Below are positions 1-47,729 of a stretch of DNA of 47,729 nt, piece by piece (positions within the stretch are counted from its first letter, which is position 1; every line of letters starts with the position of its first letter). The translations under genes were made by a program, and so were the position numbers. The stretch is from a virus, in IMG/VR virus record IMGVR_UViG_3300030117_001806, positions 1 through 47,729 of that record; one strand, given 5' to 3'. Below the pieces are notes generated by a model. The model worked only from the letters and a program-made list of their open reading frames with translations. It had not been told where the DNA came from and searched no databases.

Positions 1-105
1 TGGCTATTGCCTACACCTACAGAAATGGCTAGAGGTTTTATAAATTTTGTGTTAAGATTGTTTGGAAGAAAAGATAACCCCAAATACGAAAGGTACAAGC
101 ACTAG
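1..105 (+). CDS. 3' end of a truncated small phage protein
   Basis: An open frame runs from the first base to a TAG at 103-105 and ends one base before the ATG of the next gene. The readable tail is short, hydrophobic in the middle and ends in a basic stretch (FGRKDNPKYERYKH). The gene enters from outside the window, or it could start at the ATG at 25. No family is recognised. The tight spacing to the next ATG is typical of the late operon and is the main reason for calling it. Confidence 0.4.
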   Translation, partial: WLLPTPTEMARGFINFVLRLFGRKDNPKYERYKH

Positions 106-106
106 C

Positions 107-409
107 ATGTCAAGTCAAAGTAGACGAAAAGTTCGTAAAGATGCAATGAAGGGTATGTCTATTCGTAGTGGAGATTTAAGACCTACCAAACAAGGTGCAG
201 GTATGACTCCACAAGCAGTTCGTAAACACAATAGAAGAACAGGTGGAAACTTAAAAACAGCAGTAACTGAAAAGAAACCAACAGGAAAAAGAGCAGCAAG
301 GAGAAAATCATATTGTGCTAGGTCTGCAGGACAGATGAAGAAGTTTCCAAAAGCAGCAAAAGATCCTAATAGTAGATTAAGACAGGCAAGGAGAAGATGG
401 AATTGTTGA
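107..409 (+). CDS. Small basic phage protein, DUF6321-like
   Basis: A 100-residue very basic protein. The C-terminal half has a pattern I know from many marine phages: GGNLKTAV, then a K/R-rich stretch, SYCARSAGQMKK, and an ending of the type DPNSRLRQARRRWNC. This resembles DUF6321, whose function is unknown. An upstream in-frame TTG at 62 would add 15 residues, but the ATG at 107 follows the upstream stop by one base and gives a better N-terminus. The high charge suggests nucleic-acid or capsid-interior association, which is inference. Confidence 0.7.
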   Translation: MSSQSRRKVRKDAMKGMSIRSGDLRPTKQGAGMTPQAVRKHNRRTGGNLKTAVTEKKPTGKRAARRKSYCARSAGQMKKFPKAAKDPNSRLRQARRRWNC

Positions 410-474
410 TTATTTGTTCAAAGTGTGTACAATACCAATTATGTCGTAATAATGGAAAGTGTTTAAAACTATAA
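397..474 (+). CDS. 25-residue Cys-rich mini-protein
   Basis: A 25-codon frame starts inside the end of the preceding gene and stops with a TAA at 472-474 that overlaps the next start codon (TAATG). AAGGAG lies at 388-393, close before the ATG. The peptide has a CSKC pair followed by two more cysteines (CRNNGKC), a possible miniature zinc knuckle. The overlaps on both sides argue for a translated coupling peptide. No family is recognised and it could be chance. Confidence 0.4.
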   Translation: MELLIICSKCVQYQLCRNNGKCLKL

Positions 475-686
475 TGTGGCTACCAATTATATTAGTGTGT
501 ACAGCACCTTACGTTCAATCCTGTAATATGATAACAGGTTTAGAATTACTTAGAGATAAAGAAACTTGTTTTGCAGAAGCAAATGCAAAAGCTCAAACTC
601 TTTTGAATAGTCCTACTATTTATATGGCTAAACCTGCTTGTCAGATTCTGCCTGAAAAAGTTTTAGAAAAAGAAACTGATATTTAA
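474..686 (+). CDS. Small secreted or membrane-anchored protein
   Basis: A 70-residue protein starting at the ATG that overlaps the upstream stop; a GTG at 459 is an in-frame alternative. The first 15 residues are hydrophobic (MWLPIILVCTAPYV) and precede a QSC, so a signal peptide or weak lipobox is possible. The rest is soluble and has two more cysteines, which could form disulfides in the periplasm. It sits among small late genes. Function unknown. Confidence 0.6.
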   Translation: MWLPIILVCTAPYVQSCNMITGLELLRDKETCFAEANAKAQTLLNSPTIYMAKPACQILPEKVLEKETDI

Positions 687-700
687 TAAGGAGATGTGTA

Positions 701-988
701 GTGCCTGTTGAAAAAGTAGCAGATGGTTATCGTTGGGGTAAGACAGGAAAGGTCTACAAGACGAGAGCTGCAGCAGAACGTCAGGGTAGAGCCATCAAAG
801 CAAGTGGGTATAGTAAGGGAGGTAGCACTGTGAATAAAGCAGGTAACTACACAAAGCCTGGTATGCGTAAGTCTTTGTTCAATTCTATCAAAGCAGGTGG
901 TAAAGGTGGTAAGCCAGGGCAATGGTCTGCACGTAAAGCACAGATGTTAGCAAAACAATATAAATCTAGAGGTGGAGGGTATAAGTAA
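701..988 (+). CDS. Small basic Gly/Lys-rich phage protein
   Basis: A 95-residue basic protein starting at GTG after AAGGAG (688-693). The N-terminus (WGKTGKVYKTRAAAERQGRA) is like short phage proteins that carry a YRWGKxGKxY motif. The C-terminal half (KPGMRKSLFNSIKAGGKG, then WSARKAQMLAKQYK) recurs in marine phages in my memory. The stop overlaps the next ATG (TAATG at 986-990). Probably virion-associated or DNA-binding; the function is not known. Confidence 0.65.
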   Translation: MPVEKVADGYRWGKTGKVYKTRAAAERQGRAIKASGYSKGGSTVNKAGNYTKPGMRKSLFNSIKAGGKGGKPGQWSARKAQMLAKQYKSRGGGYK

Positions 989-1161
989 TGAAAGTAGACG
1001 CACCAAAAGGTTTTCATTGGATGAAACAATCAAATGGTTCTTACAAGTTAATGAAACACACAGGAAAGTTTGTTCCTCACAAAGGAGCAAGTTTAAAGGC
1101 TGACTTTTCTATACAGAAGGCACACAGTAATGGCTCTAGCAAAAAGTCAAAAAAGTCTTAA
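988..1161 (+). CDS. Conserved 57-residue phage protein
   Basis: Starts at the ATG overlapping the upstream TAA and ends with a TAA at 1159-1161, inside the following gene. The peptide reads APKGFHWMKQSNGSYKLMKH, then GKFVPHKGASLKADFSIQKA, and a Ser/Lys tail. I recognise this as a recurring small protein of marine phages. The compact, aromatic and basic composition suggests a folded beta-rich unit. Function unknown. Confidence 0.65.
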   Translation: MKVDAPKGFHWMKQSNGSYKLMKHTGKFVPHKGASLKADFSIQKAHSNGSSKKSKKS

Positions 1162-1366
1162 AGATTGGGGAAAACAAAAGTGGAGGACTTCAGATCGTTC
1201 TCCTTCCAAAGGCAAAAAGAGATATCTTCCTGATGCCGCTTGGAAATCTTTATCTCCTTCTGAGAAAGCAGCCACAAATCGAGCCAAAGCAAAAGGCAAT
1301 CGAAAAGGCAAACAGTTTGTTCGCCAACCCAAATCAATCGCAAAGAAAACTGCTAGATACAGATAG
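1130..1366 (+). CDS. DUF5872-like small basic protein
   Basis: A 78-residue protein overlapping the previous gene by 32 bases. Key features are KSLKDWGKQKWRTSDRSPSK, KRYLPDAAWKSLSPSEKAAT and an ending KGKQFVRQPKSIAKKTARYR. This resembles DUF5872, found in phages and large DNA viruses, with no proven function. The charge pattern fits a nucleic-acid-binding or capsid-packaged protein. A purine-rich AGAAGG about 10 bases upstream of the ATG may serve as the ribosome site. Confidence 0.75.
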   Translation: MALAKSQKSLKDWGKQKWRTSDRSPSKGKKRYLPDAAWKSLSPSEKAATNRAKAKGNRKGKQFVRQPKSIAKKTARYR

Positions 1367-1378
1367 AAGGAGATATTA

Positions 1379-1900
1379 ATGGCTAAAAAAGTGACATTAA
1401 CTGCTTGGATTAATAGTAAACTGAAAGACAAAGGTTTGACTGTTAAACAAGCTAAAAAGAATGCAGGAAAATATAAAAGTATAGCTGCTGCAAAAAGGGC
1501 AGGAAGTTTATATTACACCAACAAAGATGGTAAAATTATGATCGCAGCTTATGCTGAAGATTTGAAGAAGCCTTTAAAAAAACCTAAAAATAGTGATAAA
1601 GTTTTTGATAGAAATTTAAAAGGTGATAAATTAATAGAAGTTGGTAAAAATATTAATAAAAAAGCATTTCCTGCTGCTAATAAGGATAAAATTACTAAAA
1701 AGAAATTAGGGCCTCATGTTAGTGAACCAGGAGACTTACAAGGACCTAAACTTAAACAAAGAGTTCCATCTAAACCTCCCATAAGACTTCATGTTAAAAC
1801 TTTAGAACGCCAAAGAGAAAGAAAAGCTTGGGAAAAGAAATATGGGACCTTCTATAATAACAATGGAGTCTTAAAAAAGAAATATGGTGGAAAAGGATAA
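1379..1900 (+). CDS. Lysine-rich phage protein of unknown function
   Basis: A 173-residue protein behind AAGGAGATATTA. The N-terminal 65 residues look like a small folded domain (YKSIAAAKRAGSLYYTNKDG, KIMIAAYAEDLKKP) that recurs at the start of several phage virion-associated proteins. The remainder is low-complexity, Lys/Pro-rich and probably disordered. It lies among similar basic proteins, which suggests a shared role in head assembly or host DNA binding. That role is inference. Confidence 0.6.
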   Translation: MAKKVTLTAWINSKLKDKGLTVKQAKKNAGKYKSIAAAKRAGSLYYTNKDGKIMIAAYAEDLKKPLKKPKNSDKVFDRNLKGDKLIEVGKNINKKAFPAANKDKITKKKLGPHVSEPGDLQGPKLKQRVPSKPPIRLHVKTLERQRERKAWEKKYGTFYNNNGVLKKKYGGKG

Positions 1901-1904
1901 TAGC

Positions 1905-2318
1905 ATGGCACTTGTTATTATGATTGGTGAAGCAAAAAAGAAACCCTCTACAACAAAAGGAAAAAAGAAAATGATGCACAAAAAGAAAAAGACTGGTATG
2001 AATATGGGTGGTCAACTCAAGAAGCCTAATCCTTCACAAACAGGATTAAAAAAATTGCCTGAATCAGTAAGAAATAAAATGGGATTTATGGCTAAAGGTG
2101 GTATGCCCAAGAAAAAAACTGGTATGGGGCATGGAGGAATGTCTAAAAAGAAACCTGGTATGGGACATGGAGGAATGTCCAAAAAGAAAACTGGTATGAT
2201 GTATGGTGGCATGATGCCTAAGAAAAAGAAGACTGCCATGATGGGTGGTGGTATGACAGACTATCGTAAAAAAGGAATGTTTTATGGTGGTATGACAAAG
2301 AAAGGTAACAAGAAGTAA
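1905..2318 (+). CDS. Met/Gly/Lys-repeat protein
   Basis: A 137-residue protein; the ATG at 1905 is chosen because AAGGA lies six bases upstream, while the in-frame ATG at 1884 is inside the previous gene and lacks a site. The C-terminal 80 residues are built of a degenerate 12-13 residue repeat, G-M-x-H/Y-G-G-M-S/P-K-K-K-T/P, present about six times. Met-Gly-rich motifs of this kind occur in marine phage proteins. They could be disordered metal- or redox-sensitive linkers or phase-separating tails; function unknown. Confidence 0.6.
   Translation: MALVIMIGEAKKKPSTTKGKKKMMHKKKKTGMNMGGQLKKPNPSQTGLKKLPESVRNKMGFMAKGGMPKKKTGMGHGGMSKKKPGMGHGGMSKKKTGMMYGGMMPKKKKTAMMGGGMTDYRKKGMFYGGMTKKGNKK
2101..2300 (+). 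repeat. Degenerate tandem repeat encoding GMxHGGMxKKKTG
   Basis: Related units of about 36-39 bases follow one another, each with a GGAGGAATGTC-like or GGTGGTATG core then AAAAAGAAA. Units two and three are nearly identical. The repeat is in frame and so lies at protein level as well as DNA level. Confidence 0.7.
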
Positions 2319-2678
2319 ATGTTATCAACAGCTAATTATTTTAGTAAAGCTGTTAATCTTTCTGCTACAGCAGGAGGGGCGAGTGGTGATGTTATCTACA
2401 CTTGCCCTTCAGAATTTACTTCGTTAATCACTTACTTACATATTTCAAATGGTGCAGCAAGCACAAAGAAATATAGCATTCAATATTATGAAGCATTAAC
2501 AACAACGTATCATTTTTTAGTTGATGAACATAGCCTTGCTGCTAATACTGTTTTTGAAGTTATTCAAGGAGGAGGGTACTTAGCGTTAAAACCTGGAGAC
2601 AAAATAGTTGGTTTTGAAGATTCATCTTCAGACTTTCATGTTGTGCTATCTGGTGAGGAGCATTACACACCTACTTAA
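2319..2678 (+). CDS. Putative beta-sandwich virion protein
   Basis: A 119-residue protein that starts directly after the previous stop. It alternates Thr/Ser/Val-rich strands with Gly turns: IYTCPSEFTSLITYLHISNG, then VIQGGGYLALKPGDKIVGFE. This pattern is usual for small beta-sandwich decoration or fibre-tip proteins of phages. It contains no catalytic motif. It sits between basic small proteins and the packaging genes. The role is inferred from composition only. Confidence 0.5.
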   Translation: MLSTANYFSKAVNLSATAGGASGDVIYTCPSEFTSLITYLHISNGAASTKKYSIQYYEALTTTYHFLVDEHSLAANTVFEVIQGGGYLALKPGDKIVGFEDSSSDFHVVLSGEEHYTPT

Positions 2679-2710
2679 TTAAGTTGAGTTTTGGAGAGGA
2701 GACTTGATGA

Positions 2711-3172
2711 ATGGACCCAGTAACCATTATAACTGGTGCTACTGTTGCATTTAACGCTTTAAAAAAAGGTCTGTCCATTGGAAAAGACCTACAAGATATG
2801 TCAGGACAGCTTTCTTCGTGGGCAGGTTTCATGAGTGATCTAACCTACGCAGATCAAAAAAATAAAAATCCTCCTTGGTGGAAAGCAGTAGGAGGTTCTG
2901 TAGAAGCAGAAGCCATTGAAATATTTACAGCTAAAAAAAAAGCTGAAGCTATGAGAAAAGAATTAAAAGATCACATTACATTTTCTATGGGTAGAGCAGC
3001 TTGGGAAGAGCTCTTAGCTACAGAAGCAGAAATAAGAAAACAAAAAAAAGAACAAGAATATAGAGCAGCTGAAATAAGAGAAGGAATTATTACATGGATA
3101 GCTTCGTTTCTAGTGCTTACATTAGGAATAGGAGTTCTTGCCGCAGTAATATATATGGTGGAATATGCGTAA
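2711..3172 (+). CDS. Tail-anchored membrane protein; lysis candidate
   Basis: A 153-residue protein with an alpha-helical, charged soluble part (residues 1-125) and one C-terminal transmembrane helix (about 128-150, IITWIASFLVLTLGIGVLAA). NPPWWKAVGGSVEAEAIEIF in the middle is a signature I recall from marine phage hypothetical proteins. It lies directly upstream of the small terminase, the slot occupied in T7 by the holin gene 17.5. A holin or other lysis role is therefore possible. The large cytoplasmic domain is unusual for a holin, so other membrane roles remain open. The end overlaps the next start by 8 bases. Confidence 0.6.
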   Translation: MDPVTIITGATVAFNALKKGLSIGKDLQDMSGQLSSWAGFMSDLTYADQKNKNPPWWKAVGGSVEAEAIEIFTAKKKAEAMRKELKDHITFSMGRAAWEELLATEAEIRKQKKEQEYRAAEIREGIITWIASFLVLTLGIGVLAAVIYMVEYA

Positions 3173-3527
3173 GAATATAACAGAAAAACAACAGAAATTT
3201 CTTGATGTGCTATTTGAAGATGCACAAGGAGATCCTGTCAAAGCAAAAAAACTTGCAGGATATGCTGATGCTGTTTCTTCAACACAAATCGTTAACTCTC
3301 TATCAGATGAAATTGCTGAGTTAACAAAAAAATTTATTGCACAATCTTCAACAAAAGCAGCTTACACAATGTATTCAGTAATGACTGATCCTACTGATCT
3401 AGGTGTAAAAGAAAAAATGTTGGCTGCAAAAGATATTTTAGATCGTGCAGGATTTACAAAAACAGAAAAGGTAGAAGTAAAAGCACAAGAGCCTTTATTT
3501 ATTTTACCTGCGAAAGACAATGAGTAG
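3165..3527 (+). CDS. Terminase small subunit-like protein
   Basis: A 120-residue protein with an N-terminal HTH of small-terminase type: LTEKQQ-like start (ITEKQQKFLDVLFEDAQGD), then an alanine-rich helix and AGYAD. Small terminases recognise the packaging site and regulate the large subunit. The gene is two places upstream of the large subunit and overlaps both neighbours by 8 bases, so translation is coupled. The C-terminal part (KMLAAKDILDRAGF) is a common segment of this family. Confidence 0.7.
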   Translation: MRKNITEKQQKFLDVLFEDAQGDPVKAKKLAGYADAVSSTQIVNSLSDEIAELTKKFIAQSSTKAAYTMYSVMTDPTDLGVKEKMLAAKDILDRAGFTKTEKVEVKAQEPLFILPAKDNE

Positions 3528-4023
3528 ACGAGCTTCAATAGCAGATCACCCAACTAATGTTGATTGGAAAATACCTTTAAGAGGTAAGATGGGGGAGTGG
3601 TATCCCATTATTAGAATAGGAAGACATGTGCCATTTGGCTACGAACAAGATGAAAAGGATGAAGATCTTTTAGTTCCTGTTCCTGAACAATTAGAACTTT
3701 TAGAAAAAGCGAAGTTGTTTTTACAGGATTATAGTGTTAGACAAGTATCAAAATGGTTATCAGATCAATCTGGTAGATATATATCACATGTAGGGTTATA
3801 CAAACGTGTCAGAATGGAAGAAAAAAGGCGTAGGGCTTCGTCAAACTACAGGCAATATGCCAAAAAATATAAAGAAGCGGCAAGGAAAAGCGAGAAGATC
3901 GAAAAAGAAAGACTTGGTGGTAGAGCAACCAGAACTCTTGATGAAGGAGACAACTGGCAACCTCTCGCCACAGGAGACAGATGCCCTACCTGTGGCACAA
4001 CAAGAAGTCATCTTCAAGCCTAA
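3520..4023 (+). CDS. HTH packaging-associated protein
   Basis: A 167-residue protein. Residues 1-60 are conserved in marine phages (WKIPLRGKMGEWYPII, HVPFGYEQDEKDEDLL). A helix-turn-helix of recombinase type follows (YSVRQVSKWLSDQSGRYISH, ending VGLYKRVR). A basic coiled helix and a C-terminal CPTCG pair complete it; one CxxC pair alone is unlikely to form a full zinc site. Its place between small and large terminase suggests a second DNA-recognition component of packaging. About 165 bases of its end are also read in the +1-shifted frame of the terminase. Confidence 0.7.
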   Translation: MSRRASIADHPTNVDWKIPLRGKMGEWYPIIRIGRHVPFGYEQDEKDEDLLVPVPEQLELLEKAKLFLQDYSVRQVSKWLSDQSGRYISHVGLYKRVRMEEKRRRASSNYRQYAKKYKEAARKSEKIEKERLGGRATRTLDEGDNWQPLATGDRCPTCGTTRSHLQA

Positions 4024-5392
4024 TCCAGGGCCTCAAACAAAGTTTTTAGCTTCAACAGAACAAGAGGTACTATATGGCGGCGCAGCCGGGGGCGGCAAGA
4101 GCTATTCGATGGTTGCAGATCCAGTTAGGTACTTTAGCAACCCACATGCACGAATGCTACTTGTTCGTAGGAGTACTGAAGAGTTACGAGAGCTTATTTC
4201 TGTAAGTAAGCAGTTATACCCAAAAGCAGTTCCAGGGATTAAATTTATGGAACGAGACAAAACTTGGGTAGCTCCTAATGGAGCAACATTGTGGATGTCA
4301 TACCTAGATAGAGATGATGACGTTATGAGATACCAAGGTCAAGCTTTTAACTGGATTGGCTTTGACGAATTAACACAATGGCCTTCGCCTTACGCTTGGA
4401 ACTATATGAGATCTCGACTTCGTTCTACAAGATCCTCTGGTTTACCCCTTTTTATGAGAGCAACTAGTAATCCAGGAGGCCCAGGACATAGTTGGGTAAG
4501 AAAACATTTTCTAGATCCAAGTCCACCAGGAGAAGCTTTTTGGGCAACAGGCGAAGATGGAGAAGTAATTACATGGCCTAAAGGTCATACCAGAGAGGGT
4601 CAACCTTTATTTAGACGCAAGTTTATTCCTGCTACATTGTTTGACAATCCTTACCTCTCTGAAGATGGTATGTACGAAGCGAACCTTCTTTCTTTACCTG
4701 AACATCAAAGAAGACAATTGTTGGAGGGGGATTGGGATGTTAATGAAGGTGCAGCTTTTCCAGAGTTTAACAGGAAGATACATGTTATAGATCCTTACGA
4801 TTTACCTTCAAGTTGGTATCGTTTTAGAGCAGCTGACTATGGTTATGGATCTTACACAGGTGTTCTTTGGTTTGCAGTAGTTCCAGGGTCTGAACAGCTA
4901 ATAGTGTACAGGGAGTTATACGTATCTAAAGTAATAGCAACTGATTTGGCTGACACGATCCTGGAATTAGAGGAAGGGGAAAAAATAAGATATGGTGTTT
5001 TAGACTCATCTTTGTGGCATAAACGAGGAGATACAGGTCCTAGTTTAGCAGAGCAAATGATATTAAAAGGTTGCAGATGGCGGCCTTCTGATAGATCAAA
5101 AGGTTCTCGTGTAGCAGGTAAAAATGAAATTCATAGAAGATTACAAATAGATGAGTTTACAGAAGAACCAAGACTTGTTATATTTAATAATTGCACTAAT
5201 ATCATATCACAACTACCTTCGATACCTCTTGATAAAAACAATTCAGAGGATGTCGATACAAAGTCAGAAGATCACCTCTACGATGCTTTACGATATGGTG
5301 TGATGACAAGACCACGAAGTAACATCTTTGATTTTGATGTTGCATCACAACGAACAGGGTTTCAAGCGTCAGACCCTACATTTGGTTATTAA
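3857..5392 (+). CDS. terL: Terminase large subunit (packaging ATPase-nuclease)
   Basis: Packages DNA through the portal and cuts concatemers. The frame is open from a GTG at 3806; I place the start at the ATG at 3857, with 3941 as another option, because none has a strong ribosome site. Numbered from 3806, Walker A GGAAGGGKS is at about 91-99 and Walker B IGFDE at 184-188. The RNase H-like nuclease acids are near 344 (AADYGYG), 400 (VLDSS) and 493 (LYDALRY). The conserved entry segment PNPGPQTKFL precedes Walker A. The N-terminal 50 residues, basic and Lys-rich, lie wholly inside the preceding HTH gene. Confidence 0.93.
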   Translation: MPKNIKKRQGKARRSKKKDLVVEQPELLMKETTGNLSPQETDALPVAQQEVIFKPNPGPQTKFLASTEQEVLYGGAAGGGKSYSMVADPVRYFSNPHARMLLVRRSTEELRELISVSKQLYPKAVPGIKFMERDKTWVAPNGATLWMSYLDRDDDVMRYQGQAFNWIGFDELTQWPSPYAWNYMRSRLRSTRSSGLPLFMRATSNPGGPGHSWVRKHFLDPSPPGEAFWATGEDGEVITWPKGHTREGQPLFRRKFIPATLFDNPYLSEDGMYEANLLSLPEHQRRQLLEGDWDVNEGAAFPEFNRKIHVIDPYDLPSSWYRFRAADYGYGSYTGVLWFAVVPGSEQLIVYRELYVSKVIATDLADTILELEEGEKIRYGVLDSSLWHKRGDTGPSLAEQMILKGCRWRPSDRSKGSRVAGKNEIHRRLQIDEFTEEPRLVIFNNCTNIISQLPSIPLDKNNSEDVDTKSEDHLYDALRYGVMTRPRSNIFDFDVASQRTGFQASDPTFGY

Positions 5393-5401
5393 GGATAGAA
5401 T

Positions 5402-7534
5402 ATGGAAGAAGATGATATCATAAACTCTGAAGAGTTAGTAATTGACGAAGAAGATTCAGTGCATCTTGAAGACTCACAGGACACTACTGGTCATGATCCT
5501 AAAGCAGGAACAATCATAGGCTTTGTTCAAGAACGATATAAGAAAGCTGAAAAGGCTAGATACTCTGACGAGCAACGTTGGATTAAATCCTATCAGAATT
5601 ATAGAGGAATCTATGGTCCTGACGTACAGTTTACTTCAACAGAAAAGTCTAGAGTTTTTGTTAAAGTTACAAAAACAAAAGTTTTGGCAGCGTATGGTCA
5701 GATTGTAGAAGTTTTATTTGGATCACATAAATTTCCTGTATCTATTAATCCAACTACTTTACCAGATGGGATTGCTGAATCTGTTCACTTTGAAACCAAC
5801 AAAGACATGAAAAAAGCAATCAAAGATTTTGATGAAAAGAATGAAGAAGAAGAAGAGGAAGATCCATCATTAAAGCCTGGTGAAACAATTATTGATCTTA
5901 GAGAACGTCTTGGTGGTTTGAAAAAGAAGTTAGAACCTGTAATAGAAGATCTTGAAGAAGGTCCAGGGACAACCCCTACTCAAGTTACTTTCCATCCTGC
6001 GATGGTGGCAGCAAAAAAGATGGAAAAGAAAATACATGATCAATTAGAAGAATCTCACGCTAACAAACATTTGAGAAATGCGGCGTTTGAATGTTCGTTG
6101 TTTGGCACAGGAATCATGAAAGGTCCTTTTGCTTTAGACAAAGAATATCCTAATTGGAATGAAGAAGGAAAATATTCTCCTATTTTTAAAACAATACCTC
6201 AAACTTGTGATGTTTCTATTTGGAACTTTTATCCAGATCCAGATGCAAACAACATGGAAGACGCTGAGTATGTATTAGAAAAACATAAATTATCTCGTTC
6301 CCAAATCAGAGCTTTGAAAAGAAGACCTTTCTTTAGAGATGCTTCTATTGATGCAGCTATTGAGATTGGAGAATCTTACTCAAAAGAATGGTGGGAACAG
6401 GTTATGGAGGATGCTGATCAAGAAACAAGATCAGAACGATTTGATGTTCTAGAGTTTTGGGGGTATGTTGATAGAACTATTCTCGAAGGACACGATATTG
6501 AAATACCTAAAGAGTTGAAAGATAATGATCAACTTGCTGTAAATATTTGGATTTGTAATGGTCAGGTCTTGAGACTTGTAATGAATCCTTTTACACCTTC
6601 GATCTTACCTTACTACTCTTTTCCTTTTGAAGTAAATCCTTACTCTTTCTTTGGTATAGGTATCGCAGAAAATATGGATGACACACAGACTTTAATGAAT
6701 GGTTTCATGAGGATGTCAGTGGACAATGCTGCACTATCAGGAAACTTATTGATAGAAGTAGATGAAACAAATCTGGTGCCGGGACAAGATCTTTCTATCT
6801 ATCCGGGAAAAGTATTTAGAAGACAAGGTGGAGCTCCAGGACAAGGGATTTTTGGCACTAAATTTCCAAACGTAGCGAATGAGAACATGCAGATGTTTGA
6901 CAAAGCTAGAGTTCTTGCAGATGAATCCACAGGTTTTCCTTCGTTTGCTCATGGACAAACAGGCATACAAGGTGTGGGGCGAACTGCTTCTGGTATCTCA
7001 ATGCTCATGTCAGCTGCGAATGGAAGTATTAGAACAGTTGTAAAGAATATAGACGATTACTTACTAGGACCTTTGGGTAAAGCATTCTTCAGTTTTAATA
7101 TGCAGTTTAACTTTGATCCTGAAATTAAAGGAGATCTCGAAGTTAAAGCTGAAGGAACGCAATCTTTAATGGCGAATGAAGTACGTAGCCAAAGACTGAT
7201 GCAGTTCTTGGGTGTTGTACAAAATCCAGTTCTTGCGCCTTTTGCAAAAATGGATTATATCATTAGAGAGATAGCAAACTCAATGGATCTTGATCCTGAC
7301 AAAGTAGTAAACTCTATGCAAGATGCAGCAGTACAAGCTGAAATACTGAAGAAGTTTCAAGAAGAAAATCCACCACCTCCACCTCCACAAGGAGCTCCGG
7401 GACAAGCACCACAAGGTGCAGTTCCTGCAGGAGCACAAGCTCAAGATACACAAGGAACTGGTGGTGGTACAATAGGTACAGGCACAGCACCTACTCCAGG
7501 AGAACAAGGATTCACAGGAACTGAAGGTCAATAA
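5402..7534 (+). CDS. Portal protein
   Basis: A 710-residue portal protein, the dodecameric channel at the head vertex. AAGGA lies seven bases before the ATG. It has an acidic N-terminus, a segment RVFVKVTKTKVLAAYGQIVE typical of podovirus portals, a long crown-like helix region, and a disordered Pro/Gln/Gly-rich tail (about 655-710) with a run of six prolines. Position directly after the terminase is standard. Its size fits the larger portals of short-tailed phages. The stop overlaps the next ATG (TAATG). Confidence 0.88.
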   Translation: MEEDDIINSEELVIDEEDSVHLEDSQDTTGHDPKAGTIIGFVQERYKKAEKARYSDEQRWIKSYQNYRGIYGPDVQFTSTEKSRVFVKVTKTKVLAAYGQIVEVLFGSHKFPVSINPTTLPDGIAESVHFETNKDMKKAIKDFDEKNEEEEEEDPSLKPGETIIDLRERLGGLKKKLEPVIEDLEEGPGTTPTQVTFHPAMVAAKKMEKKIHDQLEESHANKHLRNAAFECSLFGTGIMKGPFALDKEYPNWNEEGKYSPIFKTIPQTCDVSIWNFYPDPDANNMEDAEYVLEKHKLSRSQIRALKRRPFFRDASIDAAIEIGESYSKEWWEQVMEDADQETRSERFDVLEFWGYVDRTILEGHDIEIPKELKDNDQLAVNIWICNGQVLRLVMNPFTPSILPYYSFPFEVNPYSFFGIGIAENMDDTQTLMNGFMRMSVDNAALSGNLLIEVDETNLVPGQDLSIYPGKVFRRQGGAPGQGIFGTKFPNVANENMQMFDKARVLADESTGFPSFAHGQTGIQGVGRTASGISMLMSAANGSIRTVVKNIDDYLLGPLGKAFFSFNMQFNFDPEIKGDLEVKAEGTQSLMANEVRSQRLMQFLGVVQNPVLAPFAKMDYIIREIANSMDLDPDKVVNSMQDAAVQAEILKKFQEENPPPPPPQGAPGQAPQGAVPAGAQAQDTQGTGGGTIGTGTAPTPGEQGFTGTEGQ

Positions 7535-7725
7535 TGAAAATAAAACTTTTAGTGAATAACAAAGAAATTTGGGATGCACTGAACCTAGAGCTTGATAGAA
7601 AGATAGACTTTGCACATAAACAAATGGAACAGGCTAGACAGCCTGAAGATTTGTATAGATTACAAGGTGAAATTAAAGCTTTAAGAAATTTAAAATTTTT
7701 AAGGGATGAAGTGAATGGTCGTTAA
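7534..7725 (+). CDS. Small helical protein between portal and lysin-virion gene
   Basis: A 63-residue, highly charged, all-helical protein (NKEIWDALNLELDRKIDFAH, then YRLQGEIKALRNLKFLRD). I recognise it as a common small gene after the portal in marine podoviruses, often with the same ending L-R-D-x-V-N-G. It probably forms a short coiled coil. A role in head assembly or scaffold-portal contact is likely but unproven. It overlaps both neighbours, by 1 and 11 bases. Confidence 0.7.
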   Translation: MKIKLLVNNKEIWDALNLELDRKIDFAHKQMEQARQPEDLYRLQGEIKALRNLKFLRDEVNGR

Positions 7726-10700
7726 TATCACAGGTAAAATAACAGATATTGATAAACAAATGTCAGATTCAGGTATTATTGACATGCCTAAACAACCTAC
7801 TCCTGAACAAGAGATTGAATTACCTTCAGAAATAAAAAATGATGTTGAGTCTATTATTAATCAAGATACACAACAAAATATTAATGAAGAGCCAAAATCT
7901 AAAGAAATATCTAAAGATATAGACGAAAACAAACCAACAGATTTTGATGCACTACAACGAGCAGTACTAGATTCAAATGAACCTTTTGAAGGTACACCTA
8001 TCGATATGATTCTACAGCTTGGATATTTAATGAGATCAAAAGTTAATCCAGGCAATAGAAAACCTAGTATCATTAACACGTTTGATGAAATTACTGAATT
8101 TGGTAAAAGAGCAGTAATGGGTTTTTGGAGAAATGCTCTTGGAGGAGAGCCTGTTATAGGTAGTAAAGCTGAAGGAACGCAAAGAACCCTTGACCCCACA
8201 AAAGATGCTTGGTGTGCAGCTTTTATCGATCACATACTTAGAATGATGGATGTTGATAGATTAGAGTCATCAAATGACTTTAATAGAATTAGAGCACATC
8301 AATACGTTAATTATGGAACACCTGTTAAACTAGAAGATATACGAGAAGGTGACATTGTTATATGGGATCTTGATAAAGCAAAAGGTGGCAAAGATGCACC
8401 AGGAGATCACGTAACTTTTTATGCAGGAAACAGGATAGGTCTTAATCCTGCTCCTGAAGGATACCTCAATATTGTAGGAGGTAATCACGATAATACAATT
8501 TCTATTAGAGAAGGAGGACCACCAGGAAAAGGAAATCCTCTTTATAATGTAGATAATATTGTAGCAATTAGACGAATTACTAAAAATGATATTACTGTAG
8601 ATTTTACAAAATTTTTAGCTGAGAATGATCCTATCTTTAAAACTTTTATACCTGAGAAAAAAACTGGTATTGCTGCTAATACTAAACCTGTTCCAAGGAA
8701 TATTCACTCTCAAGAATCTCCTTTGAACAGGAGATTAAATCGTTCTAATAGCTCTTCAGTGTCAGCTTCAGTAGATGGAATGTCAGAAGGAGGTATGCCA
8801 AAAAAACAGTATACGACTAATCCATTTAAAGCTCCAGAAACTGTAAAAAGAATGAAAAGCGTTGCGTCTTCTTTACCTGTTGTTGGAACAGCAATGTCTA
8901 TCAAAGAAATAAAAGACGAGTTAGCAAAAGAAAATCCTGACTACAAAAAAGTATCTGCTTTAATTGCAGGTGAAGCTGTAGGTCTTCTTCCTGGTGGAGG
9001 AACAATTGCAAAAACTGCAGTACGTCAAGGAGCAAAACAAATCGCTGATAAATCAAAAAAAGTAGATAAAGAAATGATTTCTGTGTTTCCTAAACCAGAG
9101 AGAATGTTTCCTAAAGGAGATGCCCCTAAAGGTGGGGATTATTTAAATCCTCAAACTGGAGAAGTTTTATCAGGAAGAAATGTTTCTTCAGCGAATATAA
9201 AAATTTCTCCTGATGGTAAACCATCTTTTAAAGTGTCTAATGATAATGTTGAAACAGTTGGATCAACAGGAAAAGGTAAAACAAAAATAAAGACTAACTT
9301 ATTCAAAAAGAAAGCAGGATGGAAATGGACTAATTCTCCAGAAGGATATGAAGATATCCCTACTCTTGTCTCAGTAGAAAAAGGTGGCAAACATTTTTAC
9401 ACTTTAGAAACAGATTTTTCAAAAGGTGTTAATTTAAAAAAATACGAAAATTCAAAAACAGAGCCAAGGCTAAGACCTACTGTAAATGGGGAATTAGAAT
9501 TTGGTAATCAGATTGGAACAATTTCTGTAAGAGGGAAAGAACATCCTGTTTACGAAAAAATAATAGCTTTTAAAAAAGGTGGTGCAGTAATGGACAAACA
9601 AATGGAAATGGCGTTTATGCAAGAAGGTGGAATGAAAGATGATGGGCAACAAAGAGATCCTGTTTCAGGAAATCCTATTCCTCCTGGATCAATGGCTAAT
9701 GAAGTTCGTGATGATATTCCTGCTATGTTGTCTGAAGGTGAGTATGTCGTTCCTGCAGATGTTCTTCGTTTCTATGGTGTGAACTTTTTTGAGGGTTTAC
9801 GTAACAAAGCAAAAACAGGCTTGCAAAGAATGGAACAAAATGGTAGGATTGGTGGTGAACCTCTCTCTCAAGAACAAGTGGCTAGAAACATGCAGTTGAC
9901 ATCACCTAATGCAAAAGCCCCTGCTAACGTTCCTATGGCTGCTAACACTGGGCCTGCTGTCTTACCACAAACACAATCAGGAGCTTTAAATCAAGCACAG
10001 CAAATGTCTCAAAACTTTAATCCAATGAATTATAGTACTGTTGGGTTTTCAAAGTTTATACCAAGACAATCAGCACCTGCAGCTCCTCAAACGATTATAA
10101 CTTCTAAAACATTTGTAAATGCACAAACAGGAGAGACAAGAGCTATAGAGTACATAAATGGCAAGCTTAGAAATCCTGCAGATGAACAATTTACAAAACC
10201 ACCTTTCTATGAAATGGGGTCAGCTGCTTTAAAACAAGCTCAAGATGCTTATGCAGGTACACAAAGAAATGACGATGATGACAATGGCAAGTCTACTGAT
10301 CCAGAAGTTAAGCCTTGGTATGAAGATGTTGATTGGAGTGATCCTAATAAATCAGTAGAGAAATATTTTGGTACAGGAACAAAGGTAGGAACTGGTGTAG
10401 CAGGTGCAGTAGCGTCAATGGTCTTAGGTCCTGTAGGGGGTGCTGTAGCCAATTATGGTATAAAAGTTTCTAATCTTTCTACTGCTAGAGCAGAGATGAT
10501 GATTCGAGAAGCTGCAGGAGATACTGAAGGAGCAGCTCTGATACAGGCAGCTATTGAAAAAGAATTAGGAAAATCAAAACTTTTAGGTGTTGCAGATAAA
10601 ACTGTGGATGCACTTTTTGGTTCTGATGGTGATGTTAAAACAGCTAACTATTTAAAATCAATTGGTATTGATATTCCAGACTCTTTGAATCTAAAAGATC

Positions 10701-11134
10701 CTTTTGCTATGAAAGGTTTTCTTTCGACTATAACACCTTCTCAAAGAAAACTAATTCAAAATGCTACTGGTATAAACGCTGATGCTCCCAATCAAGGTGG
10801 CAATCAAAAGAAAAATAATGAGGATGATGATAAATCTACAGTTTTTAGTGGTGATACAGCAGCAAACATTCAAGCTCAAAGAGAGCGTACTAAAGAATCA
10901 GGTAAGAAAGCTAAAGAATCTTTTGATAATTACATGGAAACAGAAGGTAAACAGATTATGGAGACTGGTACTGAAGAGCAAAAAGCTGCTATCTCTCGAA
11001 CTGAAAGTGTTATTAAAGATATGGAACGAGGAGTACAAAGAGGTTTTACAAAAGGAGGTTTAATGGCAAAGAAGAAAAAGCCAACCCCAAAGAAGAGGGC
11101 AACTCGAAAAACTAAGGAGATAAAGAATGCCTGA
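7715..11134 (+). CDS. Large virion protein with peptidoglycan amidase domain
   Basis: A 1139-residue multidomain protein. Residues about 100-290 form an NlpC/P60- or CHAP-like papain-fold hydrolase of the TIGR02594 type: Cys167 in DAWCAAF, His232 in GDHVTFY, then GGNHDN. Residues 650-705 carry a motif I know from marine phage structural proteins: DPVSGNPIPPGS, EVRDDIPAMLSEGEYVVPAD, VLRFYG. A Gly/Ala/Val-rich hydrophobic segment lies near 890-915 and the C-terminus is a Lys/Arg tail. It probably travels in the virion and opens the cell wall locally during DNA entry. It could also serve as a lysis enzyme, since no free endolysin gene is seen. Confidence 0.8.
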   Translation: MVVNITGKITDIDKQMSDSGIIDMPKQPTPEQEIELPSEIKNDVESIINQDTQQNINEEPKSKEISKDIDENKPTDFDALQRAVLDSNEPFEGTPIDMILQLGYLMRSKVNPGNRKPSIINTFDEITEFGKRAVMGFWRNALGGEPVIGSKAEGTQRTLDPTKDAWCAAFIDHILRMMDVDRLESSNDFNRIRAHQYVNYGTPVKLEDIREGDIVIWDLDKAKGGKDAPGDHVTFYAGNRIGLNPAPEGYLNIVGGNHDNTISIREGGPPGKGNPLYNVDNIVAIRRITKNDITVDFTKFLAENDPIFKTFIPEKKTGIAANTKPVPRNIHSQESPLNRRLNRSNSSSVSASVDGMSEGGMPKKQYTTNPFKAPETVKRMKSVASSLPVVGTAMSIKEIKDELAKENPDYKKVSALIAGEAVGLLPGGGTIAKTAVRQGAKQIADKSKKVDKEMISVFPKPERMFPKGDAPKGGDYLNPQTGEVLSGRNVSSANIKISPDGKPSFKVSNDNVETVGSTGKGKTKIKTNLFKKKAGWKWTNSPEGYEDIPTLVSVEKGGKHFYTLETDFSKGVNLKKYENSKTEPRLRPTVNGELEFGNQIGTISVRGKEHPVYEKIIAFKKGGAVMDKQMEMAFMQEGGMKDDGQQRDPVSGNPIPPGSMANEVRDDIPAMLSEGEYVVPADVLRFYGVNFFEGLRNKAKTGLQRMEQNGRIGGEPLSQEQVARNMQLTSPNAKAPANVPMAANTGPAVLPQTQSGALNQAQQMSQNFNPMNYSTVGFSKFIPRQSAPAAPQTIITSKTFVNAQTGETRAIEYINGKLRNPADEQFTKPPFYEMGSAALKQAQDAYAGTQRNDDDDNGKSTDPEVKPWYEDVDWSDPNKSVEKYFGTGTKVGTGVAGAVASMVLGPVGGAVANYGIKVSNLSTARAEMMIREAAGDTEGAALIQAAIEKELGKSKLLGVADKTVDALFGSDGDVKTANYLKSIGIDIPDSLNLKDPFAMKGFLSTITPSQRKLIQNATGINADAPNQGGNQKKNNEDDDKSTVFSGDTAANIQAQRERTKESGKKAKESFDNYMETEGKQIMETGTEEQKAAISRTESVIKDMERGVQRGFTKGGLMAKKKKPTPKKRATRKTKEIKNA

Positions 11135-12071
11135 ATTAGGAGCAGTACAAAAAACTAAAACTGCAGGTTTTGTAGATCGTGGTTACAACCACTCAAAAAA
11201 ACAAAAACGTATTGAACAAGAAGAAAAAGAAATAGCTAGATTGGAAGCTGAAGCTCGTGGCGATAAAAATATTAAGGATCAATCCAGTGGCGAAGGAACT
11301 GAGGACTCCAAGGTACAAGCCACAGATGATTCCCAACAAGAAGAAACCCAAGAAGAAACCAAAGCACAAGAAGATGATTCTAGCTTAGACGCTGAAGAAA
11401 AATCTTTTAAGAAGCGTTATGGTGACTTGCGTAGACATATGCAAGAAAAAGAAAAAGAGTGGAATGAAAAGCTTGAATCTATAAGAAAAGGAAAAGAAAC
11501 TGAAAGTATCGTTGCTCCTAAGAGTGACGAAGATATTATTTCTTGGTCTAAAAAATATCCTGATGTAGCAGGTATTGTACAAAAGATTGCTGAACAAAGA
11601 GCAAAAGAAATGTTCAGTAAGGCTGAGAAAAGATTACAAGAATTAGATGATGCTCATACTGAGACTTTACGAATGAAAGCAGAAAATGTTATTCGTAAAA
11701 GTCATGATGACTTCGATGAATTAAGACAATCTGATGAATTTCACAATTGGGTTGAAGAACAACCTAAATGGGTAAAAGATGCTCTCTATGAAAATATGGA
11801 TGATCCTGCATCTGTTATCAGAGTTATTGATCTTTATAAAGTTGATAATGGACTGACTCCTTCAGCAAAACTAGACACAAAGAAAGCTGCGGCTTCAGCC
11901 ATTACCAAAGGTTCTCGTACATCAATCGATGTTAAAGGACTGAAAGGTAATATCAAAGAATCTGATGTTGCCAAGATGTCTGACAAAGAGTTCGAGAATA
12001 TGCAAGACCAGATTAACGAAGCAATGCGTAAAGGTAAATTCGTTTACGATGTTACTGGTAATGCAAGATAA
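11127..12071 (+). CDS. Capsid scaffolding protein
   Basis: A 314-residue, very acidic, helical protein directly before the capsid gene. The N-terminal third is Glu/Gln-rich and disordered. A core FKKRYGDLRRHMQEKEKEW marks it as the scaffold type seen in T7-like and pelagiphage genomes. The C-terminal part is helical with a basic end (INEAMRKGKFVYDVTGNAR), as used for coat binding. It guides prohead assembly and leaves before DNA packaging. AAGGAG lies before the ATG, which overlaps the previous gene by 8 bases. Confidence 0.85.
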   Translation: MPELGAVQKTKTAGFVDRGYNHSKKQKRIEQEEKEIARLEAEARGDKNIKDQSSGEGTEDSKVQATDDSQQEETQEETKAQEDDSSLDAEEKSFKKRYGDLRRHMQEKEKEWNEKLESIRKGKETESIVAPKSDEDIISWSKKYPDVAGIVQKIAEQRAKEMFSKAEKRLQELDDAHTETLRMKAENVIRKSHDDFDELRQSDEFHNWVEEQPKWVKDALYENMDDPASVIRVIDLYKVDNGLTPSAKLDTKKAAASAITKGSRTSIDVKGLKGNIKESDVAKMSDKEFENMQDQINEAMRKGKFVYDVTGNAR

Positions 12072-12075
12072 ATAG

Positions 12076-12103
12076 TTGACAGTTATACTGTCTCCTATAT
12101 AAC
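12076..12103 (+). promoter_or_regulatory. Sigma70-like promoter of the capsid gene
   Basis: TTGACA at 12076-12081, a 16-base spacer, and TATAAC at 12098-12103. It lies just after the scaffold stop and before a 200-base untranslated leader. The -35 hexamer is perfect and the -10 matches five of six bases. It would give extra transcription of the capsid genes on top of operon read-through. Confidence 0.65.
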
Positions 12104-12108
12104 TAGCT

Positions 12109-12150
12109 GTATCTATGGTGAAACCCCTTTTGGACTACTTTCACAGATAC
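12109..12150 (+). promoter_or_regulatory. Stem-loop in the capsid mRNA leader
   Basis: GTATCT/AGATAC and GTGAAA/TTTCAC pair as a 12-bp stem with a 3-base bulge on the 5' side (ATG at 12115-12117) and a 15-base loop. It begins a few bases after the predicted -10, so it would sit at the very 5' end of the capsid transcript. This suits mRNA stabilisation or blocking of 5' decay. Confidence 0.55.
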
Positions 12151-12205
12151 GAATAAAAAAGTCTAATACTAAGAAGAACTACTCATTTAAGTACAGGCCC
12201 AAGAC

Positions 12206-12227
12206 TTATTAACAGGCCAGTTAATAA
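12206..12227 (+). promoter_or_regulatory. Second stem-loop in the capsid mRNA leader
   Basis: TTATTAAC and GTTAATAA form a perfect 8-bp stem around the 6-base loop AGGCCA. The ACAGGCC word also occurs just upstream at 12193-12199. It is not followed by a T run, so it is not a terminator. A further weak 7-bp pair (TAGAAAG at 12240-12246 with CTTTCTA at 12272-12278) lies between it and the ribosome site. Confidence 0.5.
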
Positions 12228-12317
12228 ACTCTTGCACCCTAGAAAGAAAATGACCTCTTTACAGTGTTTAGCTTTCTAATCAGAGCCAAAACATTCAATC
12301 TAAGGAGGATTTTAACT

Positions 12318-13391
12318 ATGGCTTTTACTTCAGCATCAGGCTATGGAAACTTACCTAATGGTAATTTCTCTAGCGTAATATATTCCAGAAAGGTTCAACT
12401 AGCCTTTAGGAAAAGTACAGTCGTTGGTGACATCACCAATTCTGACTATTTTGGAGAAATTTCTGCTCAAGGTGATACAGTAAGAATCATCAAAGAGCCA
12501 GAGATCTCTGTAAGCTCTTATGCTCGTGGCACTCAAATCACAGCACAAGATTTAGATGACGAAGACTTTTCTCTTGTTATCGATAAAAGTAATTACTACG
12601 CTTTTAAAATTGATGATATTGAGGAAGCTCACAGTCATGTCAACTTTATGCAACTTGCAACTGATAGAGCTGCGTACAGATTAGCTGATCAGCATGACCA
12701 AGAAGTCTTAGGCTACTTGTCAGGCTTTGCTCAAACTGCTCTGCATGCTCAAGCAAGTACAGCAAACACAACTGTTAATGGAACAAAAGCTGTTTCAACT
12801 GCAGGTTCTGATGAGTTGTTATCTTCAATGAAACTTATCAAGTCTTCATTTGGTAACATCGCAACAACTTCTGCAGGGGATCACTCAATTCCTGTGACTG
12901 CACGTTTACCGGGGGCAACTGCTTTACCAACAGCAACTGTTTCTCCTGCTATGATAATTGCTCGTATGGCTCGTTTACTCGACCAACAGCAAGTTGATAA
13001 GCAAGGTAGATGGCTTGTTGTTGATCCTGTATTCATGGAAATAATGGCAGACGAAGACTCACGTTTTCTAAATGCTGATTATGGTGAATCAGGTGCGCTA
13101 CGCAATGGCTTAGTCTTGAACAACATTCATGGCTTTAGAGTCTACAGTTCAAGCAATTTACCAAAAGTAGGTACAGGCCCAGGAACATCAGGTTCTGCTA
13201 ACCAGAATGCCAATTTTGGTGTTATTGTTGCAGGTCATGATTCTGCTGTTGCAACTGCTGAGCAGCTTAGCAAAACAGAAACATATCGTGACCCTGACTC
13301 ATTTGCAGACATTGTGCGCGGCATGCACTTATATGGGAGAAAGATACTTCGTCCAGAAGCTATCGTAACTGCCAAATATAACGCAGCTTAA
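12318..13391 (+). CDS. Major capsid protein
   Basis: A 357-residue HK97-fold-type coat protein. The ATG at 12318 follows AAGGAGG and is chosen over an upstream in-frame GTG at 12264, which would add 18 unlikely residues. The sequence NLPNGNFSSVIYSRKVQLAF, followed by RIIKEPEISVSSYARGT and FKIDDIEEAHSHVNF, is typical of capsid proteins of uncultured marine podoviruses. It follows the scaffold and precedes an accessory head protein. It has its own promoter and leader, fitting the need for hundreds of copies per virion. Confidence 0.93.
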   Translation: MAFTSASGYGNLPNGNFSSVIYSRKVQLAFRKSTVVGDITNSDYFGEISAQGDTVRIIKEPEISVSSYARGTQITAQDLDDEDFSLVIDKSNYYAFKIDDIEEAHSHVNFMQLATDRAAYRLADQHDQEVLGYLSGFAQTALHAQASTANTTVNGTKAVSTAGSDELLSSMKLIKSSFGNIATTSAGDHSIPVTARLPGATALPTATVSPAMIIARMARLLDQQQVDKQGRWLVVDPVFMEIMADEDSRFLNADYGESGALRNGLVLNNIHGFRVYSSSNLPKVGTGPGTSGSANQNANFGVIVAGHDSAVATAEQLSKTETYRDPDSFADIVRGMHLYGRKILRPEAIVTAKYNAA

Positions 13392-13404
13392 AGGAGGATA
13401 AACA

Positions 13405-13932
13405 ATGGCTACAATTAGTACATTTAAAGTTGATGCAAGAGGTGTTGGAAATCCAAGTAGAAAACCATATATGGTTCAAACTACTATAGATTTTGGACAT
13501 GCTGATCTTGACGCTCTTAGTGCAGGTGATTTTGTTGAAGCAATTACTATACCTGCTAATACTATGGTATTAACAGCAGGAGCAGAAATGATTGAATCAG
13601 TTCAATCTGCTGCTGATGGTAATACTGTTAACTTAGGTTTTGGTACAGATGTTGATCAGTATATAGCAGGAGCAGACATTGATGATGACTCTGCTATTCT
13701 GTCATCAGGTATAGGTTATCTTACACCTGCAGCAGAAGCAGGAGTTCCTTTCTTTGTAGGTGCAACTGCTGATACTCTTGATCTTGAGCTTCAAGCAACA
13801 TCAACTGCCCCTAATACAGGGCAGATTCGCATATTTGCTATCTTAATGGATGTAGATGATCTTGGTGATCAAAGTACTGTTCATTTTGCAGCAAAAGGTG
13901 CAACAGAAGTAGATAGAGATCTACTTGCTTAA
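13405..13932 (+). CDS. Capsid accessory or decoration protein candidate
   Basis: A 175-residue, acidic, beta-rich protein following the capsid gene by 13 bases, behind a perfect AAGGAGG. Alternating Thr/Val strands and Gly/Ala loops (FVEAITIPANTMVLTAGAEM, and GQIRIFAILMDVDDLGD) look like a jelly-roll or beta-tulip fold. Its position, strong ribosome site and composition suggest an abundant head decoration protein. The family is seen in marine phages but I know no assigned function. Confidence 0.6.
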   Translation: MATISTFKVDARGVGNPSRKPYMVQTTIDFGHADLDALSAGDFVEAITIPANTMVLTAGAEMIESVQSAADGNTVNLGFGTDVDQYIAGADIDDDSAILSSGIGYLTPAAEAGVPFFVGATADTLDLELQATSTAPNTGQIRIFAILMDVDDLGDQSTVHFAAKGATEVDRDLLA

Positions 13933-13950
13933 CATAAGCATATGATTAGG

Positions 13951-13972
13951 GAGGGCAGGGTAACTTGCCCTC
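13951..13972 (+). promoter_or_regulatory. GC-rich hairpin after the head genes
   Basis: GAGGGCA (13951-13957) pairs perfectly with TGCCCTC (13966-13972) around GGGTAACT. It is followed by TTAACTTAC rather than a T run, so termination would be weak. It lies between a TTAGG sequence and the ATG at 13982. It may act as a partial terminator, a mRNA 3'-end protector, or a structured spacer that brings the ribosome site near the start. Confidence 0.6.
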
Positions 13973-13981
13973 TTAACTTAC

Positions 13982-14374
13982 ATGATACTAAAAGCTAAAA
14001 ACAAATTAGATCATTGGGATATACGTACTTTTGACATTGATCAAGTTTTTTGGCAAATGGATGAAGCAGCTTTGCGAGATATTAATTTTCGACAAGCTAT
14101 TACTAAATCGTTAGATGAACAAGGAATGTTATGGCCTCCTATTGTTTGGTTACAAGAAACTTTTCTAGTTTATTTTCAAGAACAACCTCATAGGCAAGAT
14201 CCAACTAAAGCTTTTGAACAACCTTTAAAGTATCGTTGCGCTATAGGGAATAATAGATTTTATTACGCTAAAGATAATGGTTACACAAAAATAGAATGTG
14301 TATACGTTGATAAATGGCAAGAAAAAGACATAGTGCTTAAAACAACTCAAATGGAGTACTGTGTAGATTTTTAA
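13982..14374 (+). CDS. ParB/Srx-like fold phage protein
   Basis: A 130-residue protein. FRQAITKSLDEQGMLWPPIV followed by YRCAIGNNRFYYAKDNGYT resembles the ParB-like core, in which a GxNR(x)xxA motif binds a nucleotide. ParB-like domains can be CTPases or nucleases. Phage versions between head and tail genes are of unknown use. No catalytic set is obvious beyond that motif. There is no ribosome site in the usual place; the upstream hairpin may compensate. Confidence 0.55.
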   Translation: MILKAKNKLDHWDIRTFDIDQVFWQMDEAALRDINFRQAITKSLDEQGMLWPPIVWLQETFLVYFQEQPHRQDPTKAFEQPLKYRCAIGNNRFYYAKDNGYTKIECVYVDKWQEKDIVLKTTQMEYCVDF

Positions 14375-14385
14375 GGATTTAAATA

Positions 14386-15114
14386 ATGGCTACTTTCGTT
14401 TCTTTAACAAACGAACTACTTCGTAGATTAAACGAAGTTACATTAGATACAACTGGAGATGGTTTTGCAACAGTTAGGAATGTTCAAGCGTTAGCAAAAG
14501 ACGCAATCAATAACTCCATCAGAAATATTTTACAAACAGGTCAAGAGTGGCCTTTCTTAAAAACAACAAATACTCAAACATTGGCTGCAGGAACAAGACA
14601 ATACGACTTTCCTGCTGATTATTCTAGTGCAGATTGGGAAACCTTTTACCTTAAAAAGTTAACTTCTGTTGACAATACTCCTATGCACTTACCCACAATT
14701 ACTTATGCTGAGTACACACAAAGATATAGACACTTTGATGATACAGGAGATCAAACAGGTATTTCAGCACCTACCCTTGTTTATCAAACAGATGAAGAAA
14801 AGTTTGGATTAACTCCTATTCCTGATAATTCCTATGAAATAGAATACATTTATTATAAGTTTCCTTCTTCTCTTTCAGCATTTAATGATACAGGTATTAT
14901 CCCTGATCGTTTTACTCATGTTGTTATCGATGGAGCAATGATGTATATGATGCGTTTTCGATCTAATGAACAAAGTGCAGCTATGCACCAAAACAATTTT
15001 GAAAATGGTATTAAGTCTATGAGAAGAGTGTTAATAGATGAACCTCTTCGCATAAGATCAACAGTCATTGAACGAGTTAATTCTTCTAATCAAGTTTTAG
15101 GAAGAGTGCTTTAA
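14386..15114 (+). CDS. Head-tail adaptor, tail tubular protein A-like
   Basis: A 242-residue protein, the ring that joins portal and tail in short-tailed phages. The N-terminus (FVSLTNELLRRLNEV, then ALAKDAINNSIRNIL and EWPF) is the typical start of marine phage adaptors. Helices frame a beta-rich insert (YDFPADYSSADWETFYLKKL). AAGGA lies eight bases before the ATG, and the stop overlaps the next start (TAATG). T7 gp11 is the functional counterpart; sequence similarity to it is probably weak. Confidence 0.75.
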   Translation: MATFVSLTNELLRRLNEVTLDTTGDGFATVRNVQALAKDAINNSIRNILQTGQEWPFLKTTNTQTLAAGTRQYDFPADYSSADWETFYLKKLTSVDNTPMHLPTITYAEYTQRYRHFDDTGDQTGISAPTLVYQTDEEKFGLTPIPDNSYEIEYIYYKFPSSLSAFNDTGIIPDRFTHVVIDGAMMYMMRFRSNEQSAAMHQNNFENGIKSMRRVLIDEPLRIRSTVIERVNSSNQVLGRVL

Positions 15115-16658
15115 TGCCAGAGAATTTAGGCTCTTATAAAGTTTTTTCTGAAGGTGGTCTTAACACAAACAGAGATATTCTGTCTCAACAAGAAAGACAA
15201 CCAGGATCAGCAATAAAGCTTACTAATTATGAACCCTCTGTAACTGGAGGATATCGTAAGGTGAGTGGCTTTTTAAATGATTTTGGAACTGTTCCAGGAA
15301 CAGGATCAGTATTAGGGGTTGCAGTTGTTAATGGTATCAATGATGGTATCCTCGCTGCAAGAGCACCTAGTTCAGGAACTAATTATTTACATAGATGGGT
15401 AAATTCTAGTAGTTCATGGACTGCAGTTACAAGCGCAGGATCTCCTACAATGTCAGGAGTTACAAAGGTACGCTTTACTCCTTATGAAATAGCAGGTAGT
15501 GCAAAAGTTATTCTTACAGATGGCGTTAATCCTGCTGCAATTTATGATGGTTCGTCTTACGTACAGATCACACATGCTCAAGCACCTGATGATCCTAAGT
15601 TTGCGACAGCGTTTCAAAACCATATGTGGTTGGCAGGAGATCCTAACGAAGCCAATAATCTTTACTTTAGTGAACCCTCTAAAGAAACAGACTACGATCC
15701 TGCTTTAGGTGCAGGATTTTTTAATGTAGGGTTTCCTATTGTTGCTATCAAACCTTTTAGAGACAACCTATTTATTTTTGGTACAAACAATATTAAAAAA
15801 ATTACAGGTAACAACAAAGGTAATTTTACTTTAGAAACTGTTACAAACAATTTAGGTTGTATGGCTTCTGATAGTGTTATAGAGATAGGAGGAGATCTTT
15901 TATTTTTATCTCAAGATGGTTTACGTCCTGTGTCAGGTACAGACAGAATTGGGGACGTAAATTTAGAGACAGTTTCTAAAAATATTCAATCTATTTTTAC
16001 AGATGTAATTTTTGATATTGACCTTGAGGGATTGAGTGCTGCTGTCATACGTACCAAAACACAGTTTAGATACTATTTTGCAGGAGCAGACACTCAAGGA
16101 ATAATAGGAGGTTTTAGAGAATCTCCTACAGGAGGTATGCAGTTTGAGTATAGTCAAATGCTAGGTATTGCTGCTACCTGTGCGGCGAGTGGGTACATTG
16201 GTCAGAATGAATTTGTAATTCATGGAGCAAGTGATGGAAAGGTGCATCGACAAGAACGAGGAACTAGTTTTGGTGGGGAGGACATCTTTAGTGTTTATCA
16301 AACGCCTTACTACTACATGCAAGATCCAGAGCAAAGAAAAATATTTTACACCATTGCAACCTACATGAGATCTGAAGGTGATAATGAGATTGCAATGTCT
16401 GCTGTTTACGATTACGAAGATGTTAACTCGTTAAATCCTACTGACTTTTCAATCGATAACGAAGCAGCAGCAGCTTATTATAATGAAGCAACTTTTGATG
16501 CAGGAGCAATCTACGATGGTAGTCCTTCTCCTGTAAGAAGAACAAACATATCAGGATCTGGAAAAGCAATATCACTTAGATATGTTACTAATGACACTAA
16601 AGCATCCCACGCTATTCAAGGGATTGTGATAACATATGGGGTAGGAGACAGATTATAA
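15114..16658 (+). CDS. Tail tubular protein B-like / tail stabilisation protein
   Basis: A 514-residue protein with many short beta repeats, likely a propeller-like domain forming the tail nozzle. The N-terminus SEGGLNTNRDILSQQERQPG and the segment NYEPSVTGGYRKVSGF are usual for this protein in marine podoviruses. It resembles P22 gp10 and T7 gp12 in position and architecture. It is translated from the overlapping ATG after the adaptor. It is the last fixed tail part before the fibre genes. Confidence 0.75.
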   Translation: MPENLGSYKVFSEGGLNTNRDILSQQERQPGSAIKLTNYEPSVTGGYRKVSGFLNDFGTVPGTGSVLGVAVVNGINDGILAARAPSSGTNYLHRWVNSSSSWTAVTSAGSPTMSGVTKVRFTPYEIAGSAKVILTDGVNPAAIYDGSSYVQITHAQAPDDPKFATAFQNHMWLAGDPNEANNLYFSEPSKETDYDPALGAGFFNVGFPIVAIKPFRDNLFIFGTNNIKKITGNNKGNFTLETVTNNLGCMASDSVIEIGGDLLFLSQDGLRPVSGTDRIGDVNLETVSKNIQSIFTDVIFDIDLEGLSAAVIRTKTQFRYYFAGADTQGIIGGFRESPTGGMQFEYSQMLGIAATCAASGYIGQNEFVIHGASDGKVHRQERGTSFGGEDIFSVYQTPYYYMQDPEQRKIFYTIATYMRSEGDNEIAMSAVYDYEDVNSLNPTDFSIDNEAAAAYYNEATFDAGAIYDGSPSPVRRTNISGSGKAISLRYVTNDTKASHAIQGIVITYGVGDRL

Positions 16659-16659
16659 A

Positions 16660-19600
16660 ATGGCAGGTTATTGTAGACAATCAGCAACTTTAATACAGCC
16701 TAATGAGGTTGTTAAAGCTGCACCAATTAATAGTGAATTTAACTGTGTTCGTGACGCATTTGTTGTAGCAAGTGGACATAAACATGATGGAACAACTACT
16801 GAAGGTGCTTACGTTCCTATTATTTCTGATTCAAATACTTATACGAAAGCGTGTATAGACACTAGTAGTGCAAAAATTAGATTTTATGTTAATGTGTCAA
16901 GTGCGGCACAAGAACAAGTTATCATTGAAGATGGTGTTGTTACTCCTGCTACTGATGACAACATTGATCTTGGAACTTCTAGTGTTGAATTTAAAAATGC
17001 GTACTTCGATGGCACAGTACAAACTGATGTTCTAACTGTCGATGAGAATGCTACTGTTACTGGTAATTTAACAGTAAATGGAAACACAACAATTGGTAAT
17101 GCTGATTCTGATACTGTCACATTAACTGCTGATGTTGCTTCGCCTGTTATTCCTTCTGCAGATGACACACACGATTTAGGAGCAGTAGGTTCTGAATGGA
17201 GAAATTTATATGTAGATGGTACTGCTAACATTGATAGTCTAGTCGCTGATACTGCAGACATTAACGCAGGTTCAATTGATGGCACAATTATTGGTGCAAA
17301 TAGTGCCGCAGCAGGAACGTTCTCTACTCTTACTGCAAGTAATACCATTATTGGTAGTATTAATGGAAATGCAGCTACAGCCACAGCTTTACAAACTGCT
17401 AGAACTATAGGTGGTGTAAGTTTTGATGGCACTGGAAACATTAACCTTCCCGGAGTTAATGCTACAGGAGATCAAGATACATCAGGTAATGCAGCAACTG
17501 CAACTGCTTTAGCGACTGCGAGAACCATAGGTGGTGTTTCTTTTGATGGAACAGGTAATATCAATTTACCAGGCGTTAACGCTACAGGCAATCAAGATAC
17601 TTCAGGTAACGCTGCCACAGCTACAGCTTTAGCAACTGCTAGAACGATTGCAGGAAAATCTTTTGATGGCACTGGTAATATTACTATTGCAGCTACAGAC
17701 TTATCTGATACTGATCAAAGTTTAGCAACATCAGATAACGTACAGTTTGGAACAGTAACAGCTAATCTGACAGGAAATGTTACTTCGTCAGGAACAAGTG
17801 GCTTTGCTACAATTACAGCAAGTAATACTGCAACATTAAGTGGTGGTTTAGTTTTATCGAATGCTTCTATTTCAAGCACAGCACAAGCTACCACACACAC
17901 AGTTATTGATAATAACGCAAGTGCTTTTCAATTTAGTTCAACAGGTAAAGCAGGTATTCTTAAAATTGTAAGTACTGATAGTAGCGAAGGTGTTACTATG
18001 AGTGGTACACTTAACGTTAGTGGTAATACCACGATTCAAGGTGATCTAACAGTTAGTGGTACAACAACCACTATCAATACTACGAACACAGTCGTTAGTG
18101 ATGCGATAATAGAATTAGCTAATGGAACTTCAGGTTCACCTAGTAATGATGCAGGAATTGTAATTGAACGTGGATCAGCAGATAATGCGTTCATGGGTTT
18201 TGATGAATCAGCAGATAAATTTATTGTAGGAACAGGTTCTTTTACAGGTGCATCTACTGGTAATCTTACTATCACTACAGGAACACTTGTTGCGAATCTT
18301 GAAGGTAATGTGACTGCAACTACTTTGGGTGGAACTCTTAGTACTGCGGCTCAACCTAACGTAACTTCACTAGGAACACTTACAACGTTAACAGTAGATG
18401 ACGTAAATATAAATGGTAAAGTCATTACCATGACAGGTGATACTAGTGATACAGCAACAATAACTGCAGGTACAAATGGTACACTAGCCATTACTACTAC
18501 AGATGCTGCAGGTGCTAATGGTAACATTACAATAACAGCAGATGGAACATTTGAAGCTGTAGGTACAACGATTACGTTAGACTCTGGTGGTGCAATTAAT
18601 TTAGAAACAGATTCTTTATCAATTGGTAATAATGGAGACACAGACGTTGCTGTAACATTCAATGGTAATACTAATGATGGTGTTATCACTTGGATGGAAG
18701 ATGAGGATTACTTTAAGTATTCTGATAACATCTTAATGGATAGTACAAATAAAATTCAATTTGGAGATACAGCATCTTTTATACATCAATCAGCAGATGG
18801 TACACTAACGATTGATGGTGAAGCTATTATTGATTTAAATGCTTCTACAAGAGTAGATGTATCTGGAGATATTAAAGTAGGTGGAGAAGTACAAACTGCT
18901 AAGATAGCATTTACAGATGGTGATGATGCTATTACTATTGCTGATGGTGGTGGTATAACAGCTAACACAAGTTTAACTCTTGCTTCAGGTTCTACAGTTA
19001 CCTCTATTAAAGATGAAAATGATTTTAGTTCAGATTCAGACACTGCACTTGCAACCCAACAATCTATTAAAGCTTATGTTAATACAGTAGCAGGAGCAGC
19101 AAATAATGTTACTGGACTTAGTGCTTCAGGAGCAGAGATAAATACTGTCGCACATCCTTCAACAATAGCTAGTAATATTGGAAACGTAACTCTAGCTAGT
19201 CAGGATGCTGTGTTAGTGTACGATCATAGTGCTTCAGTTCCTAGGTATGTTTATATTGATTATATAGATGCTTATGGAGCAAGTACAACAAGAACTTTAA
19301 CAAACAAAACACTTACAAGTCCTATTGTAACTGGTTTGCATCTTAATGATTCAGGTTTTACTGTAGAAGGTTCTAGTGCAGACGCTAACGAAACAACTGT
19401 TACCTTTACAAATCCAACAGCAGATAGAACCATTACTTTTCCTAACGCTACTGGTACAGTTGCATTAACATCTGATATTCCATCAACTGCTCTTGATGAT
19501 ATTCAAGCAGGAGATGGTGCTGTGACACTTTCAACTACTAGTGGTGACATTACTATAGATGCAGAAGGCAGTAATACAGACATTATATTTATGGGTACTG

Positions 19601-20478
19601 ATGGAGTTTCACACATTACTGCACTTACACTTGATATGAGTGCTGCAGGTACTGCAATTTTTAATAGTGGTGTTCAAACAGGTCTATACTTTTGGGCAAA
19701 AACTGATGATGCTGTTGTTTTTTATGCAGGTGCAAATACTGAGATTCAGTTAACACATGTACACAATACTGGTTTTTTATTAACTAATATTGGAACTGGA
19801 ACTCCTACTGTAGAATTACAATTTGTAGACTCAAATGAATCTATTAGTTCAGATGGCACAAATCTTTTCTTAAAGTCTGGTGGAAATGCAATAACAGTGC
19901 CTAACTCTGGTGCTGACACCATGACTTTAAATGCTGCTACACAAACACTAACAAATAAAACTTTAACATCTCCAAAGATAAACGAAGATGTAGCTGTAAC
20001 AGCCACTGCAACAGAATTAAACAAACTTGATGGAGTTACAGCAACTGCAACAGAATTAAATTATGTTGATGTAACAACACTAGGTTTAACTGAAGCAAGT
20101 AAAGCAGTTACTGCAGATGCAAATGGTGTTGTTAGTTTTGATAATGGAACTATTGAAGAAGTTACTAGTGTTTCATCTAGCTCTAATGCTGCTACAATTA
20201 ATTTACGTGATGGTAATGTTTTTGAACACGATTTAACAGAAAATGTTACATATACTTTTTCTAATCCTGCAGCTAATGGTCGTGGTTCAGCTTTTATACT
20301 AAAAGTTATTCAAGATAGTAGTGCTCGCTCTATTACATGGCCCGGGTCTGTTGATTGGGCAGGTGGTACAGCTCCCACTTTAACTACAACTAATAATGGT
20401 GTGGATGTTTTTGGATTTTTAACAATAGATGGTGGTACAACTTATTATGGTTTTACTCTTGGGCAAGCAATGGGTTAA
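16660..20478 (+). CDS. Long tail fibre with tandem repeats
   Basis: A 1272-residue Thr/Ala/Gly/Asn-rich fibre. The N-terminus has a collar-binding motif HKHDGTTTEGAYVPII. Two copies of a DLGxxxxEWRNLYVDGT unit follow (about 105-130 and 170-195), then three 40-residue repeats (about 236-350), then long beta-helix-like stretches. The C-terminal domain (VTYTFSNPAANGRGSAF, SITWPGSVDWAGGTAPTL, TTYYGF) is a known fibre-end domain of marine phages. It is two bases from the previous gene. It probably carries the host-receptor contact or the shaft for the next protein. Confidence 0.85.
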   Translation: MAGYCRQSATLIQPNEVVKAAPINSEFNCVRDAFVVASGHKHDGTTTEGAYVPIISDSNTYTKACIDTSSAKIRFYVNVSSAAQEQVIIEDGVVTPATDDNIDLGTSSVEFKNAYFDGTVQTDVLTVDENATVTGNLTVNGNTTIGNADSDTVTLTADVASPVIPSADDTHDLGAVGSEWRNLYVDGTANIDSLVADTADINAGSIDGTIIGANSAAAGTFSTLTASNTIIGSINGNAATATALQTARTIGGVSFDGTGNINLPGVNATGDQDTSGNAATATALATARTIGGVSFDGTGNINLPGVNATGNQDTSGNAATATALATARTIAGKSFDGTGNITIAATDLSDTDQSLATSDNVQFGTVTANLTGNVTSSGTSGFATITASNTATLSGGLVLSNASISSTAQATTHTVIDNNASAFQFSSTGKAGILKIVSTDSSEGVTMSGTLNVSGNTTIQGDLTVSGTTTTINTTNTVVSDAIIELANGTSGSPSNDAGIVIERGSADNAFMGFDESADKFIVGTGSFTGASTGNLTITTGTLVANLEGNVTATTLGGTLSTAAQPNVTSLGTLTTLTVDDVNINGKVITMTGDTSDTATITAGTNGTLAITTTDAAGANGNITITADGTFEAVGTTITLDSGGAINLETDSLSIGNNGDTDVAVTFNGNTNDGVITWMEDEDYFKYSDNILMDSTNKIQFGDTASFIHQSADGTLTIDGEAIIDLNASTRVDVSGDIKVGGEVQTAKIAFTDGDDAITIADGGGITANTSLTLASGSTVTSIKDENDFSSDSDTALATQQSIKAYVNTVAGAANNVTGLSASGAEINTVAHPSTIASNIGNVTLASQDAVLVYDHSASVPRYVYIDYIDAYGASTTRTLTNKTLTSPIVTGLHLNDSGFTVEGSSADANETTVTFTNPTADRTITFPNATGTVALTSDIPSTALDDIQAGDGAVTLSTTSGDITIDAEGSNTDIIFMGTDGVSHITALTLDMSAAGTAIFNSGVQTGLYFWAKTDDAVVFYAGANTEIQLTHVHNTGFLLTNIGTGTPTVELQFVDSNESISSDGTNLFLKSGGNAITVPNSGADTMTLNAATQTLTNKTLTSPKINEDVAVTATATELNKLDGVTATATELNYVDVTTLGLTEASKAVTADANGVVSFDNGTIEEVTSVSSSSNAATINLRDGNVFEHDLTENVTYTFSNPAANGRGSAFILKVIQDSSARSITWPGSVDWAGGTAPTLTTTNNGVDVFGFLTIDGGTTYYGFTLGQAMG
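17364..17700 (+). repeat. Three tandem 120-bp repeats in the fibre gene
   Basis: Units begin near 17364, 17484 and 17604, each starting AATG/CAGC... and coding for GNAATATALxTARTIGGVSF then DGTGNINLPGVNATGxQDTS. The first two units are nearly identical in protein, the third diverges at its end. Synonymous changes between units show they are not brand new duplications. Similar repeats occur in many phage fibres. Confidence 0.85.
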
Positions 20479-20483
20479 TAAAT

Positions 20484-21677
20484 ATGTCAGTTTCTAAACT
20501 TGTTTTAAACGCTTCTTCTGGTGTTAGCACTTCTACACCTGCTAAATATCTTATTACGCATAATTTTAAAGTTTATGATATTGAAAATAATTACAATGAT
20601 GTAACAAGCACTTTTTTTAGTGGTACTTTTCCTACATCTTGGGCAGGTTCTAGTGAAAGAATAAATCATGGTTGGCAAGATAATGGCTATCGAAGTAAAT
20701 ATGTTGGATTTGGTGGTTGGGGTAGATCTTCAGCAGTAGGTGGTGCAATCCTTAATATTGATAATGCAGGTGGTAGTGGAAATTTATGGACAGCTACCAG
20801 TAATTATGATGGTTCTACTTATACTTTTGGTGGCAGTGGTAATGCTATTGCAACTGTTTTAGCTCCTCAAGGAAATAGTGGTGATTATTTTTGGTATCGT
20901 GTTAATGATAATGAAGATAGTGGTGTGGCTCAAATTTCTACTGGTACAAATCAAACAGGAGAATGGAGTGAATTAGAGGATACTGGTGCTGTACAAGTAG
21001 CAGTTTGGGGAAATTATATAGCAGTTGGTAATGAGGATAATAAAGATGTTAGTATAGGTGCATTTAACACAAATGGAACAAGTAGTGGAGATAGAGATTC
21101 AGATAGCTTAGGTAGTGGTTATAGTAGTGCAGGTGGCATAAAAGTAAGCAAAGGTGGAAATATTATTGCTATTGCACATGAAAGTAATCCACCTCAAATA
21201 AAAGTTTTTAAAGGAGCTAATATTGCTGATTATGATGGTAGCTCAACAACATTAAGTAGTAATGCAACAGTTGTTAATGTTGCTGCTTCTGGAGTTTCTA
21301 ATGTTATGAATGTAGTACCTGAAGCTATTGGAATTAGTGATGATGAAAAATATATTGCTGTAGGTTATCGTGTAACTACATCACCTTACTATAAAGTTTC
21401 AATAATAGATATTAATAATAGCTATGCTGTAACAGATGTAACGACTCCTGCAGGTTCTGGTACTAATGCAAGACCAAAAGATATTGTTTGGTATCCAGAT
21501 AATGATACATTTTTTGTTGCAGGATACTCAAATGCACAAAATTTAGAGTGTAAAAAAAGCACAGCAGCCACTTCAAAAAATTTAGATAATCATGGAGATA
21601 ATTCTTTAAGTTTAATAACTGCGAGTTTAATGGGTGCAACTGTTTTACCTGAGGATTGGCGAGATGGATTTAGTTAA
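20484..21677 (+). CDS. Putative receptor-binding or second fibre protein
   Basis: A 397-residue Gly/Ser/Asn-rich protein just after the fibre. An N-terminal domain (VSKLVLNASSGVSTSTPAKY) is followed by Gly/Trp-rich loops (GFGGWGRSSAVGGAILNI). Then come repeated beta-blade-like units: VAVWGNYIAVGN, GNIIAIAHESN, EKYIAVGYR, DTFFVAGYS. This suggests a beta-propeller about residues 170-370. Such genes between fibre and chaperone are often adhesin tips. No family is certain. Confidence 0.6.
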   Translation: MSVSKLVLNASSGVSTSTPAKYLITHNFKVYDIENNYNDVTSTFFSGTFPTSWAGSSERINHGWQDNGYRSKYVGFGGWGRSSAVGGAILNIDNAGGSGNLWTATSNYDGSTYTFGGSGNAIATVLAPQGNSGDYFWYRVNDNEDSGVAQISTGTNQTGEWSELEDTGAVQVAVWGNYIAVGNEDNKDVSIGAFNTNGTSSGDRDSDSLGSGYSSAGGIKVSKGGNIIAIAHESNPPQIKVFKGANIADYDGSSTTLSSNATVVNVAASGVSNVMNVVPEAIGISDDEKYIAVGYRVTTSPYYKVSIIDINNSYAVTDVTTPAGSGTNARPKDIVWYPDNDTFFVAGYSNAQNLECKKSTAATSKNLDNHGDNSLSLITASLMGATVLPEDWRDGFS

Positions 21678-21689
21678 TAGGAGTTTTAA

Positions 21690-22181
21690 ATGAGTGAATA
21701 TATACATACTGATGGTACAATTAGAACAATGGATGCAATAAAAGCACATAATCCAAATACTAGTTTTCCAAAGGTTTTACCTTCTGAAATGCTAACACAA
21801 TTAGGTTATACAAGTATTCTTCCTTCTAATCCTCCTACTGCGTCCTCTGTCACAAAAATGATTGTTAGAGATGGAGCAGAAAAAAATAGTAATAATGAAT
21901 GGGTACAGAAGTGGAAAGAGGTTGATAGATTTTCTGATGTTAGTGGTGGAAAAACTAAATCAGAACAAGAAACAGATTATAAAAATGAACTTAATGCAAA
22001 TCAATTAGAGACAGTTCGTGCAACTAGAAAACCTCTATTAGAAGAAGCTGATTGGCAGATACACAAACTTGAAGATGCAAGTGGTAATACTACTGCATGG
22101 AGAACCTATAGACAGGCTTTGCGTGACGTAACAAAACAATCAGATATTTACAATATAAATTGGCCTACTAAACCATCTTAA
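21690..22181 (+). CDS. Tail fibre assembly chaperone-like protein
   Basis: A 163-residue protein behind TAGGAG. The C-terminal 65 residues carry a pattern of phage tail assembly chaperones (Phage_tail_APC/DUF4376-like): RKPLLEEADWQIHKLEDASG, then AWRTYRQALRDVTKQ and NINWPTKPS. The N-terminal part is polar. Such proteins help fibres fold or trimerise. It closes the fibre block; the sugar cassette promoter starts 14 bases later. Confidence 0.7.
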   Translation: MSEYIHTDGTIRTMDAIKAHNPNTSFPKVLPSEMLTQLGYTSILPSNPPTASSVTKMIVRDGAEKNSNNEWVQKWKEVDRFSDVSGGKTKSEQETDYKNELNANQLETVRATRKPLLEEADWQIHKLEDASGNTTAWRTYRQALRDVTKQSDIYNINWPTKPS

Positions 22182-22195
22182 CACACCACATTAAG

Positions 22196-22224
22196 TTGAC
22201 TATATAAACTAAATTCATTATAAT
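22196..22224 (+). promoter_or_regulatory. Near-consensus promoter of the sugar cassette
   Basis: TTGACT at 22196-22201, a 17-base spacer, and a perfect TATAAT at 22219-22224. It is the best promoter match in the late arm and lies between the chaperone stop and the first glycosyltransferase gene. It allows the cassette to be expressed independently of, and perhaps earlier than, the virion operon. Confidence 0.75.
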
Positions 22225-22230
22225 AAGCAC

Positions 22231-22246
22231 CAGAGTATTAACTCTG
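22231..22246 (+). promoter_or_regulatory. Inverted repeat at the cassette transcription start
   Basis: CAGAGT and ACTCTG are separated by ATTA. The repeat begins seven bases after the -10 box, at the predicted +1. It could be an operator or a 5' mRNA-protecting hairpin. The arm length is only 6 bp, so chance is possible. Confidence 0.45.
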
Positions 22247-22269
22247 TAACGATAATAATAAAGAAAAAA

Positions 22270-23196
22270 ATGAAAACTGTTTTTATGATTGATGGAGGAG
22301 CAGGGAGAGCAATTGCGGCAATTCCTGCTCTTATTAAATTTAGTAAAAGAAATACAAATTTTCAAGTTATGGTTAATGGTTGGGATACATTGTATTGGGG
22401 TATTCCAGAATTACATGATAAAGTTTTTAATCCAGATCAAAAAGGAGCTTTTGAGCAATTTTTTTTAGATGCTGATGAGGTTATTACACCTGAACCTTAT
22501 AGAGTGCCAGGATACTACAAACAAGAAAAATCTTTAGCTCAAGCTTTTGACACTTTAATTAACAATACTAATGAGCATGATGATTTAACTTTACCTGTTT
22601 TAACAACTAGCAAGATGGAAGAGATAAACGCTGCAAAGTTTATTCAACAGGTTAAGAAAGATCAACAAAAACAAAAAACAATTATTATCCAACCTTTTGG
22701 AAGATCAGCAGAAAGAATAGATGAAGAAATTATTGTGGATCAGTCTTCTCGTTCTATTAAGCTTGATACCTATTTAAAGTTAGTAAAAAAACTTACAACT
22801 AAATATAACGTTGTTCTTTTTGCAGAAAAACATTTTCATATGAAGGAGGACACGTACACTGTAAAACCAGAAGCTGATCTAAGACAATGGATTGCTTTTA
22901 TTGACGCATCAGATTATTTTATTGGGTGTGATTCATTAGGACAACATATAGCTCGTGCAGTCAATAAGCCAGGGACAGTTATCATAGGATCAACGTTTGC
23001 AGTCAATACAAGTTATCCTGACTTTTTTAATATCATTAAAAGAAAAGCACTTAGAAAATATTCACCTATTCGTATATCAGGTCTTGAGGGGCATTTAGCA
23101 GATCGAATAAACGAGAAGACTGTTGAATTTACTGAAAAGGAAATAAATACAATGTACGCTAACATTGTCAAAGATATCGAAAAGAAGGTAGAATAG
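22270..23196 (+). CDS. GT9-like glycosyltransferase
   Basis: A 308-residue GT-B-type enzyme. The N-terminal glycine loop (MIDGGAGRAIAAIPALIKF) and the C-terminal nucleotide-sugar site (GCDSLGQHIARAVNKPGTVI, then GST; Asp221) match family 9 glycosyltransferases, which include the ADP-heptose:LPS heptosyltransferases. It is slightly short for the family (about 310-350). First gene of the cassette, two codon-tight steps before the carbamoyltransferase. With HldE and HldD homologues downstream, an ADP-heptose donor is likely, but the acceptor is unknown. Confidence 0.7.
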   Translation: MKTVFMIDGGAGRAIAAIPALIKFSKRNTNFQVMVNGWDTLYWGIPELHDKVFNPDQKGAFEQFFLDADEVITPEPYRVPGYYKQEKSLAQAFDTLINNTNEHDDLTLPVLTTSKMEEINAAKFIQQVKKDQQKQKTIIIQPFGRSAERIDEEIIVDQSSRSIKLDTYLKLVKKLTTKYNVVLFAEKHFHMKEDTYTVKPEADLRQWIAFIDASDYFIGCDSLGQHIARAVNKPGTVIIGSTFAVNTSYPDFFNIIKRKALRKYSPIRISGLEGHLADRINEKTVEFTEKEINTMYANIVKDIEKKVE

Positions 23197-23197
23197 T

Positions 23198-24928
23198 ATG
23201 AATATATTAGCAGTTAATCCAAGTCATAATGGATCTGTCGCTTTACTAATTGATGGTGATTTAAAATTTTATATTGAAGAAGAAAGATTATCTCGTGAAA
23301 AGTATGATGCCAATCCTTTTAGAGGAATACTTGAAGCAATAAACTATCAAATAGATAACATCGTAATAGGAGGAACGACAATGCAACTTCCTTCTTTACC
23401 TTGGACAGGAGAAGATCCTTTTAGTGCTTTAGTCAGAAAACATTATCGTGGTGTAAAAGTAGGATACATAGGAAATGCTCATCATTTAGGTCACGCTGCA
23501 AACGCTTTTTACAATTCAGGATTTAAAGAAGCTGTTGCTGTTGTGGTGGATGGAGCAGGAACTAAACAGAACGTTAAAATACAAAAAGATTTTGTTAACT
23601 CTGGTTTTGAAACTGAAACTATTTTTGATTGTAACTACGAAGAAGAAGGTATTAAACAAGTTTACGCATCATTAGGTGGTAACTACGAAACTCAAAGAAT
23701 ACTAAGTAAATCTCACTTCATGGATTCAGCTATTACGATTGTAAAAGCTTATGAAGCTGTCACACACTACCTTGGTTTTGGTTTTATTGATGCAGGAAAA
23801 ACAATGGGGTTAGCTCCTTATGGAAAAAAATCAAATAAAATACCACCACTCTTCATTAAAGGAAGGGGTAATAAAAACGTTTTTCTTCCTAGCTATCCTG
23901 CAGGTGCTCTTGTCGATCACACTCGTTGGGAAGATTTGGAAATAACAGATCCAAAACAAACAACAGAATGGCATCATGATCCAAGTAAAGTAAGAGAGTC
24001 TTTCAAAGATTTAGCTTGGGCAGTGCAACAGGCCACACAAGAACTTGTTGGTGATCTAATTGAAAAAGCTTCAAATGATACCTCAAAGAAAAACGTTGTA
24101 CTGTCAGGAGGATACGCACTGAATTGTGTAGCAAACTATTATTATAAAAAACGTTTTCCTAATTTAAATATTTATATTGACCCTATTGCTCATGATGGTG
24201 GCACAGCGATTGGAATAGCTAAGTATGTGCATTACAGAGAAACAAAGGAAAAAAAGATACGTCCTTTAAAGTCTTTGTATTTAGGTGTTGATCGAAAAGA
24301 AAAGTATAAATCAAATGCTTTTGACCCTAATGCCAAAACAAAAAAAGTAAAACCTAGTGATATTGCAAAACTTATATCAGAAAAAAATATTGTTGCTTTG
24401 TTTCAGGGTCGTTCTGAAGCAGGACCTCGTGCATTAGGAAATCGTTCTATTCTTTATGATCCTACAGATCCAAAAGGAAAAGAAGCAGTTAATAAAGTAA
24501 AAGGAAGAGAATGGTTTAGACCTTTTGCAGGATCAATATTACAAGAGTATTTTGAAGAATGGTTTGAAACTCGTGGTTTAAAAGATTCACCTTACATGCT
24601 GTACGCTATGGATTTTAAACTTGAGAAGCATGGGGAAGTTCCTGCTATAACGCACGTAGATGGAACGTGTCGTATTCAAACTGTAACTAAAGAACAGAAT
24701 GCTTTGTATTACGAATTAATTGATGAGTTTAGAAAGATAAGTGGGGTACCTATTCTATTTAATACTAGCTTTAATTTAGCAGGAGAACCCTTGGTTGAAA
24801 CATTGCATGACGCTATTGAAACTGTAAAGAACAGTGGTATCTCTTATCTTTACTTACCAGAGGAGGGAACTCTTTTGAATTATTCTAACAATAATTCTAT
24901 TAAAAAGGAGGAGAAGAAAGCTGCTTAG
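23198..24928 (+). CDS. O-carbamoyltransferase, NodU/CmcH family
   Basis: A 576-residue enzyme that moves a carbamoyl group from carbamoyl phosphate, via carbamoyl-AMP, to a hydroxyl, usually on a sugar. The N-terminal Kae1-like domain shows NPSHNGSVALLIDG (8-21), the metal-site motif AHHLGH (94-99) and TMGLAPYG. The YrdC-like C-terminal domain shows GRSEAGPRALGNRSIL (404-419), REWFRPFAG and NTSFNLAGEP. Full length for the family and no broken motif. It starts one base after the glycosyltransferase stop. In pseudomonads a related activity gives 7-O-carbamoyl-heptose in the LPS core, a possible parallel. Confidence 0.92.
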   Translation: MNILAVNPSHNGSVALLIDGDLKFYIEEERLSREKYDANPFRGILEAINYQIDNIVIGGTTMQLPSLPWTGEDPFSALVRKHYRGVKVGYIGNAHHLGHAANAFYNSGFKEAVAVVVDGAGTKQNVKIQKDFVNSGFETETIFDCNYEEEGIKQVYASLGGNYETQRILSKSHFMDSAITIVKAYEAVTHYLGFGFIDAGKTMGLAPYGKKSNKIPPLFIKGRGNKNVFLPSYPAGALVDHTRWEDLEITDPKQTTEWHHDPSKVRESFKDLAWAVQQATQELVGDLIEKASNDTSKKNVVLSGGYALNCVANYYYKKRFPNLNIYIDPIAHDGGTAIGIAKYVHYRETKEKKIRPLKSLYLGVDRKEKYKSNAFDPNAKTKKVKPSDIAKLISEKNIVALFQGRSEAGPRALGNRSILYDPTDPKGKEAVNKVKGREWFRPFAGSILQEYFEEWFETRGLKDSPYMLYAMDFKLEKHGEVPAITHVDGTCRIQTVTKEQNALYYELIDEFRKISGVPILFNTSFNLAGEPLVETLHDAIETVKNSGISYLYLPEEGTLLNYSNNNSIKKEEKKAA

Positions 24929-24930
24929 AC

Positions 24931-25362
24931 ATGCTACAATTTTTACCTGTTAAAAAAATATTTGTCAATGGAGCTTTCGATGTTCTGCATTCTGGTCATT
25001 TAGATCTTTTTGATTTTGCTAGTAATTTAGGTGGTCATTTGATGGTTGCTATTGACACAGATAGGCGTATTGAATATAACAAGGGGAAAGGCAGGCCTTT
25101 TAATAACTTGATTACTCGTAAGCATTTAATGTCAAGATTAAAACCTGTCGATGAGGTAGCAGTGTTTGATACAGATGATGACTTAGTTCGTATTATACAA
25201 GAGTATCAACCTGATATAATGGTAAAAGGATCAGATTGGAAAGGGAAAAAAATTATAGGGGAAGACGATTGTAAAGATGTAATTTTTTATGAGAGATCGA
25301 ATGATCAGTCAACCAGTAAAACCCTTGAAGATTTTATTAATAGGAGACAGTTGTTACGATGA
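24931..25362 (+). CDS. HldE-type heptose-1-phosphate adenylyltransferase domain
   Basis: A 143-residue cytidylyltransferase-fold protein matching the C-terminal half of HldE (RfaE). It shows FVNGAFDVLHSGHLDLF with the HxGH site at residues 20-23, MVAIDTDRRI, and the DIMVKGSDWKGKKIIGED stretch. In the known pathway this domain adds AMP from ATP to heptose-1-phosphate to give ADP-heptose. Here it is a stand-alone gene placed before the kinase, the reverse of the fused order. About 74 bases of its end overlap the kinase gene. Confidence 0.85.
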   Translation: MLQFLPVKKIFVNGAFDVLHSGHLDLFDFASNLGGHLMVAIDTDRRIEYNKGKGRPFNNLITRKHLMSRLKPVDEVAVFDTDDDLVRIIQEYQPDIMVKGSDWKGKKIIGEDDCKDVIFYERSNDQSTSKTLEDFINRRQLLR

Positions 25363-26056
25363 GTATCATGTAGGCTCTGTCAAAAGAATAAGTCCTGAAG
25401 CTCCTGTTCCTATATTTGATTTAAATTCTACCACTATCAAAAAAGGAATGGCGTTTAATGTTTTCAATAACTTGGTAAGTCTTGGTGTAAGTGTAGATAT
25501 TTTAACAGAATTTTATGAACGCAAGCACAGATATATTGATAGTAAAACTGGACAACAATTACTACGAGTTGATGAAAAGATTGAACCTGAGTTTATTGAT
25601 ACAAACAGATATCCTATAAAAGATTATGATGCTGTTATTATATCAGACTATAACAAAGGTTTTGTAAAAGACTACACGATTGAAGACACTATAAAGAAAG
25701 CAAACTCGCCAATCTTTGTAGACACAAAAAGAAAAGATTTGTCTATCTTTGATGGTTGTTTTGTTAAAATTAATCAGTACGAGTATTCTCAAGTAACGCA
25801 TTTAACAAAAGATTTAATAGTTACCTATGGATCAAAAAAGGTACAATATAAAAATAGAACATATATACCACCAAAGGTAGAAACGTATGATGTTTGTGGA
25901 GCAGGAGATACTTTTTTAGCAGCTCTAGTTTTTGAATACATTAGTAAACAAAATATAGATAGTGCAATAAAGTTTGCTATGAAAGCGGCATCAATTACAG
26001 TACAACACATAGGAGTATACGCCCCCACACTAAGAGAAGTAACAAATGAGAAATAA
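25289..26056 (+). CDS. HldE-type heptose-7-phosphate kinase domain (PfkB/ribokinase)
   Basis: A 255-residue ribokinase-fold protein matching the N-terminal half of HldE. ILLIGDSCYDEYHVG opens the fold, followed by the HldE-like signature KRISPEAPVPIF. DVCGAGDTFLAAL carries the anion hole and catalytic Asp207. It would phosphorylate C1 of heptose-7-phosphate. It is about 60 residues shorter than typical HldE kinase domains. The start may be the ATG at 25289 or 25301; either overlaps the adenylyltransferase gene, and the end overlaps the cupin gene by 11 bases. Confidence 0.82.
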   Translation: MRDRMISQPVKPLKILLIGDSCYDEYHVGSVKRISPEAPVPIFDLNSTTIKKGMAFNVFNNLVSLGVSVDILTEFYERKHRYIDSKTGQQLLRVDEKIEPEFIDTNRYPIKDYDAVIISDYNKGFVKDYTIEDTIKKANSPIFVDTKRKDLSIFDGCFVKINQYEYSQVTHLTKDLIVTYGSKKVQYKNRTYIPPKVETYDVCGAGDTFLAALVFEYISKQNIDSAIKFAMKAASITVQHIGVYAPTLREVTNEK

Positions 26057-26402
26057 AGGATTTGTTGAAAAGGGGTGGGGTTCTGAATTTATATTTGCTA
26101 CCAATGATAAGTACTGTGGTAAATTTTTAAATTTTGTAAAAGGTGCAAAGTTTTCTATGCACTTTCATAAAGAAAAGGATGAGACTTGGTATGTTTTTAA
26201 AGGGAAATTTAAAGTTATTTGGGTTGATACAAAAGATGCTAGTGTGCATGAAGAAATTATTTCTAAAGGTGATATCTGGAGGAATAAACCTCTTGTGCCG
26301 CATCAAATCATTTGTGAAGAAAAAGGATTCATAATTGAAGTTTCAACACCTGATTCTGTAGAAGATAATTACAGGATACAAAAAGGTGACAGCCAAAAAT
26401 GA
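26046..26402 (+). CDS. Cupin, sugar-isomerase-like
   Basis: A 118-residue single-domain cupin. Motif 1 is complete: Gly33, His39, His41, Glu46, Gly53 (GAKFSMHFHKEKDETWYVFK then G). Motif 2 is GDIWRNKPLVPHQI with His85. The ending TPDSVEDNYRIQKGDSQK is typical of cupins next to sugar genes in marine phages. These resemble the cupin domain of phosphomannose isomerases. It might isomerise or epimerise a sugar phosphate or nucleotide-sugar for this cassette. The overlaps (11 bases before, ATGA after) show coupling. Confidence 0.72.
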   Translation: MRNKGFVEKGWGSEFIFATNDKYCGKFLNFVKGAKFSMHFHKEKDETWYVFKGKFKVIWVDTKDASVHEEIISKGDIWRNKPLVPHQIICEEKGFIIEVSTPDSVEDNYRIQKGDSQK

Positions 26403-27166
26403 AGATTGTTGTCACTGGGAGCAAAGGGTTTATTGGCAAAAATTTAGTCAAAGCTCTAGAAAAGAAACACGAAGTAATAGAAAACGAAGTAGGAGTATTT
26501 CCTAAAGTAAAAGATGCAGATTGGGTAGTCCATCTTGGGGCGATTAGTTCAACAACAGCTACAGATTTAAACGCTATCTACAGACAAAACTTAGAATTTT
26601 CAATTCGTTTGTATGAGAAGTGTATAAAACATAAAGTAAATTTTCAGTTTTCTAGTAGTGCTTCAGTGTATGGGTTGAAGTCAGAGTTTAAAGAGACTTC
26701 TATTCTTTCTCCTCAAAATCATTATGCTCGTAGTAAAGCAATGTTTGAGAGGTACATTGAACTAAGGAATGCCCCTATTAGAACTCAAGTGTTTCGATAC
26801 TTTAATGTGTATGGGCAACACGAAGAACATAAAGGTGAACAGGCGAGTCCACAAACAAAGTTTTACAGAGAAGCAAAGAGAACTGGTAAAATAAAAATTT
26901 TTAAAAACTCTCGTAAGTATTATAGAGATTTTATAAATGTCGATCAAATAGTAGATTATCATCAAAAGTTTTTTAGTATTAAACAATCTGGTATTTGGAA
27001 TTTTGGAACAGGGAAAGAAAAAAGTTTTTATGATGTCGCAATGGATGTAGCTGTTAAAACAAAAGCGACACTTACTTACACAGACATGCCCCAAGAACTA
27101 AAAGGAAATTATCAAGAGTATACAAAAGCAGATACAACAAAACTTTTTAAAACTCTTTCACTATAG
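26399..27166 (+). CDS. HldD-like ADP-heptose 6-epimerase (SDR)
   Basis: A 255-residue extended SDR protein. The NAD(P) loop is GSKGFIG (7-13) and the catalytic pair Y109xxxK113 lies in HYARSKAMFE. Many HldD-specific stretches are present: HLGAISSTT, RYFNVYGQHEEHKG (133-146), KYYRDFINVDQ, GIWNFGTGKEKSF, and MPQELKGNYQEYTKADTTKL. HldD converts ADP-D-glycero- to ADP-L-glycero-D-manno-heptose. It is about 55 residues shorter than the E. coli enzyme, mainly after the Rossmann start and at the C-terminus. It ends the cassette. Confidence 0.85.
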   Translation: MKIVVTGSKGFIGKNLVKALEKKHEVIENEVGVFPKVKDADWVVHLGAISSTTATDLNAIYRQNLEFSIRLYEKCIKHKVNFQFSSSASVYGLKSEFKETSILSPQNHYARSKAMFERYIELRNAPIRTQVFRYFNVYGQHEEHKGEQASPQTKFYREAKRTGKIKIFKNSRKYYRDFINVDQIVDYHQKFFSIKQSGIWNFGTGKEKSFYDVAMDVAVKTKATLTYTDMPQELKGNYQEYTKADTTKLFKTLSL

Positions 27167-27177
27167 GAATGTAAAGA

Positions 27178-30100
27178 ATGGCACTAGATACCTCGAACAT
27201 AAAATCAGATTACATTAAGAAAGATGGTGTGTTTAATCTCACTCCAATGAGAGTTGAAGATTTATCTCAAGCAGAGATCAACGCTTTGAATCAAAGTGAT
27301 AGACATCAAATAATGGGTGATGGAACAATTGTTTTTCTTGATAATGATGGGTCAACTCAAATCATTCCAAAAAGTAAGACTGATCCTAGCACTGTTGATT
27401 TATCTTTAGTAGATTCTGAAGCGATAAAAAAAGCAGCTGATGTAGTTTATCTATCTATGACCACTGGTGTAAGTAGTGCAGAGATGAACACTGTTTATGA
27501 AAGTTTAGGTATTGACCCCAACGCTACAAACGCTCATAGTCTTAGAGACTCTATTTTAGGAGCGGCAGGATATTCTCAAGGTAGTACATCAGACTACTAT
27601 GGAACTAATGAAGGTCCTTCTGATGCAGGAGCTGCTATTCTATATGAACGTAATAAACAACAACCAACTGAAGAACAAATTATAGCGGCAGGTTTAGATC
27701 CTTCTCAAGTTTCTGTTGTTAATAGTAATGCGGCAAACATTGCGTATCTTAGACAAGAGATGTTGAGATCAGGAAATCCTTTAGACTCAACTCTAGGAAT
27801 AACAAATTTAACTGGTATAGGTGGAGGTAATTTATCTCCTTTTGGTCAAACAGGTGTTTCAAATATTGCAGAAATTCGAGCTCTTAATGACTATAATAAA
27901 AACATTTATGGTGCAAACAATCCTAACTTTAAAAGTTCTGCTCAATCTCTTGATATCTTTGAATGGGATTTAGAACCAAGTGGCCAAGGATCAGGAGGAA
28001 CTGGTGGCACAGGTTCTGGGGGAACTGATGGTACTATCAACATCGATGGTGGTGGTGGTGGAACAGGAGGTGGCACTGGTTCTGGAGATGGTGTAAGTCC
28101 TGGAGGTAGTGGAGCTATTGGTGGCACAGGGTTCACTAGCACTCCTACTATATCAACTGTTACCCCTGTTTACGATCAAGGAAAGACAGGCGTTAGTGAA
28201 GTTACAATGCCAGATTATACAGGTGGTATAACAAATCAAGAAGCTGCGTTTACTGCTAGAGAAGCTGAATCTAAAAAACTTTACAAACCTCAAACAATTG
28301 CAGAACAAGAAGACGCAGGTACAGCACCTGCATTTGAAAACGTAATGTATCGTAATCGATTTGGTCAAACTCAAATCATACAACATATTAATGGTCAGCC
28401 TAGTCAACCTATTCCTATAGGTTATACTAGAGTTCAAGGTTTTGGTACTCAAACACAAGGTACTCAAACACAAGGTACTCAAACACAAAGTCAGTATCAA
28501 GGAGGTATAATCCAAGGATTTAGTGATGCTAATTCTGAGCAGGAATCTCAAATTGATGAAACTACTACTCCTGCTCCCACTGTCAATCAACCTTTAAACT
28601 TTCAGCCAGGTGGTGAAGTTGAAGAACAAGAAGATGGTGGTTTTAAAATTAAGTATCCTGATGGTACTTTTTCACAAACTTATGATACAGCAGAAAATGC
28701 AGGAATGGCGAATCAAGCAGGTTTGTCCTCACTAGGTCTTCCTGATTATACAACTTATTTAGAACAACAAGGTGTTAACACAGATCTTCCAGGGTATGAT
28801 CAAACTGCCTATCAAGCAGCTTATCAAACGTACATTACAGATCCTAATACTTTAACTGCTATTCAACAGGCAGCTGCTGCTGCTGCAACACAGCCAGAAA
28901 CAGGCACGATTAACCAAGAAATATCACAAGAAGAGAGGGTGATAACTGAAGAAGATTTAGATCAAGCACAAAAAGATTTAGTTGGTCAAGCATTTGTAAA
29001 TCCTGCAGGTGCTATCGCTGCTTCTCCTGTTAGTTATCTTGATCCAAATGCGGCAGGCACAGTTATGGAATCAGATACAGGGGCTGCTTTACCTACTGCT
29101 CCTATTATCACAGATGATCAGGTGGCTCAAATTGATAAAGCTAGTACTGCAGACATGCCTACTAAAACTGGTGCAGGTCAATACGATGCGAATCAAGCAA
29201 CAGCTGCAGTAAAAAAAGCAGTGGATGGTCTTCAAGAGCCTATTAAAACTAGCGCTGCAGAAGCAGGTTTTATTCCACCTCCTCCAGATGCTCCTGTCAC
29301 ACAGGCTATAGAAAGATTTTTTAATCCTACGACAGGACAAGAAGTGACAGTTATGACAGGAGGATACACTGTTCCTGAAGGATTTCAAAAAGTAGGAGCT
29401 GGTGTTGATTTAAAAGAAGCATTTCCAGATACTTTTACTAAAGGGATGACTGCTGCTCAAGGGAGTGTAACTAAATCAGTTACAGGAGAGGTGCAAGAAA
29501 GACAAAAAATAGATCCTGCTACTAATAAACCAATGTTTGATGCTAATGGTAATCCTATCATGGAAGCTTACACAGGTGTTTCTGATCTTGATGCAGCAAC
29601 AAGTTCATCAGTCGATGTTACAGGAGCACCAACGAGAACGATGGAGACTGGTGAGAAAATTTCAGAAGATGATCCTACTGGTGTTGATCAAACCAGAATA
29701 GATGAAGAGTTAAAAAAGTCAGAAGCTGCATCTGTCAAAGATGAGCTTGATACTTTACTTGGTGAATTTGAATCTGGTAATACTCCTGCATGGGCGAAAG
29801 GTGCTATGAGAAGAGCGCAACAAGAACTTGCAGCTCGTGGTATTAGCTCCTCTTCAATGGCAGGAGAAGCAGTTGTTCAAGCCATGATAGAAGCTTCTCT
29901 TCCTATTGCTTCAATCGATGCTTCTAATAAACAAGCAATGGCTTTAGAAAAAGCAAGACAAAGAGCTACATTTCTAGGTCAAGAGTTTGATCAAGCCTAT
30001 CAAACTAAAGTAACTAACGCTGCTAAAGTTTCTGAAATTGCAAACATAAACTTTACTGCTCAACAACAGATTGCACTAGAAAATTCTAAAGCTTCAAACA

Positions 30101-30855
30101 CAATGGCTCTGCAAAACTTGAGTAATGAACAAGCACTTGTCATGGCTGAAGCAGCTCAAATATCACAACTTGAAATTACAAATTTAAACAATAGACAGAA
30201 AGCTCAAGTTGAGAATGCTCAAAACTTTTTACAAATGGATATGGCTAATTTAGAAGCTGAACAACAAACAACTTTGTTTAAACAACAGTCTGTGGTCAAT
30301 ACAATCCTTAGTGATCAAGCTGCCACTAACGCAGCCAAACAGTTCAACGCAGCCAATCAACAACAGAACGATCAGTTCTTTGCGAATCTTGGAGCTTCAG
30401 TTGGACAGTTCAATGCAGCTCAATTGAATGCAGTAAAACAATTCAATGCTGATTCAGTCAATTCTGTGTTAGAGTTTAATTCTAAAATTCAAAATCAAAG
30501 GGAATTATTCAACGCACAAAATGCTCTTGTTGTTGCTCAAGCCAATGCACAGTGGAGACAAAATACGCAAACTTTAAATACAGCTGCTGCGAATGAATCA
30601 AACATGGAATACACCAGACTACTCAATGGTTTGACTATGACCACGCTTGATGAAATTTTACAAAGAGAAAGAGATACGTTATCAATGGCGTTTCAAATAT
30701 CAGAAAATTCTGCTAATAGAGCTAACGCAATTGTTCTTGAAAAATTGGCGGCAGATGCTACACTAGACGCTGCGACACTACAGGCAGAGCTAGATGCGTC
30801 AGCTAGTGCAGGTGATTTTCTGAAAGAAGTTTTTTTAAAAATATTAGATTTATAG
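27178..30855 (+). CDS. Large internal virion protein, coiled-coil type
   Basis: A 1225-residue protein. The N-terminal part is mixed and includes a Gly-rich linker (about 262-320) and a Thr/Gln repeat (about 423-437). Near residue 870 a conserved block TPAWAKGAMRRAQQELAARG begins a long helical region rich in Asn, Gln and Ala (ARQFNA-like words: AAKQFNAANQQQND, GQFNAAQLNAVKQFNA). I know this C-terminal type from uncultured marine podoviruses. It is probably an ejection or inner-tail protein forming a long helical bundle. Work on a cell-membrane channel is inference. Confidence 0.72.
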   Translation: MALDTSNIKSDYIKKDGVFNLTPMRVEDLSQAEINALNQSDRHQIMGDGTIVFLDNDGSTQIIPKSKTDPSTVDLSLVDSEAIKKAADVVYLSMTTGVSSAEMNTVYESLGIDPNATNAHSLRDSILGAAGYSQGSTSDYYGTNEGPSDAGAAILYERNKQQPTEEQIIAAGLDPSQVSVVNSNAANIAYLRQEMLRSGNPLDSTLGITNLTGIGGGNLSPFGQTGVSNIAEIRALNDYNKNIYGANNPNFKSSAQSLDIFEWDLEPSGQGSGGTGGTGSGGTDGTINIDGGGGGTGGGTGSGDGVSPGGSGAIGGTGFTSTPTISTVTPVYDQGKTGVSEVTMPDYTGGITNQEAAFTAREAESKKLYKPQTIAEQEDAGTAPAFENVMYRNRFGQTQIIQHINGQPSQPIPIGYTRVQGFGTQTQGTQTQGTQTQSQYQGGIIQGFSDANSEQESQIDETTTPAPTVNQPLNFQPGGEVEEQEDGGFKIKYPDGTFSQTYDTAENAGMANQAGLSSLGLPDYTTYLEQQGVNTDLPGYDQTAYQAAYQTYITDPNTLTAIQQAAAAAATQPETGTINQEISQEERVITEEDLDQAQKDLVGQAFVNPAGAIAASPVSYLDPNAAGTVMESDTGAALPTAPIITDDQVAQIDKASTADMPTKTGAGQYDANQATAAVKKAVDGLQEPIKTSAAEAGFIPPPPDAPVTQAIERFFNPTTGQEVTVMTGGYTVPEGFQKVGAGVDLKEAFPDTFTKGMTAAQGSVTKSVTGEVQERQKIDPATNKPMFDANGNPIMEAYTGVSDLDAATSSSVDVTGAPTRTMETGEKISEDDPTGVDQTRIDEELKKSEAASVKDELDTLLGEFESGNTPAWAKGAMRRAQQELAARGISSSSMAGEAVVQAMIEASLPIASIDASNKQAMALEKARQRATFLGQEFDQAYQTKVTNAAKVSEIANINFTAQQQIALENSKASNTMALQNLSNEQALVMAEAAQISQLEITNLNNRQKAQVENAQNFLQMDMANLEAEQQTTLFKQQSVVNTILSDQAATNAAKQFNAANQQQNDQFFANLGASVGQFNAAQLNAVKQFNADSVNSVLEFNSKIQNQRELFNAQNALVVAQANAQWRQNTQTLNTAAANESNMEYTRLLNGLTMTTLDEILQRERDTLSMAFQISENSANRANAIVLEKLAADATLDAATLQAELDASASAGDFLKEVFLKILDL
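28444..28488 (+). repeat. Three exact 15-bp tandem repeats
   Basis: GGTACTCAAACACAA occurs three times in a row, encoding GTQTQ each time, inside the large virion protein gene. The perfect DNA identity implies recent slippage or conversion. Copy number may vary between related phages. Confidence 0.9.
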
Positions 30856-30864
30856 GATTTTACA

Positions 30865-31812
30865 ATGTTAAGTAGAAAACAAGATAAAGCAAGAAGACGT
30901 AACGCCATCTTTGATAGTGCGTTTGAAAACCCAACAGGTAAAACTGCGATGGGTACAAACGAAAGTATTCAGCAAGGACTGACAGCAGGGGCAACCACTA
31001 GAACAAAGATGAAAGGAATTATGCAAGACGTAAGACAGTCTGGTTTATCAAGAAGAAATAAATTTAAAAGGATGAGAGAAGCTCAAGGCGATACTGTTGA
31101 TCCTTCCTCTGAACTCGCACAATTTTTTTCAGGTTGGGGTAGTATAATTGACGAGGAGTTTAACTTTGAAAAACCTCCTACGTTAGAAGAGCAAATTAAA
31201 GAGAACCCATCAGAAAAGGTTTCAGTGGACTATGAGAATCTTAGGTCTGACTTTGAGATTCCTTTAGACCTTTTGGGTAAGCGAGGAACACAGCCTGGAG
31301 AAAAGGTTGCTAATCAATCTTATTTTAATACAGAGATTATAGAGCGAGGATTAGCAGGTAATTCTAGAATGTCAGGAGATGCAAGTCCAGAGGTTCAGAA
31401 GCAAGTGATAGATTTAATTATAAAGAATGGTAGAGAGTCTGGAATGTCAGACAGAGAAATTGCTATTGTGTTGTCTATTGCTAGACATGAATCTGGATTT
31501 AATCCTGACGCATCAGCTAAAACCAGTAGTGCTAGTGGTGTAGGACAATTTATTAACAGCACAGGCGCAAAGTATGGAATGAATGATGAAAACAGATGGG
31601 ATGCAAATGCTCAAGTTAACGCACTCATTAAACATACTCAAGATAATATAGCACGAGTTAACAAAGCAGATAAAGAAGAAGTAAACATTTACGAATTACA
31701 TCATGATGGTAGTTTTAAAAATGGAAAAGGTCTTAGATTTTCTAAGAAAAATATTATGCCTTTCGTTGATAAGTACGAAAAGTTTTTAGAAACATATGGA
31801 GTAAGTGAATAA
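30865..31812 (+). CDS. Virion protein with lytic transglycosylase (SLT) domain
   Basis: A 315-residue protein. The N-terminal 160 residues are basic, then acidic, with no known fold. The C-terminal domain is an SLT-type transglycosylase: Glu209 in ARHESGFNP, followed by SSASGVGQFINSTGAKYGM and WDANAQVNALIKHTQDN. It would cleave glycan strands of peptidoglycan as DNA is injected. In T7 the same activity is at the start of gp16. Here it is a separate gene next to the giant internal protein. Confidence 0.85.
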   Translation: MLSRKQDKARRRNAIFDSAFENPTGKTAMGTNESIQQGLTAGATTRTKMKGIMQDVRQSGLSRRNKFKRMREAQGDTVDPSSELAQFFSGWGSIIDEEFNFEKPPTLEEQIKENPSEKVSVDYENLRSDFEIPLDLLGKRGTQPGEKVANQSYFNTEIIERGLAGNSRMSGDASPEVQKQVIDLIIKNGRESGMSDREIAIVLSIARHESGFNPDASAKTSSASGVGQFINSTGAKYGMNDENRWDANAQVNALIKHTQDNIARVNKADKEEVNIYELHHDGSFKNGKGLRFSKKNIMPFVDKYEKFLETYGVSE

Positions 31813-32369
31813 TGTCCACATTTCAAAGAGCAATCCCAGGGCAGTCTCTAACTGACGAGCCTAAAAATTATCCTTGGGAAAGACCACCAGAGGTAACAGA
31901 TCCCAACGAAGCTGTTCTTTATCATCTTGATCGTGTCACAGATCCAGAGGTAATTGATAACGTGTTTCAAGCATTTGATTTTGGTCTTCCTGTAAAAGTA
32001 TTGACAGACTCAATGATGACAGCAGCTGTGGGGAAAGGTATTCATTCTGTAGATTTAGGACTACTTGTTGAACCTATTATTCGTAAAGCAGTTATGAAGA
32101 TAGCAGACCAAGCAGGAGTCGATTATAAAGAAGACTTTGAAGACAAGCAAACAACTCCAGAAGAAGAGGCCGCTTTAATTGTTCAAGCAGCAAAACGAAC
32201 ACCTGAAAAAGAAAAAGATGCAGGGTATCAATTCCTAATCGATGTAGGTGAAGGCAGTAAGCCACAAGAAGAACCTGATCCAGAAGCAGAAGAGATGGAA
32301 GAACAACAGCCTGAAATGGCTGAAGGTGAAATGACAGAAGAACAACCTAAAGGTTTGATGGCGAGGTAA
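31812..32369 (+). CDS. Conserved virion-associated protein
   Basis: A 185-residue protein starting at a TAATG overlap. RAIPGQSLTDEPKNYPWERP, followed by PEVIDNVFQAFDFGLPVKVL and KGIHSVDLGLLVEPII, is a well-conserved block in marine phages, including T4-like cyanophages in my memory. The C-terminal 50 residues are acidic and disordered, ending GLMAR. The function is unknown. Its place between ejection proteins suggests it is packaged in the particle or helps assembly. Confidence 0.65.
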   Translation: MSTFQRAIPGQSLTDEPKNYPWERPPEVTDPNEAVLYHLDRVTDPEVIDNVFQAFDFGLPVKVLTDSMMTAAVGKGIHSVDLGLLVEPIIRKAVMKIADQAGVDYKEDFEDKQTTPEEEAALIVQAAKRTPEKEKDAGYQFLIDVGEGSKPQEEPDPEAEEMEEQQPEMAEGEMTEEQPKGLMAR

Positions 32370-32370
32370 C

Positions 32371-33324
32371 ATGGGTATTTTTGGTAAAGTAGCAGCAGGA
32401 GCTTTTCTTGGTGGTCTAGCAGATGAAATGAGAGAAAACAGGGAGTGGGCAAGAGAGAAAGCCGCTAAGACACAAGAGTATTTATATGAACGTGGTCTAC
32501 AAAGAAGACAGGAAGTAGCTAAAGCAAGAAATGCTTTGACTAGTTCTGTTGACTACTTGAGATCAAAAGAGTTAGATGATAGAGCAATTAATGCTTTGCT
32601 TCTGGAAAATCCATCAGAGCTTATACGACTTGCTCAAACTGCACAACAAGCAGAGGTTGATGGAACATTAACAAAAGCTGTATTAAACAAAGCTGTTGAA
32701 GTTGCTTCTGATTTTGAAACTGATCTTACTGCTAGTGATTTAATTAAACAAGCAACACCAGAATTTATTGATGCCCCAGATCCTGTAAAACCAGATGTTG
32801 CTGAGAAAAGTTTTCTTCAAAATATGTTTGGTAGACCAGATGTATCAGAAGTATTGTATGATGTTTACAAAGAAAATTTACTTGGTGATACTAGTGGGGC
32901 AGACATCATGGCTAGTCTTTCTGAACCAGTTGTCAAAAGAAGAGCAGAGGATGCGACTACTAAAATTGACCTTAGTAAGTTAGCAGGTAAGTACGATACT
33001 AAATTTAAAAGAGAAATTCAAACTGAAATACATAACAAGTATGACGAGTTTTTACAGATGGAAAAACAAAGGCTAGGAAACATGATCAGTGATCCTAACT
33101 TTGAAATGAGTGAGGACGAAAGAGAAGAGAAAATGAGAGATTATGATAAGTTGATAGAAATAGATAATATAACAGATAACGATTTTGAAAAGTATTATCA
33201 ACTAATTCAAATTAATCCTAACATTGCTATGAATTTCTATAATTTATCTCCTGGATATGCCGCAACTTTAGGTGACGATACTTTCTTCAAGGTTGGTACA
33301 ATTGATTTGATAACGAGTGATTAA
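32371..33324 (+). CDS. Internal virion protein candidate
   Basis: A 317-residue helical, charged protein. It opens with a short hydrophobic glycine-rich stretch (GIFGKVAAGAFLGGLADEM), then long helices such as REKAAKTQEYLYERGLQRRQ. No enzyme motif is visible. It lies one base after the preceding gene and two bases before the giant internal protein. The amphipathic start followed by coiled coil is common in proteins ejected with DNA. That is the basis of the call. Confidence 0.5.
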   Translation: MGIFGKVAAGAFLGGLADEMRENREWAREKAAKTQEYLYERGLQRRQEVAKARNALTSSVDYLRSKELDDRAINALLLENPSELIRLAQTAQQAEVDGTLTKAVLNKAVEVASDFETDLTASDLIKQATPEFIDAPDPVKPDVAEKSFLQNMFGRPDVSEVLYDVYKENLLGDTSGADIMASLSEPVVKRRAEDATTKIDLSKLAGKYDTKFKREIQTEIHNKYDEFLQMEKQRLGNMISDPNFEMSEDEREEKMRDYDKLIEIDNITDNDFEKYYQLIQINPNIAMNFYNLSPGYAATLGDDTFFKVGTIDLITSD

Positions 33325-33326
33325 AC

Positions 33327-36300
33327 ATGACAATAACTATTAATGATGATGTAGACCAAAGATACTCTGATTATCTAGCTAAGAAATCTGAAGAAGAGCA
33401 GACTGAAAAAGCTTTCGATCCTTTTGATCCTGAAGAATATAAAGAGAAAAAAGAAAGGGGAGAAAAGATAGATGAAGGTAAAGGTCTTATCGAAACTTTA
33501 TCTGAAAAAAGAAACTATAAAGTTATAAAAGATTACATGTCAGATAGATTTGGCATGGAAGAAACAGAATATGAAAAGCGAGATATTATTGATTCGTACG
33601 TCAATCAAATGCGTAGATTTAATTCTGGTCAATCTGTTGTAACAATAGGAGAGCTAGCTCATTTAAATAGTGGAGAAGGTAATGCACTTGTTGCTAGAAG
33701 AAAAAAAGCTCAAAACGCTTATCAACTCTTTGATAGCCTTGGTGGAGCATTTGCAGGAAACAGAACATTTGGTGAGAAGATGGATGCAGTATATGATTAT
33801 GCTCGTGCTGTCATTGTTGATCCTGTTAATATTGCTTCTCTTGGTGTAGGTAAACTTGCTATAATGGGAGCTGCAAAGGCAGCTGTTGCAGGTGTCAAAG
33901 AAGTAGGTTTCAGAGTAGGAAGACAAGCAGCTTATCAAGCGTTAAAGGGGGGTGCTTCAAAAGAAACAGCGAAAAGAATACAGAGAGAGACAACTCAAAG
34001 AGCTATCCAAGAAGGTTTGAAAAAAAGTAAAACTCAAGAGTTATTAAACAAAGCAAATAGAAAAGGTATCTATACTTCTCTTGGTTTTGATATGACTGCA
34101 GCAGGTGGCGTTGATGTACTACAACAACAAGCAGAAGTTACAGCAGGATTTAAAGAAGACATCGATTGGTTTCAAGCAGGAGTATCAACTTCTTTAGGTG
34201 CTTTAGGTGGTGGCTTACAGCTAGGTCTGATAGCAATAAGTAAAGGTGATAATATTCCTTTAGCTTCTATTCAATTACAAAGATCAGATTTAGTTAGAAA
34301 AGCTACAGATGATTCTTTAAGAGCTCTTAGTAAAGAGAGAAGAAAAGAAATATTAAGTAGTGAAAATGTAACTAAAGCTTTATTACAATTAAAGAAAAGA
34401 ACTGCAGAGTGGGCGCAAAAAGTAAAAGAAGGAAAAGAGTTAGCATTAAAAAGTGAGAATCCAAAAACTTCTATTGATTATGACACAGACTTTGCAGTTA
34501 TGTTTTTCAAAGGAGATCCTGAAGCTCAAACAGAAATAGGAAAAAATGTAGGCTTTGATGGTGTTGTCAATATCCTAGCAAAGGCAGGATACAAACAACC
34601 TAACGACATGAACTTTACTGACTTCATGGGAGAAGCTTTGTCAGACATGTCTCCAGATAATAAACAAATTATTATTGATGCCTATGACACTCTTAAAAAA
34701 TCTTCTGATCAATTAACTGATTATAATTTAGATGAGTTTATAAAGATTGATGCAGCAAAAGTTTCTGAAGCAGCTTCGATAATGGGGCATAGAAGTCAAG
34801 CGAAACAACTGTTCACCAAACTTGGTCTTGATTTAGATAACGCACAAGCAGCTGACTTAGCAAAAGCAATAGGTGATCCTGTTGACGAGACAACAAGAAA
34901 AGGATTTATAAAAAAATTTAAACCTATTCAAGATCTTTTGATTAGAAATATTATTACACATCCCGGAACGACTGCTCTTAACATTATTGGTTGGAGTTCT
35001 GCGACTGTTTATCAAAGTATGTCTGATATGGTTCGTGCTTCTCTTTATAGTGGAGCTGCACTCAAAGGTTTAGTGACAGGTAATCTTGACAACGCTGTTA
35101 AATATAAAAACTTAGCTGTGTCTATGATGGATCTTCAAAGACAAAAAGTGCGTAACATGGTTGACCCTTATGCTACTTTTGATTCTGTCATGGATTATCT
35201 AGCAGTAAGACCTGAAGCACAAAAAGAAATGTTTAGATATCTCAATGGTGGTGTAGAAATTGATGGTATACTAGATGATTTTGAACTTAATCCTAACTCT
35301 ATTCCTAAAAAAGGAAACTTTCAAAAATTTAACGAGTTCTTTGAAACCATCTATGGTGTAAGAGCACAAGACTTTTTTACTAAAACACAAGAGTTTGCTT
35401 ACGCTTTAGACAAACGTATTCGTATCAAGTATGGAAAAAGTTTTAAAGAGTTTTTAGAAGACCCTGATTTAGTAAGACATTTAACAGACAAAGGTTCAGA
35501 AAAGTTCAACAGTTTTTTAGAGTTAGAAACTGGTGCTGTCGAAGATGCTTTGAGAAATACTTTTTCAAAATCTTATGGTGGTAATGATGGGTTTATACAA
35601 AATATGGCAAAGCTGATTGAACAATTTAGATCACTGCCAGGACTAGGTGCTCTTGCACCTTTTGGTCAATTTTGGAATAACAGTGTTGCGTTTATGTTAG
35701 ATCATTCAGGAATTAGTTTAATAAATAAGTACACAGTAAAAGCAGGAGGTAAATCTGCTTTAAGTAGAGACCCTATAGATCTTTTAACTAAGAGTGCTGT
35801 GGGATGGGGGGCAGTTGGCGTAGCTACCACATATCAAATGGAAAACTTAGAAGAAGGTCTTGCGTGGTACGAAGGTAGAGATGAGACAGGAGCTGTAAGA
35901 AGCTATCTTTATGATTTTCCACGTAATGTTCCTATGCTTGTAGGAAGAATGGGGGCTCATATAGTAAGAGATGGTGCTGTTCCTGCAGAATTACTCACAG
36001 CCTTTGCTGATAACTTTGGAACTCGTGCTTTGACAGATGAAGTAGGTCAAGCCTTTGGTGTTGTCAGTAAAGGAATATACTTAGCGGCAGAAGCTAAAGA
36101 CAAAGAGGTACTGCAAAATATACAAACTACTTTAGAAAATATAGTTTCCCAATATGTTTCTGGTATGACAAGAAGACTCGATCCCATCAATCAAGCTGTA
36201 GGATTAGCCAAAGGAGAAAACTATAAGGTTGTTGATAAGAAAGAGGGAAGTAAGTGGATGAATGATTCAACAAGATATGTTGATCAAATCTTTGAAGCTT

Positions 36301-36881
36301 TAACAGGAATGGAGCCAGGGGAAGTGATAGGCAATGAACCTGCTGCAGAAAAGCAAAGAGCTTTAACTTCTGAACCTCTTCCAGTACCTATAGGTAGGAT
36401 CACAGGTGTCAGAGAAGTTACCCCATCCACCACAATAGAGAAACTATTTAACGATGTTGGTAGACCTCAATGGAAAACAGAAATTAAGAACAAATCTGCT
36501 GAAGCTGTGAATACATTTAATCAGTATGTTAGACCTCAACTAGAACTTCTAGCAGATTTAATTATTTATAATGATCAGTGGGATGGTCAATCATTACAAA
36601 ATAAAGAAAAGATACTTAGAAATATTATAAGAATTGCTAAGAAGAATACGATGGATCAGCTAGGTAGAAGTGTTGACAAAAAAGATCAGAAAACAAAATT
36701 AATTTTTGATATAAAAAATAAAGGAACTAAAGAGATTAATTCTAAAGTTCTTGAATACTTTAATGTAACAGAGGAAGATATGTGGAGACTTGATATTCCT
36801 CAACTAAGAATTATTGAGGACATGATATCCACATTAAGAGCAAAAGATAGAAAGTTTGGGAAAATAATAGGAATAGAGTAA
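33327..36881 (+). CDS. Giant internal virion (ejection) protein
   Basis: A 1184-residue, mainly helical protein, last gene of the late arm. Hydrophobic or amphipathic segments occur near residues 165-190 (ASLGVGKLAIMGAAKAAVAG) and 285-305 (STSLGALGGGLQLGLIAI). Central parts such as ILTHPGTTALNI-like (IITHPGTTALNIIGWSS) and the region around PFGQFWNNSVAFMLDH recur in long podovirus internal proteins. It is the size and position counterpart of T7 gp16 without the transglycosylase, which is the separate gene at 30865. Confidence 0.68.
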   Translation: MTITINDDVDQRYSDYLAKKSEEEQTEKAFDPFDPEEYKEKKERGEKIDEGKGLIETLSEKRNYKVIKDYMSDRFGMEETEYEKRDIIDSYVNQMRRFNSGQSVVTIGELAHLNSGEGNALVARRKKAQNAYQLFDSLGGAFAGNRTFGEKMDAVYDYARAVIVDPVNIASLGVGKLAIMGAAKAAVAGVKEVGFRVGRQAAYQALKGGASKETAKRIQRETTQRAIQEGLKKSKTQELLNKANRKGIYTSLGFDMTAAGGVDVLQQQAEVTAGFKEDIDWFQAGVSTSLGALGGGLQLGLIAISKGDNIPLASIQLQRSDLVRKATDDSLRALSKERRKEILSSENVTKALLQLKKRTAEWAQKVKEGKELALKSENPKTSIDYDTDFAVMFFKGDPEAQTEIGKNVGFDGVVNILAKAGYKQPNDMNFTDFMGEALSDMSPDNKQIIIDAYDTLKKSSDQLTDYNLDEFIKIDAAKVSEAASIMGHRSQAKQLFTKLGLDLDNAQAADLAKAIGDPVDETTRKGFIKKFKPIQDLLIRNIITHPGTTALNIIGWSSATVYQSMSDMVRASLYSGAALKGLVTGNLDNAVKYKNLAVSMMDLQRQKVRNMVDPYATFDSVMDYLAVRPEAQKEMFRYLNGGVEIDGILDDFELNPNSIPKKGNFQKFNEFFETIYGVRAQDFFTKTQEFAYALDKRIRIKYGKSFKEFLEDPDLVRHLTDKGSEKFNSFLELETGAVEDALRNTFSKSYGGNDGFIQNMAKLIEQFRSLPGLGALAPFGQFWNNSVAFMLDHSGISLINKYTVKAGGKSALSRDPIDLLTKSAVGWGAVGVATTYQMENLEEGLAWYEGRDETGAVRSYLYDFPRNVPMLVGRMGAHIVRDGAVPAELLTAFADNFGTRALTDEVGQAFGVVSKGIYLAAEAKDKEVLQNIQTTLENIVSQYVSGMTRRLDPINQAVGLAKGENYKVVDKKEGSKWMNDSTRYVDQIFEALTGMEPGEVIGNEPAAEKQRALTSEPLPVPIGRITGVREVTPSTTIEKLFNDVGRPQWKTEIKNKSAEAVNTFNQYVRPQLELLADLIIYNDQWDGQSLQNKEKILRNIIRIAKKNTMDQLGRSVDKKDQKTKLIFDIKNKGTKEINSKVLEYFNVTEEDMWRLDIPQLRIIEDMISTLRAKDRKFGKIIGIE

Positions 36882-36887
36882 AGACAG

Positions 36888-36913
36888 AACCCCTAGAAGA
36901 TGAGCTAGGGGTT
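36888..36913 (+). terminator. Bidirectional hairpin terminator between the arms
   Basis: AACCCCTAG (36888-36896) pairs with CTAGGGGTT (36905-36913) around AAGATGAG. It is followed by TTAGTTT on the + strand and, on the - strand, by TCTGTCTTT. It starts 7 bases after the last late stop and ends 12 bases before the last early stop. It can therefore stop transcription from both sides. Confidence 0.85.
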
Positions 36914-36924
36914 TTAGTTTATGA

Positions 36925-37155
36925 CTATTTATCTTTATTTTTTTTATAATCTAACATTAAGCACGAATAACAAAATGCTTGATTAACAATCTCGTCTGAT
37001 CGCCAATTCCTTCCAGATGCAATAAGACCAGACAAAGCTGCTCCTGCGAAATAATCTCTAGAGGGTATGTCTTTTACAAGTATGGATTTCTTTTGGAACT
37101 CTTGAGCTTCTTGCTCAAGGGTTTTATTTTTTTTGTTTATTGGTTTCATGATCAT
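36925..37155 (-). CDS. Small conserved phage protein
   Basis: A 76-residue protein, last gene of the early arm. SRDYFAGAALSGLIASGRNW is a motif found in small phage proteins of unknown role (R-D-Y/W-F-A-G-x-A-L-x-G). The rest is Lys-rich. It overlaps the end of the DUF3310 gene by 32 bases, or by 26 if translation begins at the second Met (37149). Confidence 0.6.
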   Translation of the reverse strand: MIMKPINKKNKTLEQEAQEFQKKSILVKDIPSRDYFAGAALSGLIASGRNWRSDEIVNQAFCYSCLMLDYKKNKDK

Positions 37156-37477
37156 CTATTATAAATTGTATATTTTGAATTGCTTTTTTTAAATCTTGAA
37201 TCCCTCCCTTATCTCTCCAACGAGTGATATACTTCACTACGTTCCCCTCTGGAAATGATAACTTGTTTTTTATTATGTACTCCATTGGTTCGATAGGATA
37301 CTTTTTGTAGTGATCCCCACCTATCTGATAACTTTTAGCACTATCATTCTTACTCCAAGCATTGATAGTAAAAGTATCACCACACTCTAAACAATGCCCA
37401 TCATCATCTAAATAAGTTCTACACTTCTTACACAAATGTACATCAAGCATATTTAATTCTAATTCTTTATACGACAT
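37124..37477 (-). CDS. DUF3310 protein with N-terminal zinc ribbon
   Basis: A 117-residue protein. Residues 16-32 hold four cysteines in two CxxC pairs (CKKC, CLEC), a zinc ribbon. The C-terminal half is DUF3310: YQIGGDHYKKYPIEPMEYII, then GNVVKYITRWRDKGG and LKKAIQNIQFII. DUF3310 is common in T7-like and other phages, often called nucleotide kinase-like without proof. It overlaps both neighbours (32 and 11 bases). The metal site suggests nucleic-acid contact. Confidence 0.8.
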   Translation of the reverse strand: MSYKELELNMLDVHLCKKCRTYLDDDGHCLECGDTFTINAWSKNDSAKSYQIGGDHYKKYPIEPMEYIIKNKLSFPEGNVVKYITRWRDKGGIQDLKKAIQNIQFIIDDHETNKQKK

Positions 37478-37964
37478 CTACTACCTCCACTTTATGTCTA
37501 GCATGTTCTATTACATAATCAAAAGGAAGCGTTGTTATGAGATCTCCTCTGTTAGGTCTAGTCATTAATCTGAAATGACCTATCCTATCAAAAGAACATT
37601 TCGCACGTAGATCGTCTATGATATCTTCAGGTTTAATTAAATAAAACGCATCCTTAGATCGTACTGCAATCAATCTTTCAATACCATTAGGAACACCCCA
37701 ACCAAATTGAGGTTGCCAATTAGGAGGACGTTTTACTGTACGTAGTTCCCACCAGATTGTATAATCTACTTTACCTTTATGAGAACTGCGTTTACCAGAT
37801 TTAACATCAACCCTGCCAAACTCTTTATCAAGGACATCCCAATGCTCATTCATATCCTCTAAACTGTTTGCCCTCCTAACAAAGTTATCACCACGCAAAG
37901 TTATAAATTCTTTTTCTGCAGCTTCACCTTGGGCAAGGTTTCTTTTTCTAAAGGGTACACTCAT
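37467..37964 (-). CDS. Putative PD-(D/E)XK-type nuclease
   Basis: A 165-residue protein. GEAAEKEF with an acidic helix, then DVLDKEFGRVDVKSGKR, looks like the Glu ... Asp-(E/D)xK core of restriction-like nucleases, with a VDVKS core (Asp53, Lys55). The rest is beta-rich with WWELRTVKRPPNWQPQFGWG. The family is unknown to me. It could degrade host DNA or process replication intermediates. A promoter lies immediately upstream, so close that the mRNA may have no leader. Confidence 0.45.
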   Translation of the reverse strand: MSVPFRKRNLAQGEAAEKEFITLRGDNFVRRANSLEDMNEHWDVLDKEFGRVDVKSGKRSSHKGKVDYTIWWELRTVKRPPNWQPQFGWGVPNGIERLIAVRSKDAFYLIKPEDIIDDLRAKCSFDRIGHFRLMTRPNRGDLITTLPFDYVIEHARHKVEVVDVV

Positions 37965-37970
37965 ATTGGC

Positions 37971-37998
37971 AGTATACCCATCTTGTTCTTAGCGTCAA
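37971..37998 (-). promoter_or_regulatory. Promoter of the putative nuclease operon
   Basis: On the - strand, TTGACG (37998-37993), a 16-base spacer, and TATACT (37976-37971). Each hexamer matches five of six consensus bases. Only six bases separate the -10 from the ATG at 37964, so transcription should start at or next to the start codon. Confidence 0.6.
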
Positions 37999-38001
37999 GT
38001 T

Positions 38002-39717
38002 TTATTCGCATTTACGTAGACCTGTCGCAGTATCAAAGTAACAAGCATCACCTTCTTTTTCTTCTGCAATATCTTCAGCAGATGAAGCATTTAAGATACC
38101 ATATCGTTTACCTGATGCTCGAAACGTAGTACAACCTGAAGCACCACCATCATAGGCTTCCATATAGACACGTTTAAAATCTTCCCAAGAAACATCATCA
38201 CCAACATTACAAGTTTTAGAACAAGCACTGTCAACAAAATGACTAGCAACATTGAGAACTTCTACGTGATCAAACACAGAAAGTTCGTCAGCAGTTTTTC
38301 CTTTTACTTTGAACACACGATATCCATAGTCTTCAACACGTTCTTTCTTCTGTCCTTCAAAAGTTAAAATTGTTCTGTCGTAATAGTGAGAGAATACAGG
38401 TTCAATACCAGAACTTACGTTGTCACTAGATAAAGATATCGTTCCTGTAGGGGCAACTGATAAAAGATGAGAGTTTCTAATACCATGCTTTGCGATTAGT
38501 TCTCTAAGATCTTTAGGTAAAGTTTTACAGAAACCAGATTTAAGATATTTATCAGAATTAAATTCAGGGAATGCTCCTTTCTCTATCGCTATCTCAACTG
38601 AAGTTCGATAGGAAACGTCACGTATAACTCCCATTATTTCTTTCAAAGTTCTTAAAAATTTTTCAGAAGCATACTCAAAGCCAAGAGCTTCGATAGCATT
38701 AGCCACTCCTGTAATACCAAGACCCATTCTTCTTTTACTTATAGCTTCTACTCTCTGTTCTGGAAGAGGGTAAACTGCTCTATCCACAACATTATCCATA
38801 GCTCTTACCACGTAAGGAATATCATTGCGTAATTGATTCATGTTGAAAACGTACTTACTTTCATGCTCTACAATATATTTAGTGAGATTGTAGCTCCCCA
38901 AGAGACAAGCCCCATTGGGAGGGAGGGGTTGTTCAGCACATGGATTTGTAGCAGCTATTTTTTCGCAGTACCAAAGATTATTTTTTTTGTTTATCCTATC
39001 AATAAATAAAATTCCAGGTTCTGCCCAATCCCAAGTGCTCCTAAGTATTTCATCCCATAAAGCTTTAGCACTTATCGTTTTATAAACGACTCCTTCAAAG
39101 GTAAGATCAAAGTCTGTATCCTCTTTTACTGCTTTCATAAACTTATCTGTTACACCTACAGATATATTGAACTGTGTTAAGTTATGGCTATTGTTCTTAG
39201 CTTTTATAAACTCTTCTACATCTGGATGGTCTACCCTTAAAACCCCCATTTGTGCGCCGCGTCTGTGACCTGCACTACTGATTGTATTACAGATAGCATC
39301 AAAGATACCCATAAAACTAAGAGGACCTGAAGACCTGCTCTCTAGAGATCGAATCATTGCTCCACGAGGACGTAGTGTAGAGAAGTCGTATCCAATCCCT
39401 CCACCTAATCGCATTGTTTCAGCTGCCCTTTTTGCAGCTTCCATGATCCCATCCATAGAATCTTCTATAGTTTTTGAAACAAAGCAATTGTAAGGAGTCA
39501 CCTTTCTTGGAGCTCCCATAGCAGATTGAACTCGTCCTGCAGGAAGAAATCTTTGTTTGTAAAGTATATCTCTAAAGTTATTGAAGTGACCTTCATCATC
39601 TTTAAGAGCTTCTGCAACTCTAGTCATAGCGTCAGTAAATGATTCACCTTTGCTACGATACTTCATTGAATGTATTTCCTCTGAAATAGGAAGGGTTGGT
39701 CCATATAGTTCTGTCAT
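38002..39717 (-). CDS. nrdJ: Class II (B12-dependent) ribonucleotide reductase
   Basis: A 571-residue reductase that makes deoxynucleotides using adenosylcobalamin. Cys78, Cys260 and Cys271 fit the redox, thiyl-radical and redox positions; the last two are 11 apart as in the Lactobacillus enzyme. NPCAEQPLPPNGACLLGSYN holds both plus the catalytic Glu262. LGGGIGYDFSTLRPRG and APTGTIS line the substrate site. The C-terminal tail has two cysteines (CYFDTATGLRKCE) for re-reduction. No small subunit or NrdD-type glycyl motif is present, so class II is favoured. The start overlaps MazG by 4 bases. Confidence 0.92.
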   Translation of the reverse strand: MTELYGPTLPISEEIHSMKYRSKGESFTDAMTRVAEALKDDEGHFNNFRDILYKQRFLPAGRVQSAMGAPRKVTPYNCFVSKTIEDSMDGIMEAAKRAAETMRLGGGIGYDFSTLRPRGAMIRSLESRSSGPLSFMGIFDAICNTISSAGHRRGAQMGVLRVDHPDVEEFIKAKNNSHNLTQFNISVGVTDKFMKAVKEDTDFDLTFEGVVYKTISAKALWDEILRSTWDWAEPGILFIDRINKKNNLWYCEKIAATNPCAEQPLPPNGACLLGSYNLTKYIVEHESKYVFNMNQLRNDIPYVVRAMDNVVDRAVYPLPEQRVEAISKRRMGLGITGVANAIEALGFEYASEKFLRTLKEIMGVIRDVSYRTSVEIAIEKGAFPEFNSDKYLKSGFCKTLPKDLRELIAKHGIRNSHLLSVAPTGTISLSSDNVSSGIEPVFSHYYDRTILTFEGQKKERVEDYGYRVFKVKGKTADELSVFDHVEVLNVASHFVDSACSKTCNVGDDVSWEDFKRVYMEAYDGGASGCTTFRASGKRYGILNASSAEDIAEEKEGDACYFDTATGLRKCE

Positions 39718-40076
39718 CTGTTGTCTCCTGATCCTTTTATTTTTCCTCGTTTTTCTCTATCATTTAGTTTCTTCATGTTCATGTCTATCAAAGTATTCAA
39801 GTCTCCTCCAAAGTAATTAGCTAACGCTACAGTGTAAAACAAAACATCCCCTAACTCTTTGAGTATTTCATTATCACTTTCTACTTCACCAATACCACTA
39901 TAATCTCCATTAAAAGTAATAGATTTATCATCTCTAATTTTTTTCTTTAGTTTCTCAGCAACTTCACCAGATTCACCCCAAAGACCTAGAGAGTTTTCGA
40001 CTAAGCGTTCTTGACCTGCAGTAATAATCTTATCTTCTACCCAAAGGCTATACTGTAAATGTGTGTTCGCTGTCAT
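39714..40076 (-). CDS. mazG: MazG-like nucleotide pyrophosphohydrolase
   Basis: A 120-residue protein with LGLWGESGEVAEKLKKKIRD and EILKELGDVLFYTVALANYF, the two-helix ExxE and ExxD metal site of the MazG/all-alpha NTP pyrophosphatase fold. It cleaves NTPs or dNTPs to monophosphates. Phage MazG may lower (p)ppGpp-like signals or feed the reductase. It is translationally coupled on both sides (ATGA overlaps), directly before nrdJ. That fits a nucleotide-supply operon. Confidence 0.88.
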   Translation of the reverse strand: MTANTHLQYSLWVEDKIITAGQERLVENSLGLWGESGEVAEKLKKKIRDDKSITFNGDYSGIGEVESDNEILKELGDVLFYTVALANYFGGDLNTLIDMNMKKLNDREKRGKIKGSGDNR

Positions 40077-40234
40077 TTCTTTTTGACCTCCATCTCTAAA
40101 ATTTTAATATCGTCTATATCGTATATAGTATCACTTAAAGACTCTTCAAGACCATTCTTAACACCATCCTTGTCTGAAGCAATAAAGTTTGCATCAGGGT
40201 CAACTTCGATAAGTATGGTGACTTCGTATAGCAT
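40073..40234 (-). CDS. 53-residue acidic phage protein before mazG
   Basis: A small protein starting at the ATG at 40234 and ending with a TGA that overlaps the mazG start (ATGA). It reads MLYEVTILIEVDPDANFIAS at the N-terminus and YDIDDIKILEMEVKKK at the end. I recognise this beta-alpha-beta type as a frequent small early gene of marine phages. Function unknown. Its promoter lies 13 bases upstream. Confidence 0.7.
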   Translation of the reverse strand: MLYEVTILIEVDPDANFIASDKDGVKNGLEESLSDTIYDIDDIKILEMEVKKK

Positions 40235-40246
40235 GAGAACCTACAA

Positions 40247-40274
40247 GTTATATGTTTTAAATTATTATCGTCAA
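40247..40274 (-). promoter_or_regulatory. Promoter of the small protein-mazG-nrdJ operon
   Basis: On the - strand, TTGACG (40274-40269), a 16-base spacer, and TATAAC (40252-40247). Both hexamers match five of six. The site overlaps the stop region of the endonuclease I gene. The leader would be only about five or six bases before the ATG at 40234. Confidence 0.65.
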
Positions 40275-40275
40275 C

Positions 40276-40668
40276 TTATTTTAACCACTCTTCAGGGATT
40301 AATTTATCTGCGAAAATAAAGTTATATTTTTTACACCAATCTGCGTAACAGGACTTCGATCCTTTATAAAGTTTGGCTCTACTATTTTGAAAAACAAAAC
40401 GAATATCAAGTTTAGGAAACTGTCTTGCTATCTCTTTGTGTTTCCTTCTATCACTTGCTACAAACCTGCCTTTTGTTTCTATAATAATACCATTAGCAAG
40501 AACAAAGTCAGGGGTATAAGTTCGCACTCTTAGGTCTACCCATTTTATTTTTTCTTTTTCGTAGGTAAACTTTATCTTTTTCTTTTTTAAATCTTTTGCT
40601 ACTTCATCTTCAAAGCCAGAACGAAAACCTTTTTTTAAAGCAAGAGCATTAAGTTTCTTTCTGTTCAT
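40276..40668 (-). CDS. T7-type endonuclease I (Holliday junction resolvase)
   Basis: A 130-residue resolvase, counterpart of T7 gp3, cutting branched DNA. I choose the second Met (40668), because then the active site is Glu20 (GFEDEVAKDL), Asp54 (YTPDFVLANG) and Glu64/Lys66 (IIIETKGRF), nearly the T7 spacing (20, 55, 65, 67). The longer frame starts at 40692. FVASDRRKHKEIARQFP follows as in T7. It overlaps the exonuclease gene by about 20 bases. It clears branches before packaging and may help host DNA breakdown. Confidence 0.92.
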   Translation of the reverse strand: MNRKKLNALALKKGFRSGFEDEVAKDLKKKKIKFTYEKEKIKWVDLRVRTYTPDFVLANGIIIETKGRFVASDRRKHKEIARQFPKLDIRFVFQNSRAKLYKGSKSCYADWCKKYNFIFADKLIPEEWLK

Positions 40669-41521
40669 GATATGTAAAATCCTCTGGAACATTAGGTGGA
40701 GAAACTACATCCACCAATAGAACTGCTCCTCCCTTGTATACAAATCTTCTAGAGTCAGGCCAACATTTTTTATTGAACTCACAGAAGTTACAGGAGGGAT
40801 GTAACTTTGTGTTAGGACTTGTCTTCGATTGAGGTACAGGTTTGTATCCTCTGTCAGGAATCTTACCTGTCATTAAAGTTTTAATTTTTGTAACTTCTTT
40901 TTCTTTTTGTTCTATCTCATCTGAAAAATCGTACACATCTAAACACATTGAGCCATTGACTTTATCAACAACAAGAAACGCACCTCTCGTTTTATCTGTA
41001 ACAAGAGGATCATCTTTGGCTGCGTACACATAGGAACTAAGTTGACTAATATATCCAAAAGGATCTTCTTCTCTTAGACTTCCTTCAGAAAACTTTTTGA
41101 AAGAGAAAGGAGATGCAGACTTTACATCCACTGTCATCCCATCAATAACTGCATCTCTGTGTCCTGCAATCTCATTGATAAATAATCTATCCTGTTCTCC
41201 TGCAACAGTATGTCCTGAAACTTTTACTAAAGCTAAAGTTAAAGCTTCAATCATGTCACCATAAAAAAATTTAAGAAGATCTGCTGCAGAGGTAGGCTTA
41301 GCTGACTTTGGCTCGTTCATTTTGTACCAAAGTTTTCTTTTACAAGGACTACCCATAGAAGAGAAAGATAAATAAGAACGAGGTTGTTGTGGTTTATGAA
41401 ACCTTTGATACGCAGTTTGAGAAATTAAATCGCCCATCTTTTCACCAACAACATTATCCCATCCTTTTAAACCAAGGATGGTATCCTGTAAGTCTTTAAT
41501 AAGGTTTTTTATTTTGGGCAT
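40649..41521 (-). CDS. Cas4/RecB-like exonuclease with Fe-S cysteines
   Basis: A 290-residue PD-(D/E)XK nuclease. GHRDAVIDGMTVDVKSAS contains Asp123, Asp132 and Lys134; QLSSY (from 160) is the usual motif IV of RecB-like nucleases. Cys60 (SPCKRKLWY) and Cys244, Cys247, Cys253 (CNFCEFNKKC) match the four-cysteine iron-sulfur site of Cas4 and AddB. It takes the place of T7 gp6 exonuclease, next to endonuclease I. It starts after GGAGGTATAA. No CRISPR context is present. Confidence 0.85.
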   Translation of the reverse strand: MPKIKNLIKDLQDTILGLKGWDNVVGEKMGDLISQTAYQRFHKPQQPRSYLSFSSMGSPCKRKLWYKMNEPKSAKPTSAADLLKFFYGDMIEALTLALVKVSGHTVAGEQDRLFINEIAGHRDAVIDGMTVDVKSASPFSFKKFSEGSLREEDPFGYISQLSSYVYAAKDDPLVTDKTRGAFLVVDKVNGSMCLDVYDFSDEIEQKEKEVTKIKTLMTGKIPDRGYKPVPQSKTSPNTKLHPSCNFCEFNKKCWPDSRRFVYKGGAVLLVDVVSPPNVPEDFTYHEQKET

Positions 41522-41542
41522 TTATACCTCCAATATTATAAA

Positions 41543-41576
41543 CCCCCACCTCTGCAATGAGGAACAGAGATGAGGG
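41543..41576 (-). terminator. Hairpin between SSB and exonuclease genes
   Basis: On the - strand CCTCATCTCTG pairs with CAGAGGTGGGG (11-12 bp with two G-U pairs) around a 10-base loop, then GTTTATAATATT. The T run is short, so this is a weak terminator or attenuator after the SSB gene. A second inverted repeat, CTTCTAGG (41581-41588) with CCTAGAAG (41605-41612), touches the SSB stop. Confidence 0.5.
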
Positions 41577-41605
41577 CTATCTTCTAGGGGAAAGGAACGA
41601 AAGAC

Positions 41606-42130
41606 CTAGAAGGGTATAGAGTCCTGTGATTCTTGAGAGGAGGAAGACGAATTACCACTAGAACTCTGACTATGATCTTGAAACATTGAGGAAGAAGAGG
41701 AAGACTCCCCATCTGATTCATAGACCACATGCTCAAGGACTTGAAGTCCTAACAATCGTGTACCCTTTCTCCCTGTGTTTGTTGGGTACACTTCAACTTT
41801 TACAATGCCTTTGCTTCCATTGCCAATGAAACCTTTTGAATCAAGACTCCATGCTTTGCCAGAAACATCAGCTACAACAGGAGCTCCCCCCATCCACTCC
41901 TGTTTTCCTTTGTGAGGTCTAGAGAAAGTAATTTTAACTCCATCCTCCACATCTGACATTGTTTTCATACAACCCTCTTTCTTTAAAAGGTCAGCAGTTT
42001 TCTTATCAGTGGTGATAGTAACTTTGTACTCACCCTCTGTTTCTTCATTCCAAGTGGCACGATCACGATTGGTTTCAAATACTTTCGCCCATTCAAGCGT
42101 ACCTTTTATATCTAATTTAGTTGATGGCAT
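41606..42130 (-). CDS. Single-stranded DNA-binding protein
   Basis: A 174-residue OB-fold SSB of T7 gp2.5 type. The N-terminal 135 residues are beta-rich (GTLEWAKVFETNRDRATWNE, GEYKVTITTDKKTADLLKKE, TRLLGLQVLEHVVYE). The C-terminal 35 residues are Ser/Gln-rich and disordered. They end SQDSIPF, a protein-interaction tip like bacterial SSB DDDIPF. It coats the lagging strand and recruits polymerase and helicase. Own promoter and a strong AGGAGGG site suggest high expression. Confidence 0.88.
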   Translation of the reverse strand: MPSTKLDIKGTLEWAKVFETNRDRATWNEETEGEYKVTITTDKKTADLLKKEGCMKTMSDVEDGVKITFSRPHKGKQEWMGGAPVVADVSGKAWSLDSKGFIGNGSKGIVKVEVYPTNTGRKGTRLLGLQVLEHVVYESDGESSSSSSMFQDHSQSSSGNSSSSSQESQDSIPF

Positions 42131-42158
42131 CTTGCCCTCCTTTTTTGCTATATTTATT

Positions 42159-42187
42159 TAAATAAGGATTTGATATTTAAAAGTCAA
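42159..42187 (-). promoter_or_regulatory. Promoter of the SSB gene
   Basis: On the - strand, TTGACT (42187-42182), a 17-base spacer and TATTTA (42164-42159). The -35 is near-perfect, the -10 weak but AT-rich. It lies between the polymerase stop and the SSB start and leaves a leader of about 20 bases with AGGAGGG. Confidence 0.45.
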
Positions 42188-42190
42188 GTC

Positions 42191-44149
42191 CTAATGCGTT
42201 TCTGCCCAATTTTTACCAATATCATACGATCCTGGCGTAGGTATTTTAAAGCCTAGCTCCTGTCCTGTTTCAAGCATAGCCTGTACCTGTATCTTTCCTA
42301 GTTGTTCTGCATCCTCCTTTGTTCCAATTACTTCTACTTGATATTCGTCATGAATAAAACCAACCATTTTAAAAGCGATCCCATCCTTACGAGCTCTGTC
42401 ATGCCATTTCAAAAGGCTATGTTTCATAAGACAAGCTTCTCCATTTTGTAGGATACCTGCCAGAGTTTTATGTTCGTTAGGTACAATTACTTTCCTGCCA
42501 TCATACCCTGTAAAGTAACCTTGCTCTGCAACATGAGGAACAAATTGATTCTTTAAATTGTATAAACCATCGATGTTCATTTCAAAACGAGTTCGAGCTG
42601 CCTGTGCTTCTTTCGTATTTACTTTTAATATTTGTGCAGTTTTTACTACCCCTGCACCAAGTAGCCACGCATAGATAAATGTTTTAGCCATATCCCTAGT
42701 GCAACCCTTTACACCTAGAGCTTCTTTGTTAAGGTTGTGAATGTCAGTTTGATTTTCTTTTTTACCTGCAATGATAGACTTGGCATACATGTCAGCATCA
42801 AAATGTCTCCAAAGATAATCAGCTAAGACTCGAAGTTGTATCCCATCAGCATCTGTACCCACAAGCCAAGAGCCAGAGGGAACTGTCCAACAAGCTCGTA
42901 AGTGAAGATCATATTGTTTCTTAACTTCTTCAACAGAAGTCTTGGCATCTCCATGAAAAGGAGAAGAGATGTTGGCAGTGTTAGGGTCTTTGTGAGCACA
43001 ACGCCCTGTCCATGCCCCAATATTATTTATCCTGCCATGAATCCTAGAGTCCTCTGTACACTGTCCTATCCACTCGACAAGAGAGCTTCTTCTTCCTTCG
43101 AGTGTCAACCATTGTGCTAATGCTTTTGCTCCTGTAGGGGCATCCTGTGGTAGTGTGTTGAGGTTTGATTCTGACACAGTAAAACCATAGCGATCAAGGT
43201 CAGCTTTCTTCTGGTCATAAAACTCCTGTGTCATGGCAGCAACAGACTTACCATAAGGATCACCAACTTTTTTACGAGCAAAACCAATAGCAGTTTTTGT
43301 TTTGTCTATTGGCTTCCAACCTGCATCCCATAACACATCGATCCTATCTTTAGCAGAAGCAGGATTAAAACAAATCCAATCCTCACAGATAAGTTCTTCT
43401 TCTTTTACTGTAGTCAACGCATACTTCTCTTTGGCTTTTGTAACTGTAGCCATTTCAGTTCCATCCTTTTTGAGTCTGTACTTTATTCTGTTGACCTCTG
43501 TAAGTTTAGGAGGAAAGTCTATTTGAAATTGCTCTTCAAGTGTGCTCATCTTTGTTTTGATTGAGTTAAGAAGATACTCTGCTTTCGTTTTATCAAAGTG
43601 AAAGCCATAATACTGCGTCCTTACGAGCTCTATCTGTACATTATGCTCTGTTCTTAATGAGTTACTCCAAGCAACATCCCAAATAATGTCATAAAAATGA
43701 TGATACAAAGAAGTTGTAACCTCGATATCTTGATACCAATACTCAACCATTTCAGTGCTAAATAAATCAAATTCATGAAAGTCTCCTTTGTGTTTGCCTA
43801 ATCTTATACCCCAAGCTTGTAGACTATGAGGATACTTTGCACCTTTAGGTGTTTCAATATCATAGTTCACTAACCTACTTACAATCAAAGTATCTACTAT
43901 TTTTTTAGGATCAATTAATTTTGGTTGTAATAACTTATTTAAAAGAGGTGCATCAAACTGTACAAAGTTATGACCTACAATCAGATCTAAAGATTGATAC
44001 CATTTGATAGCTTCAGCTTTAGCTTTATCGTCTTCATGACAGTTATCAAATCTGTACACTTCCCCTGTTGCTAAGTCTTTGCCCCCACAAAGCCACAGTT
44101 TATCTGCTTCTATCCCATTTGTTTCTATATCACTTACTGCAATCTTCAT
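42191..44149 (-). CDS. DNA polymerase, family A, T7-like
   Basis: A 652-residue replicative polymerase with 3'-5' exonuclease. Exonuclease acids: Asp7 and Glu9 (SDIETNG), HNFVQFDAP (60-68), YWYQDIE with Asp141. Polymerase motif A is GTDADGIQLRVLA (Asp433). Motif B is RDMAKTFIYAWLLGAG (485-500) with Tyr493. Motif C is HDEYQVEV (600-607). Tyr493 is at the place of T7 Tyr526/E. coli Phe762. A length near T7 gp5 (704) suggests a similar thioredoxin-type or other processivity arrangement, but I cannot see a thioredoxin loop. ATGA overlap with the primase-helicase. Confidence 0.95.
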   Translation of the reverse strand: MKIAVSDIETNGIEADKLWLCGGKDLATGEVYRFDNCHEDDKAKAEAIKWYQSLDLIVGHNFVQFDAPLLNKLLQPKLIDPKKIVDTLIVSRLVNYDIETPKGAKYPHSLQAWGIRLGKHKGDFHEFDLFSTEMVEYWYQDIEVTTSLYHHFYDIIWDVAWSNSLRTEHNVQIELVRTQYYGFHFDKTKAEYLLNSIKTKMSTLEEQFQIDFPPKLTEVNRIKYRLKKDGTEMATVTKAKEKYALTTVKEEELICEDWICFNPASAKDRIDVLWDAGWKPIDKTKTAIGFARKKVGDPYGKSVAAMTQEFYDQKKADLDRYGFTVSESNLNTLPQDAPTGAKALAQWLTLEGRRSSLVEWIGQCTEDSRIHGRINNIGAWTGRCAHKDPNTANISSPFHGDAKTSVEEVKKQYDLHLRACWTVPSGSWLVGTDADGIQLRVLADYLWRHFDADMYAKSIIAGKKENQTDIHNLNKEALGVKGCTRDMAKTFIYAWLLGAGVVKTAQILKVNTKEAQAARTRFEMNIDGLYNLKNQFVPHVAEQGYFTGYDGRKVIVPNEHKTLAGILQNGEACLMKHSLLKWHDRARKDGIAFKMVGFIHDEYQVEVIGTKEDAEQLGKIQVQAMLETGQELGFKIPTPGSYDIGKNWAETH

Positions 44150-45738
44150 GCTTGGAATACTACCTCTTCAAGTATGGTAGTTTCTGGATCATAGTAAACC
44201 TTTCCTGCTCTTCCAAGTTTAGCGAAAGGTCTATTCTTATCGACAATAAATTCAGTTGTGTTTCTTTCTCGTTCATCATCAGATTCAACTTCTCTTTTTA
44301 ATTTTATACAGATAATAGCTTCTTCTTCCAGAGATGCTGCATATTTGGTACGCCCATCTTCATTCACTTGACTAATAAATATAACTCCTATGTTTAATTC
44401 TTTAGCAAGTTGTGCCATCCTTGAACCTAAAGTGGTTAACGTACTAGTTGCGCCATCAACCCCATCATTAGATAAGTAGGCTAGACGTTGAACATGATCA
44501 ATAAAAATGTATTCTGCTCCATAAACTGTAGAAGATAGTCTTACATAGTCTAGTAATTGCATAGGATTGTCATGACTTTGCATCTCAAAAACGATTGTGT
44601 TGTCTCCTCCTGCAATTTTTTGTCCTGCTTTTATAACTTGTTCCTCTGTATAACCAGAAGCTTCTTCATCTTCTCGTGTTCTTACATTTACTCCAAGCTC
44701 GTAAGTTGCCATTGCTCTGTAAGTTGTAGACTTAACCTCTTCCATGTGAAGCATAGCTAACTTTGTATTTTGTTTTAGTAATCCTACTTCAAAGTATCTG
44801 ACTAATTCTGTTTTACCTTGACCTCGTTCAGCTTTGATAAAAGTAAGTCCACCTTTGACTAGCCCTCGTATCTTATCATCTAAACCAGAATGACCTGTAG
44901 GTACATACTCATAAGGATTCTCTGTTTTAATTGCGTTCGATATTGCTAGATCACCAACAAAGAAATTATCTGGTGCGAATCTTTGAGGTTTAACTGCACT
45001 CCATTTCAAAGAGTCAGCATCACCTTTCATTAAGAACTCGTTAGCATCCTTCCATTTAGTCATAGGAACATAAAAGAATTTTTCTGGCATCAGACTATAA
45101 AGTTTTTGTGCTACTGCTTTTCCAGACTTATCAAGCTCACCTGCATAGACTACTTGTTCAAAAGTATTTAAGTATTCATAATTATTTTTAATAAATTTAT
45201 CAGAGATTGTAGAACTAGGTAAAGACTTTACAGGAAAGGATTCTAAGACTTGATACAAACTCGCAGCATCGAACTCTCCCTCAGTAATATATATTCTTTT
45301 AGATGATCCTGCATTCCAATCTGGTCCAAACAATTCTGATAAAGAACCACGATCTTTTAACCAAAACTTTTTCTCATGATAGCCACGATACTTTACGTTG
45401 TCTTTGTATTTAAATGCGTATCGTATTGGTAAGTTGTTCTCTCCATACTGAATCTGGATACCATACTTTTCAGCAACGTCTTTACGAATACCTCTTACAC
45501 TTTCAAATGATCCTTTCACTATCTTAGCTTTTTTAATGTCTACCTTTGGAGGTGGTGGTGGATAGGTACTCTCTGCCCAAGCAAACTTTGGAGCTCCATT
45601 TGGATAACCTCTTCCACAAGAATGACAATGACCTACTTTGGTAACAACATTATAGCTAAAGGCATCAGAGCTTGCACACTCTTCAAAAGGACAAGGCTGA
45701 TGTGACACTTCATTCTTTTCATTTACTACTGCTTTCAT
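44146..45738 (-). CDS. Primase-helicase, T7 gp4-like
   Basis: A 530-residue bifunctional protein. I place the start at the ATG at 45738, seven bases after AAAGGA; an in-frame TTG at 45744 adds two residues. A zinc-binding primase domain has Cys16, Cys21, Cys38 and Cys41 (CPFEEC ... CHSC). The Toprim domain shows RIYITEGEFDAAS (Glu153). The DnaB-type helicase domain shows Walker A AERGQGKTEL (about 303-312) and Walker B YIFIDHVQRLAY (Asp414). It unwinds the fork and primes the lagging strand with the neighbouring polymerase. Confidence 0.93.
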   Translation of the reverse strand: MKAVVNEKNEVSHQPCPFEECASSDAFSYNVVTKVGHCHSCGRGYPNGAPKFAWAESTYPPPPPKVDIKKAKIVKGSFESVRGIRKDVAEKYGIQIQYGENNLPIRYAFKYKDNVKYRGYHEKKFWLKDRGSLSELFGPDWNAGSSKRIYITEGEFDAASLYQVLESFPVKSLPSSTISDKFIKNNYEYLNTFEQVVYAGELDKSGKAVAQKLYSLMPEKFFYVPMTKWKDANEFLMKGDADSLKWSAVKPQRFAPDNFFVGDLAISNAIKTENPYEYVPTGHSGLDDKIRGLVKGGLTFIKAERGQGKTELVRYFEVGLLKQNTKLAMLHMEEVKSTTYRAMATYELGVNVRTREDEEASGYTEEQVIKAGQKIAGGDNTIVFEMQSHDNPMQLLDYVRLSSTVYGAEYIFIDHVQRLAYLSNDGVDGATSTLTTLGSRMAQLAKELNIGVIFISQVNEDGRTKYAASLEEEAIICIKLKREVESDDERERNTTEFIVDKNRPFAKLGRAGKVYYDPETTILEEVVFQA

Positions 45739-45755
45739 TAACAATTCCTTTAAAT

Positions 45756-45899
45756 TTAAAAGGGTGGTTCTTCATCTTTTGTTTTTGGCAACCATACGTC
45801 CACCTCTACTGCTTCCTGTACAGGTTTGGGAATAAAGACATCTCTTACACCTATATCCTGTAAGAAACATTTTAAATTGTATGGTATATCCTCACTCAT
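45756..45899 (-). CDS. 47-residue acidic protein upstream of primase
   Basis: The frame runs from the ATG at 45899 to a TAA at 45758-45756, 18 bases before the primase ATG. It reads MSEDIPYNLKCFLQDIGVRD, then VFIPKPVQEAVEVDVWLP, and ends KTKDEEPPF. The acidic aromatic ending resembles SSB-tail or partner-binding peptides. The start overlaps a tiny membrane-peptide frame by 8 bases. A similar small gene next to primase occurs in other marine phages in my memory. Function unknown. Confidence 0.55.
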   Translation of the reverse strand: MSEDIPYNLKCFLQDIGVRDVFIPKPVQEAVEVDVWLPKTKDEEPPF

Positions 45900-45981
45900 C
45901 TTCGTTCATCCATACTAAAACTAATCCAAAGATTGTCCAAATTAATGCAACAATCAAAGCTATATAAAAAAATATTATCAA
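45892..45981 (-). CDS. 29-residue single-span membrane peptide
   Basis: The frame starts at a TTG overlapping the upstream stop (TTGA) with GAGAGG eight bases before it, and ends with a TGA at 45894-45892 inside the next gene. It encodes one hydrophobic helix, IIFFYIALIVALIWTIFGL, then VLVWMNEDE. Overlaps on both sides and a clean helix argue for translation. The non-ATG start lowers confidence. Confidence 0.42.
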   Translation of the reverse strand: MIIFFYIALIVALIWTIFGLVLVWMNEDE

Positions 45982-46196
45982 TGGTAAGTCCTCTCATCCT
46001 TTTCATTTCTCCAACTTACAAAATCTTCTGATGTCAAACCTTGAGATAAAAGAAATTCTTGTAAGTCTAATACTACAAATAAGAGTTCTTGATTCTGATT
46101 CAAGATATGATTGAACAAAGTTTTATCCTCTTCATTTAATTTTTGTAGTACACTCTTAATCTTTTCTATCATTATTATTATTTTTTCTTCATCCAT
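45978..46196 (-). CDS. Small helical early protein
   Basis: A 72-residue acidic helical protein (MIEKIKSVLQKLNEEDKTLF, then LLFVVLDLQEFLLSQGL). No family recognised. It is the first gene downstream of the regulatory region with the 16-bp inverted repeat, so it is the leading gene of the primase-polymerase operon. Coiled-coil character suggests a regulator or adaptor; this is inference. Confidence 0.55.
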   Translation of the reverse strand: MDEEKIIIMIEKIKSVLQKLNEEDKTLFNHILNQNQELLFVVLDLQEFLLSQGLTSEDFVSWRNEKDERTYH

Positions 46197-46393
46197 TTTA
46201 CTAAACCTTTTAGTTATACCTACAGTATAAATTATCTATTAAGAATAAAATATAAGTTACTGTAGGTATAACTTTAAGTTTATAAATAGCAACTAAAATA
46301 AAGTTACAAGTGTGCCAAGATGACACACATTATTTCCAGTGCAACCAATATAAATAAATGTAGAAAATTATAAAGGCTAAAAGCACTATCAAC
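46197..46393 (-). promoter_or_regulatory. AT-rich early regulatory region
   Basis: About 200 bases without a gene, very AT-rich. It holds a perfect 16-bp inverted repeat (46212-46227 and 46258-46273) and an imperfect hairpin at 46310-46328 (GTGTGCC/GACACAC-type). A TATACT in - orientation overlaps the gene-proximal arm and could be a -10 box, though no good -35 accompanies it. It is the largest gap in the early arm and a candidate control region or replication origin. Confidence 0.5.
46212..46273. repeat. Perfect 16-bp inverted repeat
   Basis: AGTTATACCTACAGTA at 46212-46227 and its exact reverse complement at 46258-46273, with 30 bases between. The distal arm sits in a longer palindrome (AAGTTA, 9 bases, TAACTT on the - strand). 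The arm centres are 46 bp apart. The layout fits a paired operator or an extruded stem. Confidence 0.9.
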
Positions 46394-46645
46394 TCAATGG
46401 ACATAGGCAGGAAGTCTTGGCTTTATCACAAACCCATTACCTTTAAATTGTATAACACGATTCAGATAGAATCTTTTGTAGCCACGTTTAGTTTTCATAG
46501 TGACACAACCTTTATCAGTTATGCCATCACTTACTATACTGCCATTATATTTTCTTACAGTACCATCAAGTGTTTCAAAATAAACTGTGAAAAATTTACC
46601 TTTAAGATTGTCAACCATAGGTGTTATTACATTTGTGTATATCAT
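46394..46645 (-). CDS. Small SH3-like beta phage protein
   Basis: An 83-residue protein with the pattern KGKFFTVYFETLDGTVRKYN, then CVTMKTKRGYKRFYLNRVIQ and FKGNGFVI. Many phages carry such small beta-barrel proteins (F-T-V-x-F ... D-G-x-x-R ... R-x-I-N-L-D-x-V). Their function is unknown. It stands alone before the regulatory gap and probably belongs to the first early transcript. Confidence 0.6.
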   Translation of the reverse strand: MIYTNVITPMVDNLKGKFFTVYFETLDGTVRKYNGSIVSDGITDKGCVTMKTKRGYKRFYLNRVIQFKGNGFVIKPRLPAYVH

Positions 46646-46891
46646 TTAGTATACTCCTCTATTTGTTATTGAAAAATAAAAGTTTGGTCTATCCTCATCT
46701 GCAATCATGAGTAAAGATTTTGAAACCTCTATCGTTTTAGGTGTACCATTTGTATCTCTTCTAATGTAGTTAAGGCAATGTCTTCTAGCTTTTATTTTAC
46801 TAGTAAAGAACATATCATAACCCATTTTCCAATCGTTATCCTGTTCATTCCTGTATTTAGAAATAACTTGCCATACATTATTACTCTTCAT
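46646..46891 (-). CDS. Small early protein, unknown
   Basis: An 81-residue basic protein. I use the second Met (46891), since the longer frame from 46948 lies inside the preceding small gene. It reads NNVWQVISKYRNEQDNDWKM, then KARRHCLNYIRRDTNGTPKT and an aromatic end. The start overlaps the upstream gene by 11 bases. No family recognised. Confidence 0.55.
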   Translation of the reverse strand: MKSNNVWQVISKYRNEQDNDWKMGYDMFFTSKIKARRHCLNYIRRDTNGTPKTIEVSKSLLMIADEDRPNFYFSITNRGVY

Positions 46892-47054
46892 TGTGCTCAC
46901 TCCATTTGTTAAAAATTTCTTCTGCGTATTGTAAGCCAAAGCTACCATACTTTTTTTGTATGTTAACTAAAGCATTGTCTTTGGTATTATCTTTTATTTC
47001 ATCAGCTAAACTATCCTCAATGTCTAGTGCTTGATCGTTTGAAAATCTACTCAT
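46881..47054 (-). CDS. 57-residue acidic early protein
   Basis: From the ATG at 47054 to a TAA at 46883-46881. The protein is acidic and helical: FSNDQALDIEDSLADEIKDN, then ALVNIQKKYGSFGLQYAEEI and WSEHNEE. The start overlaps the zinc-ribbon gene by 8 bases, the end overlaps the next gene by 11. No family recognised. Confidence 0.55.
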   Translation of the reverse strand: MSRFSNDQALDIEDSLADEIKDNTKDNALVNIQKKYGSFGLQYAEEIFNKWSEHNEE

Positions 47055-47178
47055 TTATTTCTCCTTTTCTAATTAATCTTTTTAGTTCACACTCTGCACA
47101 AATGTAAATGTAAGTATTGAAAAACCATTTTTTTATTTGTGCAGGTTTAAAGCATTTATGACACAGTTCTTTTTTCAT
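47047..47178 (-). CDS. 43-residue zinc-ribbon mini-protein
   Basis: From the ATG at 47178 (ATGA overlap with the upstream stop) to a TAG at 47049-47047. It has two CxxC pairs, CHKC near the start and CAEC in the middle, separated by about 24 residues, plus basic residues (KKW, LKRLIRK). This is the minimal layout of a zinc ribbon and suits RNA polymerase or nucleic-acid binding. The role is not known. Confidence 0.55.
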   Translation of the reverse strand: MKKELCHKCFKPAQIKKWFFNTYIYICAECELKRLIRKGEINE

Positions 47179-47399
47179 TCGCAAAAGTTCCTTCCTATCT
47201 TACAGTTAGCAGTTTCTTTACAAACCTTTTCATGCCTTGAGTTTTCCCAACAATCCCCATCTGGTAGGTGCATCTTCCAGAACAAATCCCATGTACCTAA
47301 TGATGTGAATAGTATAATTGCAGGTATGACTAACACTCCAATGACTAGCCAAAGATAAGCAATTCCAAAGCCCTCATTATGATATGGTTTATTACTCAT
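47175..47399 (-). CDS. Small early membrane protein
   Basis: A 74-residue protein with one clear membrane helix (about 12-36, GIAYLWLVIGVLVIPAIILF) and a C-terminal domain with four cysteines (GDCWENSRHEKVCKETANCK then CE). If the tail faces the periplasm, two disulfides are possible. Overlaps on both sides (8 bases and ATGA). No family recognised. Confidence 0.55.
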   Translation of the reverse strand: MSNKPYHNEGFGIAYLWLVIGVLVIPAIILFTSLGTWDLFWKMHLPDGDCWENSRHEKVCKETANCKIGRNFCE

Positions 47400-47598
47400 T
47401 CAATCCCATCCTTTCTTTATACTCTTCATGTAATTCTCCATTACTCTTACCACCTGTACCATCTACACCAAAGTTACATGATGCTAGCACAATAAGAAGA
47501 AACAAGCAGTAATACGAGAACCACTTGCAGAAACCCAAGAACATAATATAAGTTTCCTCTGCTTGCTTTTGGCATCTTTCTTTTATTTCTTTTTGCAT
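47392..47598 (-). CDS. Small membrane protein or lipoprotein candidate
   Basis: A 68-residue protein behind AAGGAG at seven bases. A basic, polar N-terminus (QKEIKERCQKQAEETY) leads to a membrane helix ending in a lipobox-like LASC (FLLIVLASC), then a polar tail. If processed as a lipoprotein the mature part would be 28 residues. Another Met (at residue 19) gives a more standard signal sequence. A second good frame overlaps it almost completely. Confidence 0.5.
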   Translation of the reverse strand: MQKEIKERCQKQAEETYIMFLGFCKWFSYYCLFLLIVLASCNFGVDGTGGKSNGELHEEYKERMGLNE

Positions 47599-47617
47599 TA
47601 TTTTTCTCCTTATTCAT
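47474..47617 (-). CDS. Overlapping-frame 47-residue membrane peptide
   Basis: Starts at an ATG overlapping the upstream stop (ATGA), with GGAGG seven bases before, and ends with TAA at 47476-47474. A very basic N-terminus (NKEKNNAKRNKRKMPK) precedes one membrane helix (YYVLGFLQVVLVLLLVSSY). It occupies a different frame over most of the 68-residue gene. Both have proper ribosome sites, so one or both may be made. Confidence 0.4.
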   Translation of the reverse strand: MNKEKNNAKRNKRKMPKASRGNLYYVLGFLQVVLVLLLVSSYCASIM

Positions 47618-47718
47618 CTTAATCCTCCAAACACTCCAAAGTATGTTTCAAATAGCCAAGCTACTAATATAATAATCAGTAGCAAGAACCACCTATTTGT
47701 TTCCCAATGGTGCATCAT
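47614..47718 (-). CDS. 34-residue membrane peptide
   Basis: From tandem ATG codons at 47718/47715 to a TGA at 47616-47614 overlapping the next ATG. MMHHWETNRW is followed by one hydrophobic helix, FLLLIIILVAWLFE, and a short tail. Its promoter and ribosome site would lie at or past the window edge. The clean helix and coupled stop support it. Confidence 0.45.
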   Translation of the reverse strand: MMHHWETNRWFLLLIIILVAWLFETYFGVFGGLR

Positions 47719-47729
47719 CTTTTGTTACT

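Follow-up and report, generated by a model that had tools for sequence, protein, structure and literature searches.

Six coupled genes in the tail region of a marine phage resemble enzymes of sugar metabolism, and they raise the question of which sugar a phage would make there and on what surface it would be placed. The DNA analysed, hereafter the window, is a stretch of 47,729 nucleotides from IMG/VR record IMGVR_UViG_3300030117_001806. Judged from its sequence, the window is an HMO-2011-type podovirus, as its MCP and PolA are 77% and 74% identical to those of CRP-9 and its MCP is 71% identical to that of HMO-2011. Phages of this type are reported to be dominant and widespread in the ocean (PMC9038755). 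We consider it reasonably probable that the block constitutes a phage-borne pathway to ADP-L-glycero-beta-D-manno-heptose, together with two decorating enzymes.

All six ORFs of the cassette were intact, located on the + strand and tightly coupled between positions 22270 and 27166. The first spacings are 1 bp and 2 bp, followed by overlaps of 74, 11 and 4 nt; the corresponding overlaps in relatives are 50-74, 4-11 and usually 4 nt. At least 30 related loci in IMG/VR contain the same six genes arranged in the same order, which rules out a chance association, and four sampled cassette-bearing relatives were also HMO-type (identity to the window 76-87% for MCP and 75-80% for PolA). Megablast of the cassette region against phages returned no match. 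The preliminary description had reported one coupled block with the catalytic motifs of each enzyme, and this was borne out by the intact ORFs, conserved spacing and residues kept in relatives, with the exception of the WaaC Asp13 equivalent. Non-functional 'stuffer' DNA has been suggested in print for cyanophage LPS genes (PMC3037559), and the roles of these phage clusters have so far been predicted only. Such an explanation is nevertheless very hard to credit here, given the intact frames, the conservation of catalytic residues and overlaps across tens of divergent genomes, and a phage genome of ordinary size.

The cassette is bordered upstream by a tail-fibre assembly chaperone gene (21690-22181, + strand; PF16778, 5e-13) and downstream by a large tail-region ORF (27178-30855, + strand), homologues of which lie 3' of the cassette in most HMO-type relatives. 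In CRP-9, which is without the cassette, the chaperone homologue directly adjoins the next tail-region gene. A promoter-like TTGACT-17-TATAAT (22196-22224, + strand; -35 element at position 22196) lies 46 nt 5' of the first cassette gene, which starts at 22270. This site matched 11 of 12 consensus positions and was the top-scoring one of the region. Its reading as a candidate cassette promoter is only suggestive, because promoter-like sites overall were not in excess (20 observed, compared to 25.2 in shuffles).

Three of the genes encode relatives of the enzymes that build ADP-heptose. HldC, the predicted D-glycero-beta-D-manno-heptose-1-phosphate adenylyltransferase (24931-25362, + strand; TIGR02199, 5e-28), keeps HxGH and other residues of the E. 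coli HldE C-domain in at least 90% of 50 copies. HldA, the predicted D-glycero-beta-D-manno-heptose-7-phosphate kinase (25289-26056, with a start that may be 25301, + strand; TIGR02198, 3e-39), is a short form of 255 aa that matched the HldA structure PDB 4e84 (5e-14), and its RISPEAPVP and GAGD motifs are kept in the relatives as well. The putative HldD-type ADP-heptose 6-epimerase (26399-27166, + strand; TIGR02197, 4e-61; PDB 1eq2, 4e-38) retains S116, Y140, K144, N169, K178 and R209 in 45 of 45 copies and Y272 in 44 of 45. It is shortened in the NADP-binding domain, and the segment with E. coli D31, N32, K38 and K53 is absent.

None of the HldA, HldC and HldD proteins of phages reached the NCBIfam equivalog cut-offs; for the window, the scores were 97.7 bits against 181.5 for HldC, 135 against 345 for HldA and 207 against 274.6 for HldD. 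Therefore, another sugar is possible, and the nucleotide sugar formed by these divergent relatives might differ from ADP-heptose; an ADP-hexose and a heptose isomer are examples. The shortness of the proteins and the relationship of the cupin family to phosphomannose isomerase would also fit such a product. We regard it as improbable, however, as the RISPEAPVP and HxGH motifs and the S/Y/K residues and K178 of HldD are kept, and as HldA and HldC exceed the cut-offs in archaeal operons containing the same cupin. In addition, a GmhB-type phosphatase gene is present on the opposite strand of the carbamoyltransferase-HldC interval in 34 of the 34 relatives with that interval visible. The phage HldA, HldC and HldD were provisionally classed as works-like, divergent members of the ADP-heptose pathway enzymes. 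The claim that the cassette makes ADP-heptose appears well supported, because HldC, HldA and HldD show motif-level homology, relatives carry GmhB and cellular operons contain the same set; heptose as the specific sugar of the cassette is what we infer.

No SIS_2 domain, the domain of GmhA, and no GmhB or small HAD homologue was found anywhere in the window, which would therefore rely on a host phosphatase. SIS/GmhA was likewise absent from the 25 phage records checked, all of which contained the cupin. The preliminary description did not comment on the missing GmhA and GmhB, the splitting and reversed order of HldA and HldC, or a replaced Asp in the GT9-like protein. Compared to the bacterial Hld pathway (GmhA-HldE-GmhB-HldD) and GT9 heptosyltransferases, the predicted chemistry is the same and the active sites are conserved, whereas the phage HldA and HldC are separate genes in reversed order relative to the fused HldE, the cupin would replace GmhA, the proteins are shorter and the window is without GmhB.

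The cupin (26046-26402, + strand; Cupin_2, 2e-7), to which the preliminary description had assigned no role, bears the signature KxWGxE, YCGK and SxHxHxxKxE. Its model (pLDDT 93.8) has a jelly-roll fold with conserved HxH...E...H metal-type ligands in place of a SIS domain, and we propose the protein as an analogue of GmhA and not as a member of the GmhA family. As the fold search matched the whole cupin superfamily and did not discriminate function, assignment from the fold alone was rejected. YCGK and SxHxH were present in 19 of 19 cupins in a heptose context, whereas in many homologues outside that context Y[V/A]GK or QxH takes their place. A profile search with the phage cupin reached D-lyxose isomerase, and an archaeal member reached the isomerase half of GMP-PMI. 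The cupin fold, HxH...E...H and a similar KxWGxE are common to the phage cupin, type II phosphomannose isomerase (the GMP-PMI C-terminal domain) and other cupin ketol-isomerases; unlike type II phosphomannose isomerase, the phage cupin is linked to heptose genes, not GDP-mannose genes.

Among 27 HldC-positive DPANN archaeal genomes, 12 contained the cupin only, 10 GmhA only and none both (Fisher p=3.6e-4, a value that ignores phylogeny and genome incompleteness), and the cupin occurred in 0 of 20 HldC-negative archaeal genomes tested. Patescibacteria genomes with strong HldC were too few to serve as a replicate: one had the cupin only, two had strong GmhA only and none had both. Archaeal fusions combine HldA-cupin, GmhB-cupin-HldC and cupin-HldD. 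Marine MAG cupin hits within whole cyanophage-like blocks (L101, L111, L126 and L134) were considered probable phage contigs and not host genes. As the cupin is mutually exclusive with GmhA and fused to heptose enzymes in archaea, we predict that it is an isomerase, probably the non-homologous sedoheptulose-7-phosphate isomerase of the pathway.

The cupin might instead tailor the sugar as an epimerase, mutarotase or oxygenase while the host provides GmhA. Cupins perform many different functions, and in 3 of the 12 cupin-bearing archaeal genomes the cupin gene had no detected heptose gene in its vicinity; its PHROG name, 'cysteine dioxygenase', also points in this direction but is not supported by gene context. 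With the exclusion of GmhA, the fusions to several pathway enzymes and the phage records lacking GmhA against it, we judge a tailoring role unlikely. We lean slightly towards the cupin being an unrecognised metal-dependent replacement of GmhA in marine phages and DPANN, which would bring a near-self-contained ADP-heptose pathway to heptose-less hosts. This prediction would supply an enzyme for a missing step of the archaeal and phage heptose pathways, and a literature search returned no relevant paper linking a cupin to heptose synthesis.

In the proposed pathway, the cupin would act in GmhA's place to convert host sedoheptulose-7-phosphate to D-glycero-D-manno-heptose-7-phosphate, as comparative genomics suggests. 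HldA would then phosphorylate C1, HldC would form ADP-D,D-heptose and HldD would epimerise this to ADP-L,D-heptose, steps based on homology and conserved active sites. Between HldA and HldC, the 7-phosphate would be removed by GmhB in relatives, where the gene is a neighbour, and by a host enzyme for the window. The GT9-like protein may then transfer the heptose to an acceptor, and the carbamoyltransferase may carbamoylate the sugar or its glycan.

The GT9-like glycosyltransferase (22270-23196, + strand; phrog_8954), a probable heptosyltransferase, matched Glyco_transf_9 (PF01075) at 1.5e-4. The HMM searches proposed in the preliminary description thus gave family matches for the products, but this one was slightly below its cut-off and those of the Hld proteins fell short of equivalog level. 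The AlphaFold2 model (pLDDT 78) has a clear GT9 fold, with top PDB matches to GT9 structures (3tov, Z 20.4; TibC, 19.1; WaaF, 18.9; WaaC, 17.6), well ahead of other glycosyltransferases, and a top non-GT9 row, leaving out plant NDH-complex subunits, at Z 12.6. Equivalents of WaaC D261 and H266 are conserved, but that of Asp13 is Arg (R13, motif GGAGR) in the window and all copies examined. The suggested heptose transfer is therefore retained as plausible. The NodU/TobZ-type O-carbamoyltransferase (23198-24928, + strand; phrog_1601, 'Nol-like') contains both domains of that family, a Kae1-like N domain and a C-terminal domain (PF02543, 5.5e-23, and PF16861, 1.1e-61, both above cut-off), and its residues 9-553 align to PDB 7xb6 (545 residues, E 1e-51). 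That heptose itself is carbamoylated we only infer, from gene adjacency. The analogy drawn earlier with Pseudomonas 7-O-carbamoyl-heptose proved not to be specific, because this is an HMO-2011-type marine phage and not a pseudomonad phage.

Rhodobacteraceae are one likely host family, and HldC exceeded the cut-off in 0 of 198 of their genomes; as the family is almost entirely without HldC, the phage may import the pathway. Some SAR11-order genomes gave strong HldC matches. The most likely use, to which we give about an even chance, would be remodelling of the surface glycan of a heptose-less host, such that adsorption of other phages is blocked. Alternatively, the GT9-like enzyme could place ADP-heptose-derived heptose on tail fibres or fibre-region proteins of the phage itself, with subsequent carbamoylation. 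The position of the cassette between the chaperone and the large tail-region gene favours this, as does a GT9 model about equally close to TibC, a protein heptosyltransferase, and to the LPS heptosyltransferases. However, unrelated cargo commonly inserts at tail-fibre loci, and cyanophage blocks also lie away from fibre genes, beside photosynthesis-type or neck genes; virion decoration is a tentative second choice. If host remodelling is correct, HMO-2011-type phages and cyanophages supply heptose chemistry to bacteria lacking it, and would alter the host surface that other phages and grazers encounter.

The cupin reading is the new part, as the cassette set itself is already known from T4-like cyanophages. 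P-SSM2 (genes 307-313), S-SSM7, S-CAM1, S-CAM3 and Sf-FS3 carry homologues of all six genes in much the same order, although heptose is absent from cyanobacterial LPS (PMC4390846). T4-GCs 304, 305, 307 and 308 were earlier described as co-occurring 'LPS genes' (PMC3037559), and a list by Iyer et al. (2021) includes epimerases, cupin sugar isomerases, PfkB kinases and carbamoyltransferases (PMC7824862); heptose is not mentioned in the text of either as searched. The window differs from the cyanophage cluster in belonging to the HMO-2011-type podovirus lineage of about 50 kb and in having HldD on the same strand. Its relatives carry GmhB, whereas cyanophages carry a small EcbF/BcbF-type HAD phosphatase. 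The latter is the protein annotated as cyanophage 'phosphoheptose isomerase', which was rejected as a GmhA candidate, and this misleading annotation is corrected here.

The cassette occupies 22270-27166 on the plus strand of the window, a linear virus record of 47,729 bases. As the preliminary description held, its six genes form one coupled block. The ORFs, all intact, are a GT9-like transferase (22270-23196), a carbamoyltransferase (23198-24928), HldC (24931-25362), HldA (25289-26056), a cupin (26046-26402) and an HldD-like protein (26399-27166). Gaps of 1-2 bp separate the first genes, followed by overlaps of 74, 11 and 4 nt. The HldC-HldA order is the reverse of the domain order in fused HldE. 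The 74-nt overlap of these two genes (24931-26056) is read in different frames, and relatives keep 50-74 nt.

The top NCBIfam models for HldC (adenylyltransferase), HldA (kinase) and HldD (epimerase) were heptose enzymes, and key residues were conserved in all three. None of the scores reached its equivalog cut-off, and two of the proteins, HldA and HldD, are shortened. The ADP-heptose synthesis proposed earlier is likely. The GT9-like protein scored slightly below the Glyco_transf_9 profile cut-off, and its AlphaFold2 model matched GT9 structures at Z 17-20; outside GT9, plant NDH-complex subunits reached Z ~17 and the next unrelated structure 12.6. The C-terminal positions D261 and H266 of WaaC are conserved, and the Asp13 position is Arg in the window protein and its relatives. 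Both domains of the carbamoyltransferase were found, with an end-to-end alignment to PDB 7xb6. Heptose transfer and carbamoylation are plausible predicted activities.

The same genes are carried by T4-like cyanophages. Sullivan et al. 2010 reported that T4-GCs 304, 305, 307 and 308 co-occur in P-SSM2, S-SM2 and S-SSM7 and are possibly functionally linked (PMC3037559); from the P-SSM2 record, these are HldC, HldA, cupin and HldD. Iyer et al. 2021 classed such clusters among sugar and capsule systems and listed their cupins as 'sugar isomerases' (PMC7824862). The text of the HMO-2011-type survey mentions no epimerase, carbamoyl, glycosyl or cupin genes (PMC9038755). The gene set is therefore already known, and what is new is its phage lineage.

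Viral contigs were scanned with the kinase as query, yielding 43 loci. In about 30 of them the six genes were all present and in the same order, and most of these had identifiable fibre-region and tail-region genes of HMO type on their flanks. Four contigs checked carried HMO-type MCP (76-87%), PolA (75-80%) or terminase. The cultured relatives CRP-9 and CRP-13 lack the cassette, and there large tail-region genes come immediately after the fibre-assembly chaperone. A GmhB-type heptose-bisphosphate phosphatase gene lay on the opposite strand between carbamoyltransferase and HldC wherever this interval was visible (34/34 loci; E 1e-17 to 1e-27 against TIGR00213 for the 17 scored). In the window the interval is 2 bp, and no GmhB or HAD homologue was found elsewhere in it. 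A separate phage group (L042-L047) has the same enzymes scattered among other genes, sugar-related and methyltransferase-like, and has neither carbamoyltransferase nor GmhB. Two large contigs in a Neomarinimicrobiota MAG (L058, L059), which look phage-derived, carry HldA-like, HldD, cupin, GmhB and two 2OG-oxygenase-like genes. Cyanophage-like heptose blocks within bacterial or archaeal MAGs such as 'Rhodobacteraceae', 'Planctomycetaceae' and 'Thaumarchaeota' (L134, L101, L102, L111, L126) are probable phage contamination.

No GmhA, the sedoheptulose-7-phosphate isomerase, was found in any of the 25 phage records searched. The cyanophage 'phosphoheptose isomerase' (PSSM2_311, L006:7098-7442, and homologues) was rejected as GmhA; it is an EcbF/BcbF-type HAD protein with a DxDGT motif, probably a pathway phosphatase.

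Scanning genome contigs with the cupin as query retrieved cellular operons in Woesearchaeota and Patescibacteria, ordered cupin-HldD-HldA-GmhB-HldC; in some of them GmhB is fused to HldC, and in one (L133) the cupin is fused to HldD. In the Woesearchaeota locus L128, HldA and HldC exceeded the NCBIfam cut-offs. A NodU-type carbamoyltransferase adjoins that operon (L128:7334-9103, minus strand), as in the phages. We then assessed co-occurrence in 234 genomes of the archaeal class of L128, 27 of which had strong HldC (E<1e-40). At thresholds chosen after score gaps were seen (cupin E<1e-30, GmhA E<1e-50; both gaps wide), 12 of the 27 had the cupin, 10 GmhA, none both and five neither (Fisher p 3.6e-4, a value that ignores phylogeny and genome completeness). 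Association of the cupin with HldC, against 20 HldC-negative genomes, gave Fisher p 4.2e-4. The cupin is fused to HldA in L158-L161, stands between GmhB and HldC in a fusion in L162, and lies in operons with heptose genes in L166-L168; inspection of the neighbourhoods in three of the 12 genomes (L163-L165) found no heptose gene near it. In GmhA-bearing genomes (L169-L172), GmhA lies among the same genes.

Making D-glycero-D-manno-heptose-7-P from sedoheptulose-7-P is the counterpart, for seven-carbon sugars, of the reaction catalysed by phosphomannose isomerase. At the sequence level the cupin profile extends to D-lyxose isomerase, and the archaeal cupin has a match in the isomerase half of GMP-PMI. 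YCGK and SxHxH are kept in 19/19 heptose-context cupins and absent from many other homologues. Structure prediction gave a cupin fold with high confidence, and fold comparison picked out no single function. We lean towards the cupin being a non-homologous GmhA, at slightly better than even chances.

The heptose product probably ends on a surface. One candidate is a glycan of the host, where the change might exclude superinfecting phages, an idea put forward for P-SSM2 (PMC2984593). The phage's own fibres are the other, in view of where the cassette lies and of the likeness of the GT9 fold to TibC. The data fit either destination. Cyanobacterial LPS has no heptose (PMC4390846, PMC4515613), and for HMO-type subgroups with low GC the assigned hosts are SAR11 or Roseobacter (PMC9038755). 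HldC exceeded the cut-off in 0/198 Rhodobacteraceae genomes, where the best match, two weak-match genomes aside, was in a MAG also holding a cyanophage-like contig; in the SAR11 order it was patchy (7/147 genomes at E<1e-40). We infer a possible common theme, in which phages would supply heptose synthesis to hosts that lack it.

GC content is 32-34% at the cassette versus 34-41% across the remaining structural half, in keeping with acquisition of the cassette by the phage. A promoter-like TTGACT-17-TATAAT lies 46 nt upstream of the first cassette gene; as a cassette promoter it is only suggestive, because such sites are no commoner here than in shuffled sequences. Between this site and the first gene is a perfect small hairpin, CAGAGTTAATACTCTG (minus strand, 22231-22246).
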